DNA of 64,000 nt from Synechococcus sp. PROS-U-1 (GTDB lineage Bacteria; Cyanobacteriota; Cyanobacteriia; PCC-6307; Cyanobiaceae), in assembly GCF_014279755.1 (NCBI RefSeq), contig NZ_CP047951.1, positions 310,001-374,000 on the forward strand, read 5' to 3'. The notes beneath the pieces are model-generated. The model was not told the DNA's origin. It made no database searches and was given only the letters and a program-made list of their open reading frames with translations. Positions 1 through 64,000 of the stretch are shown here, piece by piece. How positions within the stretch are numbered: the first letter of the stretch is position 1; each line of letters opens with the position of its first letter. The translations under genes were made by a program, and so were the position numbers.

Positions 1-134
1 TCGTGGCGATCCTTGTCGCCCAGGCTCTTGGGCGACGCCTGGGGGGGCACACCGGTGACAGCTATGGAGCGGTTCTTGTGTTGACCGAGATGATCACGCT
101 GCTTGGCCTGGCGTTGCTTCTGCCGGCCAGTTGA
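1..134 (+). CDS. cobS: Adenosylcobinamide-GDP ribazoletransferase, C-terminal end (partial)
   Basis: Only the last 43 codons are in the window, read from base 3 to the TGA at 132-134. The visible protein contains GGHTGDSYGA followed by a hydrophobic end (LLGLALLLPAS). This matches the C-terminus of CobS, the membrane enzyme that joins adenosylcobinamide-GDP to alpha-ribazole in the last steps of cobalamin synthesis. The GGxTGD(S/T)YGA motif is characteristic of the family and the final membrane helix is visible. Its 3' end overlaps the tail of the convergent histidine kinase gene by 41 bases. The start and most of the protein lie outside the window. Confidence 0.85.
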   Translation, partial: VAILVAQALGRRLGGHTGDSYGAVLVLTEMITLLGLALLLPAS

Positions 135-1215
135 GGACGAACGCGTTGCCCTGAGTGGGCAGATCCGGAGCGATCGTGGATGGCTCCACGCAGAGGCTCA
201 GGCGGCGGCCCTGCCGTTCCGCCAAGGAGCGTGCGAGGGCGAGTCCAAGGCCGGTACCGGGTCGGTCTTGGCCGGTGGATCCCCGTTCTCCCTGCTCGAA
301 AATCAGATCCCTTTCCTCCGTGGGGATCGGTGGCCCGTTGTCCCAGACGCAGAGCCCGTTGGGCAACAGACACAGTCCGACGGTGCAACCCGCTGGGCTG
401 TAGCGGAACGCATTCTCCAGGAGGTTGGCGACGATTTCCGCGATGGTGCCGTCCTGGGACGGCTGGTCGATCCATTGGGGCCACTGCTGCGGCCCTTGCC
501 AGGGGCGGCCCTGCAGGCTTGCTGTTGCTTCCGCCCGCTCCAGCAGGGGCATCAGCAGGGTTTGCATTGTTGCCTCGCCTTCGGCCGGCCCTGGGGGCAA
601 CAGGGTGGGCCCCAGATTCTCTTGCTGCGGAAGACGCTTCTGCCCAAGGCCATCCAGAACGTCGATGTACTGGCCGAGTTGCCGTTGCTCCGAGAGCATG
701 CCCTCCACAAGTGGACGATGGGAGCTGTCCGCTTCAAGCCGCCGCATCAGCAGCTGGGCGTAGGTGCGCAGGGCCGCCAGTGGATTGCGCAACTGATGAA
801 CGAGTGTGCGCAGTTGATCGTTTTGTTGGCTCAGTTCCTGGCGGAGTTGTAAGCATTCCAGGTCCCGCCCCAGAGCGTGGCTGATGGCGGCAGCACTGCG
901 TCTCATCCGTTGGTCCAGGGTCAGAGTCCAGCTCCGTTGAGGATCCAGGTCGGCGCGCAGGGCCCCCAGGATTAATCCGGCATCCTGCAGTGGGTACCAG
1001 CGCCGACTCTGATGGGGTAAGCGGAGGTTGGGGTCTGCGTCGGCGGCGGGGAGGGAGCGTTCATTGGCGGACCATTGCCGAATCAGCAGCAAGGGCGGGC
1101 CTTGTTGATTGGGTGGTGCACTGACATAAAGCCCCAGATGCTGAATGCCCTCTTTGGCGGTTAGATCTGCCAGCTGTTGGTCTGTGAAGTCGAAGAATCG
1201 ATCTGTCAGCTGCAT
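94..1215 (-). CDS. Soluble sensor histidine kinase
   Basis: This 373-residue protein has a C-terminal two-component kinase core. The H-box is VHQLRNPLAALR with the phospho-acceptor His near residue 140. The N-box is NLLENAFRYSP (about 264-274), the G1 box DNGPPI (about 292) and the G2 box GTGLGLALA (about 320-328). The first 110 residues show no membrane helix and no domain I can name, so it is probably a cytosolic kinase with its own N-terminal input region. A coiled stretch (LRQELSQQNDQLRTL) leads into the H-box. No response regulator is adjacent, so the partner is unknown. The end overlaps cobS tail to tail. Confidence 0.88.
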   Translation of the reverse strand: MQLTDRFFDFTDQQLADLTAKEGIQHLGLYVSAPPNQQGPPLLLIRQWSANERSLPAADADPNLRLPHQSRRWYPLQDAGLILGALRADLDPQRSWTLTLDQRMRRSAAAISHALGRDLECLQLRQELSQQNDQLRTLVHQLRNPLAALRTYAQLLMRRLEADSSHRPLVEGMLSEQRQLGQYIDVLDGLGQKRLPQQENLGPTLLPPGPAEGEATMQTLLMPLLERAEATASLQGRPWQGPQQWPQWIDQPSQDGTIAEIVANLLENAFRYSPAGCTVGLCLLPNGLCVWDNGPPIPTEERDLIFEQGERGSTGQDRPGTGLGLALARSLAERQGRRLSLCVEPSTIAPDLPTQGNAFVLNWPAEATPGQAA

Positions 1216-1595
1216 CGGATCCGGCCGATCAATTCACGCGCTCAAGCAAGCCTGCGCGAGGGGGACTTGAAAAATCTGGGAAAAGTCTTAAGATCCTCCT
1301 ATCGACCGAAGGCGCTGTTCATTGTGAACAGACGCCCGCCATCTCTCACAAAGGTTGCATTTGTTTTGCAACCAAAGCTACAGCAGAGGTTGATGTGTCC
1401 TCGGCTGCTTCTCGCTTGGGTGTTGGTGTTCTGCAGGTGATTGTGGTTTGTCCTCAATCGCCTCAACGCGGTCCCTTGCGTCTGGCGTTTTACGCCGACG
1501 GCTACTGACGATTCCGTGGTGATGGTCTTCGCCGAAACGGATTCCGTCTGTTCTGACGAATCACCCTGTTCTTCCTTTCGTATCGGAGCCCTTCC
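1216..1595. other. 380-bp intergenic leader upstream of the DUF3155 gene
   Basis: No supported gene lies in this gap between the divergent kinase and DUF3155 genes. It holds a perfect 17-bp dyad at 1315-1331 and a second short hairpin at about 1353-1373 (GGTTGCA, seven-base loop, TGCAACC). The start-proximal end carries GGAG about 8 bases before the DUF3155 ATG, a good ribosome binding site. Open frames here on both strands have no start signal and no recognisable product. The length suggests a long 5' leader or a regulated promoter. Confidence 0.5.
1315..1331. promoter_or_regulatory. Perfect inverted repeat, operator-like (CTGTTCA-TTG-TGAACAG)
   Basis: Seven bases are repeated in perfect inverted order around a 3-base spacer, midway between the divergently read kinase gene and the DUF3155 gene. 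The size and symmetry fit a dimeric repressor or activator site. It is not an NtcA box (GTA-N8-TAC) and does not resemble the AGTAC-type LexA box reported in cyanobacteria. There is no T-run after it, so a terminator is unlikely. The binding factor is unknown. Confidence 0.35.
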
Positions 1596-1964
1596 ATGTC
1601 CAAGAAGCGCAAGCGCATCAGTCGTCGTCGCCTGGCAGGTCAACGGGTCCTGGCGCATGTGCCAACCCACCACCTCGAAACCGGTGAGTACAAGCCCGTT
1701 ACTGCGGCTCGTCGGTACATCGCTGAGGCTGGAATGGTGCCACCGGCTCTTCTGAACGTGCGCCGCAACGAGCACACCACTGATCGTTTCTTCTGGGGTG
1801 AGAAGGGTCTTTTCAGTGCGCAATACGCCGAAGAGAACCATTTCCTCTTTCCATCGTTGCGCATCATTGTTGATTCAATCGGTGAGGACCAGCTCTTTGA
1901 AGGCCTTGAGCTTGGTGCCGATGATTGGGAAGAAATGGAGGAGTACGAGTACGCCTTTGTTTGA
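1596..1964 (+). CDS. DUF3155 family conserved cyanobacterial protein
   Basis: The 122-residue protein starts with a strongly basic stretch (MSKKRKRISRRRLAGQRVL) followed by ETGEYKPVTAARRYI. This is the signature of the cyanobacterial DUF3155 family, whose function is not established. The C-terminus is acidic (DDWEEMEEYEYAFV), giving a charge-split protein that might bind nucleic acid. The start is supported by GGAG about 8 bases upstream. The stop codon at 1962-1964 directly abuts the stop of the convergent esterase gene, with no spacer between them. Confidence 0.85.
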   Translation: MSKKRKRISRRRLAGQRVLAHVPTHHLETGEYKPVTAARRYIAEAGMVPPALLNVRRNEHTTDRFFWGEKGLFSAQYAEENHFLFPSLRIIVDSIGEDQLFEGLELGADDWEEMEEYEYAFV

Positions 1965-2552
1965 TCAAAGACGCTCCAGCACTCGCTCGATAAACATCAA
2001 CATCGGCTGCATCATCTCTTGAGGGATGGTGTGGCCGTTGTTGAATGTGAGGGTGTGACATCGATCCGACTGCAACTGCGACGCGATCGCTTGCATGGCT
2101 TGGAACGGCACCACCGGATCTTCGTCACCGTGCATCAGTAACACGGGGGGGTGCTGCGCGGGTGGAGCCCAGTTGGGATGGGGATAGCCGCTGCAGCTGA
2201 TGACCCCGGCGATGGGCAGGGAGCAGCCGCAGTCCAAGGCCATGGCGCCTCCCTGTGAAAACCCGAACACCACCGTCTGTTTCATCCCAATGCCTGCCCC
2301 GCACTGGTCTTGCAGTTGAGCCTTCAGACGGTCAACTGCCTCGGGCACGGCATTCCACTGTGCCGGGAACAAGCCGTACCACTGGCGCCCCCCCGGTTGG
2401 TCTGGGTGCAGTTCAGGGGCCTCCAGGCAGACCACATCAAGGGTCTTGGAGGATTCACGTGCAAGCTGATCACCCAGGGGTTTCAGGTCATCTCCGTTGG
2501 CTCCCCATCCGTGGAGGAGCACCAGCCGGCCATCCATGGGCATCAACATCAC
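1965..2552 (-). CDS. Alpha/beta hydrolase, phospholipase/carboxylesterase family
   Basis: The 195-residue protein has the order expected of small serine esterases of the phospholipase/carboxylesterase family. An oxyanion-loop region is near the N-terminus (LLHGWGANGDD), the nucleophile elbow GFSQGG has Ser near residue 99, the acid lies in HGDEDPVVP (Asp near 145), and the His lies in NNGHTIP (near 174). The substrate cannot be told from sequence. The listed start is a GTG followed by ATGs at codons 2, 4 and 6, so the true N-terminus may be a few residues shorter (MPMDGRLVLLHG). It is divergent from purH with about 40 bp between them. Confidence 0.88.
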   Translation of the reverse strand: MMLMPMDGRLVLLHGWGANGDDLKPLGDQLARESSKTLDVVCLEAPELHPDQPGGRQWYGLFPAQWNAVPEAVDRLKAQLQDQCGAGIGMKQTVVFGFSQGGAMALDCGCSLPIAGVISCSGYPHPNWAPPAQHPPVLLMHGDEDPVVPFQAMQAIASQLQSDRCHTLTFNNGHTIPQEMMQPMLMFIERVLERL

Positions 2553-2592
2553 TGCTGCGTAGGTTGGCTCACGACCCAGTCACGACCCTGCG

Positions 2593-4155
2593 ATGGCTCC
2601 TGTCGCTCTCCTGAGTGTTTCCGACAAGTCCGGGCTGGTGCCTCTGGCGGAGGCCCTGCATCGGACCCATGGCTATCAATTGCTCTCCAGTGGAGGCACG
2701 GCCAAGGTGCTGGAGCAGGCGGGCCTGCCGGTGACCCGTGTGTCGGAGCACACCGGTGCTCCAGAAATTCTTGGTGGTCGGGTGAAAACATTGCACCCAA
2801 GGGTGCATGGCGGCATTCTTGCCAAACGGGAAGATGCTGCACACCAAGCAGATCTGGAACAGCAGAACATCGCCCCCATCGATGTGGTGGTGGTCAACCT
2901 TTATCCCTTCAGAGAAACGATTGCCCGGCCTGACGTCAGCTGGGACCAGGCCATTGAGAATATCGATATCGGTGGTCCCGCCATGGTCCGGGCGGCAGCC
3001 AAGAACCATGCCGATGTGGCCGTCCTCACCAGCCCTGATCAATACGACCGTCTGTTGACTGCCATGGTGGAGTCGGGCGGGAGTGTGCCTTCGGGCTTGC
3101 GTCGCCAATTGGCCCTTGAAGCGTTCCAGCACACCGCGTCGTACGACACTGCGATCAGCCGCTGGATGGCCCAGCAAAATTCAGCGGAAGACAGCCCCTG
3201 GCTGGAAGCGGTTCCGCTGCGTCAGACCCTGCGGTACGGCGAAAATCCCCACCAAAAAGCCCGCTGGTTCACCCATCCCAAGCAGGGTTGGGGCGGTGCG
3301 ATGCAGCTGCAGGGCAAGGAGCTGAGCACCAACAACCTTCTGGATCTGGAGGCGGCCCTCGCCACGGTGCGTGAGTTCGGTTATGGCGCCGACGGTGCCG
3401 CACCGGCGCTGCAACCGGCGGCCGTCGTCGTCAAGCACACCAATCCCTGTGGTGTGGCGATCGGCGTCTCGCTGCCTGCGGCGTTGACGCGGGCTTTGGA
3501 TGCAGATCGGGTCAGTGCCTTCGGCGGCATCATCGCCATGAATGGTGTGGTGGAAGCCACGGCGGCCCGTGAGCTCACCAGCCTGTTCCTGGAATGTGTC
3601 GTGGCACCGGGTTTCACTCCTGAAGCTCGGGAGGTGCTCGCGGCCAAAGCAAATCTGCGGCTTCTGGAATTGGCTCCTCAGGCCATTGATGCGGCCGGTC
3701 CGGATCATGTGCGCAGCATCCTCGGCGGGCTTCTGGTTCAGGATCTGGATGATCAGGCGATCACGCCGGCCGACTGGACCGTGGCCAGCCAGCGTCCGCC
3801 CACACCCCAGGAAAAGCTGGACCTGGAATTTGCCTGGCGATTGGTGCGTCACGTTCGCTCGAACGCCATCGTGGTGGCTCGGGATGGCCAGAGCCTCGGT
3901 GTGGGTGCTGGCCAGATGAATCGGGTGGGATCGGCCCGGATTGCCTTGGAGGCTGCCGGTGATCAAGCCCAGGGAGCGGTGCTGGCCAGTGATGGCTTCT
4001 TCCCCTTTGACGACACAGTGCGTCTGGCCGCCAGCCATGGCATCACCGCTGTTATCCATCCCGGCGGGAGCATGCGCGATGGCGATTCGATCAAGGCCTG
4101 TGATGAGCTCGGTCTGGCGATGCAGCTCACGGGGCGCCGCCATTTCCTGCACTGA
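2593..4155 (+). CDS. purH: Bifunctional AICAR transformylase / IMP cyclohydrolase
   Basis: PurH performs the last two steps of purine synthesis, formylating AICAR with 10-formyl-THF and closing the ring to IMP. At 520 residues it is full length. The N-terminal MGS-like cyclohydrolase domain (about 1-130) contains [16 protein letters not shown] (61-76). The transformylase domain contains LRYGENPHQ (about 213-221) and the catalytic Lys-His of VKHTNPCG (281-282). The ATG start fits the family N-terminus, which begins with [11 protein letters not shown]. The gene is followed after about 55 bases by a DUF4079 gene on the same strand. Confidence 0.97.
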
Positions 4156-4210
4156 TGCTGGTGGGGGGGCGGCGGCCCCCTAGCCTCGCGTCACTGAAGA
4201 CTCCCCCCCG

Positions 4211-4669
4211 ATGCTCGCCACGCTTCCCTTCAGCCTCAATTTCGCTCACCCTTTAGCGGAGTGGGGCCTGCTCGCTACTGGTGGTTGGGCTCTTTACCTG
4301 GGGATCAAGGCCAAGAAAACACGCACTGGTACGCCAGAACAACGCAAAGAGCTGGTGCCGAAAAAGTTTGCCCAGCGTCATTACCTCTGGGGCAGCATCC
4401 TCTTAGCGGTGATGACCCTCGGCACGCTGGGTGGCATGGCTGTGACCTATCTGAACAACGGCAAATTGTTCGTTGGACCGCATCTGTTGGTGGGTCTGGC
4501 CATGACAGGGATGATCGCTGTTGCCGCGTCGCTCTCACCCCTCATGCAACGGGGCAATTTGATTGCGCGCAAGGCTCATGTGGGACTGAACATGGGCATG
4601 CTGACGCTGTTCCTCTGGCAGGCCTTTAGCGGAATGGAGATCGTCAACAAGATCTGGACCAACCGCTGA
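4211..4669 (+). CDS. DUF4079 family membrane protein
   Basis: The 152-residue protein has about four hydrophobic segments (near residues 18-31, 61-81, 91-110 and 122-140). It contains the conserved cytoplasmic motif TPEQRKELVPKKFAQRHYLWG (42-60) and HLLVGLAMTG. This pattern matches the DUF4079 family of cyanobacteria and plastids, which is distantly cytochrome-b561-like. Histidines at about 57, 91 and 123 could bind haem, but that is inference. A stem-loop lies immediately downstream. A decayed partial copy of this gene follows at 4817-5029. Confidence 0.85.
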   Translation: MLATLPFSLNFAHPLAEWGLLATGGWALYLGIKAKKTRTGTPEQRKELVPKKFAQRHYLWGSILLAVMTLGTLGGMAVTYLNNGKLFVGPHLLVGLAMTGMIAVAASLSPLMQRGNLIARKAHVGLNMGMLTLFLWQAFSGMEIVNKIWTNR

Positions 4670-4678
4670 AGATCCTTC

Positions 4679-4708
4679 AGAAGGCTGCCCACTGACGGGG
4701 TGGGCAGC
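4679..4708 (+). repeat. 30-bp direct repeat, copy 1 (partner at 9181-9210)
   Basis: The sequence beginning AGAAGGCTGCCC and ending GGGTGGGCAGC occurs here and at 9181-9210. The copies are in the same orientation and differ by one base (A here, G there, at position 13). Each copy folds into a strong hairpin. The two copies bracket the AT-rich accessory stretch plus thiD. Confidence 0.85.
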
Positions 4709-4715
4709 CCTTTAA
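4679..4715 (+). terminator. Stem-loop after the DUF4079 gene; copy 1 of a 30-bp repeat
   Basis: A perfect 10-bp stem (GGCTGCCCAC / GTGGGCAGCC) closes a 7-base loop (TGACGGG) nine bases after the DUF4079 stop and is followed by CTTTAA. The T-run is short, so termination may be partial. Bases 4679-4708 match 9181-9210 at 29 of 30 positions in the same orientation. Confidence 0.7.
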
Positions 4716-4816
4716 CGCGGTGGCCTGGACAACCCTCCACGTGGAGGGCGAGTTGCACGCCATCTGTTCCTAGGACCCTGGATTGTTGAAGTAAGGCTGA
4801 GACAAGCTGCGCTGGG

Positions 4817-5029
4817 ATGTCAGAACAGCGCAAAGAGCTGCTGCCTAAAAAGTTTGGCCAGCGCCATGACCCCTGGGGCAAGCTCTGGTTGGTGCTGATG
4901 ATGAGAGGGATAGTCGCCATTACCGCGTCGCTGGATCCCTTGATGCACTCATCAAGGTGTTCGCACGAAGGCCGTTGCTGTAGAAGCTGTTCTAGAACCT
5001 GGATGTCGGTCGAGGAGCTGGATCAGTAA
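4817..5029 (+). pseudogene. Decayed partial duplicate of the DUF4079 gene
   Basis: The frame begins MSEQRKELLPKKFGQRH and continues PWGKLWLVLM. This aligns with residues 42-68 of the intact neighbour (PEQRKELVPKKFAQRH, LWGSILLAVM). It then jumps to RGIVAITASLDPLM, which aligns with residues 99-112 (TGMIAVAASLSPLM). About 29 codons are missing in frame, and the N-terminal helix and everything after the match are lost or unrecognisable. DNA identity is also visible, for example GCAAAGAGCTG and CGCGTCGCT. I infer a tandem duplication followed by deletion and decay. A short expressed peptide cannot be excluded. Confidence 0.8.
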
Positions 5030-5062
5030 CAGCGTTGAGATGATTCGGTTTTGTTCTGGCCA

Positions 5063-5200
5063 CTAACGATAAAAATCCTCTCCCTTGAGTGGTGTTTTTC
5101 GTTCGTTGCTTTTGATGTAAAAAAATGCAGTTGCTGCAACGACTGCGAGTGGTATTGCAGTAAACAAAAGAAGCGCAATCGCCGTATAGTCTTGATGCAT
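5063..5200 (-). CDS. Small single-pass membrane protein, 45 residues
   Basis: On the minus strand an ATG at 5198-5200 opens a 45-codon frame ending in TAG. The protein begins MHQDYTAIALLLF and has one clear membrane helix (about residues 6-29) and a charged tail (SNERKTPLKGEDFYR). Its layout, a short N-terminus, a Pro inside the helix and a charged C-terminus, recalls small photosystem subunits such as PsbM. I do not recognise it as any named one. A TATAAT hexamer lies about 20 bases upstream (minus-strand reading of 5220-5225). The ribosome site is weak. The surrounding DNA is AT-rich. Confidence 0.5.
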   Translation of the reverse strand: MHQDYTAIALLLFTAIPLAVVAATAFFYIKSNERKTPLKGEDFYR

Positions 5201-5431
5201 GATGCAAGAAATTTTTGATATTATATTTTCTTGAGCCAAGGATTAATTACTGAATTTTACTTCGCTTTGATTGAAAAGGAATGTCCTTGATTATCTTTTG
5301 ATGCAAGTTGTGTTTTATTCGTTCTATTGTTTGTGCTCTCCTGAGGGATGCGTGTATGCGCATCATTTCGGGGACTTCTCTGTATCAATGTTAAATGCTG
5401 TCATTGATTTAATCGAAATCATGAAGAATCT

Positions 5432-5641
5432 ATGAAAAGCACTTTGAAGACCATCATGTTCTCTACCTTTTATATTTTAATGTGTGGAGGAGCTCTTGCT
5501 CAAGCTGTTCATGAGTCGACCAAGCAGCCGATTGGATTGTTGGTCTTTGCGATGGTGATGACTCCAATCATTGTTTCTATTTGTGGTGGGCTGCCTGTTG
5601 ATTTTATGAAAGTAAATTTCAACAATGCACGTGATAACTGA
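5432..5641 (+). CDS. Hypothetical small membrane or secreted protein, 69 residues
   Basis: The protein starts with a basic tip and a hydrophobic run ending in GGALAQA (about residue 25). This looks like a signal peptide or a first membrane helix. A second hydrophobic segment (IGLLVFAMVMTPIIVSICGG, about 33-52) follows. I do not recognise a family. The gene sits alone in AT-rich DNA, reads towards the convergent flavodoxin gene and has only a weak purine run (GAAG) before its ATG. The composition, with many A/T-ending codons, differs from the core genes around the stretch. Confidence 0.45.
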   Translation: MKSTLKTIMFSTFYILMCGGALAQAVHESTKQPIGLLVFAMVMTPIIVSICGGLPVDFMKVNFNNARDN

Positions 5642-5709
5642 TCTGCAGTAGGTCGGCTAAATTCTAATTTAGCTTTGGTTTAATTGTGCCATGTATTTCG
5701 TTTTCCAGG

Positions 5710-6228
5710 TTATAATGTATTGGCTTCTTGAGTGATTGCCCTTGACCAGGCCTGTAGGCGGTCATCAGTTTTTTCTGATTCATTGTCTTCGTCAATGGGT
5801 AATCCACAAAACATTCCATCGATAACACTTTTGGACTCATCAAAAATATATTGGTCAGTTGATACATGGCCAATCATTCGGCCTCCTGCAGATTTGAATG
5901 ATTTGTAAAGTTCTTCCATGGCATCACAGAAATATTTGCTGAATGCAGCTGAGTCTCCCAGGCCTACTATCGCAATGGGTGTGTCTTTTAGCGATAGATG
6001 GGGAATGTTGTCAATGTGTTCGTCCCATGATGTGCCTGATCTTTTAATATCAGAGCCAGTGTTCCAGGTTGGTGTGCAGCAAATTAAAGCTTCAGACTCT
6101 TCTAGTTCTTTTGTAAAATCTATTCTGTCAAGATCTTTTAATTCTGATCCTGGCAATAATATCCTTAGCCTTTCTGCTATGTCTTCTGTATGGCCGGTTG
6201 CTGATGCATAAACGATAGTAAAGCGCAT
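5710..6228 (-). CDS. Long-chain flavodoxin (IsiB-like)
   Basis: Starting at the ATG at 6226-6228, the 172-residue product begins MRFTIVYASATGHTEDIAE, the FMN phosphate-binding loop. It carries the second FMN loop TPTWNTGSD and GLGDSAAFSKYFCDAM. The inserted long-chain segment runs STDQYIFDESKSVIDGMFCGLPIDEDN, as in cyanobacterial IsiB, which replaces ferredoxin in iron-poor cells. It is clearly diverged from a typical IsiB: GDSAAFSKYF stands where family members often have GDQxxYxxNF. An upstream in-frame start would add 18 residues with no family support. The gene is in AT-rich DNA. I saw no convincing Fur box. Confidence 0.88.
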   Translation of the reverse strand: MRFTIVYASATGHTEDIAERLRILLPGSELKDLDRIDFTKELEESEALICCTPTWNTGSDIKRSGTSWDEHIDNIPHLSLKDTPIAIVGLGDSAAFSKYFCDAMEELYKSFKSAGGRMIGHVSTDQYIFDESKSVIDGMFCGLPIDEDNESEKTDDRLQAWSRAITQEANTL

Positions 6229-6251
6229 GAAGCAAATCTCAAGTGAATGGA

Positions 6252-6446
6252 TTATGAACAATTTTGAGATGAGACCAAGCACTTATTTGACGTGTCGATG
6301 TCATGCAAGCTACTGATGCGTCTGGTTTCTAAGTCTATTCCTATTGGTGGGATCAAGAATATGTATTCGTGTATGCTTGATATCAAGCTGGACCCTTGAA
6401 GCGCTAATTTGCTTTTCTTTTTTTGTTCATATTTGAGAGTATTCAT
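6252..6446 (-). CDS. Possible small protein upstream of flavodoxin, 64 residues
   Basis: This frame opens with ATG at 6444-6446, preceded by a good GGGAG ribosome site about 9 bases upstream, in the same direction as the flavodoxin gene. The protein (MNTLKYEQKKKSKLALQGSS...) has a basic N-terminus, a modest hydrophobic stretch (YIFLIPPIGID) and no recognisable family. It ends 23 bases before the flavodoxin ATG, so the two could be co-transcribed. The frame is short and AT-rich, and an open frame of this length could arise by chance. Confidence 0.28.
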   Translation of the reverse strand: MNTLKYEQKKKSKLALQGSSLISSIHEYIFLIPPIGIDLETRRISSLHDIDTSNKCLVSSQNCS

Positions 6447-6757
6447 TTGCTTGCGCTCCCATTTCTTTAAATTTTGTTGGCCGTCTAAATGATTGTGTTC
6501 CGCGACTTTGCCTCTAGTAGCTGTAATTTATTCCATCAGTCTTGCTGTGGTAATCCTGCTAAAAGATGTGGAGTTTATCTGCACTCTTGTGCTGATTTTT
6601 GTGGTGGATTTTTCCGATTTGCTGTTTATAGAAATGCTCAGCTCTGTGGTTTTTGATGATAAATCGGATTGCATTGTCGATGAATCTTGGGCCCTTGGGC
6701 TCAAGGCGTCGCCGGGGGCCGTTGCTGGACCATCGGTGATGCATTCCAAATAACTGG
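6447..6757. other. AT-rich stretch with no supported gene
   Basis: Both strands contain short open frames here, including hydrophobic and Ser/Thr-rich ones. They overlap each other, use weak starts such as TTG, lack ribosome sites and resemble nothing I know. The region lies between two minus-strand genes. It may be decayed coding sequence or leader. Confidence 0.4.
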
Positions 6758-7159
6758 TCAGGTATCACCAAGGCCGTTGAACAGCTCTTTGTGAACAACA
6801 AATGTGTGGTACAGCACTGTGCCTGATTCGGGTTCGAGTCGTTCTCCGTCTGCGTTGAAGCCAATACTGCACACCAGATTGCCTGTCCAGCTGATTTGAT
6901 CCGGGCTTTGACTGACAGACCATTTCAGCATTTGCTGAGCCTGTTCAGGCAGTTGCACAGCAATTTTTTCGCAGGCTTTATTGAGACGGTAAAGCGCGGG
7001 TGGTTTGGTAGGTAGTGCGAGTGATTTCCTTAGTGAAAGCTCGTCGAAGATGCCGATGTATCGAATGTGCTCAATGATCTCCAGCTCAGAGGGGTCCAAA
7101 CCCGCATTCTCGAGGGCAAGCTCAAAGGCTTCAACGTCCAGGCGGGGCCGCTTGATCAT
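6758..7159 (-). CDS. Hypothetical protein, 133 residues
   Basis: I choose the ATG at 7157-7159 because AGGGA lies about 8 bases upstream, which is better support than the longer in-frame start at 7219. The product begins MIKRPRLDVEAFELALENAG and appears soluble. The N-terminal half is helical and charged and contains LDPSELEIIEHIRYIGIFDE; the C-terminal half looks beta-rich (WTGNLVCSIGFNADGERL). I know no domain for it. It lies in the AT-richer accessory stretch but its own composition is closer to the core. No neighbour suggests a function. Confidence 0.65.
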   Translation of the reverse strand: MIKRPRLDVEAFELALENAGLDPSELEIIEHIRYIGIFDELSLRKSLALPTKPPALYRLNKACEKIAVQLPEQAQQMLKWSVSQSPDQISWTGNLVCSIGFNADGERLEPESGTVLYHTFVVHKELFNGLGDT

Positions 7160-7697
7160 GTCGTTTTTCCCTATGGTTTCAGTCGTTGAGGTGACGCATT
7201 TAGTAAGCAGTACGTTCAATAAGTGCTGCGGCTGAGGAAGGTCATAATGCTGATAATTGCGAAATAAAGTGTTGATGTTTCATGTTCGTGCTTTTGCATT
7301 TTAACTGTTCCAAAGAGCACGCCCTGAAGTCCAGTGTCCATTCTTGCATCGGATTCTTGGTTTGTAAGGTTGATCAGCAATAAGCCTGGCCTAACGTGCT
7401 GAGTGTAAGCGGCAATAATGCTCGAAAGGCTCTAGCCTAAGTGTAGTAATTGGAAGGATGTTTCAATGGTTTGACAAGGCTTTTGGCGTTCAAAAGTTTC
7501 TTAACTATGGATTAATTTGAAGTCATAGCTCAGGGCAATCTTGCGGATCGCAAGCTAACGCTTATTCGCTTGAATTTAAAGTGGTATCAGCCATGTCTCA
7601 TGCCTTCGCATGTATGGCGTAAGTTGATGTCCATGGTTTCTGTGATCTTTCCTTTTTGGTAAGTTTTGCGCATGCCTAGACTTGAACGGGTGCTTTC
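7160..7697. other. Gene-free stretch of about 540 bp
   Basis: No open frame with a plausible start and product is visible on either strand between the two hypothetical genes. The DNA is AT-rich and lacks long repeats or tRNA-like folds. It could hold leaders, a small RNA or decayed sequence; I cannot assign anything. Confidence 0.4.
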
Positions 7698-8129
7698 TCA
7701 GTTGCTGATTCTGCGTAATAAATCTGGTTGCCGTTGCATTTCTGTTTTGATTTCGTCAAGCATGTGTCTGCTTTTTGTATAAACAATGACCTCTAAATTC
7801 TTTACAGCCTCGTGTATTTTCCAGAGGCCAACTTGTATTTCAGAGCGTGCATATGTTACCTGCCATGCGTCTGGGTGAGGTCGGCCGACTTGCTTCACCG
7901 TGATCAGGGTCCAAAAAGAGTTGCGGCGCTGCATCGCTTGGTAGCAGTGGCACACCGCGCCATCGGCTTGCTTTGTTCTCTCGAAGCCGATCTCCTGTAA
8001 TTGATCGCTCCAGTCAGGCATTTTTGAAGGCATGAGCTGTCGACTCCCAACGCGTTCAGTTTGCCAGCTCGTCTGAACGTAGTAGTTAGACTCGGGATCG
8101 GCAAACGCTATAAGATTTAATTGCCCCAT
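7698..8129 (-). CDS. Hypothetical protein, 143 residues
   Basis: The frame runs from an ATG at 8127-8129 and encodes a soluble protein beginning MGQLNLIAFADPESNYYV. Mixed beta and helical segments follow (WQVTYARSEIQVGLWKIHEA, then a charged helix ending RQPDLLRRISN). I recognise no domain. AAGGGA directly abuts the ATG, which is too close for an ideal ribosome site, so the start is uncertain. It is the last gene of the accessory stretch before thiD, which is divergent from it with about 210 bp between. Confidence 0.6.
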   Translation of the reverse strand: MGQLNLIAFADPESNYYVQTSWQTERVGSRQLMPSKMPDWSDQLQEIGFERTKQADGAVCHCYQAMQRRNSFWTLITVKQVGRPHPDAWQVTYARSEIQVGLWKIHEAVKNLEVIVYTKSRHMLDEIKTEMQRQPDLLRRISN

Positions 8130-8343
8130 TCCCTTGCTCAGTTTCTGTTACGGCGATCAGTATTCGTTTTTGCCCTATGGCCGATCAAATTGAGCGAGAT
8201 GCTGGGCTCAAAGTCGCTAGAATTTTCGTTTTTTGCCGAAATGGCGAGTAGGTTTTACAAGTGAGCAAGGGCTGTTGCTCATGGTGAAACTGATCTTTGC
8301 CTAATGTGAATCGGCTGATGTCTGATTCGTTGCAGGTTGATTA

Positions 8344-9156
8344 ATGATGAAAAGCCCGGGGCGCTGCTTGTCGGCGCTGACGATTGGTGGAAGCGATTCT
8401 GCTGGTGGTGCTGGTATCCAGGCAGACATCAAAACCTTTCAGCACTTCGATGTTCACGGTGCATCCGTGATCACGTGTGTCACGGCTCAAAACAGTCTTG
8501 GTGTCACGCATGTTGAACCCCTCAGTTGTCATTCGGTTGCTCAGCAGATCGAGGCTGTTTGTTCGGATCTCGTTATTCCTGCGTTGAAAACGGGGATGTT
8601 GTACTCGTCGGAGCTCGTGGAGGCTGTCGCTGATGCATTGCGATTGTTCGAGGGTTCCACCGTGGTTGATCCGGTAATGGTGTCTCGAGCGGGCTCAAGG
8701 CTGTTGAGTGGAGATGCCGTCGCGAAGTATCAACAACTTCTGTTCCCGCTCGCCACGTTGTTGACGCCCAATCTGCACGAGGCTGCTCTTCTCACGGGCC
8801 GCGAGATCAATGGCAAGGTCGATGTAGAGCATGCGGCTCAGTGCTTGTTGGAGCGTGGTCCCCAGGCCGTGCTGATTAAAGGTGGCGGTTTGCCTGAGTT
8901 GGCAGGTCAGGATTTTTTTTGTTCTGGTGATGCTCCTGGCGTCTGGCGATCACAACCCGCAATTACGACTCCCCACACGCACGGGACGGGGTGCACCCTC
9001 AGTGCGGCAATCACGGCTGCGCTCGTTCTTGGTCGACCACTCGCAGATGCCGTGATTCAGGCCAAGATCTATGTCAACCAAGCATTGCTCCAGGCGGTTG
9101 CCTTTGGACATGGACCTGGGTGTGTTGGCCACAGGATCGAACCTCTGAGCCCGTGA
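8344..9156 (+). CDS. thiD: Hydroxymethylpyrimidine / phosphomethylpyrimidine kinase
   Basis: ThiD phosphorylates HMP and HMP-phosphate in the pyrimidine branch of thiamin synthesis. The 270-residue protein is of usual length. It has the N-terminal substrate loop TIGGSDSAGGAGIQAD (13-28), the central MLYS and VVDPVMVS segments, KGGG (about 179-182), and the C-terminal anion-hole motif HTHGTGCTLS (211-220) with Cys217. Two adjacent ATG codons (8344 and 8347) are possible starts. There is no thiE or thiC neighbour and no TPP-riboswitch-like leader. The end faces the DUF1997 gene, and a shared hairpin lies in that junction. Confidence 0.95.
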   Translation: MMKSPGRCLSALTIGGSDSAGGAGIQADIKTFQHFDVHGASVITCVTAQNSLGVTHVEPLSCHSVAQQIEAVCSDLVIPALKTGMLYSSELVEAVADALRLFEGSTVVDPVMVSRAGSRLLSGDAVAKYQQLLFPLATLLTPNLHEAALLTGREINGKVDVEHAAQCLLERGPQAVLIKGGGLPELAGQDFFCSGDAPGVWRSQPAITTPHTHGTGCTLSAAITAALVLGRPLADAVIQAKIYVNQALLQAVAFGHGPGCVGHRIEPLSP

Positions 9157-9178
9157 GCTAAGCCCCATCCCTGCTGCT

Positions 9179-9787
9179 CTAGAAGGCTGCCCGCTGACGG
9201 GGTGGGCAGCTCAGTCCACGGCTGGCATGGAAATCCTCTTGGACCTTCCAGGTCAGCCGACGCGAGATCTGACGGACGATCTGCTTCAGCAGATGGTCAC
9301 CGCTGCTCTGGACCAACTGATCCGGAAGCATCGCAATCACCTTGGGCAGCCGGATCCAGACTTTGAGATCCAGATCCCACTGCACTGAAGTGTTCTCCTG
9401 TTCGGGGATCAGTCGCATCCCAGCGCGGAAGTCGACGTCATAGTGATTCCGCAGTGCGAGGGGCTGCGGCACCGTGCGCACGGTTTCGATGCGGTAGATC
9501 CCTTCCTGTTGCGGCAGCAGCCGCAGAGCGATCGTTGGCTCCACTTCGAAGCCGAAGTTGCCGAACCGTCCCAGGGTCAGGCTGTAGGACTGCTGATCGA
9601 TAGCCTCAACCTGCATCGGACTGGCGCAACGCTTAAACCAGCTCTGATGGTCATCCAGGTAGTGCGCCACCACCGCTTGGGGAGCCAGCATGTGCATTGA
9701 ATCTTCGAAATGGCTGCTGTAGCAGCGCACCTGAGGATCGGCACCGTGAAGCTGATTGTCGGTTTCAGTGGGCGACAAGACCGTCAC
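9179..9787 (-). CDS. DUF1997 family protein
   Basis: The 202-residue soluble protein matches the DUF1997 family of cyanobacteria and plastids. It has the N-terminal SSHFEDSMHMLAPQAVVAHYLDDHQSWF segment in two parts (about 24-51), the LTLGRFGNFGFEVEP core and the DLDLKVWIRLPKVIAMLP strand. The fold is probably START-like with a lipid- or pigment-sized pocket, but no activity is proven. The last nine codons overlap repeat copy 2, so the family C-terminus may have been altered by that sequence. The start is reasonable but not supported by a strong ribosome site. The gene is convergent with thiD. Confidence 0.8.
   Translation of the reverse strand: MTVLSPTETDNQLHGADPQVRCYSSHFEDSMHMLAPQAVVAHYLDDHQSWFKRCASPMQVEAIDQQSYSLTLGRFGNFGFEVEPTIALRLLPQQEGIYRIETVRTVPQPLALRNHYDVDFRAGMRLIPEQENTSVQWDLDLKVWIRLPKVIAMLPDQLVQSSGDHLLKQIVRQISRRLTWKVQEDFHASRGLSCPPRQRAAF
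9181..9210 (+). repeat. 30-bp direct repeat, copy 2, inside the end of the DUF1997 gene
   Basis: This matches 4679-4708 at 29 of 30 bases. The hairpin (GGCTGCCCGC / GTGGGCAGCT with wobbles, loop TGACGGG) starts 26 bases after the thiD stop and could act as its terminator. On the minus strand the same bases encode the last residues of the DUF1997 protein (CPPRQRAAF plus stop). Confidence 0.8.
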
Positions 9788-9848
9788 GGATGAGGAGCTG
9801 CCAGCGAAGGGCGGACTAAAGATGAACCAATGTAAAGCTCCTTGAGAT

Positions 9849-11048
9849 TCAGTTTTCGCTCAATTGCATCAGTTTTTCGATCACCTCTTCCACAGCTCGG
9901 TCTGGGGTTGAGGCGCCTGAGGTGATTCCCACCTTGACGGGGCCTTTAGGCAGGAAATCTCCCTCACGACAGAGCTCGGCGGCCAGTGGTTTGTGCTCGA
10001 TTGAATTGCTGCCAACGTCAATGCGCTCGGGCGTGTCGATGTGAAAGGAGCGGATGCCGCGGCTGATGGCAATCTCCTGCAGGTGGGTGGTGTTGGACGA
10101 GTTGAAACCGCCGATCACCACCATCAAGTCCAACGGTTCATCCACCAGGGAGAACATGGCGTCCTGACGCTCCTGGGTCGCGTCGCAGATGGTGTTGAAG
10201 GCCAGGAAGTGATCGTTGAGCTGGGTTGGACCGTATTTGCTCAACATCGTGCGCTCGAACAGACGTCCGATTTCCTCCGTTTCGCTCTTGAGCATCGTGG
10301 TCTGGTTGGCGACTCCCAACCGTTCAAGGTCTCTGTCGGGATCGAAACCAGGGGAGCACGCTTTGGCAAAGCGCTCGATGAAGGCATCACGGTTTCCGTT
10401 GCCGAGGATGTAGTCGGCGACGTACTGCGCTTCTTCCAGATCCAGCACCACCAGATAGGTCCCGGCAAATGAGCTCGTGGCCAGGGTCTCCTCGTGCTTC
10501 ACCTTGCCGTGAATGATCGAGGTGAAGGTGTGCTTTTTGTGTTTCTCCACGGTGTTCCACACCTTGGAGACCCAGGGACAGGTGGTGTCAACGATGTGGC
10601 AGCCCCGCTCATTCAGCAACTGCATTTCCTGAACGGTGGCGCCGAATGCCGGAAGAATCACCACATCACCGGAGGTGACACCGGAGAAATCCTTCACCCC
10701 CTGTTCGACAGGAATGAACTGCACATTCATCTCCCTGAGATGATCGTTCACAGAGGGGTTGTGAATGATCTCGTTCGTGATCCAGAGACGCTCGCTGGGG
10801 TAGTGCCTGCGGGTCTCGTAGGCCATCGCTACGGCACGTTCAACACCCCAACAAAACCCGAAGGCTTCCGCCAGTCGAACGTTGAGCCGACCGTGTTCAA
10901 GCCGGTAGCCGTTATCCCGAATCGTGCCGATCAGTCCGCTCTGGTAGGCCTGCTCGAGGCTTTCCGCCACTTCCTCGGCACGCCCGAAGCCTCGCCGGTT
11001 GTAACGCTCGGAATGGTGGAGGGAGCGCTTGAAGGCGTGGGTGTCCAT
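9849..11048 (-). CDS. ispH: 4-hydroxy-3-methylbut-2-enyl diphosphate reductase
   Basis: IspH (LytB) makes IPP and DMAPP from HMBPP as the last step of the MEP isoprenoid pathway. At 399 residues it is of the longer cyanobacterial/plant type with an extra N-terminal segment. The three Fe-S cysteines are visible in [11 protein letters not shown] (Cys66), DTTCPWV (Cys157) and [11 protein letters not shown] (Cys288). HGKVKHEE and [10 protein letters not shown] match the substrate-binding regions. Isoprenoids supply carotenoids, chlorophyll phytol and quinones, so the gene is essential in a phototroph. Confidence 0.97.
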
Positions 11049-11102
11049 GGAGGGCGCTGGAGTGAGGTAACTCTATGTGGCCTGAAGCGGCGAGTCGGGC
11101 AG

Positions 11103-11132
11103 TAAAAAAGCCCGGCCGATCGGCCGGGCTTG
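11103..11132 (-). terminator. Rho-independent terminator of the ammonium transporter gene
   Basis: A palindromic stem (AAGCCCGGCC / GGCCGGGCTT around GATC) is followed on the minus strand by TTTTTT. It lies about 27 bases after the amt stop codon. Confidence 0.92.
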
Positions 11133-11158
11133 AGAACAACAACAGTGTCTGAAGTGGA

Positions 11159-12631
<1,473 letters not shown>

Positions 12632-12657
12632 GAACGAGGTTGCAGAGCTGCGAGACA

Positions 12658-12678
12658 CGTCTGGAATGTTCCCAGACG
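12658..12678 (-). promoter_or_regulatory. Hairpin in the amt leader (CGTCTGG, 7-base loop, CCAGACG)
   Basis: A perfect 7-bp inverted repeat around a 7-base loop lies 27 bases before the chosen amt ATG, between sfsA and amt. No T-run follows on the minus strand, so it is not a standard terminator. It may affect amt mRNA stability or translation, or mark the end of the sfsA transcript. Confidence 0.35.
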
Positions 12679-12715
12679 AACAAAACCAAGGTGCCTGGGG
12701 GGAGCCCCCTTCCAT

Positions 12716-12729
12716 GTTCGATCTGCTAC
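12716..12729 (-). promoter_or_regulatory. Weak NtcA-like site upstream of amt (GTA-N8-AAC)
   Basis: Read on the minus strand, the site is GTA, eight bases, AAC: one half-site is perfect and the other has one mismatch to GTA-N8-TAC. The -10 hexamer expected 22 bp downstream reads CACCTT rather than TAN3T. The site is 85 bases before the amt ATG, just downstream of the sfsA stop codon. The call rests mainly on the known NtcA control of amt genes. Confidence 0.25.
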
Positions 12730-12735
12730 CAAAAA

Positions 12736-13500
12736 TCAAACTGGTCTGACTGGACGCACTCCCTGCCAATGCACCGCGTCGGCGGCAAAGCTGAAACAGC
12801 ACGGCAGAACCTCCACGCCGCTGTCGGTGGATTGGCGAAACAGTTCTCCGTAGCGCGGATCGGCACTGTCGCCGGGAGCAAAGTCGTTCACATCTGGGCG
12901 GCTGAGGCAGGGCACGAGCACCGCCCGAGCTTCCGGGAGCACACCCATGAGCTCGATTAGATGCTTTTGGCCCCGCTCGGTCACTGTGTCAGGGAATAGT
13001 GCTGTTTTGCCGTCGGTCCAGGTTGTGTTCTTCACCTCTAGGTAGATCAGTCGTTGATCGGGGTTCTGTTCTGCCGGGGTGAGCAGGAGGTCAATCCGGC
13101 TGCGCTTGTTTGTTCCGTAGGCCACCTCCCGGCGGATTCCCGCAATCGCACCGAGTTGAGTGTTGAGACAACCCGCTTCGATCGTGGCCCGAATCAAGCG
13201 GTTGGGGAGGGCGGTGTTAATGCCGACCCAGCAGGGTTTGCCCTCTGCACCTGGAACTTCGGCTTGTTCCCAGGTCCAGGCCAGCTTGCGTTTCGGGGAG
13301 GGTGCGTGGCGGAGTCGCACCTTTTGGCCAGGGATCAAGACACCGGTCATTGGACCGGTATTGGCGCAATGGGCCGTGACGGTTTCACCGCTGCTTAGTT
13401 CCACATCGGCCAGAAAGCGTTTGTAGCGCTTCAGCAGCACGCCCTCCGTTAGGGGTTCAAAACGCAGCAGGGCATCGCCTGGAGAGGGAAGGCCAGTCAT
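12736..13500 (-). CDS. sfsA: SfsA family protein (sugar fermentation stimulation homologue)
   Basis: The 254-residue product from the ATG at 13498-13500 contains the family sequence RYKRFLADVELSSGE, the nucleotide-like HCANTGPM (about 45-52) and YLEVKNTTW. The latter resembles a PD-(D/E)xK nuclease core (E-x-K), and ALFPDTVTERGQKHL completes the conserved C-terminal block. SfsA is thought to bind DNA, possibly as a nuclease, but its role is unsettled. The longer in-frame start at 13581 would overlap the divergent murJ gene and lacks family support. The gene lies directly upstream of amt. Confidence 0.93.
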   Translation of the reverse strand: MTGLPSPGDALLRFEPLTEGVLLKRYKRFLADVELSSGETVTAHCANTGPMTGVLIPGQKVRLRHAPSPKRKLAWTWEQAEVPGAEGKPCWVGINTALPNRLIRATIEAGCLNTQLGAIAGIRREVAYGTNKRSRIDLLLTPAEQNPDQRLIYLEVKNTTWTDGKTALFPDTVTERGQKHLIELMGVLPEARAVLVPCLSRPDVNDFAPGDSADPRYGELFRQSTDSGVEVLPCCFSFAADAVHWQGVRPVRPV

Positions 13501-13568
13501 GGCAGCAGCTGAGATTGGCCCATGGTCTCGTGCGATGCATTCACAATGCGCCCAGTGCTGGGGGCGGA

Positions 13569-15176
13569 ATGGCGCGTTCACTCAAGGGGATCGCACTGGT
13601 GGTGACCCTTGGCACCCTGCTGAGCAAGGTGGGTGGCCTCATCCGGCAGCTGGTGATCGCAGCGGCCTTCGGGGTTGGTGCTGCCTATGACGCGTACAAC
13701 TACGCCTACGTGCTGCCTGGATTTCTTTTGATCCTGCTCGGGGGAATCAATGGCCCTTTCCACAGCGCCATGGTGAGTGTTCTCAGCCGGCGCCCCCGGG
13801 CTGAAGGGGCTCACATTCTTGCGGCGCTCAACACCAGCGTCAGCGCTCTGCTTGTGCTGGTCACGATCGTTCTGGTGCTGGCGGCGGATCCCCTGATCAC
13901 CCTGGTGGGGCCGGGTCTGGCGCCTGATCTTCACGCCATCGCCAGGGTTCAGCTGCAGGTCATGGCACCGATGGCGCTGCTGGCCGGACTGATTGGGCTC
14001 GGCTTCGGATCCCTCAATGCTGCAGATGAATTCTGGATTCCGGCGATCTCACCGCTGATGTCCAGCGGGGCCTTGATCCTGGCTGTGGGACTTCTGTGGT
14101 GGCAGCTCGGTGCTGACATTGCCTTGCCGTCCGCCGCCATGACCGGAGGTGTGGTGTTGGCATTCGCCACGTTGGTGGGGGCTTTATTGCAGTGGTTGAT
14201 CCAGCTGCCGGCTTTGATCCAGCAGGGGTTGGCTCGGTTCCAATTGGTCTGGGACTGGCGGCATCCCGGCGTGCGGGAGGTCTGGCGTGTGATGGGGCCC
14301 GCGACGCTGTCGTCCGGAATGCTTCAGATCAATGTGTTCACGGATCTGTTTTTCGCCTCTGGAATCGTCGGTGCGGCTGCGGGTCTGGGGTACGCCAATT
14401 TGCTGGTGCAAACGCCGCTGGGCCTGATCTCGAATGCACTCCTGGTGCCCTTGCTGCCCACCTTCGCCAGGCTCACGGCGCCGGCCGATCGACCGCAGCT
14501 GATCGAACGGATCCGGCAGGGGCTGATGCTGTCCACAGCATCGATGATTCCTCTCGGCGGTCTGTTCATCGCCTTGGGTGGTCCCATCGTCGCCCTGGTC
14601 TACGAGCGTGGAGCCTTCGATGCGACAGCGGCTCAGCTGGTGACGGGTTTGCTGATGGCCTACGGCCTGGGCATGCCGGCTTACCTCGGTCGGGATGTGC
14701 TGGTGCGTGTCTTTTATGCCCTCGGCGATGGGACGACGCCCTTTCGGTTCTCGCTGGCGGGGATCGGTCTGAATGTGGTTTTTGATTGGCTGTTGGTGGG
14801 TGGCCCGACCCCTTGGGGGAATCAGTCGCCGTTCAATTTCGGAGCGCCCGGGTTGGTGCTCGCCACGGTCGCCATCAACCTGCTCACCTGTCTCGCCCTT
14901 TTGGTTGCTTTGCAGCAACGGATCTCAGGCCTCCCATTGCGGCGCTGGGGGCTTGATCTTTTGCGGCTGGCCATCGCTGGTCTGCTGGCCGCTGGGGGAG
15001 CCTGGGTTCTGTTGGCTGCTTTTAGCTGGCCCTCAGGGCTCGTGGGCCTGCTGCTGCAGGTGTCTGCACCTGGCCTGCTGGGTTTGGTGCTGTTTGCCTT
15101 GATCGGTGCTCAACTCAAGGTGCAGGAGGTGCGTGAGATTTCACAGTTGGTGCTGGGCCGATTCAGGTCTCGCTGA
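13569..15176 (+). CDS. murJ: Lipid II flippase MurJ (MviN)
   Basis: MurJ moves lipid II across the inner membrane for peptidoglycan synthesis. The product from the ATG at 13569 is 535 residues with about 14 hydrophobic helices. The N-terminal ARSLKGIALVVTLGTLLSKVG and FVYERGAFDA-like (VYERGAFDA) segments match the MOP superfamily MviN group, and YALGDGTTPFRFS matches the conserved second-half motif. I prefer MARSLKG as the start over an upstream ATG (13515) because it matches the family N-terminus. The stop overlaps the convergent 87-residue gene by 14 bases. Confidence 0.94.
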   Translation: MARSLKGIALVVTLGTLLSKVGGLIRQLVIAAAFGVGAAYDAYNYAYVLPGFLLILLGGINGPFHSAMVSVLSRRPRAEGAHILAALNTSVSALLVLVTIVLVLAADPLITLVGPGLAPDLHAIARVQLQVMAPMALLAGLIGLGFGSLNAADEFWIPAISPLMSSGALILAVGLLWWQLGADIALPSAAMTGGVVLAFATLVGALLQWLIQLPALIQQGLARFQLVWDWRHPGVREVWRVMGPATLSSGMLQINVFTDLFFASGIVGAAAGLGYANLLVQTPLGLISNALLVPLLPTFARLTAPADRPQLIERIRQGLMLSTASMIPLGGLFIALGGPIVALVYERGAFDATAAQLVTGLLMAYGLGMPAYLGRDVLVRVFYALGDGTTPFRFSLAGIGLNVVFDWLLVGGPTPWGNQSPFNFGAPGLVLATVAINLLTCLALLVALQQRISGLPLRRWGLDLLRLAIAGLLAAGGAWVLLAAFSWPSGLVGLLLQVSAPGLLGLVLFALIGAQLKVQEVREISQLVLGRFRSR

Positions 15177-15426
15177 GACGAACATCACGCTCTTCACGCA
15201 CCTGAATGGGAAGTTCCAACTGTTCGCGACCCACGAGTTGTGGTCCTTGAACAGAAACGATCCGCGCTTCGATCCCGAATTCCTTGAAGGCGGTTTCCAG
15301 CTCTTGAATCAGGGCTTTTTCAACCTGAGCTTCTGCATCCACGACCCGCCCAATCAATCGTTCACCCAGTCGGCCGATGCGTTGGCGGACCACTTCTCGC
15401 GAGTTGGTGACTTCAATGATCAGCAC
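15163..15426 (-). CDS. Conserved hypothetical protein, 87 residues
   Basis: A GTG at 15424-15426 opens a small soluble protein (first residues MLIIEVTNSREVVRQRIGRL) with a long charged helix (VVDAEAQVEKALIQELETAF) and a short beta-rich end (ARIVSVQGPQLVG). I do not recognise a named family. It is read in the same direction as the DUF3181 gene, 27 bases downstream of it, so the two probably form an operon. Its end overlaps the murJ stop. A role in a small complex is possible but unsupported. Confidence 0.72.
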   Translation of the reverse strand: MLIIEVTNSREVVRQRIGRLGERLIGRVVDAEAQVEKALIQELETAFKEFGIEARIVSVQGPQLVGREQLELPIQVREERDVRLSET

Positions 15427-15453
15427 ACCAACCGCGGCGGATGGACTGCAACC

Positions 15454-15744
15454 TTATCCGCAGTACGGCTCGAGGATCTCTTCCAGATCACGCAGCTGGG
15501 TGGGTGGAATCAGCTTGGCGAGGGGCAGCTGGCTGGCACCTCCCGCCAGCGGCACCTTCACAGCATCGAGAGCCTGCCGAGCTGCCACTTCAGCACCTTG
15601 ATTGATGCGGGCACTGCATTCGATGGCCAGTGCGGAGGCCAGGTCGGCATCGCCTAGATAAAGATGCCAGCCGCTGATCTGAACGTAGAGGCGATCAGCC
15701 AAAGCGCTTTGAAGGTCCTGTAGGTCGCTGGCGGAAAGGGACAT
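15454..15744 (-). CDS. DUF3181 family protein
   Basis: The 96-residue protein carries ALADRLYVQISGWHLYLGDADL and the C-terminal PLPLA-type LAKLIPPTQLRDLEEIL. These match the cyanobacterial DUF3181 family, whose function is unknown. The sequence is soluble and mostly helical. It is the first gene of a probable two-gene operon with the 87-residue protein downstream and starts with an ordinary ATG. Confidence 0.8.
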   Translation of the reverse strand: MSLSASDLQDLQSALADRLYVQISGWHLYLGDADLASALAIECSARINQGAEVAARQALDAVKVPLAGGASQLPLAKLIPPTQLRDLEEILEPYCG

Positions 15745-15783
15745 CAGCCCAGGAAGATCAAGGGGAATACATCCATGCTGGCT

Positions 15784-16029
15784 TTATTCAACCGACTTGG
15801 GCCGCTGAAGAATCACCCAAATGAACTGGCCGAGCCACAGGGTTGCCCAGAGACCGGTGACCCAGGTCAGGCTCCCTGAAGGAAAGGGATGGCGCATCTC
15901 CTGTAGGAACCAGCCGCCGCTGTTCACCGCGGCAAAGATGCCGCCGTGCAGGCAGAGGTTCACGATGCGTTCGAAATGCCGGTATGTCGGATCCTCAGGG
16001 TTAGCGGGGCCATACCAGCGGATCGGCAT
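15784..16029 (-). CDS. Small two-helix membrane protein, 81 residues
   Basis: The protein begins MPIRWYGPANPEDPTYRHFERIV and has two hydrophobic segments (LHGGIFAAVNSGGWFL, about 28-43, and TWVTGLWATLWLGQFIWVIL, about 55-74). The aromatic-rich second helix suggests a thylakoid or plasma-membrane accessory protein, but I recognise no family. It stands alone between the DUF3181 pair and tRNA-Arg. The start is an ordinary ATG. Confidence 0.68.
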   Translation of the reverse strand: MPIRWYGPANPEDPTYRHFERIVNLCLHGGIFAAVNSGGWFLQEMRHPFPSGSLTWVTGLWATLWLGQFIWVILQRPKSVE

Positions 16030-16117
16030 TGCTCAGGCTCAGAAACCCCTGAATCCTGACGCGCTCCGGACCCAGTTGACGAGCGGACCCTCGATGGGGT
16101 GTGATGGTTCCACGCAA

Positions 16118-16191
16118 GCGCTTGTAGCTCAGCGGATTAGAGCATCTGACTACGGATCAGAGGGTCGGGAGTTCGAATCTCTCCAGGCGCG
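16118..16191 (+). tRNA. tRNA-Arg (ACG)
   Basis: All four arms fold. The acceptor is GCGCTTG with CAGGCGC, the D arm contains AGCTCAGC, the anticodon arm is TCTGA-CTACGGA-TCAGA giving anticodon ACG, and the T arm is GGGAG-TTCGAAT-CTCTC. The discriminator is G and CCA is not encoded. A terminator follows at once. Confidence 0.97.
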
Positions 16192-16195
16192 CTTC

Positions 16196-16222
16196 AACTG
16201 CCCTTCAGGGCAGTTTTTTTTT
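16196..16222 (+). terminator. Rho-independent terminator of tRNA-Arg
   Basis: An 8-bp stem (AACTGCCC / GGGCAGTT) with a TTCA loop is followed by an unbroken T-run. It begins four bases after the tRNA. Confidence 0.95.
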
Positions 16223-16285
16223 GGTTGATCGGTCGAGCTGATCGCAATGGTTTCTTACGATTGGTCAAAGCTTTACTGACACTTC

Positions 16286-17575
16286 ATGAGCCAGGCTTCT
16301 GGACGCGCCATCGACGCAGATCTGGCTCAGTCAGATCCCGATATCGCCGCGTACATCAACCAGGAACGGCAGCGTCAGGAAACCCATCTTGAGCTGATCG
16401 CATCGGAGAACTTCGCGTCCCGTGCGGTGATGCAGGCTCAGGGTTCCGTTCTCACCAACAAATACGCCGAGGGTCTGCCCAGCAAGCGCTATTACGGCGG
16501 TTGTGAGCACGTTGATGCCATTGAAGAGCTGGCCATCGAGCGGGCCAAGCAGTTGTTTGGGGCCGCTTGGGCCAATGTGCAGCCCCACAGCGGTGCCCAG
16601 GCCAACTTCGCTGTTTTTCTGGCTCTGCTGCAGCCCGGCGACACGATCATGGGGCTTGACTTATCCCATGGCGGTCATCTGACCCATGGATCTCCGGTCA
16701 ACGTCAGTGGCAAATGGTTCAACGTTGTTCAGTACGGCGTTGACAAGGGGACCCAACGCCTTGATATGGAGGCGATTCGGCAGCTTGCGCTGGAGCACAA
16801 GCCCAAGCTGATTGTTTGTGGTTATTCCGCTTATCCGCGCACGATTGATTTCGCGGCGTTCCGCGCCATCGCCGATGAAGTGGGTGCCTATCTATTGGCC
16901 GATATGGCCCATATCGCCGGCCTCGTGGCCGCTGGCGTGCATCCCAGCCCAGTCCCCCATTGCGATGTGGTGACCACCACCACCCACAAGACCCTGCGCG
17001 GTCCCCGCGGTGGTCTGATCCTGTGTCGCGATGCTGATTTCGCAAAAAAATTCGATAAGGCCGTCTTCCCGGGCAGTCAGGGCGGCCCGTTGGAGCACGT
17101 CATCGCGGCCAAGGCAGTGGCTTTTGGTGAAGCCTTGCAGCCTTCGTTCCAGGCTTACAGCCAGCAGGTGGTCGCCAATGCGGCGGCCCTTGCTGAACAG
17201 TTGATCGCACGCGGAATCGATGTCGTTAGCGGTGGCACCGACAACCACGTAGTTCTGCTGGATCTGCGGGGCATCGGGATGACTGGAAAAGTGGCTGACC
17301 TGCTGGTGAGTGATGTGCACATCACAGCCAACAAGAACACCGTTCCCTTCGACCCCGAATCGCCTTTCGTCACCAGCGGGCTGCGGCTCGGGACCGCTGC
17401 GCTCACCACGCGAGGTTTCGATGTTCCAGCCTTCCAAGAGGTCGCTGATGTGATCGCCGACCGTCTTTTGAACCCTGAAGATGATGGGATTCGTCAGCGT
17501 TGCCTTGACCGGGTGGCTGCGCTCTGTGAGCGCTTCCCGCTCTATGCCGACAGCAAGCAGCCGGTTCTGGCGTGA
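16286..17575 (+). CDS. glyA: Serine hydroxymethyltransferase
   Basis: GlyA interconverts serine and glycine and loads one-carbon units on tetrahydrofolate. In a cyanobacterium it also touches photorespiratory glycine. The 429-residue PLP enzyme is full length. It shows LIASENFAS (38-46), the GGxxHxDxxE-type segment [12 protein letters not shown] (69-80), and [14 protein letters not shown] (230-243) with the PLP lysine at 235. The ATG at 16286 gives the expected N-terminus. There is no glycine-riboswitch-like leader between the tRNA terminator and the gene. Confidence 0.97.
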
Positions 17576-17690
17576 GGTTCGGCGCTTCCGAATGGACAAG
17601 CGTGGCTGGTTTCTGGTGTGCGGGTTGCAGGCTCTTTAGGATTGGGACGACTCCTTCTGACCGGGGGATCGTCTCTTTTCTGGAGCATTC

Positions 17691-18833
17691 GTGAACCTCT
17701 TGGCCAGCCCTATTGCGGTCGCCTCGGTCAGTTTTCTTCTGGCCGCGGTGATCACCACGGTGCTGGTGCCTCAAGTGCGACGGTTGGGTCTGCGCTTTGG
17801 TTGGACCGATCAGCCGGATGAGCGCAAACAGCACGTCACCCCCATGGTGAGACTTGGGGGAGTGGCCATGGTGCTGGGTTTTGTCTTGGCACTGGCGGCG
17901 ATCTGGTCAATGGGGGGCTTCGGACTGCTGGCCCCGGCCAGGGATCAACTGATTTGGGGCACCCTGGCCGGTTCGCTCTGCTTCTTCTTGATCGGCCTGG
18001 CAGATGACCTCTTTGCTCTCTCCCCGTGGCCGCGGCTGGCTGGACAGGTTGCCGTGGCTTGTGCGGTTTGGAGTCAGGGCGTACGGATTGGAGCTATCGA
18101 CCTCCCCTGGCTCACCGCTTCCGCTGGTCCCATTGCCTTGCCGGACAGCCTCAGCCTGCTGGCGACAGTTGTCTGGCTGGTGGGGATCACCAATGCCATC
18201 AACTGGTTGGATGGCCTTGATGGGCTCGCTGCTGGGGTTGCTGGCATTGCTGCTGTCGGACTGGTGTCCGTCAGTTTTTCCCTCCATCAGGTGGCTGCTG
18301 GATTTCTCGCCGCTGCTCTGGCTGGTTGCTGCTTTGGTTTCCTCCGACACAACTTCAATCCAGCCCGCATTTTCATGGGTGATGGGGGCTCCTACTTCCT
18401 CGGATTCACCCTTGCTGCTGTCAGCATCGTGGGACCCGCCAAGGGGCTCACAACGGTGAGCCTGCTGCTGCCGCTCCTGATTCTTTCGCTGCCGCTGGCC
18501 GACATGTCAGCCGTGATCATGGGCCGTCTGCGGGCAGGCCGCTCTCCCTTTTATCCCGATCGGAGGCACCTCCATCACCGCTTGCTTCGTGCCGGGTTCA
18601 GTCATCGGCGCACAGTTTTGTTGATCTACGTCTTCACCCAGTGGCTTGCAGCCCTGGCTCTTGTGGTGGCGAATGCTGAGATGCGCTTTCTCTGGTTGGC
18701 TTTGGCGACCGCCATTCTGGTTGCAACGGTTGTGATCAGCCGGCGCCAACTGCAACACGAGCGGGCCTTGATGAACACCACGCCGCGTGCCACACCCGCT
18801 GATCCCGCAGCCCTTGGCGAGCCGCGTGGCTGA
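17691..18833 (+). CDS. Polyprenyl-phosphate sugar-1-phosphate transferase (WecA/MraY family)
   Basis: This integral membrane enzyme transfers a sugar-1-phosphate to undecaprenyl phosphate to begin a surface glycan. The 380-residue protein has about ten helices and the family motifs GLADDLFAL (DD at 105-106), [13 protein letters not shown] (168-180), [12 protein letters not shown] (223-234) and the cytoplasmic [10 protein letters not shown] (293-302). These fit the WecA/TagO type rather than MraY. The start is a GTG with TGGAG upstream. The 3' end overlaps the start of cinA. The gene would serve O-antigen or other surface polysaccharide synthesis. Confidence 0.92.
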
Positions 18834-20085
18834 ATCGGGTGTTGAAATTCTCTGTGTAGGCACGGAGCTGCTGTTGGGGGACATCCTCAATGGCAACGCT
18901 CGATGGATCGCAGAACAGTTGGCTGGCTTGGGGTTGCCGCACTACCGCCAGACCGTTGTCGGTGACAACAAGGATCGCCTGGTTTCTGCCGTGCGCGAAG
19001 CGTCGCAGCGTTGCAGGGTTCTGGTGACGACCGGAGGTTTGGGGCCGACACCCGATGACCTCACCACCGAGGCCTTGGCTGCTGCGTTCGAGACTCCCCT
19101 GGAGGAACGTCCCGAGCTCTGGCTGGAGATCCATCAAAAATTATCGGCAGGAGGCCGGCCAGTTGCTTCCAGCAACCGCAGCCAGGCTTATCTCCCCCGG
19201 GGCGCTGAGGTTCTTCCCAATCCCAAGGGGTCGGCTCCAGGGATGATCTGGTCGCCGCTGCCCGATTTCACCATCCTCACCTTCCCGGGGGTGCCCTCGG
19301 AAATGCAGGCGATGTGGACGGAGACGGCTGTCCCCTGGTTCCAAGGGCATGGTGGTGCCTCCGGGGTGTTCGTGAGCCGTCAGCTCCGCTTCAGCGGCAT
19401 TGGTGAATCCGATCTGGCCGAGCGTGTTGCTGATCTGTTGGCGTCCACCAACCCAACGGTGGCTCCCTATGCCTCCCTCGGAGATGTGAAATTGCGGCTC
19501 ACGGCCTGTGCACAGAGTGCTGAGGCTGCCGCTCAGATGCTGGTGCCGCTTGAAGCGGAGCTGCGACGTCGCACGGGGGACCTTTGCTACGGCGTGGACG
19601 AAGACAGCCTGGCCTCGGTGGTGATCGACCTGCTCAAGCAACGGCACCAGACGATGGCGGTTGCGGAGTCCTGCACCGGTGGTGGTTTGGCGGCAGCCCT
19701 TACGGCTGTTCCAGGCTCCTCGTCGGTGTTCCAGGGTGGCGTCGTCGCCTACAGCAATGCGGTGAAACAGGCCTTGCTTGGGGTGTCACCGAATCTGCTC
19801 ACAGCCCATGGTGCTGTTTCCCAGCCTGTGGTCGAGGCGATGGCTCGGGCCGCCCGGGAGCGCCTGAATTGCGACTGGGCAATTGCGGTGAGCGGTATCG
19901 CCGGCCCTGGCGGTGGCAGTGCCGAGAAGCCCGTGGGCTTGGTGCATCTGGCCTTGGCCGGTCCCGATGGCTGTGAGGCCTGGGTACAGCATTTCGGTGA
20001 GCGGAGGGGGCGGGAGGCCATTCAGAGGATGAGCGTGATCCGTGGCTTGGATCGTCTGCGTCTGCGCTTGCTCGCTCAGGTTTAG
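18787..20085 (+). CDS. cinA: CinA-like protein (competence/damage-inducible, nicotinamide-nucleotide amidase domain)
   Basis: The 432-residue frame has an N-terminal MoCF-like domain ([19 protein letters not shown], then [16 protein letters not shown]). Its C-terminal CinA amidase domain has [34 protein letters not shown] and [17 protein letters not shown]. Such proteins can deamidate NMN and may process ADP-ribose derivatives; a role in DNA uptake is not proven here. The start is ambiguous. A GTG at 18787 overlaps the upstream gene by 47 bases, whereas a GTG at 18826 gives 419 residues beginning just before the conserved [11 protein letters not shown] and overlaps by only 8. Confidence 0.94.
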
Positions 20086-20111
20086 GGTCGACGGTTCCTG
20101 CGGCTGAACTG

Positions 20112-21530
20112 TTGAGTTCCGGCACCCTCTACGACAAGGTGTGGGATCTGCATCGGGTGGCGGAGCTTCCCGGTGGATCCACCCAACTGTTTGTCGGTCT
20201 TCATCTCATCCATGAGGTCACCAGTCCCCAAGCGTTCTCGGCGCTGAAGGACAAGGGCCTGAATGTGCGCTATCCCGAGCGCACGGTGGCCACAGTGGAC
20301 CACATCGTGCCGACCACCTCCCAGCAACGTCCGTTCGCGGATCCGTTGGCGGAGGAGATGCTCAGCACCTTGGAGCGGAACTGTGAGGAGTACGGCATCC
20401 CTCTCAACAACATCGGCAGCGGCCGGCAGGGCATCGTGCACGTGATTGCCCCTGAGCTGGGCCTGACCCAGCCGGGGATGACGGTGGCTTGCGGTGACTC
20501 CCACACCTCCACCCATGGCGCCTTCGGGGCAATCGCCTTCGGGATCGGCACGAGTCAGGTTCGCGATGTGCTGGCCAGCCAGAGCCTGGCCATGAACAAA
20601 CTCAAGGTGCGCCGGATTCAAGTGAATGGCCTCCTGCCGGAGGGGGTGTCCGCCAAGGATCTGATCCTTCATGTGATTCGCCGCCTTGGTGTGAAAGGCG
20701 GGGTTGGGTATGCCTATGAGTTCGCCGGGTCTGCCATCGAGGCGTTGTCGATGGAAGAGCGGATGACCCTCTGCAATATGGCGATCGAGGGTGGAGCCCG
20801 ATGCGGTTACGTCAATCCTGATCAGGTCACCTTTGATTATCTGAACGGTCGCCCCCATGCTCCAGATGGTGACGCCTGGACCCGCGCTGTCTCCTGGTGG
20901 AGCTCATTGGTCACCGAGCCCGACGCAACGGTGGACGATGAGGTGGTCTTTGATGCTGCTGCGATTCCGCCCACAGTGACTTGGGGCATCACCCCTGGCC
21001 AGGGACTGGGAATCGACGAAACGGTTCCCAGTCTCGATCAGCTGGATCCAGGGGAGCGCCCGATCGCGGAGGAGGCCTATCGCTACATGGATCTGCAGCC
21101 TGGAACGGCCATCGCTGGAGTGCCTGTGGATGTTTGTTTCATCGGCAGCTGCACCAATGGTCGTCTGAGCGATCTCCGTGCTGCTGCCGACGTGGCCCGT
21201 GGGCGCCAGGTGGCGGAGGGCATTAAGGCGTTTGTGGTTCCTGGCTCGGAGCAGGTGGCGAAAGCCGCCGAAGCGGAAGGGCTGGATGCGGTGTTCCGGG
21301 CCGCAGGCTTCGAGTGGCGGGAGCCCGGTTGTTCGATGTGCCTGGCGATGAATCCCGATCGGCTTGAGGGACGCCAGATCAGCGCCAGCTCCAGCAATCG
21401 CAATTTCAAGGGTCGGCAAGGGTCGGCCAGTGGGCGGACGTTGTTGATGAGTCCAGCGATGGTGGCCGCTGCTGCCGTGAATGGTCGTGTGACCGATGTC
21501 CGTACTTTGATCTCTCCGTCCGCATCGTGA
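20112..21530 (+). CDS. leuC: 3-isopropylmalate dehydratase, large subunit
   Basis: LeuC with LeuD isomerises 2-isopropylmalate to 3-isopropylmalate in leucine synthesis using a 4Fe-4S cluster. At 472 residues it is full length. The cluster ligands are Cys347 in FIGSCTNGR and Cys407/Cys410 in [22 protein letters not shown] (126-140) and [14 protein letters not shown] complete the aconitase signature. The initiation codon is TTG, chosen because the family N-terminus starts there ([13 protein letters not shown]). It starts 27 bases after cinA and overlaps leuD by four bases. Confidence 0.97.
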
Positions 21531-22144
21531 TGGCTCTCTTCCCCACTGGTTCCATTCAGCAGGTGCGTGGAACGGCCATTGCCGTTCCAGGTGAAGACAT
21601 CGATACGGACCGGATCATTCCCGCCCGCTTCCTTAAATGCGTCAGTTTTGAGGCGCTGGGTGACCAGGTGTTTGCTGATGACCGTCTGGAACTCTCCGGC
21701 GAGCATCCCTTTGATCAGGCCCGTTATCAGGGTGCCTCGATCCTGGTGGTGAATGGCAATTTCGGCTGCGGTTCCAGCCGTGAGCATGCACCTCAGGCAT
21801 TGATGCGCTGGGGAATCCGTGCGGTGGTCGGTGTCAGTTTTGCCGAGATTTTCTATGGCAACTGCCTCGCGCTGGGCATTCCCTGTGCAACGGCTGCGCC
21901 AGATCAGATCAAGGCGATTCAGGCGCAGGTGGCTCGTGAGCCAGATGGCTCGTGGCAGCTGGACCTTGCTGGTTTGCAATTGACGTCGGCGGAGTCCAGC
22001 TGGCCTGTCTCCATCGATGCCGGTCCTCTGGACATGTTGCGCAGCGGTCGCTGGGATGCCACGTCCCAGCTTTTGGATCATGGCCCCCAGGTTGCGGCGT
22101 TGATGCAAACACTGCCTTACATCAACCAATTCGCCGCCAATTGA
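21530..22144 (+). CDS. leuD: 3-isopropylmalate dehydratase, small subunit
   Basis: This is the swivel-domain partner of LeuC, about 204 residues. The N-terminus has the GEDIDTDRIIPARFL segment, and the substrate loop is GNFGCGSSREHAPQAL. FAEIFYGNCLALGIP is also typical. I use the ATG at 21530, which overlaps the leuC TGA (coupled translation); a GTG at 21527 would add one residue. Both subunits are needed, so the pair is a translationally coupled operon. Confidence 0.97.
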   Translation: MALFPTGSIQQVRGTAIAVPGEDIDTDRIIPARFLKCVSFEALGDQVFADDRLELSGEHPFDQARYQGASILVVNGNFGCGSSREHAPQALMRWGIRAVVGVSFAEIFYGNCLALGIPCATAAPDQIKAIQAQVAREPDGSWQLDLAGLQLTSAESSWPVSIDAGPLDMLRSGRWDATSQLLDHGPQVAALMQTLPYINQFAAN

Positions 22145-22158
22145 CGGCCAAGCGCGAC

Positions 22159-22182
22159 TCCTGTGTCTATGAAAGAGACAGG
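22159..22182 (+). promoter_or_regulatory. Hairpin overlapping the ribosome site of the pentapeptide gene
   Basis: CCTGTGTCT and AGAGACAGG pair (one mismatch) around a 5-base loop between the leuD stop and the pentapeptide gene. The right arm runs into AGGAGG, the likely ribosome site at about 22180-22185. Folding could therefore partly hide that site, or the hairpin could be a weak leuD terminator. Confidence 0.3.
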
Positions 22183-22195
22183 AGGATGCGTGTTG

Positions 22196-22633
22196 ATGGT
22201 TCATTCGTTGTCGCGGTTGTTGTTGCCGTTGTTGGTTGTTGTCGGAGTGGCTCCTGCTGGTGCCCTGCCACTTCAGATTCAGCCCCACGATCCGTTGGAT
22301 CACAGCTGTCCAGGTTGTGATCTGCGCCATGTGGATTTCCGGCAGGCCCACCTCATCGGTGCTGATTTTCGGGGCAGCGATTTGCGCGGCGCTGATCTCA
22401 GGGAGGCGAATCTTGAGGGTGCTGATTTGACGGGGGCTCTCCTCGAAGGGGCTGACCTGCGGGGAGCCAACCTCACCAATGCGGAGCTGTCTGGTGTGGA
22501 TCTGCGCAATGCCGATCTGCGGGACGCCCAGGTGATCAATGCCTATGCGCCAAATGTTCAGACCTCCGGCATGCGCTATGCCGGCGCGTCACTGTTCGGA
22601 AGCGATCTGATCATCGGCGGTGGTGATGACTGA
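22196..22633 (+). CDS. Secreted pentapeptide-repeat protein
   Basis: From the ATG at 22196 the product is 145 residues. An N-terminal signal peptide (about 1-27, LLLPLLVVVGVAPAGALP) is followed by a short Cys pair (HSCPGCDLRH) and about 12 tandem pentapeptides of the A(D/N)LRG type (ADFRG, ADLRE, ANLEG, ADLTG and so on). These should form a right-handed quadrilateral beta-helix. Such proteins are common in the lumen or periplasm of cyanobacteria; the ligand is unknown. AGGAGG lies 10 bases before this ATG; in-frame GTG (22190) and TTG (22193) starts are alternatives. It lies tail to tail with the LptD-like gene. Confidence 0.85.
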   Translation: MVHSLSRLLLPLLVVVGVAPAGALPLQIQPHDPLDHSCPGCDLRHVDFRQAHLIGADFRGSDLRGADLREANLEGADLTGALLEGADLRGANLTNAELSGVDLRNADLRDAQVINAYAPNVQTSGMRYAGASLFGSDLIIGGGDD

Positions 22634-22685
22634 CTCAAGGGCCATGGTCACGAACCGCCCCAAGGTGACAAAGCCACTATGAGGA

Positions 22686-25556
22686 TCAGAAGGGTTGATC
22701 CGAGCGGGTCGTCTCCATCCAGTTGGTTGGGGTGTAAGGCACAAATGGCACTCCTGTGCCTTTGAAGTCGAAGTCGTTGAGCCGGAAGCGCACGCCACCA
22801 ATGCCTTCGTAGGGATTGAAATAGATCCCGACGTCGTAACTGCGACGTTGCCAGCGCAGTTCGATGTTCGAGTTGACCGTTTTGCCGTAGTACTCCGAAC
22901 CGGGATCGACGTTGTAGCTGACGCCTGTGCTCAGCACGACCGGACCAACAATCTGCTGGGTGAGCCCGATCCCAAGGGTGGCGAGATCGACGTTTCGGTC
23001 GAAGGCGAAGGGGCTGTTGCCGTTTTTTAGGGAGCCGCCACCAACGATGGAGATCTGAGTGAAATCGAGGAACGGCTTGCTGAAGGTGCCCAGGGTGATG
23101 GTGGGCCCTCCGCTGAGACTCACGGTCTCTTGGTGACGTCCATCCCCATAGACGGCCATCGAGGTGTTGATGTTGGTGTTCAGGCTCAGCCCTGGGACGA
23201 TCGGCACGGGGGAATAGCGATAGGCCGCACTCGGAATCAGCTCAGCGGTCTTACCTCTCAACAGGGGAATCTGGCTGGTGATTGAGGCGAACAAGCTGCC
23301 ACGCCCGCTGCGGAAGCGTCGGTCACTGTTGAAGCGATCGGCGTCGTAGTCGCCGATGGCACCTCGAATCAGATACCTGTGGTCAACCCCTCCGGTCGAC
23401 CAGCTGCCCCGGGTCTGGGCATAGACGCCATAGGCCGCATGGATGTTGGTTTCACCGAGGGAGCCATTCCAGGTGCGATAGCGGTAGGCCCCGAACAGAT
23501 TGGTTTTGAGCACACCCAAACTGCCCATGTCGATATCACGGCCGAAGCTTCCCCAGAAACGACTGCTGCTGAGGATGTCTTCAGGATTAAAGCTGCTCAT
23601 GTCGGCGTCGGCGCGCAATCTGTAGTCCCCGTACTGACCACGAAGCTTGGCTTCCAGGCCAAACAGATCACCGGCGCTGTTGAAGTCGCCGTCCAGGGTG
23701 CGCTGGAGCATGAACTGCGGCTGAAGGGACAGCTCTGTGCTGTTGCCGATGGTCAGAGGCTTGAGGTTGCGTCCCACAAAAAGGCCACCGCGGTCTTTGT
23801 TGTCGATGCCAACAACCAGACGGTTCTCCACTTCCTCCTCCTTCTGGATGAGCTGTCGACGTGTCACAGGAATGGGCAGCCGCTCTTCGACGATGAGGCG
23901 GTTGCGACGCGCTGAGATCAGCACATCACCATTGCTTTGCTCCCGAGCGATCACATCCTCTGCATCAATCCTGGTTTGCGCCGGAGTGAAGGGATCGTTG
24001 CTGAATCCCATGCGGTCGGCTTGCCAGCCATCCGCTGTGATCAAGACCTTCGAGGCCTGAATTCTCCAGCGGCTGATCGTGCCATTCAGGAGTTGTGTGC
24101 TTCCAAGGCTCTTCAGTTGAGGAACTTTGACCACACCAAAGCGGTTTTCATCTCTGACTGAGGAATTCAGGCGTTGAACGGGGATGCCGCTGCGTCGTTC
24201 AATGCTGAAGCTGCCCTGGAAGTCGACGTCTGAGATGCGCTGGTCGATCTTGGCGATTGCCTCAGTTCGCATGGCCTGCTGCTGGGCAGGGGGGACCGCT
24301 TGCTGTTCGGATTCGCCATGACTTGAGAAATGGCGCTGGGGATCACCTCCGTCACCGAGAGCAATGGAATCGAGACGGTCGGAGAGGGAGGAAGGCTTGA
24401 CGCGGCGGTCGCGATCCGGATCCGCGCACTCCGGCAAAGGAGGCATCATCGCGCTCTCCGGCTCGGGTGTGTCCCGTCCCCAGCGGTAACGCAGGCCGAG
24501 CAAGTAGGCATTGCTGCCCTCGGAGACCCCTCCATAGGATCCGAATGCACCGGAACGGTGGTGAATTCGACCGACGAGCGACAGGTCGGAGGACACAGCT
24601 GCTTCCACCTCGAAGCCGAGATAATTCAGCAGCTGGGTGTAGTTCTCGCGGAACGTTTTCTCATAGAGGCTGACATCCGTGTTGTAACTGATGCCTTCAA
24701 CGAAGCTGAAACTCAGCCAAGGCTGCACCCAAATGCGAGCTCCGATGCCCAAGACCCCTTCACCGAAGCTCTGGGAGGGAAGATCGGCATAGGGCGTGCT
24801 CTGGTTGAACTCTCCCCCCTGCTGTTGCTTCGCGATGTGGCTGAACAGGTCAGCCTCAAGTTCAAGTGCCAGGGGGCCAGCGCGCATGATGCGCTTTTGC
24901 ACGCCCACGCCCAGCACGGCTTCCGGTCGCATTCGACCGTTGAACATGAAGGTGTCGCCGAAGGCGGCATCAATCATCTGACCGCCCCAGGCTGTGACCG
25001 CCCAGGGTTGTGGATGCCAGTCGGGAACCGGGGGGAGGAGAGGAGGACAGGCCACCGGAGGCATGCCCTCGTTGCTTTCTAGGGTGTCGTCTCTGCTGGG
25101 AACCTCTGGCTCTGACTCAGGCGGTGCAGATGCCGGTGGAGATGTCGTTCGAGACGCTGTTAGCGGATTGTTTACCGAGTCCTCAAGGTCGATGACCCCG
25201 TAGACATCATTGAGTTGACCTTCGTTTTGGACGAGGTTGAAGCGGAAGCTCGATGCTTGGAAATATTGGTTGCCACGCCTGAAACGAACGGCACCACGGG
25301 CATAGAGCGTCCTGAAGCCAGCATCGAATTCGATGCGGTCGGCGCGAAGCTCAGCGTTCCTGAGCTGAATGCTGACGTTGCCTTCAGCGATCGTGGCGTT
25401 CGTCTTGCGATCGCTGTACTGGCGGTCAGCCTGAATCTTGAGGTGTGCAGGTGCGGCGACAACCTGCTCAGCCGATGAGGCCGAAACGGGCATTGCCGAG
25501 GCTGACCCCGTGACCAGGGTTCCAACCAGTAAGTAGAGAAGGCGGTGCGCCCCCAC
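22686..25556 (-). CDS. DUF3769 / LptD-like outer-membrane protein
   Basis: The 956-residue protein starts with a signal peptide (LLYLLVGTLVTGSASA). An OstA/LptA-like periplasmic segment follows (LKIQADRQYSDRKTNATIAEGNVSIQLRNAELRADRIEF in parts, about 39-80). A Pro/Ser/Glu-rich linker comes next, then a long beta-strand-rich barrel (about 470-956) with many alternating hydrophobic strands. This layout matches the cyanobacterial LptD-like family that places lipopolysaccharide in the outer membrane. A middle segment (about 170-370) looks like a second beta-domain inserted into the linker. The start is a GTG. psbI lies 95 bases upstream on the same strand. Confidence 0.85.
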   Translation of the reverse strand: MGAHRLLYLLVGTLVTGSASAMPVSASSAEQVVAAPAHLKIQADRQYSDRKTNATIAEGNVSIQLRNAELRADRIEFDAGFRTLYARGAVRFRRGNQYFQASSFRFNLVQNEGQLNDVYGVIDLEDSVNNPLTASRTTSPPASAPPESEPEVPSRDDTLESNEGMPPVACPPLLPPVPDWHPQPWAVTAWGGQMIDAAFGDTFMFNGRMRPEAVLGVGVQKRIMRAGPLALELEADLFSHIAKQQQGGEFNQSTPYADLPSQSFGEGVLGIGARIWVQPWLSFSFVEGISYNTDVSLYEKTFRENYTQLLNYLGFEVEAAVSSDLSLVGRIHHRSGAFGSYGGVSEGSNAYLLGLRYRWGRDTPEPESAMMPPLPECADPDRDRRVKPSSLSDRLDSIALGDGGDPQRHFSSHGESEQQAVPPAQQQAMRTEAIAKIDQRISDVDFQGSFSIERRSGIPVQRLNSSVRDENRFGVVKVPQLKSLGSTQLLNGTISRWRIQASKVLITADGWQADRMGFSNDPFTPAQTRIDAEDVIAREQSNGDVLISARRNRLIVEERLPIPVTRRQLIQKEEEVENRLVVGIDNKDRGGLFVGRNLKPLTIGNSTELSLQPQFMLQRTLDGDFNSAGDLFGLEAKLRGQYGDYRLRADADMSSFNPEDILSSSRFWGSFGRDIDMGSLGVLKTNLFGAYRYRTWNGSLGETNIHAAYGVYAQTRGSWSTGGVDHRYLIRGAIGDYDADRFNSDRRFRSGRGSLFASITSQIPLLRGKTAELIPSAAYRYSPVPIVPGLSLNTNINTSMAVYGDGRHQETVSLSGGPTITLGTFSKPFLDFTQISIVGGGSLKNGNSPFAFDRNVDLATLGIGLTQQIVGPVVLSTGVSYNVDPGSEYYGKTVNSNIELRWQRRSYDVGIYFNPYEGIGGVRFRLNDFDFKGTGVPFVPYTPTNWMETTRSDQPF

Positions 25557-25651
25557 AGGAAACCTGCTGCGGCCATTGATCTTGGCAGCTCGTCAGAGAA
25601 ATCCCGGTTCGATCAGACCAGTGTTTTGCGCGGTCCGATGGAAAGGGTCAT

Positions 25652-25771
25652 TCAATCTTCCAGGTCTTTGCGGCTGGGGGTGCGGCTTGGATCGCTCGCA
25701 AGGAACCCAAAGACGAAAATCCCGAGGAAAAAGAAGACGACCGAGTAGACGGAGATCTTGAGGGCGAGCAT
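25652..25771 (-). CDS. psbI: Photosystem II reaction centre protein I
   Basis: This 39-residue single-pass thylakoid protein is encoded on the minus strand from the ATG at 25769-25771 to TGA. It begins [19 protein letters not shown] and ends [19 protein letters not shown]. The MLxLKIxVY start and the FGFLxSDPxRxPxRKDLE end are the PsbI signature. PsbI sits beside D1 and CP43 in photosystem II. The gene lies between the LptD-like gene downstream and the divergent mannosidase gene upstream, away from other psb genes except psbN/psbH 3 kb away. Confidence 0.96.
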
Positions 25772-25835
25772 GGAGACCGACCGGCGTCTGTGACAAGGGC
25801 ATCATCTTATGGGGCATGGCAGCGTCAGCAGGGGA

Positions 25836-28775
25836 ATGAACCCTGATCAGGTCGGTCGATCGGAGTGGATTGAAACGTTTCGCAGTCGCTCGCGTTGTGA
25901 TCTGCGTGCGGGCTGGCGCCGTTCAGGCTCTACCCAGGCTGGTGTTTTTCTCGATGAAACCTGGGGATCGACGCATCGCCCGGATTGGGCCAAGCGTGGT
26001 CTGCTGATCTGGCCAAAGGGACGCCAATGGCTGCGTCTTGAGCAGCAACTGATCTGGCCTGATGGCTGGTGTGACAGGGACTCCTGCCGTGCACGGTTGG
26101 TGCTGAGCTGGTGGGCGGAGCGGATGCGGCTCTGGGTTGATGGCGTGCTGGTTCATGAGGGGGATCTGTTCGACACCGCCTGTCGCTGGCCTCTCCCTGA
26201 GCGATGTCGCCAAGGGATTGCGTTGCATCTTGTGCTGGAGCTCTGCAGCCCACTGCATGACGATGGAGCTCTGATCAGCAGCCATCTGGATCTGGAGCCG
26301 CAACCCGGTTGCTCGGATCCGGATGGCACGCTTCTTCCTTCGGCCTTGGAACTGCACCTGGCGGCGGATGGTGATTTGCCGCTGCATTGGGCGGATTTGG
26401 ATCCCGGTGGTGCTGAGGCGCAGGCCGCTGTCGCCATGCACCTTCACCAGGCGGACACCCCTCAAGGAGCGCTTCATTGGCTTGGTCATGCTCATCTGGA
26501 TCTGGCCTGGCTTTGGCCGGTCGCCGACACCTGGCAGGCCGCTGAACGCACCTTCCGATCAGCCTTGGCTCTGATGCGTCGCTGGCCAGCGCTGCGCTTT
26601 GCCCATTCCACGCCGGCGCTTTACGCCTGGATGGAACAGCATCGCCCCGCTCTTTTTGCTGAGATCCAGGCGGCCAGCCGCGCCGGGCGCTGGGAACCGA
26701 TCAATGGTCCCTGGGTCGAGACGGACTGTGTTCTGATCAGCACGGCGTCACTGTGGAATCAGTTCGCGCTTGGGCAGGACGACAGCCGGCGCCGCTTTCC
26801 GGAATGGGCCCATGAGTTGGCCTGGTTGCCGGACAGCTTTGGCTTCGCTGCAGGGTTGCCTGCGGTGGCGGCAGCCACCGGAGTGCGCTGGTTCTGCACG
26901 CACAAGCTGGCCTGGAATTCCGACAACTCCTTCCCCCATCGTGTGTTCCGTTGGCGCGGGCGGGGCGGATCCGAACTTCGCAGCCTGATGCTGCCGCCGA
27001 TCGGGCGTCGCGCTGACCCCGTGGAGATGTTGCGGGAGCAACGGGCATGGCATCAGACCACAGGGCTGGAGACGGCGCTCTGGATCCCGGGCGTCGGTGA
27101 TCACGGTGGCGGTCCGACCGACGAGTTGCTGGAGCAGATCGAGCTCTGGGAGGGGCAAGCGGCAGCATTGCCCGCCAGAGCCGGCACGGTGCGTGAGTTT
27201 CTGAAGGAGCTGGAGTGTGGCGATCAGGCCTGGCCGGTGTGGCGTGATGAGCTGTTTTTGGAGTTGCATCGCGGTTGCGCCACCAGCCGGCCCGATCAGA
27301 AGCGTCACAACCGCACGCTGGAGAGGCTTTTGCGGGAAGCCGATTCAGCTTCTGCCCTGTTGGCCATCGCTGGTCGGGATGGCGGCAGCAGCGACTGGCG
27401 CCCGCTGTTGTTTCAGCAGTTTCACGACATTCTCCCGGGGACATCGATCCCGGAGGTGTTCGAGCAGGCTGAACCGGTCTGGCGCTCGGCTCGGCGCCAG
27501 GCCCGAATGGCACGGGACCGGAGCCTGGAAAGGCTGCCTCGTCCGAAGGGCGCCCCGGGAGAATGGAGTTGGTGGGGGCTGGAGCCCTTGGCGTGCTGGT
27601 CGCCTCTGGTCCGACTTCCAGTCGGATCGTGGTCTGTCGATGCCGTTCCACTGCCCCAGCAAGCCGCTGCCGTTGGTGGTAAATGGGTGCAGTTGCCGCG
27701 TCAGCACGGGTCCTGTTCCGTGCCTCTCCGGCGTGAACCAGGCTTGGCGTCCTCCGCTGTTGAACCCCGGCAGCCTGTGGTCATCACCTCGCTGGGGTCG
27801 GGAGCCTGGCGTTTGGGCAATGGTCTGTTGGACCTCGAGGTTTCCGCAGCCGGACTCCTTTCTTTGCGGGATCGTGATGGTCGCGAGCAGCTGTCGGCGC
27901 CGCTGCAGCTCGAGCGTTACAGGGACCGTGGCGAATTTTGGGATGCATGGGATCTGGCGGCTGACTACCGCTCCCAGCCGCTGGGTGTCGTTCCCATGGC
28001 TTCGTTGCAATGGCTCGATCAGGGGCCTCTGGTGGCCCATCTGGTGCTGAGGCGCAAGATCGGTGCCAGCCGGATGCGCCTGGACCTGCGGCTGAAGGCC
28101 GATACGCCGTGGCTGGAGCTGATCTGCAGCATCGATTGGCATCAGACCCACGAGCTGTTGCGCCTGGAGCTGCCTTTGGCGACCCCCGCCGTTCGCATCG
28201 GTGCTGACACCAGTGGGGGAGTGATCGAACGCCCCGCTGCGCCGATGACGCCACGGGAGCAGGCCCGATGGGAAGTCCCCGTGGTCTCTTGGTTCGCCTC
28301 ACAGTCGGCGGCTCCGGGAGGTGGGATGGCTGTGTTGCTGGACGGTCCCCAGGGGGTTGATTGGTCCCCAGCGCGGCTGGGGATCTCGCTGCTGCGGGGG
28401 CCGACCTGGCCTGATCCCAGCGCTGATCAGGGATGGCATCGCCATCGTTTGGCACTCATGCCGTTGTCAGGATCCTGGAGCGACGCTGGTGTGCCGCAGG
28501 CTGCTATTGCGTTCCGCGAGCCGGGTTGGTGTGCACCATTGCCCGCTGAGTTGCGGCAGTGGTTCCCATCGTTGCCGCTTCAGCTCACGCCGGTGGCATT
28601 GCAGGGTCATGACGGGGGCTGCTTGTTGAAGCTCCTTAACGCGGGATCTTCACGCTGCAGATGGGTTCCTGGCCCGGGCTGGGGTGTTCGCAGGCAAAGC
28701 GACCAGAACGCAACAGACGCAGTGGTGATCGCCCCAGGAGAACTCGTCTCCCTCGTGCTGTGTCAGTCCTCGTGA
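25836..28775 (+). CDS. Alpha-mannosidase, glycoside hydrolase family 38
   Basis: From the ATG at 25836 the protein has 979 residues. It follows the GH38 order: an N-terminal beta domain, then the catalytic barrel with GHAHLDLAWLWPV (about 217-229, metal His and Asp), WVETDCVLIS (substrate-binding) and WLPDSFGFAAGLP (about 328-340, nucleophile region). A long C-terminal beta-sandwich follows. Family members release alpha-mannose from glycans. There is no signal peptide, so it acts in the cytoplasm, perhaps in storage or imported glycan turnover. An upstream in-frame start (25809) is less likely. The stop overlaps psbN by 13 bases. GC is high, so recent transfer is not obvious. Confidence 0.92.
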   Translation: MNPDQVGRSEWIETFRSRSRCDLRAGWRRSGSTQAGVFLDETWGSTHRPDWAKRGLLIWPKGRQWLRLEQQLIWPDGWCDRDSCRARLVLSWWAERMRLWVDGVLVHEGDLFDTACRWPLPERCRQGIALHLVLELCSPLHDDGALISSHLDLEPQPGCSDPDGTLLPSALELHLAADGDLPLHWADLDPGGAEAQAAVAMHLHQADTPQGALHWLGHAHLDLAWLWPVADTWQAAERTFRSALALMRRWPALRFAHSTPALYAWMEQHRPALFAEIQAASRAGRWEPINGPWVETDCVLISTASLWNQFALGQDDSRRRFPEWAHELAWLPDSFGFAAGLPAVAAATGVRWFCTHKLAWNSDNSFPHRVFRWRGRGGSELRSLMLPPIGRRADPVEMLREQRAWHQTTGLETALWIPGVGDHGGGPTDELLEQIELWEGQAAALPARAGTVREFLKELECGDQAWPVWRDELFLELHRGCATSRPDQKRHNRTLERLLREADSASALLAIAGRDGGSSDWRPLLFQQFHDILPGTSIPEVFEQAEPVWRSARRQARMARDRSLERLPRPKGAPGEWSWWGLEPLACWSPLVRLPVGSWSVDAVPLPQQAAAVGGKWVQLPRQHGSCSVPLRREPGLASSAVEPRQPVVITSLGSGAWRLGNGLLDLEVSAAGLLSLRDRDGREQLSAPLQLERYRDRGEFWDAWDLAADYRSQPLGVVPMASLQWLDQGPLVAHLVLRRKIGASRMRLDLRLKADTPWLELICSIDWHQTHELLRLELPLATPAVRIGADTSGGVIERPAAPMTPREQARWEVPVVSWFASQSAAPGGGMAVLLDGPQGVDWSPARLGISLLRGPTWPDPSADQGWHRHRLALMPLSGSWSDAGVPQAAIAFREPGWCAPLPAELRQWFPSLPLQLTPVALQGHDGGCLLKLLNAGSSRCRWVPGPGWGVRRQSDQNATDAVVIAPGELVSLVLCQSS

Positions 28776-28903
28776 TCGTCAAACGGGTCGTCGAGTGCTT
28801 TCGAGGGAGGACCAAAGGCTTGGTACACGCCAAATCCGGTTAGCCCGAACAAAACGGCGAGCACACCGATGGCAACGGACAGGGCTGGGGACGACGTTTC
28901 CAT
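28763..28903 (-). CDS. psbN: Protein PsbN
   Basis: A 46-residue frame on the minus strand (ATG at 28901-28903) reads [20 protein letters not shown] and continues [26 protein letters not shown]. The METSSPAL start and FGPPSxxLxDPFxxHED end are the PsbN signature. PsbN is a thylakoid membrane factor needed for photosystem II assembly and repair rather than a core subunit. As in other cyanobacteria and chloroplasts it lies beside psbH on the opposite strand. Its 3' end overlaps the mannosidase stop by 13 bases. Confidence 0.97.
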
Positions 28904-28987
28904 CACATCTCTCGACAGGATCAACCCCGAACCGGAGTAGGCCCCTACAGTATCGGGACTTCAAACCACCCGAGACCCGGCGTCGCC

Positions 28988-29188
28988 ATGGCTCAACGCA
29001 CCCGTCTGGGAGACCTTCTCCGCCCACTGAACTCCGAATACGGCAAAGTGGTTCCCGGATGGGGCACCACTCCCGTGATGGGCATCTTCATGGTGCTTTT
29101 CCTGGTGTTCCTGTTGGTGATCCTCCAGCTGTACAACAAGTCCCTCATCCTCGAGGGCATCAACGTGAACTGGAACGGCCTCGGCTGA
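28988..29188 (+). CDS. psbH: Photosystem II protein H
   Basis: The 66-residue single-pass protein begins [20 protein letters not shown] and continues [15 protein letters not shown], with one helix (about 28-49) and a tail ending [10 protein letters not shown]. This is full-length cyanobacterial PsbH, which binds near CP47 and helps with photosystem II repair. It is divergent from psbN, with an 84-bp intergenic that must hold both promoters. tatA starts 8 bases downstream, suggesting co-transcription. Confidence 0.98.
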
Positions 29189-29196
29189 TCTGATCC

Positions 29197-29427
29197 ATGA
29201 ACATCTTCGGTGTCGGTCTCCCCGAAATGGCGGTTATCGGCGCCGTAGCGCTTTTGGTCTTCGGGCCGAAACGTTTGCCGGAACTTGGGCGCACCCTTGG
29301 AAAAACCCTGAAGGGTTTCCAATCGGCGTCGAAGGAATTTGAACGCGAGATCAATAAAGCGATGGCTGATCCGGAGGTCTCCGAAGACGCTCCCAAGCCG
29401 GCAGAAGAACTTCCCCCCAGTGACTGA
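29197..29427 (+). CDS. tatA: Sec-independent protein translocase TatA/E family
   Basis: The 76-residue protein has one N-terminal helix (VGLPEMAVIGAVALLVFGPKRLPEL), the conserved FGPKRLPELGR hinge and an amphipathic helix (GKTLKGFQSASKEFEREI), followed by an acidic tail. This is the TatA pattern; TatB differs in length and tail. It exports folded proteins across thylakoid and plasma membranes. It starts 8 bases after psbH, and pth follows after 14 bases. Confidence 0.94.
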   Translation: MNIFGVGLPEMAVIGAVALLVFGPKRLPELGRTLGKTLKGFQSASKEFEREINKAMADPEVSEDAPKPAEELPPSD

Positions 29428-29441
29428 ATCGCTGTAGCGGC

Positions 29442-30059
29442 ATGACCACTGATCTCAAGCTGGTGGTAGGGCTGGGGAACCCGGGCACGAAATACGCGGG
29501 CACGCGCCACAACATCGGTTTTATGGCTCTAGAGCTCTTGTCTGAGCGATCCGGATTTAGTTTTCGGCAGCAAGCCAAGTTGCATGGTTTTGCTGCTGAT
29601 ACAGGTTGTGGTGACCAGCGATTGCGTCTGCTGATGCCGCAGACCTATATGAATGACAGCGGTCGGGCGATCCGCGCTGCTCTCGATTGGTTTGATCTGG
29701 AGCCCCACCAACTGCTGGTGCTTGTGGACGACATGGACCTTCCCCTCGGTCGTTTGCGGCTTCGTGCTCAGGGCAGCGCTGGTGGCCATAACGGATTGCG
29801 CAGCACCATTCAGCATCTCGGGACTCAGGTCTTCCCGAGACTTCGCATCGGCATCGGCGCACCGGCTGACAACCCTGCCGAGCGTCGAGCCCGAACGGTG
29901 TCACATGTGCTCGGACCCTTCAGCAAGCTGGAGCAACCCTGTGTGGTAGCTGTGCTGGACGCTGTTTTGGAGGGGATTGAACGTCTTCAGCGTCAGAACT
30001 TCGAGCGTGCTGGGACTTGGATTAACGGGTTTCGCTACGACCTGGAGGCCGGTGACTGA
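29442..30059 (+). CDS. pth: Peptidyl-tRNA hydrolase
   Basis: Pth frees tRNA from peptidyl-tRNA released by stalled ribosomes. The 205-residue protein has GLGNPGTKYAGTRHNIGF (9-26, with the catalytic His), LLMPQTYMNDSGRAI and DDMDLPLGRLRLRAQGSAGGHNGLRS (in parts, about 91-116), all standard for bacterial Pth. The ATG at 29442 has GTAGCGG upstream. It is joined to the DUF3146 gene by a TGATG overlap. Confidence 0.97.
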   Translation: MTTDLKLVVGLGNPGTKYAGTRHNIGFMALELLSERSGFSFRQQAKLHGFAADTGCGDQRLRLLMPQTYMNDSGRAIRAALDWFDLEPHQLLVLVDDMDLPLGRLRLRAQGSAGGHNGLRSTIQHLGTQVFPRLRIGIGAPADNPAERRARTVSHVLGPFSKLEQPCVVAVLDAVLEGIERLQRQNFERAGTWINGFRYDLEAGD

Positions 30060-30316
30060 TGCCGGCTCTTCCGGCGACAACCGCCCATTTGCGGGTGCTC
30101 CGCCAATGCTTTCAGGCGCAGTGTGTTGAGGGTGAGGTCTCGGCTGGGGGGTTCGAGTGGCAGTTCTCCTGGGCGTTTGACCGCGGTGAGCTGTTGGTGG
30201 AGCCGTCCTTGGGACGCGCCCTGATTGAAGATGCTTTGCGGCGGTTCCTGGTGCGCTCCGATTACAGACTTGAACCGGGAGGCGATTACACCTTCATGGT
30301 CAGGGCCAGGTTCTGA
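30059..30316 (+). CDS. DUF3146 family protein
   Basis: The 85-residue soluble protein carries VEGEVSAGGFEWQFSW and RALIEDALRRFLVRSDYRLEPGGDYTFMVRA (in parts). These match the cyanobacterial DUF3146 family of unknown function. The start codon overlaps the pth stop (TGATG), so it is translationally coupled to pth. Its end overlaps the convergent YqgF-like gene by 17 bases. Confidence 0.82.
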   Translation: MPALPATTAHLRVLRQCFQAQCVEGEVSAGGFEWQFSWAFDRGELLVEPSLGRALIEDALRRFLVRSDYRLEPGGDYTFMVRARF

Positions 30317-30740
30317 GCGAGAACGTGGGTGCAGGTTCCGGCCATCGAAGTTGGCACTGCAGGTGCTCCTCCAGCATCACAAGGGCGGCAACAGCATCCA
30401 GGTCCACCGGTGGAATGCGCAGCCCTGTCGGCAGCATTCGTCGCCATCCCCGCGCTGGCCACAGCATCCAGTAACGCTCTCGTGCACGCAGGGTTGTTCC
30501 CCGCTCTGGAATCACGGTGAGGCTGCCCAAGCGCTCCAGCCGCTTGATCCACGCTTGGCATCCGGTGCCATCGCCGATCAGGATGCCGTCCAGAAGTTGG
30601 TCTTGATTCCACAGCTCCAGCCAGGGCTCCACGGCTTCTGGAGCCAAAACATGCCCCTCGAGCACAAGGCCAAGGTGAAGATCGGCCAGTACAAGGCCAC
30701 ACTTGCAGCGGCCTGGGTCGAGCACGGCCACCCGTTTCAT
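30300..30740 (-). CDS. RNase-H-fold resolvase-like protein (YqgF/RuvX-like)
   Basis: The 146-residue protein begins MKRVAVLDPGRCKCGLVL, a strand with an Asp like the first catalytic Asp of YqgF/RuvC folds. It has LLDGILIGDGTGCQAW in the middle and LDAVAALVMLEEHL near the C-terminus. It therefore looks like the cyanobacterial branch of the YqgF/RuvX group, which process pre-16S rRNA or Holliday junctions in other bacteria. Activity here is inferred only. It overlaps the upstream DUF3084 gene by four bases and is the third gene of the ntcA operon. Confidence 0.78.
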   Translation of the reverse strand: MKRVAVLDPGRCKCGLVLADLHLGLVLEGHVLAPEAVEPWLELWNQDQLLDGILIGDGTGCQAWIKRLERLGSLTVIPERGTTLRARERYWMLWPARGWRRMLPTGLRIPPVDLDAVAALVMLEEHLQCQLRWPEPAPTFSLRTWP

Positions 30741-31888
30741 GGGGATGCTTCAACCGTAACGACGACAGGATCGGCGCTGGCGCTGCCCCCTGATGCAATC
30801 ACCTTCAAGACCACACTTTGGCTGGGTCCCTCAATCAATGTCTCGGCGAGTTGGGACAGTGCTGCTCCATCGAACTGCAGTCCCTCGGTGAGGGATCCTC
30901 GCCGTTGCACCTCGGCATAGGCCGAGGCCAAGAGAAGGTTCAGCCGCGTGAGAATGCCCTCCGGTGTGCGTTCATTGGGTTGCAGTGTGGTGGTCGCCAG
31001 CACGTCACCGTTTTGGGCCACCGGGCGGTTCGGGCGCACCTCGGGGAAGGCATAGACCGCCGTTTCGCCGCGCAGCACATTGGTGGCGGAGCGCAGTGAG
31101 ATCACCCAGGTATCTGGTTTACGGAGGATGGTCTGCAGGCGTTCCACGTCGCTGCGGGGAACGCGGATCAGCTGTCGTTTGGGTGCTTCACCGGGCCTGA
31201 CCTTGCCGTACGCGTTGACATTGGCCTCTTGCAACAGCCTGTCGACAGCCTGTTTCGCTTGACCCGGAGCATCGAGGCGAACCGTCGCTCTCGCCAAGGT
31301 CTGCCCGCTGCTAATAACAACCGATCCACGTCGGAGGGCGACCAGATTGCGTTCAAGTTCCTTGAGTTCCTGTTCACCGGATCTGATCCGGTTTCGCACG
31401 CTGTTTAATTCGGCTTCCGTGCGCTGGATATCGGCATCGCGAGCAGCGATATCCCGGCTCAGCCGTTCGCGTTCTGCCTCGAGTTGGGCGCGTTCGTTCT
31501 GCAAGGGAGCCAGTTCGCGACGCAAGGTATCCGCCCGTTGCTGTGACTGCTTGAGCTCAGCGGCGATCCGGTTGGTTTCCGTTCGGGTTTCTTGCCGTTC
31601 CCGTTCGGCTGCATCGAGCTGCCGCCGGCTGTCCTGCAGCCTCGCCTGAAGGGCATCCAGTTCAAACAGGCCCACCCGAAGCTGGCGGCTCACCATCAGA
31701 AGCACGCCGAGCGACAGTGCGCTGATCAGGCTGCCGGTCAACACCGTGATCAGAACGGCAGTCCGACGCGGGCGCATCTTGAACAGACTCAGGCGGGCCT
31801 TGCCGACGCGACTGCCCAACCGGTCTCCCAGGGTCGACAGCACGCCCCCGAGCACCAGCAGAACCAGGATCAGTGCCCAGCCGCTCAT
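30737..31888 (-). CDS. DUF3084 family membrane-anchored coiled-coil protein
   Basis: The 383-residue protein has two N-terminal helices (ALILVLLVLGGVLSTLGDRLG, and AVLITVLTGSLISALSLGVLL). A long coiled coil follows (about 75-185, with runs such as LEAERERLSRDIAARDADIQ), then a mixed domain (VISSGQTLARATVRLDAP, IRVPRSDVERLQTIL). This matches DUF3084 of cyanobacteria. The coiled coil and anchor suggest a scaffold at the plasma membrane, but no role is proven. The gene is 27 bases after ntcA and overlaps the YqgF-like gene, so all three are likely co-transcribed. Confidence 0.85.
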   Translation of the reverse strand: MSGWALILVLLVLGGVLSTLGDRLGSRVGKARLSLFKMRPRRTAVLITVLTGSLISALSLGVLLMVSRQLRVGLFELDALQARLQDSRRQLDAAERERQETRTETNRIAAELKQSQQRADTLRRELAPLQNERAQLEAERERLSRDIAARDADIQRTEAELNSVRNRIRSGEQELKELERNLVALRRGSVVISSGQTLARATVRLDAPGQAKQAVDRLLQEANVNAYGKVRPGEAPKRQLIRVPRSDVERLQTILRKPDTWVISLRSATNVLRGETAVYAFPEVRPNRPVAQNGDVLATTTLQPNERTPEGILTRLNLLLASAYAEVQRRGSLTEGLQFDGAALSQLAETLIEGPSQSVVLKVIASGGSASADPVVVTVEASP

Positions 31889-31915
31889 GGCTGCACCTGT
31901 TGCTCAACCTGCTGC

Positions 31916-32632
31916 CTAACTGAATCGTTTGGCCAGAGCGATCGGATCCAGAACAGTGATTTTTTTGCGGTCAATCTGAACCAGACCGGATTGACGCAAG
32001 TCTCCCAGCAGACGCGTGATTGTGACGCGCGTTGAGCCAATCGCTTCGGCGATGGCCTGATGGGACAGGCGCAGGTCGATCGTGATTCCCAGCTCATCCG
32101 CTACGCCGAAATCCCTGCACAGCACAAGCAGGAAGCTCACCAGCCGCGATGACATGTCCCTGTGGGTCAGGGTTTCGATCATCGTTTCGGTCTGAAGAAT
32201 CCGACTGGACAGACCCTGTAGCAAGCGCAGGCCAACGCTCGTGTCTGCCTCGATCGCCGCCTTTACGGATGTCGCCGGCGCTGTCACCATCTCCACTCTG
32301 GTGAAGGCCACGGCGTGATAGAAGCGATCGGATCGTTGACCGGTCAGCAACGACAGCACGCCAAACAGGCTGTTCTCGCGCAGCAGCGCCACCGTGATCT
32401 CTTCCCCTGACTCATAAACGCGGGAGAGGCGGACGGCTCCGCGGCGAATCAGGTAAACCCGTTCGGCGGGATCCCCCGGGAAAAAGATGGTCTTGTTGCG
32501 GTCTACCAATTCACTACTGGCGCCGTCGAGATCCCGAATGATCTCCAGCAGAGAGCGGTTGGCGGGTTCTGCACTGGGAGCTGGAGCCACCATCTGGGGG
32601 GTGTATCGGCTGAAACCTCGGCTACTTGTCAT
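31916..32632 (-). CDS. ntcA: Global nitrogen regulator NtcA (CRP/FNR family)
   Basis: NtcA senses 2-oxoglutarate and activates nitrogen-assimilation genes in cyanobacteria. The 238-residue protein has the cyclic-nucleotide-like fold with [13 protein letters not shown] (50-62), [23 protein letters not shown] (76-98), the long dimer helix [14 protein letters not shown], and a helix-turn-helix [24 protein letters not shown] (190-213) almost identical to known NtcA. The N-terminus has a short extra segment. A perfect NtcA box and -10 element precede it, and AGGGGG lies in the short leader. DUF3084 and YqgF-like genes follow in the same operon. Confidence 0.97.
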
Positions 32633-32652
32633 AACAACCCCCTGGTGAGGCG

Positions 32653-32658
32653 AAGCTA
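32653..32658 (-). promoter_or_regulatory. -10 element of the ntcA promoter (TAGCTT)
   Basis: The minus-strand hexamer TAGCTT fits the TAN3T consensus of NtcA-activated promoters. It lies exactly 22 bp downstream of the NtcA box and predicts a leader of roughly 14 nt before the ntcA ATG, long enough to hold the AGGGGG ribosome site. Confidence 0.75.
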
Positions 32659-32680
32659 CGGAGCAAGCCGTTGCCGCCGT

Positions 32681-32694
32681 GTAGCGGTTATTAC
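32681..32694 (-). promoter_or_regulatory. NtcA-binding site (GTA-N8-TAC) at ntcA
   Basis: The 14-bp sequence is a perfect match to the NtcA palindrome, lies 48 bases before the ntcA start, and is paired with a correctly spaced -10 element. Position and spacing are those of a class II NtcA-activated promoter, so ntcA is probably autoregulated. The box overlaps the stop codon (32691-32693) of the upstream rph gene. Confidence 0.88.
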
Positions 32695-33434
32695 CTAACG
32701 CTGGTGTGCTCGTTGATGGCTTGGCGTTGCGCTTGCATTAATGATGTCAATCCAGGCTCAGCCAGATCCAGTAATTCATTGAGCTGGCTGCGGCTGAAGG
32801 GCGCTCCCTCCGCAGTCCCCTGGATCTCCAGCAGGCGACCATCTCCAGCCTGCACAACATTGAGATCGACCTCAGCTCTGCTGTCTTCGCTGTAATCCAG
32901 ATCCAGTAACGCCTTGCCATCCACCAGGCCGACGGACACGGCGGCGACCTGGTCGACCAGCGGCGATTGTTCCAGGAGTCCCTGATCCACGAGTGAGAGG
33001 CAGGCCTGCTCAAGGGCGAGCCAAGCCCCGGTGATGGAGGCCGTCCGGGTGCCGGCGTCGGCCTGGATCACATCGCAGTCGATCAGCAGCGTGCGCTCCC
33101 CCAGGCGCTTCATATCGATCACGGCCCGCAGGCTTCGGCCGATCAACCGTTGAATCTCCTGTGTGCGGCCCGACAGTTTCATCAGCTCCCGAGATTGCCG
33201 CTGTGGCGTGGATCCCGGCAGTAGCCGGTATTCGGCGCTGAGCCATCCCAACCCTTCCCCTTTGCGCCAGCGGGGAACGTTCTCCTCGAGGCAGACGCTG
33301 CAGAGAACAGCGGTTCTGCCTGTGTGAACCACAAGGGAGCTCAAGGCAAAACCCATGGGATTCCAGGTCACCGAGAACGGTCGCAACTGCTGGGGACTGC
33401 GGCCATCAGTGCGGCTTTCAAGCGGTTGGCTCAT
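32691..33434 (-). CDS. rph: Ribonuclease PH
   Basis: RNase PH trims the 3' ends of tRNA precursors by phosphorolysis. The product from the ATG at 33432-33434 is 247 residues. It contains [14 protein letters not shown], the phosphate/substrate region [14 protein letters not shown] (about 64-77), [25 protein letters not shown] in parts, and [22 protein letters not shown] in parts, all standard for RNase PH. The longer start (33455) adds seven residues with no family support. It is followed by ntcA on the same strand, but the NtcA box at its stop codon implies a separate promoter for ntcA. Confidence 0.95.
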
Positions 33435-33579
33435 CGGTGGTGTGCAGTTCTTCAAGCCTCGCAGGCGGGTGGTTCTTGCCCTTTCCAGACACCATGGGTG
33501 GTGTCAATCCCCTTGTGGAATGTCAACTCGCCGCTACATTCAAGGTCTTGCCGGGGTTGCCCGGACGGATGTTGCAGTG

Positions 33580-34179
33580 ATGACCACAAGCCTTGCCGAC
33601 CCCCAAGCGTTCCAGGACTCCCTGGATCGGGATCAGCAGGCTTTGCAGCGGGCTGGCCTCAGACCTCTTCCACCTGTCTCCGATCCTCCACCGCTCGTCC
33701 TGGTGGCTCCCGAAGGCCAGCTGCAGGTGCACACCGCGCCCTACCGCGGCAGCTTTGCCAGTGTTCTTAGTCAAGCGATGCGGGCCGCCGGTCTGGGCAG
33801 TCGGGTGCTGATCAGTCAGTTCCTCAAAGGGGGCGTGCAGCAGGGGCCTGCAGGACGCGTTCAACTCTGCGGTGGCCTGGTTTGGCTACGGCCCGAGGTA
33901 CCCCTTTGCCTCTCCTCGCCGGGCCACCCTGGAGGTGCGGAGGCGGTGGCCGCGGTTTGGTCCATCTGCCGTCAGCATCTGATCCAGGGCGATCTCGATC
34001 AGCTGGTGTTGGATGAAATCGGGCTTGCTGTGGCCTTTGGATACCTGGATGAGGCGGACGTGATTGAAGCCCTCGAGCAGCGGCCCGCTTCGATGGATGT
34101 GATCATCACTGGACCTGCGATCCCCGCCGGTGTGGTGGAGATGGCAGACCAAGTCACGGAGTTGCGCCGAGGTTTCTGA
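33580..34179 (+). CDS. CobO/BtuR-like P-loop-fold protein with a degenerate Walker A
   Basis: The 199-residue product from the ATG at 33580 resembles corrinoid adenosyltransferase CobO. It has AMRAAGLGSRVLISQFLKGG (66-85), Walker-B-like LVLDEIGLAVAFGYLD (142-157) and IITGPAIPAGVVEMADQVTELR (175-196). The glycine-rich GNGKGKTTAA loop that should precede is replaced by TAPYRGSFAS (52-61), with no GK(T/S). ATP binding in the usual way is therefore doubtful, and the role may differ from cobalamin adenosylation. A longer upstream frame (from 33355) is antisense to rph. The stop overlaps dcd (TGATG). Confidence 0.75.
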   Translation: MTTSLADPQAFQDSLDRDQQALQRAGLRPLPPVSDPPPLVLVAPEGQLQVHTAPYRGSFASVLSQAMRAAGLGSRVLISQFLKGGVQQGPAGRVQLCGGLVWLRPEVPLCLSSPGHPGGAEAVAAVWSICRQHLIQGDLDQLVLDEIGLAVAFGYLDEADVIEALEQRPASMDVIITGPAIPAGVVEMADQVTELRRGF

Positions 34180-34772
34180 TGCTCAAGTGCGATCGCTGGA
34201 TCACTGAACAGGCCGGGCAGGGAATGATCGAGCCATTCCAGAACGGCCTTGTCCGTCATCTGGATCCGGAGCAAAAGCTGCGTCCCGTGCTTAGTTTTGG
34301 TTGCTCCTCCTATGGCTACGACCTGCGCCTGTCCCCCCAGGAATTTCTGATCTTCCGGCACGTGCCCGGCACGGTGATGAATCCCAAGCGGTTCAATCCG
34401 GCCAATCTTGAGCCCACCCCTCTTCATGAAGATGAGGACGGCCGCTATTTCATTCTTCCGGCTCACTCCTATGGGCTTGGTGTAGCGCTGGAAAAGATGC
34501 GGGTTCCCCCCAACATCACGGTGATCTGCTTGGGCAAGAGCACCTATGCCCGCCTGGGAATCATTGTGAACACCACCCCGGCGGAAGCCGGCTGGGAGGG
34601 TCACCTCACCCTTGAATTCAGCAACAGCTCGGGTGCTGACTGCCGGATCTATGCCGATGAAGGGATCTGTCAGCTGCTGTTTTTTGAAGGCGATCCCTGC
34701 TCAACGACCTACAGCGATCGGCAAGGCAAGTACCAGCATCAGCCTGAACGGGTCACGCTGGCCAAGGTCTAG
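34179..34772 (+). CDS. dcd: dCTP deaminase
   Basis: Dcd converts dCTP to dUTP, the main source of dUMP for thymidylate synthesis. At 197 residues it is full length. It has FGCSSYGYDLRLSP (40-53), CLGKSTYARLGIIVNTTPAEAGWEGHLTLEFSN in parts (115-146, with the catalytic Glu) and a C-terminal IYADEGICQLLFF. The start overlaps the stop of the CobO-like gene by one base. The thyX gene lies tail to tail 12 bases away and uses the dUMP that this pathway supplies. Confidence 0.95.
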   Translation: MLKCDRWITEQAGQGMIEPFQNGLVRHLDPEQKLRPVLSFGCSSYGYDLRLSPQEFLIFRHVPGTVMNPKRFNPANLEPTPLHEDEDGRYFILPAHSYGLGVALEKMRVPPNITVICLGKSTYARLGIIVNTTPAEAGWEGHLTLEFSNSSGADCRIYADEGICQLLFFEGDPCSTTYSDRQGKYQHQPERVTLAKV

Positions 34773-34783
34773 AGCGTTCGGGT

Positions 34784-35506
34784 TTAAGGGGCCAGTCGCG
34801 CCCTGTGAAGTCTGCTTTTTTCATACCAGGCCGCAAATTCAGGAGCCCACTCCACCATGTGGGGCCACATCAGATCGCAGAGCTGGCGGATCTCCAGCTG
34901 AGCATCGAGCTTGGCGCGCAGATCCATGAAGTGGAGAAAAGCGCGCAAGCTGAAGCTCACCACGAAGTGCTGCCGGTAGTCGAAAGGAAGGATGCCGCGG
35001 GCGTGCTCCTCGGAGAAGCCGGCCTTCAGAAGATCCCTGTAGCGCTCGGCGGCGCTTCGGCATAGATCGAGATCTTGGTCGCGCAGCTCTTCTGTGTAGC
35101 TGTATTTCTTGCCCTGCCGATCGCTGTAGTCGCCAACAGGACGGAGATAGAACACCTCTTCGAGGTCAAGGGCACCATCCGCTGCGCGGCAAATCCGTTC
35201 GCCGGTGTAGCGCATCGATTGCACATCGAAGCTCACACCGACCCGATGGGTGCGGGCCTGCTGCATTACCGAGTGAGGGAACCAGCCCACGTTCAGCACG
35301 ATCTGTGCGTGCTCCATGGGGCCGTAGTGACCGCGCTCTCCGGAAAGGAGACGTTTGACGCAGATCTCTCCTGCTCGTTGTTCATCCGGCCAACTGGCAC
35401 GGTCTCCGGCCACGAACCCCTCGCTGTAGTCCTGATGCATCGCGGCGTAAATGCATTGCTGCGGGTTCGGCGTGGCTGCGATCAGATCGACCCGAAAGCG
35501 GTCCAT
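34784..35506 (-). CDS. thyX: Flavin-dependent thymidylate synthase
   Basis: ThyX makes dTMP from dUMP with FAD and methylenetetrahydrofolate. The product from the ATG at 35504-35506 is 240 residues. It has EHAQIVLNVGWFPHSVMQQARTHRVGVSFDVQSMRY in parts (65-100), the ThyX motif region, although RTHR...SFDVQSMRY differs from the canonical RHRxxSxNxxSxRY. DYRQHFVVSFSLRAFLHFMDLR is the conserved C-terminal part. An upstream extension to 35728 is antisense-like and runs into the thioredoxin gene. It follows that gene after 43 bases and is tail to tail with dcd. Confidence 0.94.
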   Translation of the reverse strand: MDRFRVDLIAATPNPQQCIYAAMHQDYSEGFVAGDRASWPDEQRAGEICVKRLLSGERGHYGPMEHAQIVLNVGWFPHSVMQQARTHRVGVSFDVQSMRYTGERICRAADGALDLEEVFYLRPVGDYSDRQGKKYSYTEELRDQDLDLCRSAAERYRDLLKAGFSEEHARGILPFDYRQHFVVSFSLRAFLHFMDLRAKLDAQLEIRQLCDLMWPHMVEWAPEFAAWYEKSRLHRARLAP

Positions 35507-35549
35507 GAGGGCGTCACAAGACGAGTTGTGGTGATCATGGCGAGGCGTG

Positions 35550-36125
35550 TCAACCATGGCTGCGTGGTCCGGCCGTCGGCTTGCTCGTTGTTCCAGCCAG
35601 TGCGCTTTCCTCGGAGGAGGGTGGTTGCAGACGACTGATGCTGCCGATGCCAGGCAAGGAAGGCAACGGCTGATTCTCAAGCAGGGCAGTACCCAAAAGT
35701 TCCAGTTCTTCCAAGTTGCGCAGGCCAAGGGAGCGTCCCCTTGGCTCCCCTTCGGCGTTGAACAGATTCAATTGAGGGATGCCGTTCACGTCGTAGCGAT
35801 CAACAAGATCTTGCCAACGGGGGTTGTCGACGTTCACCAGAACGACATCGAGTCGATCTCGCGTGCTCCGCTCAAGTTCCAACATCGAGGGCGCCATTTC
35901 TCTGCAGACCTGACACCAGTCGGCATAGAACTCGATCAGGGTTGGACGTCCGTTGTTCAACGCTATTTGCGGGTCGAGTGTTCGTCGCGCCAGCTGTTCC
36001 ATCGGGCTCTCGCTCTGAATACCGCCCCGCAGCATCACTAGACCGAGGGCCAGAGCAACCGCGACCAGCACCAGCACCCATCGCTGTGCTGTTCCCAGGG
36101 GGGAAGACTCTGGGGTGCCAGGCAT
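35550..36125 (-). CDS. Membrane-anchored thioredoxin-like protein (TxlA/HCF164-like)
   Basis: The 191-residue protein has one N-terminal helix (about 14-33). A thioredoxin fold follows with EFYADWCQVCREMAPSM (65-81, CxxC at 71 and 74) and the cis-Pro loop GIPQLNLF. The C-terminal tail is low-complexity and Pro/Ser-rich. This matches TxlA/HCF164 proteins, which carry reducing power to the thylakoid lumen for cytochrome assembly. The CQVC centre is unusual compared with CGPC but normal for this branch. thyX follows 43 bases downstream on the same strand. Confidence 0.88.
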   Translation of the reverse strand: MPGTPESSPLGTAQRWVLVLVAVALALGLVMLRGGIQSESPMEQLARRTLDPQIALNNGRPTLIEFYADWCQVCREMAPSMLELERSTRDRLDVVLVNVDNPRWQDLVDRYDVNGIPQLNLFNAEGEPRGRSLGLRNLEELELLGTALLENQPLPSLPGIGSISRLQPPSSEESALAGTTSKPTAGPRSHG

Positions 36126-36188
36126 CGCGTCTCAATCGCAGTAATCACTCTGGCAGTCCCTGCAGAAGCCCGCGGCTAACTTGCTTCC

Positions 36189-36692
36189 ATGCCAATTCTG
36201 CGACTGCTGAGCCTTCCGGTTCGGGCGCCGTTGCTGACGGTGCTGTTCCTGGTTGCCGTTGTGCTCGGCAACCATTGGCAGGTTGTTCAGCCCACGTTCA
36301 CCTCTCTCCATGGGGTGAGTTCGGCTTGGTTCTGGTGCCTTGTGCTGCTGCAGGCCCAGGTGGTTGTCGTGTTCTGCACGATGCCGGATCTGCTGTTGCG
36401 GCAGGTCTCGATGCTCATGGCGTCCAGCCGAGTGATGACGTTGGTGGTGACGCTGCTGGTGGTGATCACCGGTGGCCTCTACCTGCTGAAGCTCAATGTG
36501 CTGACCGACGTGTTGATTCTGGCTTCAGCCCTGCTGTTGGCGCGGCTCGATCTCATCCGCATTGGTGTTTCGCCCGCTGCCGGGATCTGTCTGGTCCTGA
36601 TGAGTGTTGTTGTGATCGCAGGTATTGCCGCTGGCACGCTCCTACCTCACCCCACGGCCAGCCTCTTTGCAGAAGGGTTGCGCATCACCTGA
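36189..36692 (+). CDS. Hypothetical four-helix membrane protein, 167 residues
   Basis: The protein starts MPILRLLSLPVRAPLLTVLF and has about five hydrophobic segments separated by short charged loops (for example PDLLLRQVSMLMASSR). I do not recognise the family. It is divergent from the thioredoxin-like gene by about 63 bases. Its last 51 bases overlap the convergent transglycosylase gene, a longer overlap than most in this window. The ATG has no strong ribosome site. Confidence 0.65.
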   Translation: MPILRLLSLPVRAPLLTVLFLVAVVLGNHWQVVQPTFTSLHGVSSAWFWCLVLLQAQVVVVFCTMPDLLLRQVSMLMASSRVMTLVVTLLVVITGGLYLLKLNVLTDVLILASALLLARLDLIRIGVSPAAGICLVLMSVVVIAGIAAGTLLPHPTASLFAEGLRIT

Positions 36693-38660
36693 GTAGCCGA
36701 GCAGGTTGTCGAGCACTTTTTTGGTGTAGAAGCGTGTTTCCGGGTAGGGAATGCGTTCCACCCAGAGCGCGGCATCTTCTGCATCCCTGGGTTGCGGCCA
36801 CGCCGCCACGGTGCCCGGTCCGGCGTTGTAGCTCGCAATGCTGCGGAAGGGATCGCTCTCCCATTGCTTCAGCAATTGGTTGAGGTACCGCGCCCCATAA
36901 GTGATGTTGTCGGCGGGATCCTGCAGCATCAGTGTGCTGGTTGGCTTACCAGCCATCTCCGTAGCTGTCGATGGCAGCAGTTGCATTAGGCCTACGGCTC
37001 CTGCGGGGGAGACGACCCCAGGTGCAAAGCGTGACTCCTGTTTGGCGATCGCTCGCAGCAGATTGGGTTGAAGCTCTTCCCTCTGAGCCGCTGCTTCCAT
37101 CTCAGCCTGAAAGAGTCGGGGGAACTGGCTGCGATGGAGAAGGATCCGTTGCAGGCAGTTGGGATCACGCCAGCGGAGGCTGAGCCACCACAGCTGATCC
37201 AGTCCCATCCAGGTGTCTCCGACAGCCAGGCGCAGCCTGCCCTCAGCGAGACGTTCCTCAGATGGGAGCGTGATTGCCGGATCACGCTGTGCCTGCCAGA
37301 TCTCCCAGGCTGCATGCACCTGTCCCAGCCGCCAAAGCCTGTTCACCAGAGCGTTTTGACTGTTGAGGGGCTGCCAGGTCTGTGGATTCTGCTGCGCATG
37401 TGGTTTGCGCAGATCTAAGGGTTCGGAGATCCCAAGGCGATCCATGGCGCGCCATCGGTAGTAGCCCGCTGGAAAGGATTTGATCAGGTTGCGCCAGATC
37501 CGCTCCGCCTGTGCTGTTTCCCCGGTTTCCTGGTGGCTGAGCCCCAGCCAGAACAGCCTGCGTGCCTCCAACGGTGGTGGCAGAGGCCCATGGTCGCTAT
37601 CGCGTTCCAGCAGGTTGCGAGCGCGAAGCCAATTCCCGCTGAGAAAGGCATCGCGGGCCAGGTCCCATTGGAGTTGCCAGATGTCGGGATCGTCGGGCCA
37701 TTGGTTCAGGGCGGCTTCCGCCCCATCACCGTCGGCCAGTCTCACCCGGGCCGCTGCGACGGCGGCCGAGCGCTTCTCAACGGCAGCCGGCAGGGCATTC
37801 AGGACCCCAGGGTCGGGGTAAAGCGGTTCGCTCAAGATCCGCGCTGCTTCGAGGCTGGCGGGGTGGTTCGGGTTGTTTTGCGTCAGCGTCAGCAGCTGGT
37901 CTGTTCCTCCGTCAGGGTCACCATGCAGCAGCAGGGATCTCCCGATGGCCAGTTGGGTTTCCGGGGCGGCATCGACGTCCTGGAGACAGGCCAGTGCCGT
38001 TTCAGCATGGCCTCGTTTTGCCAGTGCTTTCGCCAATAATTGACGCTGGTCGGGCTGCGGTGCCTGTGCCCCCGTGGCTTGGCAGGCGTCTCTCATCTGC
38101 TTCAGGGCGCCAGGCCAGCGCACATTCCATCGGGCCAGATGCAGGGCCCCTTGATGGAGCGGCAGCGGTTCGGATCCACCTCCCGCTGCCAAGGTCAGTG
38201 CTGCCGGGTGGGCGGGTTGCTTCTGCAGCAGCTGTTGGTGAAGAACGGGGTTGTCCTTGCCGAGGGCCAAGCGGGCCCAGGCGGAGCCGGGCGCGTCAGG
38301 AAAGCGATCCAGCAGGTGCTGCCAGGTTTGTTCGGCCACCGCTGTCTTGCCCTGGGCCGCGGCCTTAAGTGCTGCCCGTTCGAGAACGACACCAGCGAGT
38401 GGATCGCGTCCCCAGCCTTGACTGTTGAGGAGTTCATTCGATCCATCCCTGGCCACCATCAGCAAGGCGGCTTCCCGTCGCAGCTGCGGATCGATGGACC
38501 AGCGGTAGTGCTCCCAGAGCTGCGCTTGTGAAAGCTCGGGCGTCAGGGGCTGATGCTGCCTGTTGAGCAGTTGCTGCCCACCCCATGCAGCAAAACCGCT
38601 GAAACCGGCAACGGTGAGGAGCAGCAGCGTTCCGATTCGCGGCCCTGCCTGCACACCCAA
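36642..38660 (-). CDS. Soluble lytic murein transglycosylase (Slt70-like)
   Basis: The 672-residue protein has an N-terminal helix or signal (LLLLTVAGFSGFAAWGG), a long helical superhelix with TPR-like repeats (about 60-470, for example EAARILSEPL and ARNLLERDSD) and a C-terminal SLT domain. The catalytic Glu is near 542 in AIAKQESRFAPG. GAVGLMQLLPSTA and ITYGARYLNQLL...SYNAGPGTV complete the SLT motifs. It cuts the glycan strand of peptidoglycan to 1,6-anhydroMurNAc products. It overlaps the 167-residue gene at its end and is divergent from glmM. Confidence 0.92.
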   Translation of the reverse strand: MGVQAGPRIGTLLLLTVAGFSGFAAWGGQQLLNRQHQPLTPELSQAQLWEHYRWSIDPQLRREAALLMVARDGSNELLNSQGWGRDPLAGVVLERAALKAAAQGKTAVAEQTWQHLLDRFPDAPGSAWARLALGKDNPVLHQQLLQKQPAHPAALTLAAGGGSEPLPLHQGALHLARWNVRWPGALKQMRDACQATGAQAPQPDQRQLLAKALAKRGHAETALACLQDVDAAPETQLAIGRSLLLHGDPDGGTDQLLTLTQNNPNHPASLEAARILSEPLYPDPGVLNALPAAVEKRSAAVAAARVRLADGDGAEAALNQWPDDPDIWQLQWDLARDAFLSGNWLRARNLLERDSDHGPLPPPLEARRLFWLGLSHQETGETAQAERIWRNLIKSFPAGYYRWRAMDRLGISEPLDLRKPHAQQNPQTWQPLNSQNALVNRLWRLGQVHAAWEIWQAQRDPAITLPSEERLAEGRLRLAVGDTWMGLDQLWWLSLRWRDPNCLQRILLHRSQFPRLFQAEMEAAAQREELQPNLLRAIAKQESRFAPGVVSPAGAVGLMQLLPSTATEMAGKPTSTLMLQDPADNITYGARYLNQLLKQWESDPFRSIASYNAGPGTVAAWPQPRDAEDAALWVERIPYPETRFYTKKVLDNLLGYSGDAQPFCKEAGRGVR

Positions 38661-38788
38661 TCCGGAGCTGAGGTCATTCTGATGCTCTTGGGAGGAATGG
38701 CGACTGTTTCATCACCTGAGGGCAAAGCAGCACCTGTCACGTTCCTGGGAACCAGCATCAGAAGCGCTTCGTAAGGTGCTGTCCACGA

Positions 38789-40192
38789 TTGAGACCCATG
38801 GTTCAAAAGGCGTGTTCTCCGATCGGCCCGGCTCTCGGTGACGATGCGCCAGGTTTTGGAACCGATGGGATCCGTGGGCTGGCTGGCACCGTTCTCACGC
38901 CGGCCTTATGTCTTCAGGTCGGCTACTGGGTGGGCCGGGTTCTGCAGGCGGAAGGCCCAGTTCTGATCGGGATGGATTCCCGGACCAGCGGCAGCATGGT
39001 GGTGTCTGCCCTGACGGCTGGTTTGACAGCGGCTGGGCGCGATGTGTGGACCCTGGGTCTGTGTCCGACACCGGCGGTTCCCTTGCTGATTCGGCAGCTC
39101 GGTGCCGCCGGCGGACTCATGGTCTCAGCGAGTCATAACCCCCCTGCTGACAACGGCATCAAAGTCTTCGGAGCCGATGGCGCCAAGCTCAGCGGCCCAC
39201 GTCAGGCCCAGGTGGAGGCAGGTCTGAAGGGGGATCTGTCCTCGGTAGAGGAGGGGCAGTTCCGCTGTGGTGTTGCGCGTTCGAGCGCCGATCTGCTGGA
39301 TGGCTATCGGGAGGTGTTGCTGCAATCCGTGGCTGAACGCCGTCTCGATGGCGTTCCGATCGTGCTGGACCTCTGCTGGGGCTCCGCGACAGCCTGTGGC
39401 GCGGATGCCTTCCGTGCCTTGGGGGCTGATCTCACCGTGCTCCACGGTGAACCCGATGGCGCCCGCATCAATGTGGCCTGTGGATCCACCCATCTGGAAC
39501 CTCTGCAGCGGGCTGTGATCGAGCGCGGTGCGGCGATGGGATTTGCGTTTGACGGTGACGCAGACCGGATGCTGGCGGTGGATGGCCGTGGTCGCATCCT
39601 TGATGGAGACCACGTGCTCTTCCTTTGGGGATCCGTGCTGCAGGACCAGCAGGCGCTTCCCGATCAGCGGTTGGTGGCCACCGTGATGTCGAATCTCGGT
39701 TTCGAGCGGGCCTGGCAGCAACGCGGCGGCACGCTGGACCGCACGCCGGTAGGAGATCAGCATGTGCATGCAGCGATGGTGGCCAGTGGCGCTGCCCTCG
39801 GCGGCGAGCAATCCGGCCACATCCTTTCGGCTTCCCACGGACTCTGTGGGGATGGTGTCCTGACCGCCGTGCAGCTGGCCACGCTGTGCCATTCCCAGGG
39901 CATCACCCTCAGCGATTGGTTGGACCGCAGTTTTCAGGCCTACCCGCAGAAATTGGTCAATGTGCGGGTGATGGACCGTGCGCGACGCAAGAACTGGAGC
40001 GATTGCACCGCCCTCACCGACGCCATTGCATCGGCTGAGCAGTCGATGGGCGATGCCGGTCGCATTTTGGTGCGAGCCAGCGGCACGGAACCTGTGCTTC
40101 GTGTGATGGTGGAAGCCGAGCAGTCAGCGGCTGTTGAGCACTGGACGGGGCATCTGGCTGCTGTTGCCGAAGACCATCTCAACGTGGCCTGA
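38789..40192 (+). CDS. glmM: Phosphoglucosamine mutase
   Basis: GlmM turns glucosamine-6-phosphate into glucosamine-1-phosphate for UDP-GlcNAc and the cell wall. The 467-residue protein has FGTDGIRGLAG (23-33), the phospho-Ser loop VSASHNPPADNGIK (112-125, Ser115), the metal loop FAFDGDADRM, the sugar-binding GGEQSGHI and the phosphate-binding RASGTEPVLRVMVE at the end. The start may be the second Met (MVQKACSP). Its 3' end overlaps the BadF-type gene by 14 bases, and the wall-active transglycosylase is the divergent neighbour. Confidence 0.95.
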   Translation: MRPMVQKACSPIGPALGDDAPGFGTDGIRGLAGTVLTPALCLQVGYWVGRVLQAEGPVLIGMDSRTSGSMVVSALTAGLTAAGRDVWTLGLCPTPAVPLLIRQLGAAGGLMVSASHNPPADNGIKVFGADGAKLSGPRQAQVEAGLKGDLSSVEEGQFRCGVARSSADLLDGYREVLLQSVAERRLDGVPIVLDLCWGSATACGADAFRALGADLTVLHGEPDGARINVACGSTHLEPLQRAVIERGAAMGFAFDGDADRMLAVDGRGRILDGDHVLFLWGSVLQDQQALPDQRLVATVMSNLGFERAWQQRGGTLDRTPVGDQHVHAAMVASGAALGGEQSGHILSASHGLCGDGVLTAVQLATLCHSQGITLSDWLDRSFQAYPQKLVNVRVMDRARRKNWSDCTALTDAIASAEQSMGDAGRILVRASGTEPVLRVMVEAEQSAAVEHWTGHLAAVAEDHLNVA

Positions 40193-41132
40193 CGGTTATT
40201 TCCTGCGCCATCAGCAGAGCTCCATCACAGGCATCGCCCCTGGCTTTCCCCCAGCGTGCCTCCGGAATCGATTGATGCATGTCCTGTTGCACGGCCGTGC
40301 GAAACCCTGTGAGATGGGTGATCGCTCCCCCCTGGCAGACCACCAAGGGTGAGCGCAGCGAAAGACGCTGGGCCACGGTGCTGATGCAGCTGGAGAGAGT
40401 GGCTGCTGATCGCTGCACAATCTGTTCCGCTCCAGAGCATCCTCGGTCTGCTGCGTCCACCACCAGAGGAGCCAGAGCTGCGAAGTTCTCTGTGCCGAAG
40501 TCGGCCTGCACCACTCGGGCTTTCACCGCTGCATGGCTGTCGCAGCCCATCTGATTCCAGATCTGTTCCCGCAGTGGATGGTCGGGGAGACGTCCATCGG
40601 CCATCCGCAGGGTCAATTGCAATCCCTGATGGCCAAGATCAAAGGCTGAGCCGGCTCCATCGAGGAGCCATCCCCAGCCACCACAGCGATGTTCACGGCC
40701 ATCGTCGCTGCGTCCAAGGATGATCATCCCCGTGCCGCTGATCACAATGATTCCGGCACCGTGAGGGATCGCACCTCGCAGCGCTGTGCGTTCGTCCCCA
40801 GTGACCAGCACCTTGTCCAGTCCTGTGTCATCACCGAACTCCAGCGCTCTGTGAAGCAGCCGTTCGGCGCGCTGTTGCAACGCTGTGCCGTGTTCGATGC
40901 CGCTGGCTCCGACAACGGCCGCCTGGATCACTCCATCGGGGTGATCCTTCAGTGCATGCCGGGCGCTGGTTCGGATCGCCTCGAGAAAACGTTCCTCACC
41001 CCGGGGGGCATCCAGATGACTGACTCCAGGCCCCTCGCCCACACCAACAGGTTGAAGCAAGCCATGCCCAACGAGGCTGAGGCGGCACCGTGTGTGGGTT
41101 TGCCCGGCATCGAATCCAGCAAGCAGCATCAT
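40179..41132 (-). CDS. BadF/BadG/BcrA/BcrD-type ATPase, GlcNAc-kinase-like
   Basis: The 317-residue protein starts MMLLAGFDAGQTHTRCRLSL, the ASKHA phosphate-1 loop (FDAGxTxT). It also has VLVTGDERTALRG, a GTGMIILGR loop in VISGTGMIILGRS, and GGWGWLLDGAGSAFDLG, the signature of the N-acetylglucosamine-kinase/BadF group. It probably phosphorylates an amino sugar, perhaps salvaged from the wall, which fits its position tail to tail with glmM and near Slt. The exact substrate is not shown. The gene overlaps the upstream IctB-like gene by four bases. Confidence 0.85.
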   Translation of the reverse strand: MMLLAGFDAGQTHTRCRLSLVGHGLLQPVGVGEGPGVSHLDAPRGEERFLEAIRTSARHALKDHPDGVIQAAVVGASGIEHGTALQQRAERLLHRALEFGDDTGLDKVLVTGDERTALRGAIPHGAGIIVISGTGMIILGRSDDGREHRCGGWGWLLDGAGSAFDLGHQGLQLTLRMADGRLPDHPLREQIWNQMGCDSHAAVKARVVQADFGTENFAALAPLVVDAADRGCSGAEQIVQRSAATLSSCISTVAQRLSLRSPLVVCQGGAITHLTGFRTAVQQDMHQSIPEARWGKARGDACDGALLMAQEITVRPR

Positions 41133-42442
41133 GATCCGCTTCGTTGACTCACCAGGGTGGCCAGGGAAAACCAGCCGATGAGCTGAACTTCGGGGCGGAA
41201 GAAGATTGTGTCTGTGCTGCCCTGCATCAGCAGGCCAGCGATGGCGGCAAGGCTGGCAATGGCAGCCAACGCGTTTGGCCCATCAGTGTTCAGCGGCTGC
41301 AGACCCTGTCGCAGGCTGCTGGCCAGCAATCCCAGGCAGGCCAGCAGCCCGGGTATGCCTGTTTCCACCAGGATTTCCAGCGGAACGGAGTAGGCACTGA
41401 GGGCGTTGAACTTCGGCTGCTGATACAGGGGATAGATGCTGTTGAACGCTGCATTGCCAGGACCGATGCCCAGCCAGGGACGGTCTTGCACCATTTGGAT
41501 GGCCGCCATCCAGACGTTGATGCGGAAATTGTTGGAACTATCCCCTCGGCCTGCCAGCAGGCTGGTGATGCGCGTGCGGATCGGATCGATCTGGGTTGCC
41601 GCCACCACCAGGCAAGCGGCTCCAACCAGCAGCACGGCGAGGGGCACCAGACGTCTCAAGACCAAGGGCCAGTGGCGTGTCCAGCGCATTAGCAGCAACA
41701 GCAGCAGCACGGCGCCGGCAGCCACCATCCCCAGCCATCCCCCGCGGCTGTAGGTGAACAGCGTTGCTGTTCCCGCAAGCACCAGCGTGGTGCCGGCAAA
41801 CAACTGGGCTCCAAGGCCACGCCAGCGCACCAAAGCAATTGCTGCGAAGGGAATCAGCGGCAGCAGATAACCCGCCAGGAGATTGGGGTTCCCAAGGGGG
41901 CCATAAATCCGAATGGTGCCGGCGCTGATGGAATTCGGATCCGCCCAGCCGGCCAGTTCCTCGCTGGAGGCATAGAGCTGACGTAAGGCGAGAACACTGC
42001 TGAGTAGGCCGCCACTCAGCAGGCCGGCGACCAGCCGGTCCCACCATCGCTCGTTGCTCAGCAGCAGTTTGCAAAGCAAGGCATAGACACCCAGGTAGCT
42101 GAGCAGCTTGATCAGGCCCTTGCTGGCGGCGATCGGAACGGGTGAATACCCCGTCGCTACAACTGCAATGGCAAGAAAAAGCATCAGCCACAGCGAGATG
42201 GCACCGATGCGCCGTGGTGGGCTGCAGAGGCACCAGAGCAGCCACAGGGCTCCGCAGGCTGCAATCACCAGGGCCAGGCCTGTGCGTGTGAACAGGGGAA
42301 GACCTGTCACTAAAACCAACAGCAGCAGCCCAGCCAGCCCTTCCAGGCGTTTCAGCACCGCCGGATCAGGAGCTATCAGCCCCTGCCAGCGCGCCAATAG
42401 TGGACCACCGCTCGCCGCCTGGGTTGCATCCGCAGAGGCCAT
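41129..42442 (-). CDS. IctB-like / O-antigen ligase-type membrane protein
   Basis: The 437-residue protein has about ten to twelve hydrophobic helices. It contains the family segment IYGPLGNPNLLAGYLLPLIP (about 177-196), FTYSRGGWLGM, and RINVWMAAIQMVQDRPWLGIGPGN, typical of the Wzy/WaaL-like IctB family. IctB was first described in connection with inorganic carbon uptake in Synechococcus, but the fold is that of a polysaccharide ligase or polymerase. A glycan role is at least as likely. It begins a two-gene operon with the BadF-type gene (4-bp overlap). Confidence 0.85.
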   Translation of the reverse strand: MASADATQAASGGPLLARWQGLIAPDPAVLKRLEGLAGLLLLVLVTGLPLFTRTGLALVIAACGALWLLWCLCSPPRRIGAISLWLMLFLAIAVVATGYSPVPIAASKGLIKLLSYLGVYALLCKLLLSNERWWDRLVAGLLSGGLLSSVLALRQLYASSEELAGWADPNSISAGTIRIYGPLGNPNLLAGYLLPLIPFAAIALVRWRGLGAQLFAGTTLVLAGTATLFTYSRGGWLGMVAAGAVLLLLLLMRWTRHWPLVLRRLVPLAVLLVGAACLVVAATQIDPIRTRITSLLAGRGDSSNNFRINVWMAAIQMVQDRPWLGIGPGNAAFNSIYPLYQQPKFNALSAYSVPLEILVETGIPGLLACLGLLASSLRQGLQPLNTDGPNALAAIASLAAIAGLLMQGSTDTIFFRPEVQLIGWFSLATLVSQRSGS

Positions 42443-42450
42443 CGTTGGGC

Positions 42451-43155
42451 TCAGGTGGTGAGTGCTTCCGCAGGATTATCGATCTCCTGCCAACGCTGTT
42501 CCAGATCTGACACGGAAGGAAGTGGACTCTGATTCCTGCGGTACAGCACCCGGTAGACAGGGAGACGTTGTTCGAGCACGTAGCGCTCCCGTTCGGTGGG
42601 AACCGAAAGCGGGTTGCTCGCCCGCCAGGGACTTTGATCCTCCGCCGGGCGGTCAAAACAGGCGCTGAGTTCGGTGAGGGCCACCATCGGCTCAATCACG
42701 TCGAGAACATCGCTCTGCAGAAACAGCTCACGGCCGGGCTGGAGGGCCGTTGCGATGGCGAGGAGTAGCGCTGGTTGCAGGACGCGGCGCTTGCGGTGCC
42801 GCCGTTTGAACCAGGGATCGGGAAACTGGATTGACACCCGTTGCAGGCGGTCCTGCTCCAGGGCCTTCATCCAGCCTTCCAGGCTGATGTTGGCGTTGCA
42901 GAACAGGATTCGAACATTGCCGTGCTCCGAAGCCAGTGCGTCTTGATCGGCTGAGGTCACCAGGGGCCGGCGGATTTCAACGCCGAGATGGTTCCAGTGG
43001 GCATCCCGCTCGGCCAGGCCCAGCAGGCAACGCCCACGGGCGCAGCCGATATCAAGGTGGATCGGCTGATCAGGAACCCGGAACAGCTCCTCGGGTGGTG
43101 GTAGTTCCAGCGGTAGCTGGAAGAAACTGCTTAGAGGATTGACGTGCTGACGCAA
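42451..43155 (-). CDS. trmB: tRNA (guanine-N7)-methyltransferase
   Basis: TrmB methylates G46 of many tRNAs with S-adenosylmethionine. The 234-residue protein has the SAM-binding [16 protein letters not shown] (33-48) and [11 protein letters not shown], then the substrate-binding [20 protein letters not shown] (in parts, about 108-127). These are all diagnostic. [22 protein letters not shown] end matches as well. It ends 9 bases before the IctB-like gene and may be co-transcribed with it. Confidence 0.94.
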
Positions 43156-43179
43156 GGTTCCGAGGCGGTGCGATCCGGT

Positions 43180-44487
43180 TCAACCGAGACTGTCAGAGCC
43201 ACTGTCGGCGCCACTGTCAGAGGAGCTGACGGAGTCCTGACGCAGCAAGCCCCAGCAGGCGGTGTAGCCATGCAGATGGGTCGTACCGCCGACGGGCCCG
43301 ATTTCTCCGTTGCAGAACGCTCCCGCCACGGGCAGGTCTGGCATCAGTTGGCGCGCCAGGCTGATGTCGCCATCGGCACGACCGAAAAGCCCTTGGCCTC
43401 GTCCCAAGCAGGCCATCAGCAGGCCGAAGTGGACTGTGTCGCTTTGATCAGCCGTCGCTGCCTTCAGCAACCCAAGGGCCTCGTCCTGGGAGGCGGCAGC
43501 CTCCCGGAGATGAAATTGCACGTTCTGGCCGGCACGCACTCGCTCTGCAACGGCCACGGCGCCATTGTTGGGATCCACACCGATCAGGTTGCGGATCAGG
43601 AAGGCGCTCGCTTCTGAGGCTGCTCCATTGGCATTCAGCCGCAGACTGCTGCGTTCGACGCCGAGGAACAGCGAGTGACGCACCAGCTCGCGCTCCCGTT
43701 CGTTGAGGTCGGCCAGGACCCGTTGCAGGCAATTGATGGGGCTGGCTTTGGTGCAGCCATCACTGAGTTCCAGCAGCACATTGCGCTGCACCTGTTCGAT
43801 CGAGAACACAGGGCCAATGGGACGACAGCCCTGAGCCACCACCGTTTCAAGTCGCCAGTTTCCCCCGATGGAACAGACCACCGCGCCGGTCACAATGCGG
43901 TCATCCAGCAGCAGCGATCCGTGCGGGCTGTTGTGGGGCGCTGCGATGCCGCCAATCTTGTCGGCAGACGGGTAGGCATAGTCCAGGCCGCTGATCAGAT
44001 CATTGATGCCACTGCTGGTGGGGTCGATCAGGAGGATCTGGCTGCGAGAACCCTCGGGGCTGATGCCAACCCAGTCCTGCCATTGCAGGGCTGCTCCGTC
44101 TAGATCAGGCAGCTCTTCAGTGCTGAGGTGACGGGTTGCGATCGACGCCCCTGGCAGGGAGAGCATCGTCACGCTCAAGGCCGGTGTCTGCTCCAGTTCC
44201 GATGCACTGCCGTCGCCGCGGGTGCCCACCACGCCTCCCCCTGTGCATCCGATCCAATGTTTGGCATTGATTTGCGCCCGCAGCATTGGCAGTAGCCGCG
44301 GCAGGTCGGTGGCGTAACCCGTTGAGGTGAAGACAAGTGCGAGGTCGGCTTCAGTCCTGGGTCGACCCAGTTGCTCGACCACGTCCCGCACCGCTTCGTC
44401 CAGAGACGCTTTGGCGGAAAGTCCTGTCCGGCAACTGACTTCAGTGCCCCCGGATCGGAACCAGCTGAACGGTGCGAACGGTGCCAT
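43180..44487 (-). CDS. FIST domain protein (putative sensor)
   Basis: The product from the ATG at 44485-44487 is 435 residues. It carries a FIST_N region (DLALVFTSTGYATDL...GCTGGGVVGTRGDGS) and a FIST_C region (ERELVRHSLFLGVE, FLIRNLIGVDPNNGAVAVAERV, GLLMACLGRGQGLFGRADGDI). FIST domains are thought to sense small ligands such as amino acids and usually occur joined to or beside signalling enzymes. Here the protein stands alone, with a Ser/Asp-rich tail (SSSDSGADSGSDS). The 119-residue upstream extension of the frame lies antisense to the DUF3177 gene and is not used. Confidence 0.88.
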   Translation of the reverse strand: MAPFAPFSWFRSGGTEVSCRTGLSAKASLDEAVRDVVEQLGRPRTEADLALVFTSTGYATDLPRLLPMLRAQINAKHWIGCTGGGVVGTRGDGSASELEQTPALSVTMLSLPGASIATRHLSTEELPDLDGAALQWQDWVGISPEGSRSQILLIDPTSSGINDLISGLDYAYPSADKIGGIAAPHNSPHGSLLLDDRIVTGAVVCSIGGNWRLETVVAQGCRPIGPVFSIEQVQRNVLLELSDGCTKASPINCLQRVLADLNERERELVRHSLFLGVERSSLRLNANGAASEASAFLIRNLIGVDPNNGAVAVAERVRAGQNVQFHLREAAASQDEALGLLKAATADQSDTVHFGLLMACLGRGQGLFGRADGDISLARQLMPDLPVAGAFCNGEIGPVGGTTHLHGYTACWGLLRQDSVSSSDSGADSGSDSLG

Positions 44488-44556
44488 GAAGCGGACCCTA
44501 TCAACCCTGGAGCTCAGCTCGGGGCGTTGATAATGGCGGGACTGTGACAGGCCCCA

Positions 44557-45168
44557 GTGAACGAGCTCACGTACCGCGCTCTGGTGTGGCTGACTTATCG
44601 CTTGGCCGCCACTTTTGCCGTTGGTGTGCCTTTGGTCCTGTTGATCTGGTCGGCCTGGCGTCGTGAGCCCATGGTGTTGCGGCTCCTCGGCATCTACTGG
44701 AAAGTGGCCAGCCTGATGGCGATCAGCCTGCTGCTGCTCATGGATCAGCGCCCCCTGGGCTACGCCACTGCGGTTGTCGCTCCGGTCTTGATGGTGATCA
44801 GCCTCTGGTTCTGGGTTGACCTCAATGAAGAGCTGGCCGACCAACCGTCCTGGCGTCCCCTGCCGTTGGCGGTGAAGGTTTGGCGTTGGGCGTTCAGTGG
44901 TTTTGGACTTCTGAGCCTGGTGATGAGCGTCACAAGCTTGGGTTGCATGCAGCAGCTGGCGTCGTCTTCATGCCTGACGTGGCTCGAGGCTCCCCAGGGC
45001 ATCCATGGCCTGGCAGCCACGGTGTTCAATTTCCTATTCGGTGGTCAGTGGACGGAGGCGGTTGCTGCCTTTGTGGGATATGTCGCCCTGGTGGCTTACT
45101 TGGCCGGTCTGCTGCAGTGGCTGTTGGTGCGTTTGCCCCGTTACGGGCGTGTGGCAGGCGATTTCTGA
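44557..45168 (+). CDS. DUF3177 family membrane protein
   Basis: The 203-residue protein has about five membrane helices. It carries the DUF3177 features: YRALVWLTYRLAATFAVGVPL near the N-terminus, a central WFWVDLNEELADQPSW and CLTWLEAPQGIHG. Function is unknown. It is divergent from the FIST gene, and a TGATG overlap joins it to the 97-residue gene. The start is GTG, chosen because it matches the family N-terminus. Confidence 0.82.
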   Translation: MNELTYRALVWLTYRLAATFAVGVPLVLLIWSAWRREPMVLRLLGIYWKVASLMAISLLLLMDQRPLGYATAVVAPVLMVISLWFWVDLNEELADQPSWRPLPLAVKVWRWAFSGFGLLSLVMSVTSLGCMQQLASSSCLTWLEAPQGIHGLAATVFNFLFGGQWTEAVAAFVGYVALVAYLAGLLQWLLVRLPRYGRVAGDF

Positions 45169-45461
45169 TGACCAACCAGGCGGTGGTTCAGGCTCTGGAG
45201 GAGCGCACGAGACTCCAGCCCCAGCGGGTTATTCGTTTGCGGGGAACAGTGGGGGACAAGCCCTTCGAGTTGTTGATCTTCCGTGGATTCAGCAGCAGCA
45301 CCACCCATCCAACCGCATTTGACCCCGATGCCTCTGTTCTGCCCGAGGGAACATGCCTCGATCAGGCCGAGTTGCTTCAGGGGCCCTTGACGCCCACCGG
45401 GGAGGTTGTGCTGGCTGGACCGATGCCGCCGAACGACCTTCTGGCTCAGGCCAGCTGGTGA
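45168..45461 (+). CDS. Conserved hypothetical protein, 97 residues
   Basis: The ATG at 45168 overlaps the DUF3177 stop (TGATG), which indicates translational coupling. The small soluble protein ([20 protein letters not shown]...) has a helical start and a beta-rich centre ([27 protein letters not shown]), then [14 protein letters not shown] and a Pro-rich end. I have no firm family name. The end overlaps ileS by 16 bases. A longer frame in the same reading register (from 44880) is not coding upstream because it lies within DUF3177. Confidence 0.72.
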
Positions 45462-48370
45462 GTTCGGCGGTCGAGCACGCCAACGCAGCGACCACAAATA
45501 TGGGGATGGTCGGGATGCTGGCCCACATCTCCTTCGTAGTGCCAGCAACGCTCGCATTTCCTGCCGCGCGCACGGCTCACTTCGATCACAGCGAGCTCGT
45601 CGTCCTGGCTGGCCAGCAGTTCGGCCCAGGGCTCGCCACCGATCTGTAATTGTGAGACCAACAGCCAGTCCCGCAGTCCGTCAACTTCTGCATCGCCTTG
45701 CTCATTCAGCCAGGAGAGAGCGGCCTGGAGCTCCGGACTACGGGCGTCAATCCGCACGGATGCCTCCAGTGATGCGCCGAGCTCTTGCCGGCTGCGGCAG
45801 TCCTCCAGCACTTTGTTCACCCCTGTCCGCAGTTCCCGCAGCTGCTGCAAAGGAGCGCTGAGGGTGTCATTGCGCCAGTCGGCCGGCACCGTGGGCCATC
45901 CGCGTCGAAAGACCGAGGTCTCCTCGACTGGGTAGGGCAGGTTCTGCCAGATGTCTTCGGCCATATGGCACAGCACCGGAGCGATCAGACCGGCCAGACG
46001 TTCGATGATCAGTGCCATGACGGTCTGGCAGCTGCGCCGGCGCCGGTCCTGAGGAGCGCTCACATAGAGCCTGTCCTTGGCAATGTCGAGGTAGAAGTTC
46101 GATAGATCGGTGACGCAGAAGTTCTGCAGCAGCTGGAAAAAACGGAAGAACTCGTAGCTTTCGAAGGCTTCGGTGATGTCGTCCATCACCTCGGCCGTGC
46201 GCTGCAGCATCCAGCGGTCCAGCAACGGCAGTTCCGCCACGGGGATGGCGTCGGTTGCCGGATGGAAGTCGTGCAGGTTGCCGAGCAGGTAACGGCTGGT
46301 GTTGCGCACTTTGCGGTACACATCCGCCAGCTGGCGCAAAATCCCAGCTCCGATCGGCACATCGGCGGAGTAATCCACCGAGCTCACCCAGAGCCGCAGC
46401 ACATCGGCGCCGTAGGGCGGTTCCTGCTTCTGGTTCTTGCCGCCCTCGATGATCACCATCGGGTCGACCACATTCCCCAGGGATTTGCTCATCTTGCGGC
46501 CTTTCTCATCCAAGGCAAAGCCGTGGGTGAGCACCCGCTTGTAGGGGGCGTGGCCGTTGACGGCGACCGAGGTGAGCAGTGAGCTCTGGAACCAGCCCCT
46601 GTGCTGGTCGGATCCCTCCAAGTAGAGGTCAGCGGGGTAGCTGAGGTTGTCGCGCTGGCTGGCGACAGCGGCCCAGCTCGAGCCGGAGTCGAACCACACA
46701 TCCATGGTGTCGGTCCCCTTGCGCCATTGGTCGGCCTGGTCGGCATAGGAGGCCGGCAGCAGATCAGCTTCGTCCTTTTCCCACCACACGTCGGCACCGT
46801 GTTCAGCGATTAGAGCCTGGATGTGAGCCAGGGTTTCGGCATTCAGCAGCACCTCACCACCGTTGCGCTTGTAAAAAACGGGGATGGGAACGCCCCAGGT
46901 GCGCTGACGCGAGATGCACCAGTCGCCCCGTTCCTTCACCATTGATTCGATTCGGTTGCGACCTGAGGCGGGAGTCCACTCCACCTGGTCGATTGCCTCG
47001 AGTGCTTGCTCCCGGAAGCCCTCCACGGAGGCGAACCACTGCTCCGTTGCACGGAAGATGGTGGGTTTCTTGGTGCGCCAGTCGTAGGGGTAGCGGTGGC
47101 CATAGGCCTCCTGCTTGAGCAGAGCACCAGCGGCCTCAAGCGCCTCAATAATCGCGGGATTGGCATCCTTGAGAACGTTCAGTCCTGCGAACGGCCCGGC
47201 CTCCTCGGTGAGGTTGCCTGCTTCATCCACGGGGCAGAGCACCGGCAGGCCGTTCTTCTGGCCGGTGTGGAAGTCATCGACGCCATGACCAGGAGCGGTG
47301 TGCACGAGGCCCGTGCCTGATTCGGTGGTGATGTAGTCGCCGCCGATCACCACTGGACTAGTGCGATCCAGAAGAGGGTGGCGGTAGATCAGCCCAGCGA
47401 GCAGGCCGCCTTTCACCGTGGCGCGTCGCATCAGCGGGCGTTCCAGAGTTGTGCTGAGCGTTTCGATGAGGTCAGCAGCCACCAGAAGCAGGCCTCCGTT
47501 GCCGTCGTCCGCCAGGGCGTAATCGAGCCGTTCGTTGACAGACACCGCCAGGTTGGCCGGCAAGGTCCAGGGTGTGGTGGTCCAGATCGCCACCTGCAGG
47601 GCCTGGCCCAGGCCTTCTGGACCGGTTGGCAGCTCGAGGCCATCAGCCTTGAGCGCATCCCGAAGGGTCGCTGGCAGTTCCACTGCAGGGAAGGCGACGT
47701 AGACGCTGGGGCTGGTGTGGCCGTCGGGGTACTCCAGTTCGGCTTCTGCCAACGCCGTGCGCGAGCTCGGACTCCAGTGCACCGGCTTGAGTCCCCGATA
47801 GATGTGCCCTTTGAGCACCATGTCGCCGAACACCCGGATCTGAGCGGATTCGTATTCCTTTTGAAGGGTCAGATAAGGCTGCTCCCAGTCGCCCCAGATG
47901 CCCCAGCGCTGAAAACCTTTCATCTGGCCATCCACCTGCTTCCTGGCGTAGGCAGCGGCCTTTTTGCGCAGCTTGATCGGTGTCAGCGCCTTGCGCTGCT
48001 CCTGATCCATCGACTGCAGCACCTTGAGCTCGATTGGCAGACCGTGGCAGTCCCAGCCGGGCACGTAACGCACCCGCCTCCCATTCAGCACCTGATACTT
48101 GTTGATGACGTCCTTCAGCACCTTGTTGAGGGCATGGCCCATGTGAAGGGCGCCATTGGCGTAGGGCGGGCCGTCGTGGAGAGTGAATGTTGGACCACTG
48201 TTCTTGAGGCCCAGCTCGCCGTCGATTCCCTGGCTCTTCCAGAAGGCCTGCAATTCCGGTTCCCGTTGGACGGCATTGGCGCGCATGCCAAATCCCGTCT
48301 GCAGCAGATTGAGCGTTTTCTTGTAGGAGGGACGTTCCTCGGCGGCGGCGTCGCGCGTCTCCTTGCTCAC
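45446..48370 (-). CDS. ileS: Isoleucyl-tRNA synthetase
   Basis: IleRS charges tRNA-Ile and is essential. At 974 residues it is full length. The class I HIGH motif appears as [13 protein letters not shown] (67-79). An editing domain lies in the middle ([22 protein letters not shown]), KMSKS is [10 protein letters not shown], and the C-terminus ends with a Zn-binding [12 protein letters not shown]...CGRCVG. A separate anticodon-binding helix bundle follows the catalytic domain. It is read towards the DUF3177 pair and overlaps the last gene of that pair at the end. Confidence 0.97.
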
Positions 48371-48397
48371 GGGGTCCCTGCTCTGGCCTCGGGATTA

Positions 48398-48916
48398 TCA
48401 GTCCTCGCCCTCTTGGGATGTGACGTCCACGAATCGATCGGGATCGAGGCTGGCACCTTCTGAACAAGCGTCATCGCTTGCGGCATCTGTTTCAGGAGAC
48501 TCGGGACGCACCCATTTTTTGCCCGTGACCCCCGATTTTCCAGATGGTTTGAGTTGTTTGGCGATGCCGCCGATGCCTTCTCCCACGCGGCCCGTGGTGA
48601 TGAGGAGCTGCTGAATGCTGGTACGCCAGTGGTCGAGCGATTGAAAACGCTGCTGTTCGGTTTCGCTGAGGGTGTTCCAACGGGCTTGTCCGACCTCAGA
48701 GCCCAAGCGAGCGATCAAGAGACCGGCGCAGAGAACAGCGAGCATCGGCGCTCCCCTAAGCCGGTCACTGCTGGTGACCAGCACGAGGCCCAGCAGTAAC
48801 ACCACCGCTCCCCACACCCCATCGCGCGGGCGACTGAGTTCGACGGCCAAAAGTGGAAGTAGCAGGAGTGCCAGGCCAAGCAGGAGGCAGAAATCGCCGC
48901 TGAGGGTCGCGAGCAT
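48398..48916 (-). CDS. Ycf66-like membrane protein
   Basis: The product from the ATG at 48914-48916 is 172 residues. It has three close hydrophobic segments (FCLLLGLALLLLPLLAVELS, GVWGAVVLLLGLVLVTSS and APMLAVLCAGLLIARLG). A soluble helix (SETEQQRFQSLDHWRTSI) and an acidic tail follow. The N-terminal pattern resembles Ycf66 proteins of cyanobacteria and chloroplasts, but I hold that loosely. The longer start (48976) would run into tRNA-Leu. It ends 27 bases before ileS on the same strand and may be co-transcribed. Confidence 0.6.
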   Translation of the reverse strand: MLATLSGDFCLLLGLALLLLPLLAVELSRPRDGVWGAVVLLLGLVLVTSSDRLRGAPMLAVLCAGLLIARLGSEVGQARWNTLSETEQQRFQSLDHWRTSIQQLLITTGRVGEGIGGIAKQLKPSGKSGVTGKKWVRPESPETDAASDDACSEGASLDPDRFVDVTSQEGED

Positions 48917-48970
48917 CCGTGGTGAGGCGGAATGCTCCCATTCTGGGGCGATCTCTAAAGTTGGAACATT

Positions 48971-49052
48971 GCCCACCTGGCGGAATTGGTAGACGCGCTG
49001 GTTTTAGGTACCAGTGGCTTCGGTCGTGGGGGTTCAAGTCCCCCGGTGGGCA
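48971..49052 (+). tRNA. tRNA-Leu (UAG)
   Basis: The acceptor is GCCCACC with GGTGGGC. The anticodon arm CTGGT-TTTAGGT-ACCAG gives anticodon TAG, a longer variable arm (GTGGCTTCGGTCGTG region) follows as expected for leucine tRNA, and the T arm is GGGGG-TTCAAGT-CCCCC. The discriminator is A and CCA is not encoded. It is divergent from the Ycf66-like gene. Confidence 0.97.
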
Positions 49053-49106
49053 TTCCTTTCCCTACGGTGGTTCGGGAACGTTCCAGACTTGTTGCCTGCC
49101 CTCCGG

Positions 49107-50138
49107 ATGCACCAGAGCACTGCTCAACAACAGCAGCATCGTCCGGTTGGAGCGGCTTACCGCTCGGTTCCTCGCGAATTCGTCGATCCGCCAGCTTTTT
49201 GGAATCCCACCGTTGGGTTGTTTCTTGGGGGGTATGCGCTTGCCGCCTTGACCATCTGGGGTTGGTTTGTCGCCGCTTGGCCTTTGCAGGTGCTGCTCTG
49301 CACAGGCTTTCTGGCGCTGCACCTTGAGGGGACGGTGATTCATGACGCCTGCCATAACGCCGCACACCCCAACCGTTGGGTCAATCAGGCCATGGGCCAT
49401 GGCTCGGCACTACTGCTCGGATTCAGTTTTCCCGTTTTTACACGGGTGCATTTGGAGCATCACGCCCACGTCAATGATCCGAAGAACGATCCGGATCACA
49501 TTGTCAGCACGTTTGGTCCGCTCTGGCTCATTGCACCGAGATTTTTCTATCACGAATGGTTTTTCTTTCAGCGACGCCTCTGGCGCCGTTGGGAGTTGAT
49601 GCAGTGGGGATTGGAACGCAGCATTTTTGTGGTGATTGTTCTCGCTGCCGCACGCTTTGACTTTCTGCCGTTCATCTTCAACTGCTGGTTTGCCCCTGCC
49701 TTGATGGTTGGCGTGACGCTGGGTCTGTTCTTCGACTATCTCCCTCATCGGCCGTTCACCTCGCGCAACCGCTGGACGAATGCCCGCATCTACCCAGGCA
49801 AGCTGATGAACTGGCTGATCATGGGGCAGAACTATCACCTGGTTCATCACCTCTGGCCGTCGATTCCCTGGTTTGAATACAAACCGGCCTACGAGGCCAC
49901 CAAGCCTCTCCTCGATTCCAAAGGATCTCCCCAGCGGTTGGGCATTTTCGAGACCCGACGAGATGGCTTCAACTTCCTCTACGACATCCTCGTGGGTGTT
50001 CGAAGCCACAAGCGTCGCAGCGGAAAAATGAGGCGTGCCGCGCGGTTCATGCCAGGACGGGGGCTTCGACGCCACTGGCTCGGATTTGTTGATCGCATCG
50101 CGATCAAAACCGAGCCCAAACGTTGGGTGTCCCGCTGA
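49107..50138 (+). CDS. crtR: Beta-carotene hydroxylase
   Basis: CrtR hydroxylates beta-carotene to zeaxanthin in the membrane. The product from the ATG at 49107 is 343 residues and belongs to the fatty-acid-desaturase-like di-iron family. It has three His boxes: HDACHNAAH (79-87), HLEHHAH (115-121) and HLVHHLWPSIPW further on. About four helices surround them. An earlier in-frame start (49014) would overlap tRNA-Leu. The CrtR type is used by cyanobacteria in place of CrtZ. Zeaxanthin is a major pigment of marine Synechococcus. Confidence 0.95.
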   Translation: MHQSTAQQQQHRPVGAAYRSVPREFVDPPAFWNPTVGLFLGGYALAALTIWGWFVAAWPLQVLLCTGFLALHLEGTVIHDACHNAAHPNRWVNQAMGHGSALLLGFSFPVFTRVHLEHHAHVNDPKNDPDHIVSTFGPLWLIAPRFFYHEWFFFQRRLWRRWELMQWGLERSIFVVIVLAAARFDFLPFIFNCWFAPALMVGVTLGLFFDYLPHRPFTSRNRWTNARIYPGKLMNWLIMGQNYHLVHHLWPSIPWFEYKPAYEATKPLLDSKGSPQRLGIFETRRDGFNFLYDILVGVRSHKRRSGKMRRAARFMPGRGLRRHWLGFVDRIAIKTEPKRWVSR

Positions 50139-50145
50139 ACCTGAT

Positions 50146-50439
50146 TCAGTCGGCGAGAATTTTCGGAACCCTGAAGAAGTCACCCTCCCTCTGGGGAGCT
50201 TGATTGAGAATGTCTTCGCGCACCGCCGTCGGCTGCACGCCGTCAACCCTCGTGACGTTGGTCACTTCCACAGCTCGGGTTGTTTCTGGAACCCCCTCGG
50301 TGTTCACCTGCTGCAGCTGGCCGACGTACTCGAGGATGGATTCGAGCTGATCGGTGTAGGTCGCAATCTTGTCCTCGGGCAGATCAAGGCGGGCGAGATG
50401 GGCCACCTTGCGGACGTCGTCGCTGGAAATCTGGCTCAT
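50146..50439 (-). CDS. gatC: Aspartyl/glutamyl-tRNA amidotransferase subunit C
   Basis: GatC stabilises the GatCAB complex, which converts Glu-tRNA-Gln to Gln-tRNA-Gln. The 97-residue protein has [22 protein letters not shown] and [20 protein letters not shown] (in parts), and ends with [22 protein letters not shown], the family C-terminus. It overlaps the amidohydrolase gene by four bases and is convergent with crtR, with 7 bases between their stops. gatA and gatB are not nearby. Confidence 0.95.
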
Positions 50440-51224
50440 GACTCGCCAAGGAACGTGCGCAGATCCTCGCTCAGCGCGGTGGCTGCTGTCTCCAGCAAGG
50501 CATCGCCGTGCTGAGCAGTGGCCAAGAAGGGATGGGACCCCATGCGTCCATCGGGGTGACGGCGCCGGAAGTCGTCCGGTCCGTGAATGGGTCCTGCCGG
50601 GGCTGGGTCGGGCAGCGGCCGCTGCTTGCTCTTCAGGCTGGGCTCCACGGCGAGGGTGACAGCGATTTCGCTGGGGGTGGCGTGATGCCCTTCTTTATCG
50701 CCATACAGATCACGCGCCTGGCGCATCACGGGGCCGGCCATGAACCAGTTGGCCAGGCGACAACGCAGTTGAGGGGCAACGGGGAGATTGCGGGTGGTGG
50801 CAGTGCCGTGGGCCTGGGCAAAAGCTGCCTTGGCTGTCGCAATGTTGCCGCCGTGGCCATTGATCACAAACACCCTTTCAAAGCCATGTCGCCCCAGGGA
50901 CAACACCAGGTCATGCAGGACGGCCAGAAGTGTTGCTGGCTGCAAGCTCATCGTCCCAGCGAAGCCAAGATGGTGTTCGGCCATGCCGAAGGCCTGGGCT
51001 GGGGTGACCAACACGCCGGTGCGACGGCCTACTTCGAGGGCGACTGCTTCTGCGGTGAGGGCGTCGGTGCCGATGGCTCCAGTGGGGCCGTGCTGCTCTG
51101 TCGATCCCAGAGGAATGATCACGCCCTTGCAGCCTTGGAGGTAGGTCTCAACCTCAGGCCAACTGCGCAGGGCCAGACGAATGGCGTCTGTGCTGTCGAC
51201 GGGACCGGGAATTGCAGCGGTCAT
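50436..51224 (-). CDS. Creatininase-family amidohydrolase
   Basis: The 262-residue protein has the metal-binding features of the creatinine amidohydrolase family: [21 protein letters not shown] (36-56), the [16 protein letters not shown] motif (about 120-135) and [14 protein letters not shown] (about 175-188). Members act on creatinine, formamides or riboflavin/F420-type intermediates. In cyanobacteria the substrate is not known, so I give no symbol. It is the upstream partner of gatC (ATGA overlap). Confidence 0.87.
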
Positions 51225-51267
51225 TCAGGCTGGACCAATAACTTGATGATCGCTCAATCCCAGCCGA

Positions 51268-51411
51268 TCAGTGGGCGGTTCCGTTGCCGTCGTATTTGTC
51301 GGTGTTGTAGTAGCCACCGCGCGTTCCGAAAAACAGGCAGGCCAAAGGGAACAGCACAATGCTGGCAAGAAGCACAGTGCCGAGGTTGAAGCTGGAGGTG
51401 GCTGCGTCCAT
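51268..51411 (-). CDS. Small single-pass membrane protein, 47 residues
   Basis: The ATG at 51409-51411 opens a 47-residue protein: MDAATSSFNLGTVLLASIVL, a helix through FPLACLFFG, then RGGYYNTDKYDGNGTAH. The tail motif GYYNTDKYDGNGTAH looks strongly conserved and structured for so short a protein. I cannot name it; its size and tail suggest a small subunit of a thylakoid complex. A longer in-frame start exists at 51528 but would overlap the transporter gene and lacks the same character. The gene lies between the amidohydrolase and the transporter, all on the minus strand. Confidence 0.7.
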   Translation of the reverse strand: MDAATSSFNLGTVLLASIVLFPLACLFFGTRGGYYNTDKYDGNGTAH

Positions 51412-51452
51412 CAGCTGGCCTGAATTGAGCTCAGCTTGGCGTGGATGCACCC

Positions 51453-52184
51453 TTACTGCATCGCTGACGTTGATTCTGTTGTGAGTTCGAGTCCTTCTCC
51501 GGGAATATCGAGCCACTCCCTCAGCCATCCGGTGAGCCAGATGAAAGGCAGCGTGTCGCTCAGCGCCGCCAGCACCTTGAACAGGTAGCCGCTGCCGATG
51601 AAGCTGATCAGCTGAGGCAGCACGGATCGTTCCGGTTGCACAGGAAGCACATGGGCGCCGTAATGGCTGATCAGCACCACAGCACTGGTGTCCACCAGCT
51701 GACTCACCAAGGTGGAGCCGTTGTTGCGCAGCCAGAGTGCTTTGCCTTGGGTGCGCTGTTTCCAGAAGTGGAAGAGCCGCACATCAACGAACTGCGCCGT
51801 GAGATAAGCCACCATCGAGGCGCCCACTGAGCCGAAGCTGAGCTGCTGAATGGTGCGGAAGGTGCTGTCGTCGCTGCCACTCATGGCAGGAAGCAAGCCT
51901 CCTAGCCAGAGGATGAGCAGCACCCAGCCATTGAGCAGCAGCCCGACCCACACCACTTGATTGGCTTTCTGTTCACCCCAGATTTCACTGATGAGGTCAG
52001 TGCAGAGGAAGGTGATTGGATAAGGCAACGCGCCAACGGCCACCACGATCGGCCAGCTTCCAATGCTGCCCAGTTGAAGGAAGCGGGTCAGTCCGAGGAT
52101 GTTGAGCATGCCCAGAGTGCCGAGGAACAGGCCTGCCAGCACCAGGAACACCCCATCACGCCGTGCCTGGAGGTTGCTGTCCAA
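51453..52184 (-). CDS. Queuosine-precursor transporter-type membrane protein (VUT family)
   Basis: The 243-residue protein has about six helices. It carries VUT/YhhQ family features: [19 protein letters not shown] (about 51-69), [14 protein letters not shown] (about 130-143), [12 protein letters not shown] and [17 protein letters not shown]. Such ECF-like proteins import queuosine precursors (preQ0/preQ1) in other bacteria. No que genes are near, so the substrate is inferred. It is divergent from the DNA glycosylase gene. Confidence 0.87.
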
Positions 52185-52212
52185 AGCCCGCAGAGTTCAA
52201 GCTGGAACAAGC

Positions 52213-52854
52213 GTGGCCGCCAGCCGGCAGCCTGTCATCGATTTCGATTCGCTTCCGTTCATTTTCTTTGCGCGACCAGCTCAGATCGTGGGGCCTGAGC
52301 TGGTGGGCTGCAGGTTGGTGAAACGCCAGCAGGACGGCAGCCTGCTCTGGGGTGTGGTGGTGGAAACAGAGGCCTATTCCCAGGACGACCCCGCCTGTCA
52401 TGGCTACCGCCGCCGCTCTCGTCAGAACGAAACCCTGTTCGGGGAGCCAGGTCGGTTTTATGTGTATGTGAGCTATGGCATTCACCACTGCGTGAACGTG
52501 GTCACCGATCGGGAGGATTGGGCCAATGGTGTGCTGCTGCGCGCGGTGGCCCTTCCTGATGAACCGGAGCGGGTTGCGGCAGGTCCAGGGCTGCTTGCAC
52601 GCCGTTTTGGGCTTGATCGCAGTGATGACAGTCGTCCGGTGACGGGCGAACATGAGGTGTGGATGGCCCCGAGGTCAGACACGTTTGCCAACCAGGATCT
52701 TGTGACAACAACGCGGATCGGCATCTCCCAGGGCGCAGCAACCCCGTGGCGCTGGTATCTGCGGAGTAGTCGCAGTGTCAGCCGGCGAGCCAAGGGTGAT
52801 CGCATGCCGCCCAAGGCAGAGTGCTGGTCGCCATCGCCGGAGCCTCTGTCATGA
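52213..52854 (+). CDS. DNA-3-methyladenine glycosylase (AAG/MPG family)
   Basis: This base-excision enzyme removes alkylated purines. The core has [14 protein letters not shown], the catalytic region [22 protein letters not shown], and [17 protein letters not shown], as in the MPG family. VLLRAVALP and [14 protein letters not shown] complete it. No ATG exists in frame between the divergent transporter and the conserved region, so I take the GTG at 52213 (213 residues). ATG codons further upstream would overlap the transporter. The stop overlaps pyrB (ATGA). Confidence 0.9.
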
Positions 52855-53900
52855 GTGGCTGGCCGCATCGGCATGTTCTTGATCTCGCGTCGTTCGCTCG
52901 GGAAGACTTCGCGGCGGTGCTTGAGCTCGCCCAGCGGTTTCGTTCGCTTCCGATCACCGGTGCCCGAAAACTTCCTGCGCTGCAGGGCCGGTTGGTGGCG
53001 ACGCTGTTCTTTGAGCCCAGCACCCGAACCCGCAGCAGTTTTGAGCTGGCGGCCAAACGTCTGTCGGCAGACGTCATGAGCTTCTCACCTTCCAGCAGCT
53101 CCCTCAGCAAAGGGGAAAGCGTTCTCGATACAGCGCGCACTTACGTGGCCATGGGTGCCGATGTGTTGGTGGTGCGCCACCGTTCCACGGGTGTGCCGCA
53201 GCAACTGGCGTTGGACCTTCAGCAGATGGGTGAGCGCACCGTCGTACTCAATGGCGGGGATGGTCTCCACAGCCATCCCAGTCAGGGACTGCTCGATCTG
53301 CTCACCCTTGCTCGGCATTTCTCCCCCCAGCATCCGATGCCGGAAGCTCTGCAGGGACGCCGCATTGTGATCGTCGGCGACATCCTTCACTCGCGGGTGG
53401 CCCGATCGAATCTTTGGGCCTTGACGGCCTGTGGAGCGGATGTGGTGTTGTGCGGTCCACCAAGCCTCGTTCCAGACGATTTTGCGGCCTTTGTTGATGC
53501 TCCGCCACCAGGTCTTCTGCAGGATCCAGTGCCGCAGCGGGGCAAGGTCAGCGTCATACGACGCCTGGAGCATGCGTTGCCGGGTGCAGATGCCGTGATG
53601 ACCCTGCGGCTACAGAAGGAGCGGATGGGCCAGCAGTTGCTCACCAGCCTGGAGCGCTACCACCGCGACTTCGGGCTGAGCCATGAACGCATGCAGCTTT
53701 GCGGTCAGCAGGTTCCAGTTCTGCATCCTGGTCCGGTGAACCGCGGCGTCGAATTGACCGGGTCGCTCCTGGATGACCCGCGCGTCAGCCTTGTGGAAGA
53801 GCAGGTCAGGAACGGCGTGCCCACCCGGATGGCCTTGCTCTATTTAATGGCTGCTTCCGAATCCGCCACGGAGGCTTCCTTGGTGTCAAGAAGCTCCTGA
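52851..53900 (+). CDS. pyrB: Aspartate carbamoyltransferase, catalytic chain
   Basis: PyrB joins carbamoyl phosphate and aspartate in pyrimidine synthesis. The product from the ATG at 52851 is 349 residues. It has [21 protein letters not shown] in parts (50-70), [15 protein letters not shown] and the C-terminal [14 protein letters not shown]. The extra C-terminal tail ([16 protein letters not shown]) is long for the family and overlaps the end of the NADH dehydrogenase gene by 61 bases. The start overlaps the glycosylase stop (ATGA), so the two genes are coupled. Confidence 0.95.
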
Positions 53901-55354
53901 GTGTGGGGAAGACCACTGAGTTGGTTGGCGTAGTACTGCATGGCTGCTTTGAGGGCCGCGTCGGGTTCGGCGATGGATGGACCGGTTCCGCTGGCCATCG
54001 GGAAGTGAGCATCCTCGGCGTCGAGGGCCAAATGTTGGCTGGGCATGCCTGTGAGCAGAACGGAGGCCCGTTGCCGGGTCGCCAGCGCGTACAGCCATTT
54101 GATGCTCAAGGTGATTCGGTTTTCCCGGTTAGGGATCAAGGCCAGGTGAACGATGGCCCATAGCAGAAGGCCCATCCGTCCTGAGAATTTGAAGCCATGC
54201 AGGTCGGCGACGGCACTGCCATGAACCACAGCCATGCTGCCGAAGTCGACGTAGCGGAACCTAGGGCGAGAGCGTCCTGCTACGAGTGCGGCGATGTCCT
54301 TGCCGATGAACGTGCCGGCCTGTTTGGCGGGAGCCGCCATCCCAGGCAGAGGTTTGCCATTCAAGGTGTGGCTATAGCTGCACAGATCGCCGGCGATTCG
54401 GATCTCGGGATGGCTGGGGATCGAGAAATCGGGGTTGACCACGACCCGTCCTCCGCGATCGACTTCGCAACCGGTCGCATCAGTCAGTTTCTGACCCAGA
54501 TGTGATGCCTTGACGCCAGCGGTCCAGATCACAGTCGCGGCTTGAACCCGAACATCTCCATTGGGGCCACCGATCACAACCTCCCCGGGTCGCATGGTTT
54601 GGACGCGGCCCTGGGGCATGTACTCGATGCCATCGCGCTCTAGGGCTTTGAGGGCCGTCTCGGAGAGCTCTGCCGGCATCGCTTTGAGCACCCTGTCGCC
54701 AGGATCCACCAACACAATTCGCGTTTTCTGGGGATCCAGCTGCTTGAACGCATCGCTCAAGGCCCACCGCATCAGTTCTGAAACGGCACCAGCCATTTCG
54801 CAGCCGCTGGGACCAGCCCCAACGATCACCACTGTTTGCAGAAACTGTCGAGCTTCGGGATTGGGAGTTTGTTCCGCCTGTTCCATCGCCATCAGCAGAC
54901 GACGACGGATCTCCTCCGCGTGTTCGAGGATTTTCATCGGGGGCGCAAACGTCCGCCAGTCCTCATGGCCGAAATACGTGCTCCCCGATCCCGTCGCCAG
55001 GATCAGGTGGTCATAGCTGTAGGCCTTGCCGTTGAACACGATCTGCTTGCCCTCTGGGTTCACCGTGCTGACCTCCCCCAGCAGCACCTGAACGTTGTCT
55101 TGCTTGCCCACCAGTTCTCGCAGAGGTGTGGCCACGTCGCTTCTTGAGACCAGCCCCGTAGCCACCTGATAGAGCAGCGGTTGAAACAGGTTGAAGTTGC
55201 GCTTATCAATCAAGGTGATGCGCACATCGGCCTTGGCCAACGCCTTGCAGGCATGCACTCCGGCAAAGCCGCCGCCGACGATGACCACATGTGGGGCATG
55301 ACGCAACCGCTCGGCAGGCGGTTCAAGCTCCAGGAAGTAATGGTCGCTTGCCAT
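53840..55354 (-). CDS. Type II NADH dehydrogenase (NDH-2)
   Basis: The 504-residue flavoprotein passes electrons from NADH to quinone without pumping protons. The FAD site is [17 protein letters not shown] (23-39) and the NADH site [18 protein letters not shown] (about 173-190). [11 protein letters not shown] and [29 protein letters not shown] (in parts) are typical of cyanobacterial Ndb enzymes. The C-terminal half has a membrane-associating amphipathic region ([19 protein letters not shown]). Its end overlaps pyrB tail to tail. Cyanobacteria often use these enzymes as redox sensors of the quinone pool. Confidence 0.92.
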
Positions 55355-55425
55355 CTGCAGCTTGTCGGGTTCTTCCCGAAGGGTATGAACCGCGATCTCG
55401 TTTGTCTGGTTTGAACGGTTCCGCT

Positions 55426-55827
55426 TCAGATCAGCTTGAACCCCTCCAGAAAAAGTCCGTAAAGAAAGCCAATACGACCAAGATCCAGCAGTTGCTGGAG
55501 CAGTTTCAGAGAGGGCTCGGAACTGCGTCGTCGCCGAATCGTGAGTTCAGCACCCAGCACCACCAGCAGGGCCGCGACGGGATCCATCTGGCCGAGAACG
55601 CCTGCGACCGAGGTGATCGCGCTACCGATTAAAAATCCGATCAGCCCGGACAGGGAGAGAAGGGACAGCTTCCGCCATGGATTGAGAGCCCACTGATCCA
55701 GCCTCTGGATTGCTTGCCCAACGTTGTTTTGCAGACGGGTGGATTGGAGCCGTCGCACGGCATTGGATTCGGGGGAAGAGGCAGGGTTCAATTCAGTGAT
55801 CCCCATCACCCGGCCAAGCCCTGCCAT
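55426..55827 (-). CDS. Ycf20-like protein (DUF565)
   Basis: The 133-residue protein has WRKLSLLSLSGLIGFLIGSAIT, DPVAALLVVLGAELTIR and the C-terminal DLGRIGFLYGLFLEGFKLI. This is the DUF565 (Ycf20) pattern found in cyanobacteria and plastids, with about three helices. Ycf20 proteins affect non-photochemical quenching in algae; no role is shown here. The N-terminal 45 residues look unordered and may not all be translated. The gene is upstream of the NADH dehydrogenase gene on the same strand. Confidence 0.82.
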   Translation of the reverse strand: MAGLGRVMGITELNPASSPESNAVRRLQSTRLQNNVGQAIQRLDQWALNPWRKLSLLSLSGLIGFLIGSAITSVAGVLGQMDPVAALLVVLGAELTIRRRRSSEPSLKLLQQLLDLGRIGFLYGLFLEGFKLI

Positions 55828-55890
55828 TCACTGTATACACCACATCTGGATAAGTTGCAGGCATCAGGCACTACAGATAGGAGATATCAA

Positions 55891-55916
55891 TAAAAAACCC
55901 GGGTCAAGCCCGGGCC
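55891..55916 (-). terminator. Rho-independent terminator of the 66-residue gene
   Basis: On the minus strand a GC stem (CCCGGG repeated, short loop) is followed by TTTTTTA. It lies 65 bases after the stop of the small gene at 55981-56181. Confidence 0.88.
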
Positions 55917-55980
55917 GGATGATGGGGACTGGCGCAGCAAAGCCAGGCTTGAAGGCTTTGGCAACCGCTTGCGCTGAAGG

Positions 55981-56181
55981 TTATTTAGTCTCAGCTTTCG
56001 CTTTTCTGGACGCTTTGCCTTCGAGGAGCTCTAGAAGAGCTTCCATTTGAGCCATGACGCCCCGAACTTCGCCTGCCTCAGGGAGAAGACCGTCTTCCAT
56101 CACTCCCTGATGCATTTCACGTAGTTCCTGGCGGATGTAGCGCAGGTGGCTCACGACCTGCTCGCGCTTCGATTGCGACAT
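55981..56181 (-). CDS. Small helical hypothetical protein, 66 residues
   Basis: The protein (MSQSKREQVVSHLRYIRQEL...) is charged and nearly all helical, with an acidic centre (MEDGLLPEAGEVRGVMAQME) and a basic end (KASRKAKAETK). No family is recognised. It has its own terminator downstream and reads out of a 190-bp gap that follows tRNA-Ala. The size and helical charge pattern suggest a protein- or nucleic-acid-binding accessory. Confidence 0.72.
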   Translation of the reverse strand: MSQSKREQVVSHLRYIRQELREMHQGVMEDGLLPEAGEVRGVMAQMEALLELLEGKASRKAKAETK

Positions 56182-56369
56182 CGTTAACAGGGTAGTAATA
56201 ACCCCCTTTTACCTCATGGAGGGTCAGGTTCGGCGTGATGGGGCGCGACTTATTGCACCGGCTGCGGCGAGAAGCGCGAAGGTGAGGAGAGCTGATGGTC
56301 GTGCCACGGTGCTGAAGACCACAAGGGCGAACAGGCCGATCAGTGGCAGGCGGCGCTGCAAAAACGCAG

Positions 56370-56442
56370 TGGAGAATAGGGGATTTGAACCCCTGACCTC
56401 TGCGGTGCGATCGCAGCGCTCTACCAACTGAGCTAATTCCCC
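56370..56442 (-). tRNA. tRNA-Ala (CGC)
   Basis: Read on the minus strand, the acceptor GGGGAAT pairs with ATTCTCC, the D arm has GCTCAGTTGGTAGAGC, and the anticodon arm CTGCG-ATCGCAC-CGCAG gives anticodon CGC. The T arm is AGGGG-TTCAAAT-CCCCT and the discriminator is A. CCA is not encoded. Confidence 0.95.
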
Positions 56443-56508
56443 GGTTGTGTAACGCTAGCCGGGACAGCCTGCGTCAAACTGAGACCAAAGGCCTCTCAGA
56501 ATTGCTCG

Positions 56509-56709
56509 ATGCTTACGCAGGAACGGCTGGAGGCTTTTGACGAGGCGTCGACGGCCGAACTCGCTCGTCGGCTCGAAGAAGACGACTACCCCTCGCCATT
56601 TGACAGCTTGTCTGACTGGCACCTGCTTCGGGCTCTGGCTATTCATCGGCCTGAATTGATCCTGCCTTACCACCACTTGGTGGACCAGGAACCCTTTGAT
56701 GAGGACTGA
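56509..56709 (+). CDS. DUF2555 family protein
   Basis: The 66-residue soluble protein has TAELARRLEEDDYPSPFDSL, DWHLLRALAIHRPELILPYHHLVDQEPFDED (in parts). This is the cyanobacterial DUF2555 pattern. Function is unknown. It is mostly helical with conserved His and Trp residues. Its end overlaps the start of coaBC by 11 bases, so the two are probably co-translated. Confidence 0.82.
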   Translation: MLTQERLEAFDEASTAELARRLEEDDYPSPFDSLSDWHLLRALAIHRPELILPYHHLVDQEPFDED

Positions 56710-57985
56710 CAAGCCGTCCCCACTGAACGGGCGGCGTGTGCTGGTGGCCGTCAGCGGCAGCATTGCCGCGGTCAAAACGCCGTTGTTGGTCAGTGCGCTG
56801 GTCAAGGCCGGCGCAGAGGTGCGCTGTCTTGTCACCTCCAGTGGCGCTGCTTTGGTGAGCCCCGTTGCTCTGGCCAGCCTCAGCCGCCATCGCTGTTACC
56901 TCGAGGCGGATCAGTGGAATCCCGTCGCGCCCCGGCCGCTTCATATTGAACTGGCCGAGTGGGCGGAGTTGACCGTCGTCGCGCCCCTGAGTGCCAGCAG
57001 CCTGGCGCGTTGGAGCCAGGGGTCGGCAGACGGATTGCTCGCCAGCGTCTTGTTGGCAACAGAAGGTCCGGTGATTGCGGCCCCGGCGATGAACACCGCC
57101 ATGTGGCGTCATCCTGCGGTGCAGCGGAACTGGCTGCAGATCCAAGAGTTCCCCAAGGTGGTCCCTTTGCTGCCGGTGTCCGGTCTTCTGGCCTGCGATC
57201 GCGTCGGTGATGGGCGAATGGCCGACCCGGCCTTGATTCAGTTGGCGGCGGAATCTGTCTTCAGCCGAGGCCCTGATGCTCCTGTCGCTACCCGTGATTG
57301 GTCGGGGATGTCTGTTCTTGTCTCGGCTGGACCGACCCAGGAGTTCATTGATGCGGCCCGTTTCATGAGCAACCGCAGCAGCGGTCGGATGGGAGTGCTC
57401 CTGGCGCAGGCGGCACGGTTCAGGGGTGCAACCGTGCACCTGGTGCATGGTCCATTGGATCTCCCTGATGCCTGGCTTGAGGGATTGCAATGCACGCCGG
57501 TCGGGAATGCATCTGAATTGAGCTCAGTTCTGCAAAGGGCCCTATCGACGTCTGATGTCCTTGTGATGGCTGCCGCTGTGGCCGATCTTCGGCGGGAGGC
57601 AGCTCCTCAGGACAAATTGGCCAAGCTGGAGCTTCAGTCGGTTCTGTCCTCCGGTTGGGTCGAAGTACCTGATCTGCTGTCTCAACTGACGCGTCATCGC
57701 CGCCCGGGTCAATTGATTCTCGGATTCTCAGCACTGACAGGGAAGGACACCCATCTGCTGGAGCGGGCTGAGAGCAAGCGGATGGCGAAGGGCTGTGATC
57801 TGATGATGGTGAATCCCATTGACCGTGATGGTCAGGGTTTCGGTGACCAACCCAATGGAGGCTGGTTGCTGGGGGAAGGTTGGAGCCGGAAGCTGCCTCT
57901 GACCACCAAGCTGATGCTTTCTCATCAGTTGCTGGATGCTCTGATGAAGACGAGGGATCAGGCCGCGGCGTCGATGGAATCCTGA
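56699..57985 (+). CDS. coaBC: Bifunctional phosphopantothenoylcysteine decarboxylase / phosphopantothenate-cysteine ligase
   Basis: CoaBC performs two steps of coenzyme A synthesis. The N-terminal flavin-dependent CoaC half has VAVSGSIAAVKTP (about 16-28), RPLHIELAEWAELTVVAPLSASS with the active His, and APAMNTAMW. Its substrate flap is PVSGLLACDRVGDGRMAD with the Cys retained. The C-terminal CoaB half has VLVSAGPTQEFID (about 203-215), RFMSNRSSGRMG and AAAVADLR. I start at the ATG at 56699; a TTG codon precedes it. DUF2555 overlaps it upstream, and a convergent hypothetical gene overlaps its end by 28 bases. Confidence 0.95.
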   Translation: MRTDKPSPLNGRRVLVAVSGSIAAVKTPLLVSALVKAGAEVRCLVTSSGAALVSPVALASLSRHRCYLEADQWNPVAPRPLHIELAEWAELTVVAPLSASSLARWSQGSADGLLASVLLATEGPVIAAPAMNTAMWRHPAVQRNWLQIQEFPKVVPLLPVSGLLACDRVGDGRMADPALIQLAAESVFSRGPDAPVATRDWSGMSVLVSAGPTQEFIDAARFMSNRSSGRMGVLLAQAARFRGATVHLVHGPLDLPDAWLEGLQCTPVGNASELSSVLQRALSTSDVLVMAAAVADLRREAAPQDKLAKLELQSVLSSGWVEVPDLLSQLTRHRRPGQLILGFSALTGKDTHLLERAESKRMAKGCDLMMVNPIDRDGQGFGDQPNGGWLLGEGWSRKLPLTTKLMLSHQLLDALMKTRDQAAASMES

Positions 57986-58227
57986 CCCAGCAGGTCGATG
58001 AAGGTGCGCAGCTGCAGCCTGGGGATGTAGGGCCATCCACCGTTTTTCTCCATGCTTTGCAGCAATGTGAACAATTTCTGGCGGTTTTCAGGGAGGCTCT
58101 GGCGGAACGGACCGTCCTGAACGTCTCGATGCAGGGCTTCTAGCTCGCGAAGAAAGGTCAGCAGTGCTTCCGGATTTCCCCGTAACTCCTCTGCCAGCTC
58201 GCCCAGGGCGGCCAGCGACGGGGCCAT
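57958..58227 (-). CDS. Conserved hypothetical helical protein, 89 residues
   Basis: I take the ATG at 58225-58227 (MAPSLAALGELAEELRGNPE...), since the longer start at 58293 only adds 22 unordered residues. The protein is helical and charged with a conserved-looking end (LQSMEKNGGWPYIPRLQLRTFIDLLGQD). I recognise no family. The 3' end overlaps coaBC by 28 bases, and it is divergent from psbO with about 155 bp between them. Confidence 0.66.
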   Translation of the reverse strand: MAPSLAALGELAEELRGNPEALLTFLRELEALHRDVQDGPFRQSLPENRQKLFTLLQSMEKNGGWPYIPRLQLRTFIDLLGQDSIDAAA

Positions 58228-58383
58228 CCGCGCCTGGGTCGAATCTGGATCGTTTGATGTCACGCGCTTTCGACAAGTTGTTGAGAGCTGCAAAAGGCTA
58301 GCCCTGTCGCCATTTTTAGCCCTGTAAGATCCAGATTCGACGGCTTACCGTCCCCTCTAGCGTTCAGCCGACAGGCCTTTTCC

Positions 58384-59214
58384 ATGCGCATTCGTCCTCT
58401 GCTGGCCGTCGTGCTGGCGCTCTGCCTTGCGTTCTTCACCACGGCCTGCAGTGGTGATAACGAATCGGTACAGCGGTCGGGGTCCAACGTGACCTACGAC
58501 GACATCCGCAACACCGGCAAAGCAAATGATTGCCCCACCATTGGGGATTCTGCTCGCGGCTCCATTCCTCTAACCGTCGGTGGCAGCTACGAGCTTCGTG
58601 AGATCTGCATGCACCCGGTTCAGGTTTACGCCAAGGAAGAGCCCAAGAACATCCGACAGCAGGCGGAGTTCGTTGAGGGCAAGATCCTGACGCGTTTCAC
58701 CTCCAGCCTGGATGACGTCTTCGGTGATCTCACTGTTTCTGAGTCCGGTCTTCAGTTCCAGGAAAAAGGGGGTATCGACTTCCAGGCCATCACCGTTCTC
58801 GTCCCTGGTGGTGAGGAGTTTCCCTTCACCTTCTCCAGCAAGTCGCTGGATGCCAAGGCCGAAGGTGCTGCGATCACCACCAGCACCGACTTTGAGGGCA
58901 CCTACCGCACCCCGAGCTACCGCACGAGCAACTTCATTGATCCCAAAGGTCGCGCTCTGACCACCGGTGTTCAGTACGCACAAGGCCTTATCGCTCTTGG
59001 TGGAGACGACGAGAATCTCGAGAAGGACAACAACAAGCGTTATATCGATGGCGTGGGAACCATGAGCCTCTCCATCACCAAGGTCGATCCGGAAACCGGT
59101 GAATTCGCTGGTGTGTTCAGTGCGATCCAACCCTCCGACTCCGATATGGGTGGTCGTGAAGTGGTCGACATCAAGATCACCGGCGACCTTTATGGCCGCC
59201 TTGAAGAAGCCTGA
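58384..59214 (+). CDS. psbO: Photosystem II manganese-stabilising protein
   Basis: PsbO is the 33-kDa extrinsic lumenal protein that stabilises the Mn cluster. At 276 residues it is full length. The signal peptide (LLAVVLALCLAFFTTAC) ends with a Cys at residue 22 that resembles a lipobox. The mature part has SNVTYDDIRNTGKANDCPT, CMHPVQVYAKEEPKN, KGGIDFQAITVLVPGGEEFPF (in parts) and DFEGTYRTPSYRTSNFIDPKGRALTTG (in parts), and ends near DIKITGDLYGRLEEA. The conserved Cys pair of the mature protein is present. A strong terminator follows, so psbO is probably monocistronic. Confidence 0.97.
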   Translation: MRIRPLLAVVLALCLAFFTTACSGDNESVQRSGSNVTYDDIRNTGKANDCPTIGDSARGSIPLTVGGSYELREICMHPVQVYAKEEPKNIRQQAEFVEGKILTRFTSSLDDVFGDLTVSESGLQFQEKGGIDFQAITVLVPGGEEFPFTFSSKSLDAKAEGAAITTSTDFEGTYRTPSYRTSNFIDPKGRALTTGVQYAQGLIALGGDDENLEKDNNKRYIDGVGTMSLSITKVDPETGEFAGVFSAIQPSDSDMGGREVVDIKITGDLYGRLEEA

Positions 59215-59241
59215 TCCCTCTCGCCACAACAGGTTGCATTC

Positions 59242-59265
59242 GGGGGCTTAGGCCCCCTTTTTTTT
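59242..59265 (+). terminator. Rho-independent terminator of psbO
   Basis: The stem GGGGGC / GCCCCC has a 4-base loop and is followed by eight T residues, 27 bases after the psbO stop. Confidence 0.95.
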
Positions 59266-59321
59266 GATCCGTTGCAATCCTCCGGTGATCTGGGAGAATC
59301 GCCCGATCTTTCTCTGCAGCC

Positions 59322-60494
59322 ATGACCGCCAGTGCTTCTGCTCCCGCCCAGCGATCCGGTGTGATCGCTCCCTACGGGGGAACTCTGGTTGATCTGATGG
59401 TGACCGATGCGGATTGTGCCGCGGTGAAAGCCTCCGCAACCAAAACGATCGAGTGCTCCGATCGCAACGCTTGCGATGTTGAGCTGCTCTGCGTCGGTGG
59501 TTTCTCACCCTTGCGTGGGTTCATGCACCAGGAGGACTACAACTCAGTCGTCAATGGTCATCGTCTTGCTGCCGGTCAGCTGTTCGGCCTGCCGATCGTC
59601 ATGGACACCGACCGCGATGACGTCGCGGTCGGTGACACTTTGCTTCTGACCTACAAAGGCCAGGATCTGGCTGTTCTCGAGGTGGAGGACAAGTGGGAGC
59701 CCGACAAAGTGGCCGAAGCCAAGGGTTGTTACGGCACCACCTCCATTGAGCATCCTGCGGTGCGGATGATCACCATGGAGCGCAAGCGCTTCTATCTGGG
59801 TGGAAGCCTCAAGGGTCTCGCTCTGCCCGAACGCGTGTTCCCCTGTAAAACCCCTGCGGAAGTGCGGGCAGGCTTGCCCGAAGGTGAGGACGTGGTGGCG
59901 TTCCAGTGCCGTAACCCCATTCACCGCGCTCACTACGAACTGTTCACCCGTGCACTGCATGCACAGAACGTCAGTGACAACGCTGTGGTGCTGGTTCATC
60001 CGACCTGTGGTCCCACCCAGCAGGACGACATCCCCGGCGCCGTTCGCTTCCAGACCTATGAGCGTTTGGCGGCCGAAGTCAACAACGACAGCATCCGCTG
60101 GGCTTATCTGCCCTACGCGATGCATATGGCAGGCCCGCGCGAAGCGCTCCAGCACATGATCATCCGCCGTAACTACGGATGCACCCACTTCATCATTGGC
60201 CGGGATATGGCGGGCTGCAAATCGTCTCTGACAGGTGACGACTTCTATGGCCCTTACGACGCCCAGAACTTTGCCAAGGAGTGTGCCCCCGAGCTCACGA
60301 TGGAAACGGTTCCTTCCCTGAACCTCGTCTACACCCAGGAAGAGGGCTATGTGACGGCCGAGCACGCCGAAGCCCGTGGCCTTCACGTGAAGAAGCTCAG
60401 CGGCACCCAGTTCCGCAAGATGCTGCGTGGCGGTGAGGAAATTCCCGAGTGGTTCGCCTTCAAGAGCGTTGTTGAGGTGCTTCGCTCCGCCTGA
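59322..60494 (+). CDS. sat: Sulfate adenylyltransferase (ATP sulfurylase)
   Basis: ATP sulfurylase makes APS from ATP and sulfate, the first step of sulfate assimilation. At 390 residues it is the homo-oligomeric type. It has SPLRGFMHQEDY (about 66-77), the ATP-binding QCRNPIHRAHYEL (197-209) and FIIGRDMAGCKSSLTGDDFYGPYDAQ (in parts). GRDMAGCK stands where many bacterial enzymes have GRDHAGPG, as is usual in this branch. The Q-C-R-N variant is noted. The gene lies 107 bases after the psbO stop and has a good ATG start. Confidence 0.95.
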   Translation: MTASASAPAQRSGVIAPYGGTLVDLMVTDADCAAVKASATKTIECSDRNACDVELLCVGGFSPLRGFMHQEDYNSVVNGHRLAAGQLFGLPIVMDTDRDDVAVGDTLLLTYKGQDLAVLEVEDKWEPDKVAEAKGCYGTTSIEHPAVRMITMERKRFYLGGSLKGLALPERVFPCKTPAEVRAGLPEGEDVVAFQCRNPIHRAHYELFTRALHAQNVSDNAVVLVHPTCGPTQQDDIPGAVRFQTYERLAAEVNNDSIRWAYLPYAMHMAGPREALQHMIIRRNYGCTHFIIGRDMAGCKSSLTGDDFYGPYDAQNFAKECAPELTMETVPSLNLVYTQEEGYVTAEHAEARGLHVKKLSGTQFRKMLRGGEEIPEWFAFKSVVEVLRSA

Positions 60495-60538
60495 AGACTG
60501 AGAACCGGTTTAACATTCCTTCATCTACGAGACGGCCT

Positions 60539-62389
60539 GTGAACAAGCGTTGGCGAAATATCGGTCTCGGGGCCTTGTTGGTCCTGGCGATCGTTGTGAT
60601 TGCACCAGCGTTCATTGGTGGCGGCGGTGGTAGCCAGCCCCAGGTGAACACCATCCGCTACAGCGAGTTCGTTGAGGCGGTGAAGGATGACCAGATCAGC
60701 CGTGTGCTGATCGCACCCGACCAGGGCACAGCTCAGGTTGTTGAAAACGACGGCCGTCGTGCCCAGGTCAACCTGGCCCCCGATCGTGAGCTGCTCGGTT
60801 TGCTGACCGAACACAACGTTGACATCGCTGTGCAGCCCTCCCGTCAGACCCCTGGCTGGCAGCAGGCTGCTGGAAGTCTGATCTTCCCGATCCTTCTTCT
60901 GGGCGGACTGTTCTTCCTCTTCCGGCGTGCCCAAGGCGGCGGCGGTGGCAACCCCGCCATGCAGTTCGGCAAGAGCAAGGCACGGGTTCAGATGGAGCCT
61001 TCCACTCAGGTGACCTTCACCGATGTGGCCGGCATTGAAGGCGCCAAGCTTGAGCTAACCGAGGTGGTCGACTTCCTCAAGAACCCTGATCGCTTCACGG
61101 CCGTCGGCGCCAAGATCCCCAAAGGTGTTCTGCTTGTAGGCCCTCCCGGCACCGGTAAGACCCTGCTCGCCAAGGCCGTGGCTGGTGAAGCAGGTGTTCC
61201 CTTCTTCTCCATCTCTGGCTCAGAGTTCGTCGAGATGTTTGTTGGCGTTGGTGCCAGCCGTGTTCGCGACCTGTTCGAGCAAGCCAAGAAAAACGCCCCT
61301 TGCATCGTCTTCATCGACGAGATTGACGCCGTTGGTCGTCAGCGTGGAGCTGGCCTTGGCGGTGGCAACGATGAACGTGAGCAGACCCTGAACCAACTCC
61401 TGACGGAGATGGATGGTTTCGAGGGCAACACCGGAATCATCATCGTGGCGGCCACGAACCGCCCTGACGTGCTGGATGCAGCGCTGATGCGCCCAGGCCG
61501 TTTTGATCGACAGGTCACCGTTGACCGCCCTGACTATTCTGGGCGCCTACAGATCCTCGGGGTTCACGCACGCGGCAAGACCCTCGCCAAGGACGTCGAT
61601 CTCGACAAGGTCGCTCGACGCACACCCGGCTACACCGGAGCCGATCTCGCCAATCTCCTCAATGAAGCCGCCATCCTCGCGGCCCGTCGCGAACTCACGG
61701 AAGTGAGCAACGACGAGATCAGCGATGCCATTGAACGGGTCATGGCCGGTCCGGAGAAGAAAGACCGCGTGATGAGCGAGCGGCGTGCGCGTCTGGTTGC
61801 TTATCACGAGGCGGGTCACGCTCTTGTGGGAGCCCTGATGCCCGACTACGACCCCGTCCAGAAGATCTCCATCATTCCCCGCGGCAACGCCGGTGGCCTG
61901 ACGTTCTTTACCCCCAGTGAGGAACGGATGGAGTCAGGTCTCTACTCGAGGGCCTACCTCCAGAACCAGATGGCTGTGGCCCTTGGTGGTCGTGTGGCTG
62001 AGGAGATCGTCTACGGAGAAGACGAAGTCACCACAGGTGCCTCCAACGACCTTCAGCAGGTCGCTTCCACGGCACGCCAGATGATTACTCGCTTTGGCAT
62101 GAGCGACGAGCTTGGCCCAGTGGCACTTGGGCGAGCGCAGGGTGGCATGTTCCTCGGTAGGGATATCGCAGCGGAGCGCGACTTCTCTGAAGAAACTGCC
62201 GCAATGATCGACAAGGAAGTCTCCGACCTGGTGGATGTGGCCTACAAGAGAGCCACCAAGGTTCTGGTTGACAACAGATCCGTTCTGGATGAATTGGCGG
62301 AGATGCTTGTTGAGCAGGAGACTGTTGATGCTGAAGAGCTTCAGGAGCTTCTGATCAAACGTGACGTCCGGGTCGCCGAATACGTCTGA
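60539..62389 (+). CDS. ftsH: ATP-dependent zinc metalloprotease FtsH
   Basis: FtsH is a membrane-bound AAA+ protease; in cyanobacteria it removes damaged D1 during photosystem II repair. The 616-residue protein has two N-terminal helices (9-26 and 112-129), Walker A GPPGTGKT (201-208), Walker [12 protein letters not shown] (256-266), the second region of homology [20 protein letters not shown] and the zinc-binding HEAGH (423-427). The start is GTG, chosen because the N-terminal helix follows at once. The next gene overlaps it by 29 bases. Confidence 0.97.
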
Positions 62390-63062
62390 TTTCGATTCAT
62401 CATCCAACCGTTGGCTGGTGCGGCAGGAGCTCTTCGTGGCATCCCTGCAGCATCAGCCTCTTTTATTGGTCGTCAGGCCTGAACCCGACGATCTCGGGCC
62501 TTCAGCATCGGGATCCGTTCTGTTGGATCAAGTGCAGCAACTTCACGCTGCAGGACTGCGCCATCTCGAGGTGGCCTGGCAGGACCAGGCGGGCTGGGTG
62601 GCGTTCATGCAACGGGTGCAGGATTATTGCCCAGAGCTGAATCTGGGGGCAGCTTCTGTGACCTCTTCCCTGGCGCTCAATGATCTTTCACGGCTGAATC
62701 TCGGCTACGCCATGGCTCCCTGTTGGTGTCCTGAGCTTGTGGAGCAGGCGAGGGCTCTTGGAGTTTTGCTCGTGCCTGGCGTCTTCAGCCCAACGGAGGT
62801 GCATCAGGCGGTGCGGTTCGGATGCAGGGTCGTCAAGCTGTTTCCCGCGGCCAACCTTGGGCCGGGGTACTGGGGGCGATTGCATGCGCCTCTCGGTCCA
62901 TTGCCCTTTGTGATTGCCGCTGGTGGTCTTGAAGTGAGCGACATACCGGTTTGGCTGGAGGCTGGTCATGGTGCCGTTGCTCTGGGCCGCAGAGTGGTGG
63001 GCTCGCCACCTGCTTTCCAAGCACTCCTCGACTGGTTACGCCAATCGACAACTCAGCCTTGA
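62361..63062 (+). CDS. KDPG/KHG-aldolase-like protein
   Basis: The 233-residue protein has a class I aldolase TIM-barrel pattern like 2-keto-3-deoxy-6-phosphogluconate aldolase. It has RHLEVAWQD (67-75, Glu70), LGAASVTS, VLLVPGVFSPTEVHQA (135-150) and the Schiff-base Lys159 in CRVVKLFPAANLG. The loop after the Glu differs from the usual TLRT, so substrate binding may be altered. It would complete an Entner-Doudoroff step if the dehydratase is present elsewhere. The frame begins at a GTG inside ftsH (29-bp overlap), and the first 15 residues look unordered. Confidence 0.8.
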   Translation: MTSGSPNTSDFDSSSNRWLVRQELFVASLQHQPLLLVVRPEPDDLGPSASGSVLLDQVQQLHAAGLRHLEVAWQDQAGWVAFMQRVQDYCPELNLGAASVTSSLALNDLSRLNLGYAMAPCWCPELVEQARALGVLLVPGVFSPTEVHQAVRFGCRVVKLFPAANLGPGYWGRLHAPLGPLPFVIAAGGLEVSDIPVWLEAGHGAVALGRRVVGSPPAFQALLDWLRQSTTQP

Positions 63063-63124
63063 TGCCAACACCTGGTCGACATGCGTCCAAGATGCTACAG
63101 ATGAGATAGCTATCCAACTGCGTC

Positions 63125-63592
63125 ATGTCGCAGCTCACGATCAAGCTCAGCGACAAGGCCGATGCCCTGATCGCTCAGCTTCAGAAAGAGATTTTCAATC
63201 GCCGGCGCAAGAAGGTTTCGGCTGCAGGGGTTGTGGAGACCCTGGTTGAAAGTGGCGCGAAATCGCAGTCAGACAAGCGTTTTGCCACGTCCTGGACGAA
63301 TCTGATCAAAGACATCGAGAAGGCGGCCAAGCTGTCCTATGCCCACGGGAGCAAACCCTCCACTCTTAGTGATGAAGAGTGGGCCCTCGTGTTGAGCCAT
63401 CGAAGTCGTTCCACGACCGGTCGGACACGCCGCACGGTCAAGAAAGCGATGGCTTCCAAGAAACCCGCCTCAGCCAAGGCTCAAGCCAGCAAAAAGCCCG
63501 CTCGCCGCACCCGGACCCGCAGCGCGGCAAAGTCGAAACCGGTTGCAACGGTCGTCAGCCCCAACGGCACGGCAGCTGTGGCGTCTGTTTGA
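63125..63592 (+). CDS. Basic-tailed, possibly DNA-binding protein, 155 residues
   Basis: The first 75 residues are helical and charged (LTIKLSDKADALIAQLQKEI, RKKVSAAGVVETLVESGA). They resemble a ribbon-helix-helix or HU-type helical core only loosely. The last 65 residues are rich in Lys, Arg, Ala, Ser and Pro (KKPASAKAQASKKPARRTR, then SAAKSKPVATVV), like the tails of histone H1 or bacterial Hc1 proteins. I cannot name a family. It may bind DNA or RNA. It is alone between the aldolase gene and the convergent aroC end, with a clear ATG start. Confidence 0.68.
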   Translation: MSQLTIKLSDKADALIAQLQKEIFNRRRKKVSAAGVVETLVESGAKSQSDKRFATSWTNLIKDIEKAAKLSYAHGSKPSTLSDEEWALVLSHRSRSTTGRTRRTVKKAMASKKPASAKAQASKKPARRTRTRSAAKSKPVATVVSPNGTAAVASV

Positions 63593-63611
63593 CCTGACCG
63601 AAGTGTGGTGC

Positions 63612-64000
63612 TCACCAGAGGCTGCATTGTCCCTGCTGTCTCAGCAGGTGATCAGCCAGAACGAGCGCCACCATTGCCTCCACCATTGGCACGGCCCTGG
63701 GCAGAACACAAGGGTCGTGCCGTCCTTTCCCTGCAAGCGTGGTGGCCTTGCCATCGGAATCGATGGTCTGCTGCTCTTTGCGGATTGTGGCCGTTGGCTT
63801 GAAGGCCACCCGGATCACAATCGGCTCACCGTTGCTGATTCCCCCTTGGATGCCGCCGGAGTTGTTGGTGGCGGTTTTCAGGCGACCGTCCTCGCTCGGT
63901 AGGAATGCATCGTTGTGCTCGCTGCCTTTCAGCAACGTGCCCTCGAAACCGGACCCAATTTCGAATCCTTTGGTGGCCGGCAGCGACATCACCGCTTTGG
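63612..64000 (-). CDS. aroC: Chorismate synthase, C-terminal part (partial)
   Basis: The last 128 codons of aroC are present and the gene runs off the window. The visible sequence has [36 protein letters not shown] (in parts), [15 protein letters not shown] and LRKGRHDPC-like [20 protein letters not shown] (in parts), all diagnostic of chorismate synthase. This FMN-dependent enzyme makes chorismate from EPSP for aromatic amino acids. The end is convergent with the basic-tailed gene, with 19 bases between the stops. Confidence 0.95.

Follow-up and report, generated by a model that had tools for sequence, protein, structure and literature searches.

A stretch of low GC content carrying a flavodoxin gene interrupts the GC-rich chromosome of Synechococcus sp. 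PROS-U-1 (G000) within the 64,000-nucleotide segment of DNA analyzed here (the window). What is this stretch, has it arrived recently, and what might its flavodoxin do? An earlier note, made from sequence alone, proposed a small genomic island at positions 5030-8343, implied a recent foreign origin, and suggested an iron-stress function.

Extent of the insertion

The drop in base composition is real. GC content is 0.433 at 5030-8343 and 0.467 at 4710-9180, as opposed to 0.609 in the remaining window, where the lowest 3.3-kb segment outside the island has a GC content of 0.584. Tetranucleotide deviation agrees, with an island distance of 0.51 versus a median of 0.137 for 4.5-kb segments. The genes named by the earlier note, comprising a flavodoxin, two small membrane proteins, and two proteins that match no family at the cut-offs, are likewise present (Table 1). 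Its limits were too narrow: because everything between both copies of a 30-bp hairpin is missing from relatives, the insertion is wider, covering roughly 4.5 kb from ~4709 to ~9180 and including thiD and a decayed DUF4079 copy. The insertion lies between convergent core genes encoding DUF4079 (left) and DUF1997 (right) proteins. No Rfam family matched within the island at gathering scores.

Table 1. Features of the insertion and its flanks (window coordinates).
Feature	Position	Strand	Evidence
DUF4079 membrane protein, resident core gene, left flank	4211..4669	+	Pfam PF13301 152 bits; match in 31/34 same-genus genomes
Left hairpin copy, 30 bp, terminator-like	4679..4708	+	Fold -23.7 kcal/mol, z -4.2 (41 nt)
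Decayed second DUF4079 copy (pseudogene)	4732..4972	+	
a45, 45-aa single-span membrane protein	5063..5200	-	dN/dS 0.04 versus G005
d70, small membrane protein	5432..5641	+	dN/dS 0.17
F2, second long-chain flavodoxin	5710..6228	-	NF006738 (FldA) 237.1 bits, cut-off 172, full length
F2 upstream stretch, candidate promoter	6229..6342	-	Partly conserved between copies here and elsewhere
A133, 133-aa protein without family at cut-offs	6758..7159	-	Predicted fold weakly winged-helix-like
Relic of cassette DoxX-family gene (m157)	7174..7413	-	tblastn 31% over 94/157 aa, E 6e-9
B135, protein without family at cut-offs; conserved part	7698..8021	-	Open frame onward to 8129
thiD, HMP/HMP-P kinase, intact	8344..9156	+	TIGR00097 296 bits, cut-off 205
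DUF1997 protein, resident core gene, right flank	9179..9787	-	Pfam PF09366 169 bits; match in 30/34 genomes
Right hairpin copy, 30 bp	9181..9210	+	Fold -21.3 kcal/mol, z -3.7 (37 nt)

The hairpin is doubled here, with one mismatch between the copies that bracket the insertion; at empty loci a single hairpin separates DUF4079 and DUF1997. Both flanks lie on a single contig in 29 genomes of the genus; 25 of these have an empty site (7-93 bp between flank match ends), and G000, G005, G012, and G015 have a filled one. The G010 site is filled as well, spread over two contigs. Empty sites and deviating composition bear out the designation as an accessory island. The synteny comparison proposed in the earlier note, which held that uniform gene content in all relatives would speak for vertical inheritance, found no such uniformity. 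Two hairpin copies were detected in G000 (30/30 and 29/30) and G005 (28/30 each), one copy in each of 15 empty loci (L064-L078; 24-30 of 30), and one weaker copy (20-23 of 30) in the 10 empty loci that are more distant. The insertion point and the hairpin doubling are the same in G000 and G005, and G005 too retains a trace of the decayed DUF4079. Origin of this pseudogene from a G012-like lineage was rejected, as it aligns better to the DUF4079 of the window's own clade. We infer that the doubled hairpin and the decayed DUF4079 record an event by which a second DUF4079 allele, linked to the cassette, came to lie next to the resident copy.

A second flavodoxin under purifying selection

The earlier note described the flavodoxin, here termed F2, as diverged. 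F2 is in fact not strongly diverged, matching the model of IsiB-type long-chain flavodoxins over its full length and above cut-off (Table 1). The gene is intact, and its dN/dS of 0.049 between G000 and G005 indicates purifying selection; alignment to G005 extends upstream to position 6342. F2 is 59% identical to the other flavodoxin of the genome, from which it differs in clade (support 96/93) and in neighborhood. The other gene resides 1.17 Mb away, adjoining ferritin and solute-binding-protein genes, with a pyridine-nucleotide-disulphide oxidoreductase gene close by.

Several features would fit a decaying remnant without present function, namely the relics of DUF4079, DoxX (m157), and o56 genes, the long non-coding stretches, and a thiD broken in the sister genome. 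thiD is accessory in the genus, with a match at E ≤ 1e-20 in 4 others of 34 genomes searched, and is interrupted in G005. B135, d70, and thiD are fast-evolving or broken in the sister genome, and part of the stretch may thus be decaying. However, F2, a45, and A133 have dN/dS values of 0.04-0.09 (G000 versus G005) and F2 retains the conserved flavodoxin columns, which speaks against a functionless remnant, a reading that is quite improbable.

a45 has a small core paralogue, and matches to one type or the other were found in 150 of 299 genomes of the order; PDB and Pfam searches with the core paralogue gave no match beyond chance. d70 is found in the F2 cassettes of all mapped relatives except G022, G027, and the G010 contig. 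Predicted structures of A133 (pLDDT 80) and B135 (pLDDT 66) had no PDB match at E ≤ 0.001, and A133, B135, and d70 had no PHROGs match at E ≤ 0.01. The weak hits of A133 (E > 2), mostly to winged-helix regulators, were not counted as evidence.

A low-GC photosynthesis cassette in relatives

In relatives, the same genes lie within a low-GC cassette of ~10 kb that also encodes a PsaL paralogue (142 bits), PsbY (62 bits, cut-off 48), 2Fe-2S and 4Fe-4S ferredoxins (Fer2, 78 bits; Fer4_13, 54 bits), a CpcL-type membrane-anchored phycobilisome linker (PBS linker, 116 bits), and small membrane proteins. At the locus of the insertion, G012 and G015 carry these genes in matching order. Reduced versions occupy this locus in G165, G192, G168, G245, AG-673-F03, and an ERR598949 bin. 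Some relatives carry the cassette without F2, indicating that F2 is not obligatory.

The source genome has a second piece of its own at G000:C1:2122-2124 kb, encoding a PBS linker (PF00427, 117 bits) and a 4Fe-4S ferredoxin (Fer4_13, 56 bits); the cassette is thus split in this genome. No att repeat was found at the tmRNA adjoining the second piece. In addition to its PBS linker domain, the 2.12-Mb linker has a C-terminal hydrophobic helix (mean hydropathy 2.67 over 19 residues). Cassette linkers share both elements with CpcL, the photosystem I-associated rod linker, and match CpcL chains in PDB (8hfq, E 8e-41), although CpcG-type rod-core linkers score as high or higher. The cassette linker is a paralogue, as all 4 genomes checked also have a more typical helix-bearing copy (L208-L211). 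Two CpcL-type linker matches occurred in 12/12 genomes encoding F2 versus 20/299 genomes of the order overall, a comparison whose hypergeometric figures ignore shared descent.

The cassette is found at the purH-ispH site (in other lineages too) and at other places; one genome, G029, carries it in an element bounded by tRNA-Val. That element has a 47-bp repeat of the 3' end of tRNA-Val and carries integrase-like and primase genes. G031 and G019 have a nearby tRNA and repeats of 20 and 17 bp, respectively; neither the integrase nor the primase of G029 has a match there. G013, with no tRNA on its 8.8-kb contig, was placed with the tRNA-element copies by gene order and tree only. Elements integrated at tRNA genes of picocyanobacteria are known as 'tycheposons'. 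The G029 copy resembles these in its tRNA repeat, integrase-like gene, and primase gene, whereas the window copy differs: no tRNA lies in the first 16 kb of the window, and the window has no match to the G029 integrase, the G029 primase, or the L201 integrase.

The strong composition contrast, the patchy distribution, and the G029 element could all mean that the stretch was acquired horizontally and recently from a low-GC donor and has yet to ameliorate in composition. Against this, GC3 of F2 is 0.26-0.49 in 17/17 copies measured, in each host and locus, compared with 0.50-0.82 in the hosts' core genes. F2 and ileS trees also agree for G012, G005, G000, and the G013/G019 group, and the insertion features common to G000 and G005 point the same way. 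Because F2 and host trees agree locally and F2 is AT-rich in all copies measured, low GC is no sign of recent arrival, contrary to the implication of the earlier note. No near-identical F2 from an unrelated low-GC genome was found in the genome contigs searched, the best matches outside marine Synechococcus being 32-43% identical. We consider recent acquisition unlikely. As to gain versus loss at this locus, the more distant empty sites favor gain and the F2 tree favors old residence, so the empty state is not necessarily ancestral.

Cyanophage cargo combines low GC with photosynthesis genes, and the island resembles it in kind. Derivation from phage auxiliary photosynthesis genes was nonetheless rejected and is highly improbable: IMG/VR viral contigs contain no close relative of F2, the CpcL-type linker, A133, or PsaL, and searches of GenBank phages returned only 4 hits to F2, all below 35% identity, and none to the linker.

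Iron stress or photosystem I electron outflow

Flavodoxins of the FldA/IsiB family replace ferredoxin under iron limitation in other organisms. The island might accordingly be an iron-stress island in which F2, induced by iron limitation, would substitute for ferredoxin like classical IsiB. This role is possible and the strongest of the competing explanations, although we lean against it. In its favor, 12/12 genomes encoding F2 (≥65% identity) among 299 of the order also encode the other flavodoxin; in a same-genus set (n=20), F2 occurs in 8/13 genomes with the other flavodoxin versus 0/7 without (one-sided p 0.01, uncorrected for descent). However, the window island has no iron gene, and the ferritin and solute-binding-protein neighbors belong to the other flavodoxin. 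No Fur-box signal was detected at F2, but the same test found none at the other flavodoxin either and so has no power. Moreover, cassettes place iron-sulfur ferredoxins beside F2, which is odd for pure iron sparing.

Published work mentions similar flavodoxins. As indirect support for an iron role, CRD1 strains of iron-depleted waters are described as sharing 3 specific HLIPs and an additional copy of IsiB (PMC7522525). The purH-ispH version in G165, G192, and G245 may correspond to this second IsiB. F2 itself is not restricted to CRD1, being found also in G029, G031, and others. Syn-eCAG_011, listed as flavodoxin plus thioredoxin reductase in the relevant passage of PMC10119275, corresponds to the other flavodoxin with its nearby pyridine-nucleotide-disulphide oxidoreductase gene. 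The pertinent passages of these two papers mention neither the cassette and where it lies nor its genes for linker, PsaL, and PsbY, and our literature search found no description of the cassette.

The anatomy of the insertion, its empty sites, the gene content and order common to relatives, and purifying selection on F2 are consistent with a different explanation, which we hold to be somewhat probable: the stretch would be a pared-down version of the low-GC accessory cassette of photosynthesis genes, with F2 as an alternative photosystem I acceptor. The best functional reading we can infer is that of a module for electron outflow and antenna function at photosystem I. F2 would accept photosystem I electrons and, working with the small membrane proteins and linker of the cassette, would raise or re-route electron outflow; it would act in addition to the other flavodoxin. 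The window itself encodes no PsaL, PsbY, CpcL-type linker, or ferredoxins, and the functional reading leans on relatives and the second locus.

More speculatively, the cassette could be a mobile, phycobilisome-based counterpart of isiAB. Where isiAB pairs IsiA with flavodoxin, these strains would enlarge and re-route photosystem I by means of a CpcL-type linker antenna, a PsaL variant, additional ferredoxins, and the second flavodoxin. Such a cassette would move between the fixed purH-ispH site, tRNA-bounded elements, and other places, and the window would hold its electron-carrier half. No Pfam or NCBIfam match to isiA was found in ORFs neighboring F2. This proposal is tentative, and we regard it as doubtful.

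Marine Synechococcus are major primary producers that differ in their handling of light and iron. F2 is AT-rich in all hosts measured, a warning against reading low GC as proof of recent acquisition. If the cassette does serve photosystem I, relocatable spare photosystem parts, split yet co-occurring, would offer a concrete genetic explanation of why photosystem I function differs between strains.

Reduced photosynthesis cassette at the purH-ispH site

In the 2.58-Mb single-contig genome of Synechococcus sp. PROS-U-1 (G000), a low-GC island lies between the core genes DUF4079 and DUF1997; the window spans G000:C1:310001-374000. The drop in base composition that the earlier note had described here was borne out: GC is 0.433 over 5030-8343 versus 0.609 outside the island (at least 0.584 in other 3.3-kb windows). 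Tetranucleotide usage deviates as well, with a distance of 0.51 for the island and a median of 0.137 for 4.5-kb windows. Gene and family-model searches also recovered the genes named in that stretch. The island retains two small membrane proteins (a45, d70), a second flavodoxin (F2), two proteins without known family (A133, B135) and thiD, together with relics of DoxX and o56 and a decayed DUF4079 copy.

Coordinates of features in and beyond the window
Feature	Location	Strand
Left hairpin copy (30 bp)	window 4679-4708	
Island	window ~4709-9180	
Decayed DUF4079	window 4732-4972	
F2	window 5710-6228	-
Motif ~TTGCATGAC-N8-GTCAAATAAG, upstream of F2	window 6290-6320	
thiD	window 8344-9156	
Right hairpin copy (30 bp)	window 9181-9210	
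More typical CpcL-like copy	G000, 518 kb	
39-aa membrane protein	G000:C1:1954598-1954717 (L199)	
Second cassette piece	G000:C1:2122-2124 kb	
Exact 23-bp repeat, GACCATTGGGCGCTG hairpin type, bracketing second piece	L201:8609-8631 and 12282-12304	
XerC/D-like tyrosine recombinase gene	L201:15465-16816	

At the same locus, relatives G012 and G015 carry a cassette of ~10 kb in the order a45, b72, PsbY, d70, flavodoxin, 2Fe-2S ferredoxin, several small membrane proteins, SemiSWEET-like protein, A133, DoxX protein, B135, thiD, PsaL paralogue, PBS linker with a C-terminal hydrophobic helix, and 4Fe-4S ferredoxin. A cassette spread over two contigs is present in G010. Reduced cassettes occupy the purH-ispH site in G165, G192, G168, G245, AG-673-F03 and an ERR598949 bin. 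Related gene sets reside at other places in G029, G013, G019, G031, G022, G020 and G023 and, lacking F2, in G006 and G014; some of these sets include a high-light-inducible-like gene (21.0 bits, just below the Pfam cut-off of 22.3). Within the genus thiD is accessory: of 34 genomes, 5 have a match (E<=1e-20), which adjoins a cassette each time (the window copy; L028, L059); it is intact in G000 and interrupted in G005. The DUF1997 gene adjoining the large cassette is disrupted by stops in G010, G012 and G015 (L060, L061 and L062, near ispH).

Insertion boundaries

Of the 29 same-genus genomes with both genes on one contig, 25 have a DUF4079-DUF1997 gap of 7-93 bp, measured from match end to match end, and four (G000, G005, G012, G015) have one of 4.2-10 kb; flank data were lacking for 4 of 34, namely G002, G018, G022 (left gene unmatched) and G030 (right gene unmatched). 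When 15 empty loci (L064-L078) were aligned to the window, the alignments ended at 4707-4708 and resumed at 9175-9181. These loci hold a single hairpin copy sharing 24-30 of 30 positions with the right copy, and a further ten empty loci, more distant and spread over nine genomes, each have one copy that matches less well (20-23 of 30). The hairpin is doubled in both G000 and G005, and a search of G000 with its 28-base core (<=3 mismatches) matched just the two copies bracketing the island. Four filled loci of another genus (L195-L198) and L102 have a single weak copy (19-21 of 30), confined to the DUF1997 side; none scoring >18 of 30 was found in L060-L062. Because of this distribution, the left hairpin copy and decayed DUF4079 seem to have been added in the G000/G005 line alone, where a cassette-bearing DUF4079 allele may have been placed next to the resident DUF4079.

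Second cassette piece and possible mobility

The second cassette piece in G000 encodes the linker, the 4Fe-4S ferredoxin and two more cassette genes, with local GC of 0.40-0.53; linker and ferredoxin are 62% and 84% identical to their G012 counterparts. G005 is split likewise, second piece and island being on different contigs. The C-terminal hydrophobic helix also occurs in the more typical CpcL-like copies (the 518-kb copy and three others checked). In a sample of fetched loci biased towards cassettes, the hairpin-like repeat with core GACCATTGGGCGCTG occurs five times in L079, three times each in L081 and L082, and twice each in L080 and L201; it was not found anywhere in the window. The recombinase gene adjoins a predicted tmRNA ~4 kb from the second piece, and an att repeat sought at this tmRNA was not found.

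In G029, 47 bp from the 3' end of tRNA-Val are perfectly repeated and enclose a 14.7-kb segment, which contains the cassette and encodes primases (PHROGs E 1e-17) and a weak integrase match (PHROGs E 6e-6; Pfam 16.2 bits, below the cut-off of 27.1). A tRNA is close to the cassette in G031 and G019, with repeats of 20 and 17 bp, respectively; searches there for the G029 integrase or primase gave no match. No tRNA was found on the G013 cassette contig, and neither a tRNA nor a G029-type integrase or primase at the window locus.

History and predicted function of F2

Phylogenetically, the F2 copies group in a single clade, with the other flavodoxin of the genus outside it (support 96/93). The purH-ispH copies require two location changes on this tree, and those from G013, G019, G029 and G031 group together as one clade (100/98) adjacent to G000 and G005. 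The ileS tree likewise places G000 and G005 just outside a group containing G013 and G019 (95/95). Given this agreement, the pattern would be explained better by long residence combined with relocation, or by loss at the purH-ispH site, than by recent arrival, although empty sites in more distant relatives point the other way. GC3 of F2 is 0.26-0.49 in all 17 copies versus 0.50-0.82 for the core genes purH, ispH and DUF4079. Between G000 and G005, island genes have dS values of 0.79-1.30, compared with 0.29-0.68 in the three flanking genes measured; the higher island values could stem from age, from low codon bias or from differing donors. The motif upstream of F2 is shared in part by purH-ispH copies and copies elsewhere.

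For the same genome pair, dN/dS is 0.049 for F2, 0.040 for a45, 0.090 for A133, 0.174 for d70 and 0.257 for B135. At >=65% identity, F2 occurs in 12 of 299 genomes sampled from the order. By counts that ignore shared descent, all 12 also have the other flavodoxin and two CpcL-type linker matches (E<=1e-60; 20/299 overall, the second match being assigned to a cassette in 16 of the 20), and 11 have cassette-type a45 (13/299 overall), the exception being the fragmented assembly G013. The 39-aa membrane protein is a paralogue of cassette a45; among the 299 genomes, 150 gave a match to one or other type, and most of the listed genomes of 1.5-1.9 Mb gave none. Within ~5 kb of the other flavodoxin in G000 are a solute-binding protein, ferritin, 2Fe-2S ferredoxin, pyridine-nucleotide-disulphide oxidoreductase and Crp-type regulator.

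In earlier work, CRD1 is reported to have an extra copy of IsiB together with three HLIPs specific to it (PMC7522525), and an eCAG comprising flavodoxin and thioredoxin reductase is described (PMC10119275). No description of the cassette was found in the passages and listings searched, which included PMC2441476, PMC10119275, PMC7522525 and PMC10545762 and few subscription papers. We infer that F2 may accept electrons from photosystem I as an additional carrier, linked to the membrane and antenna parts of the cassette.
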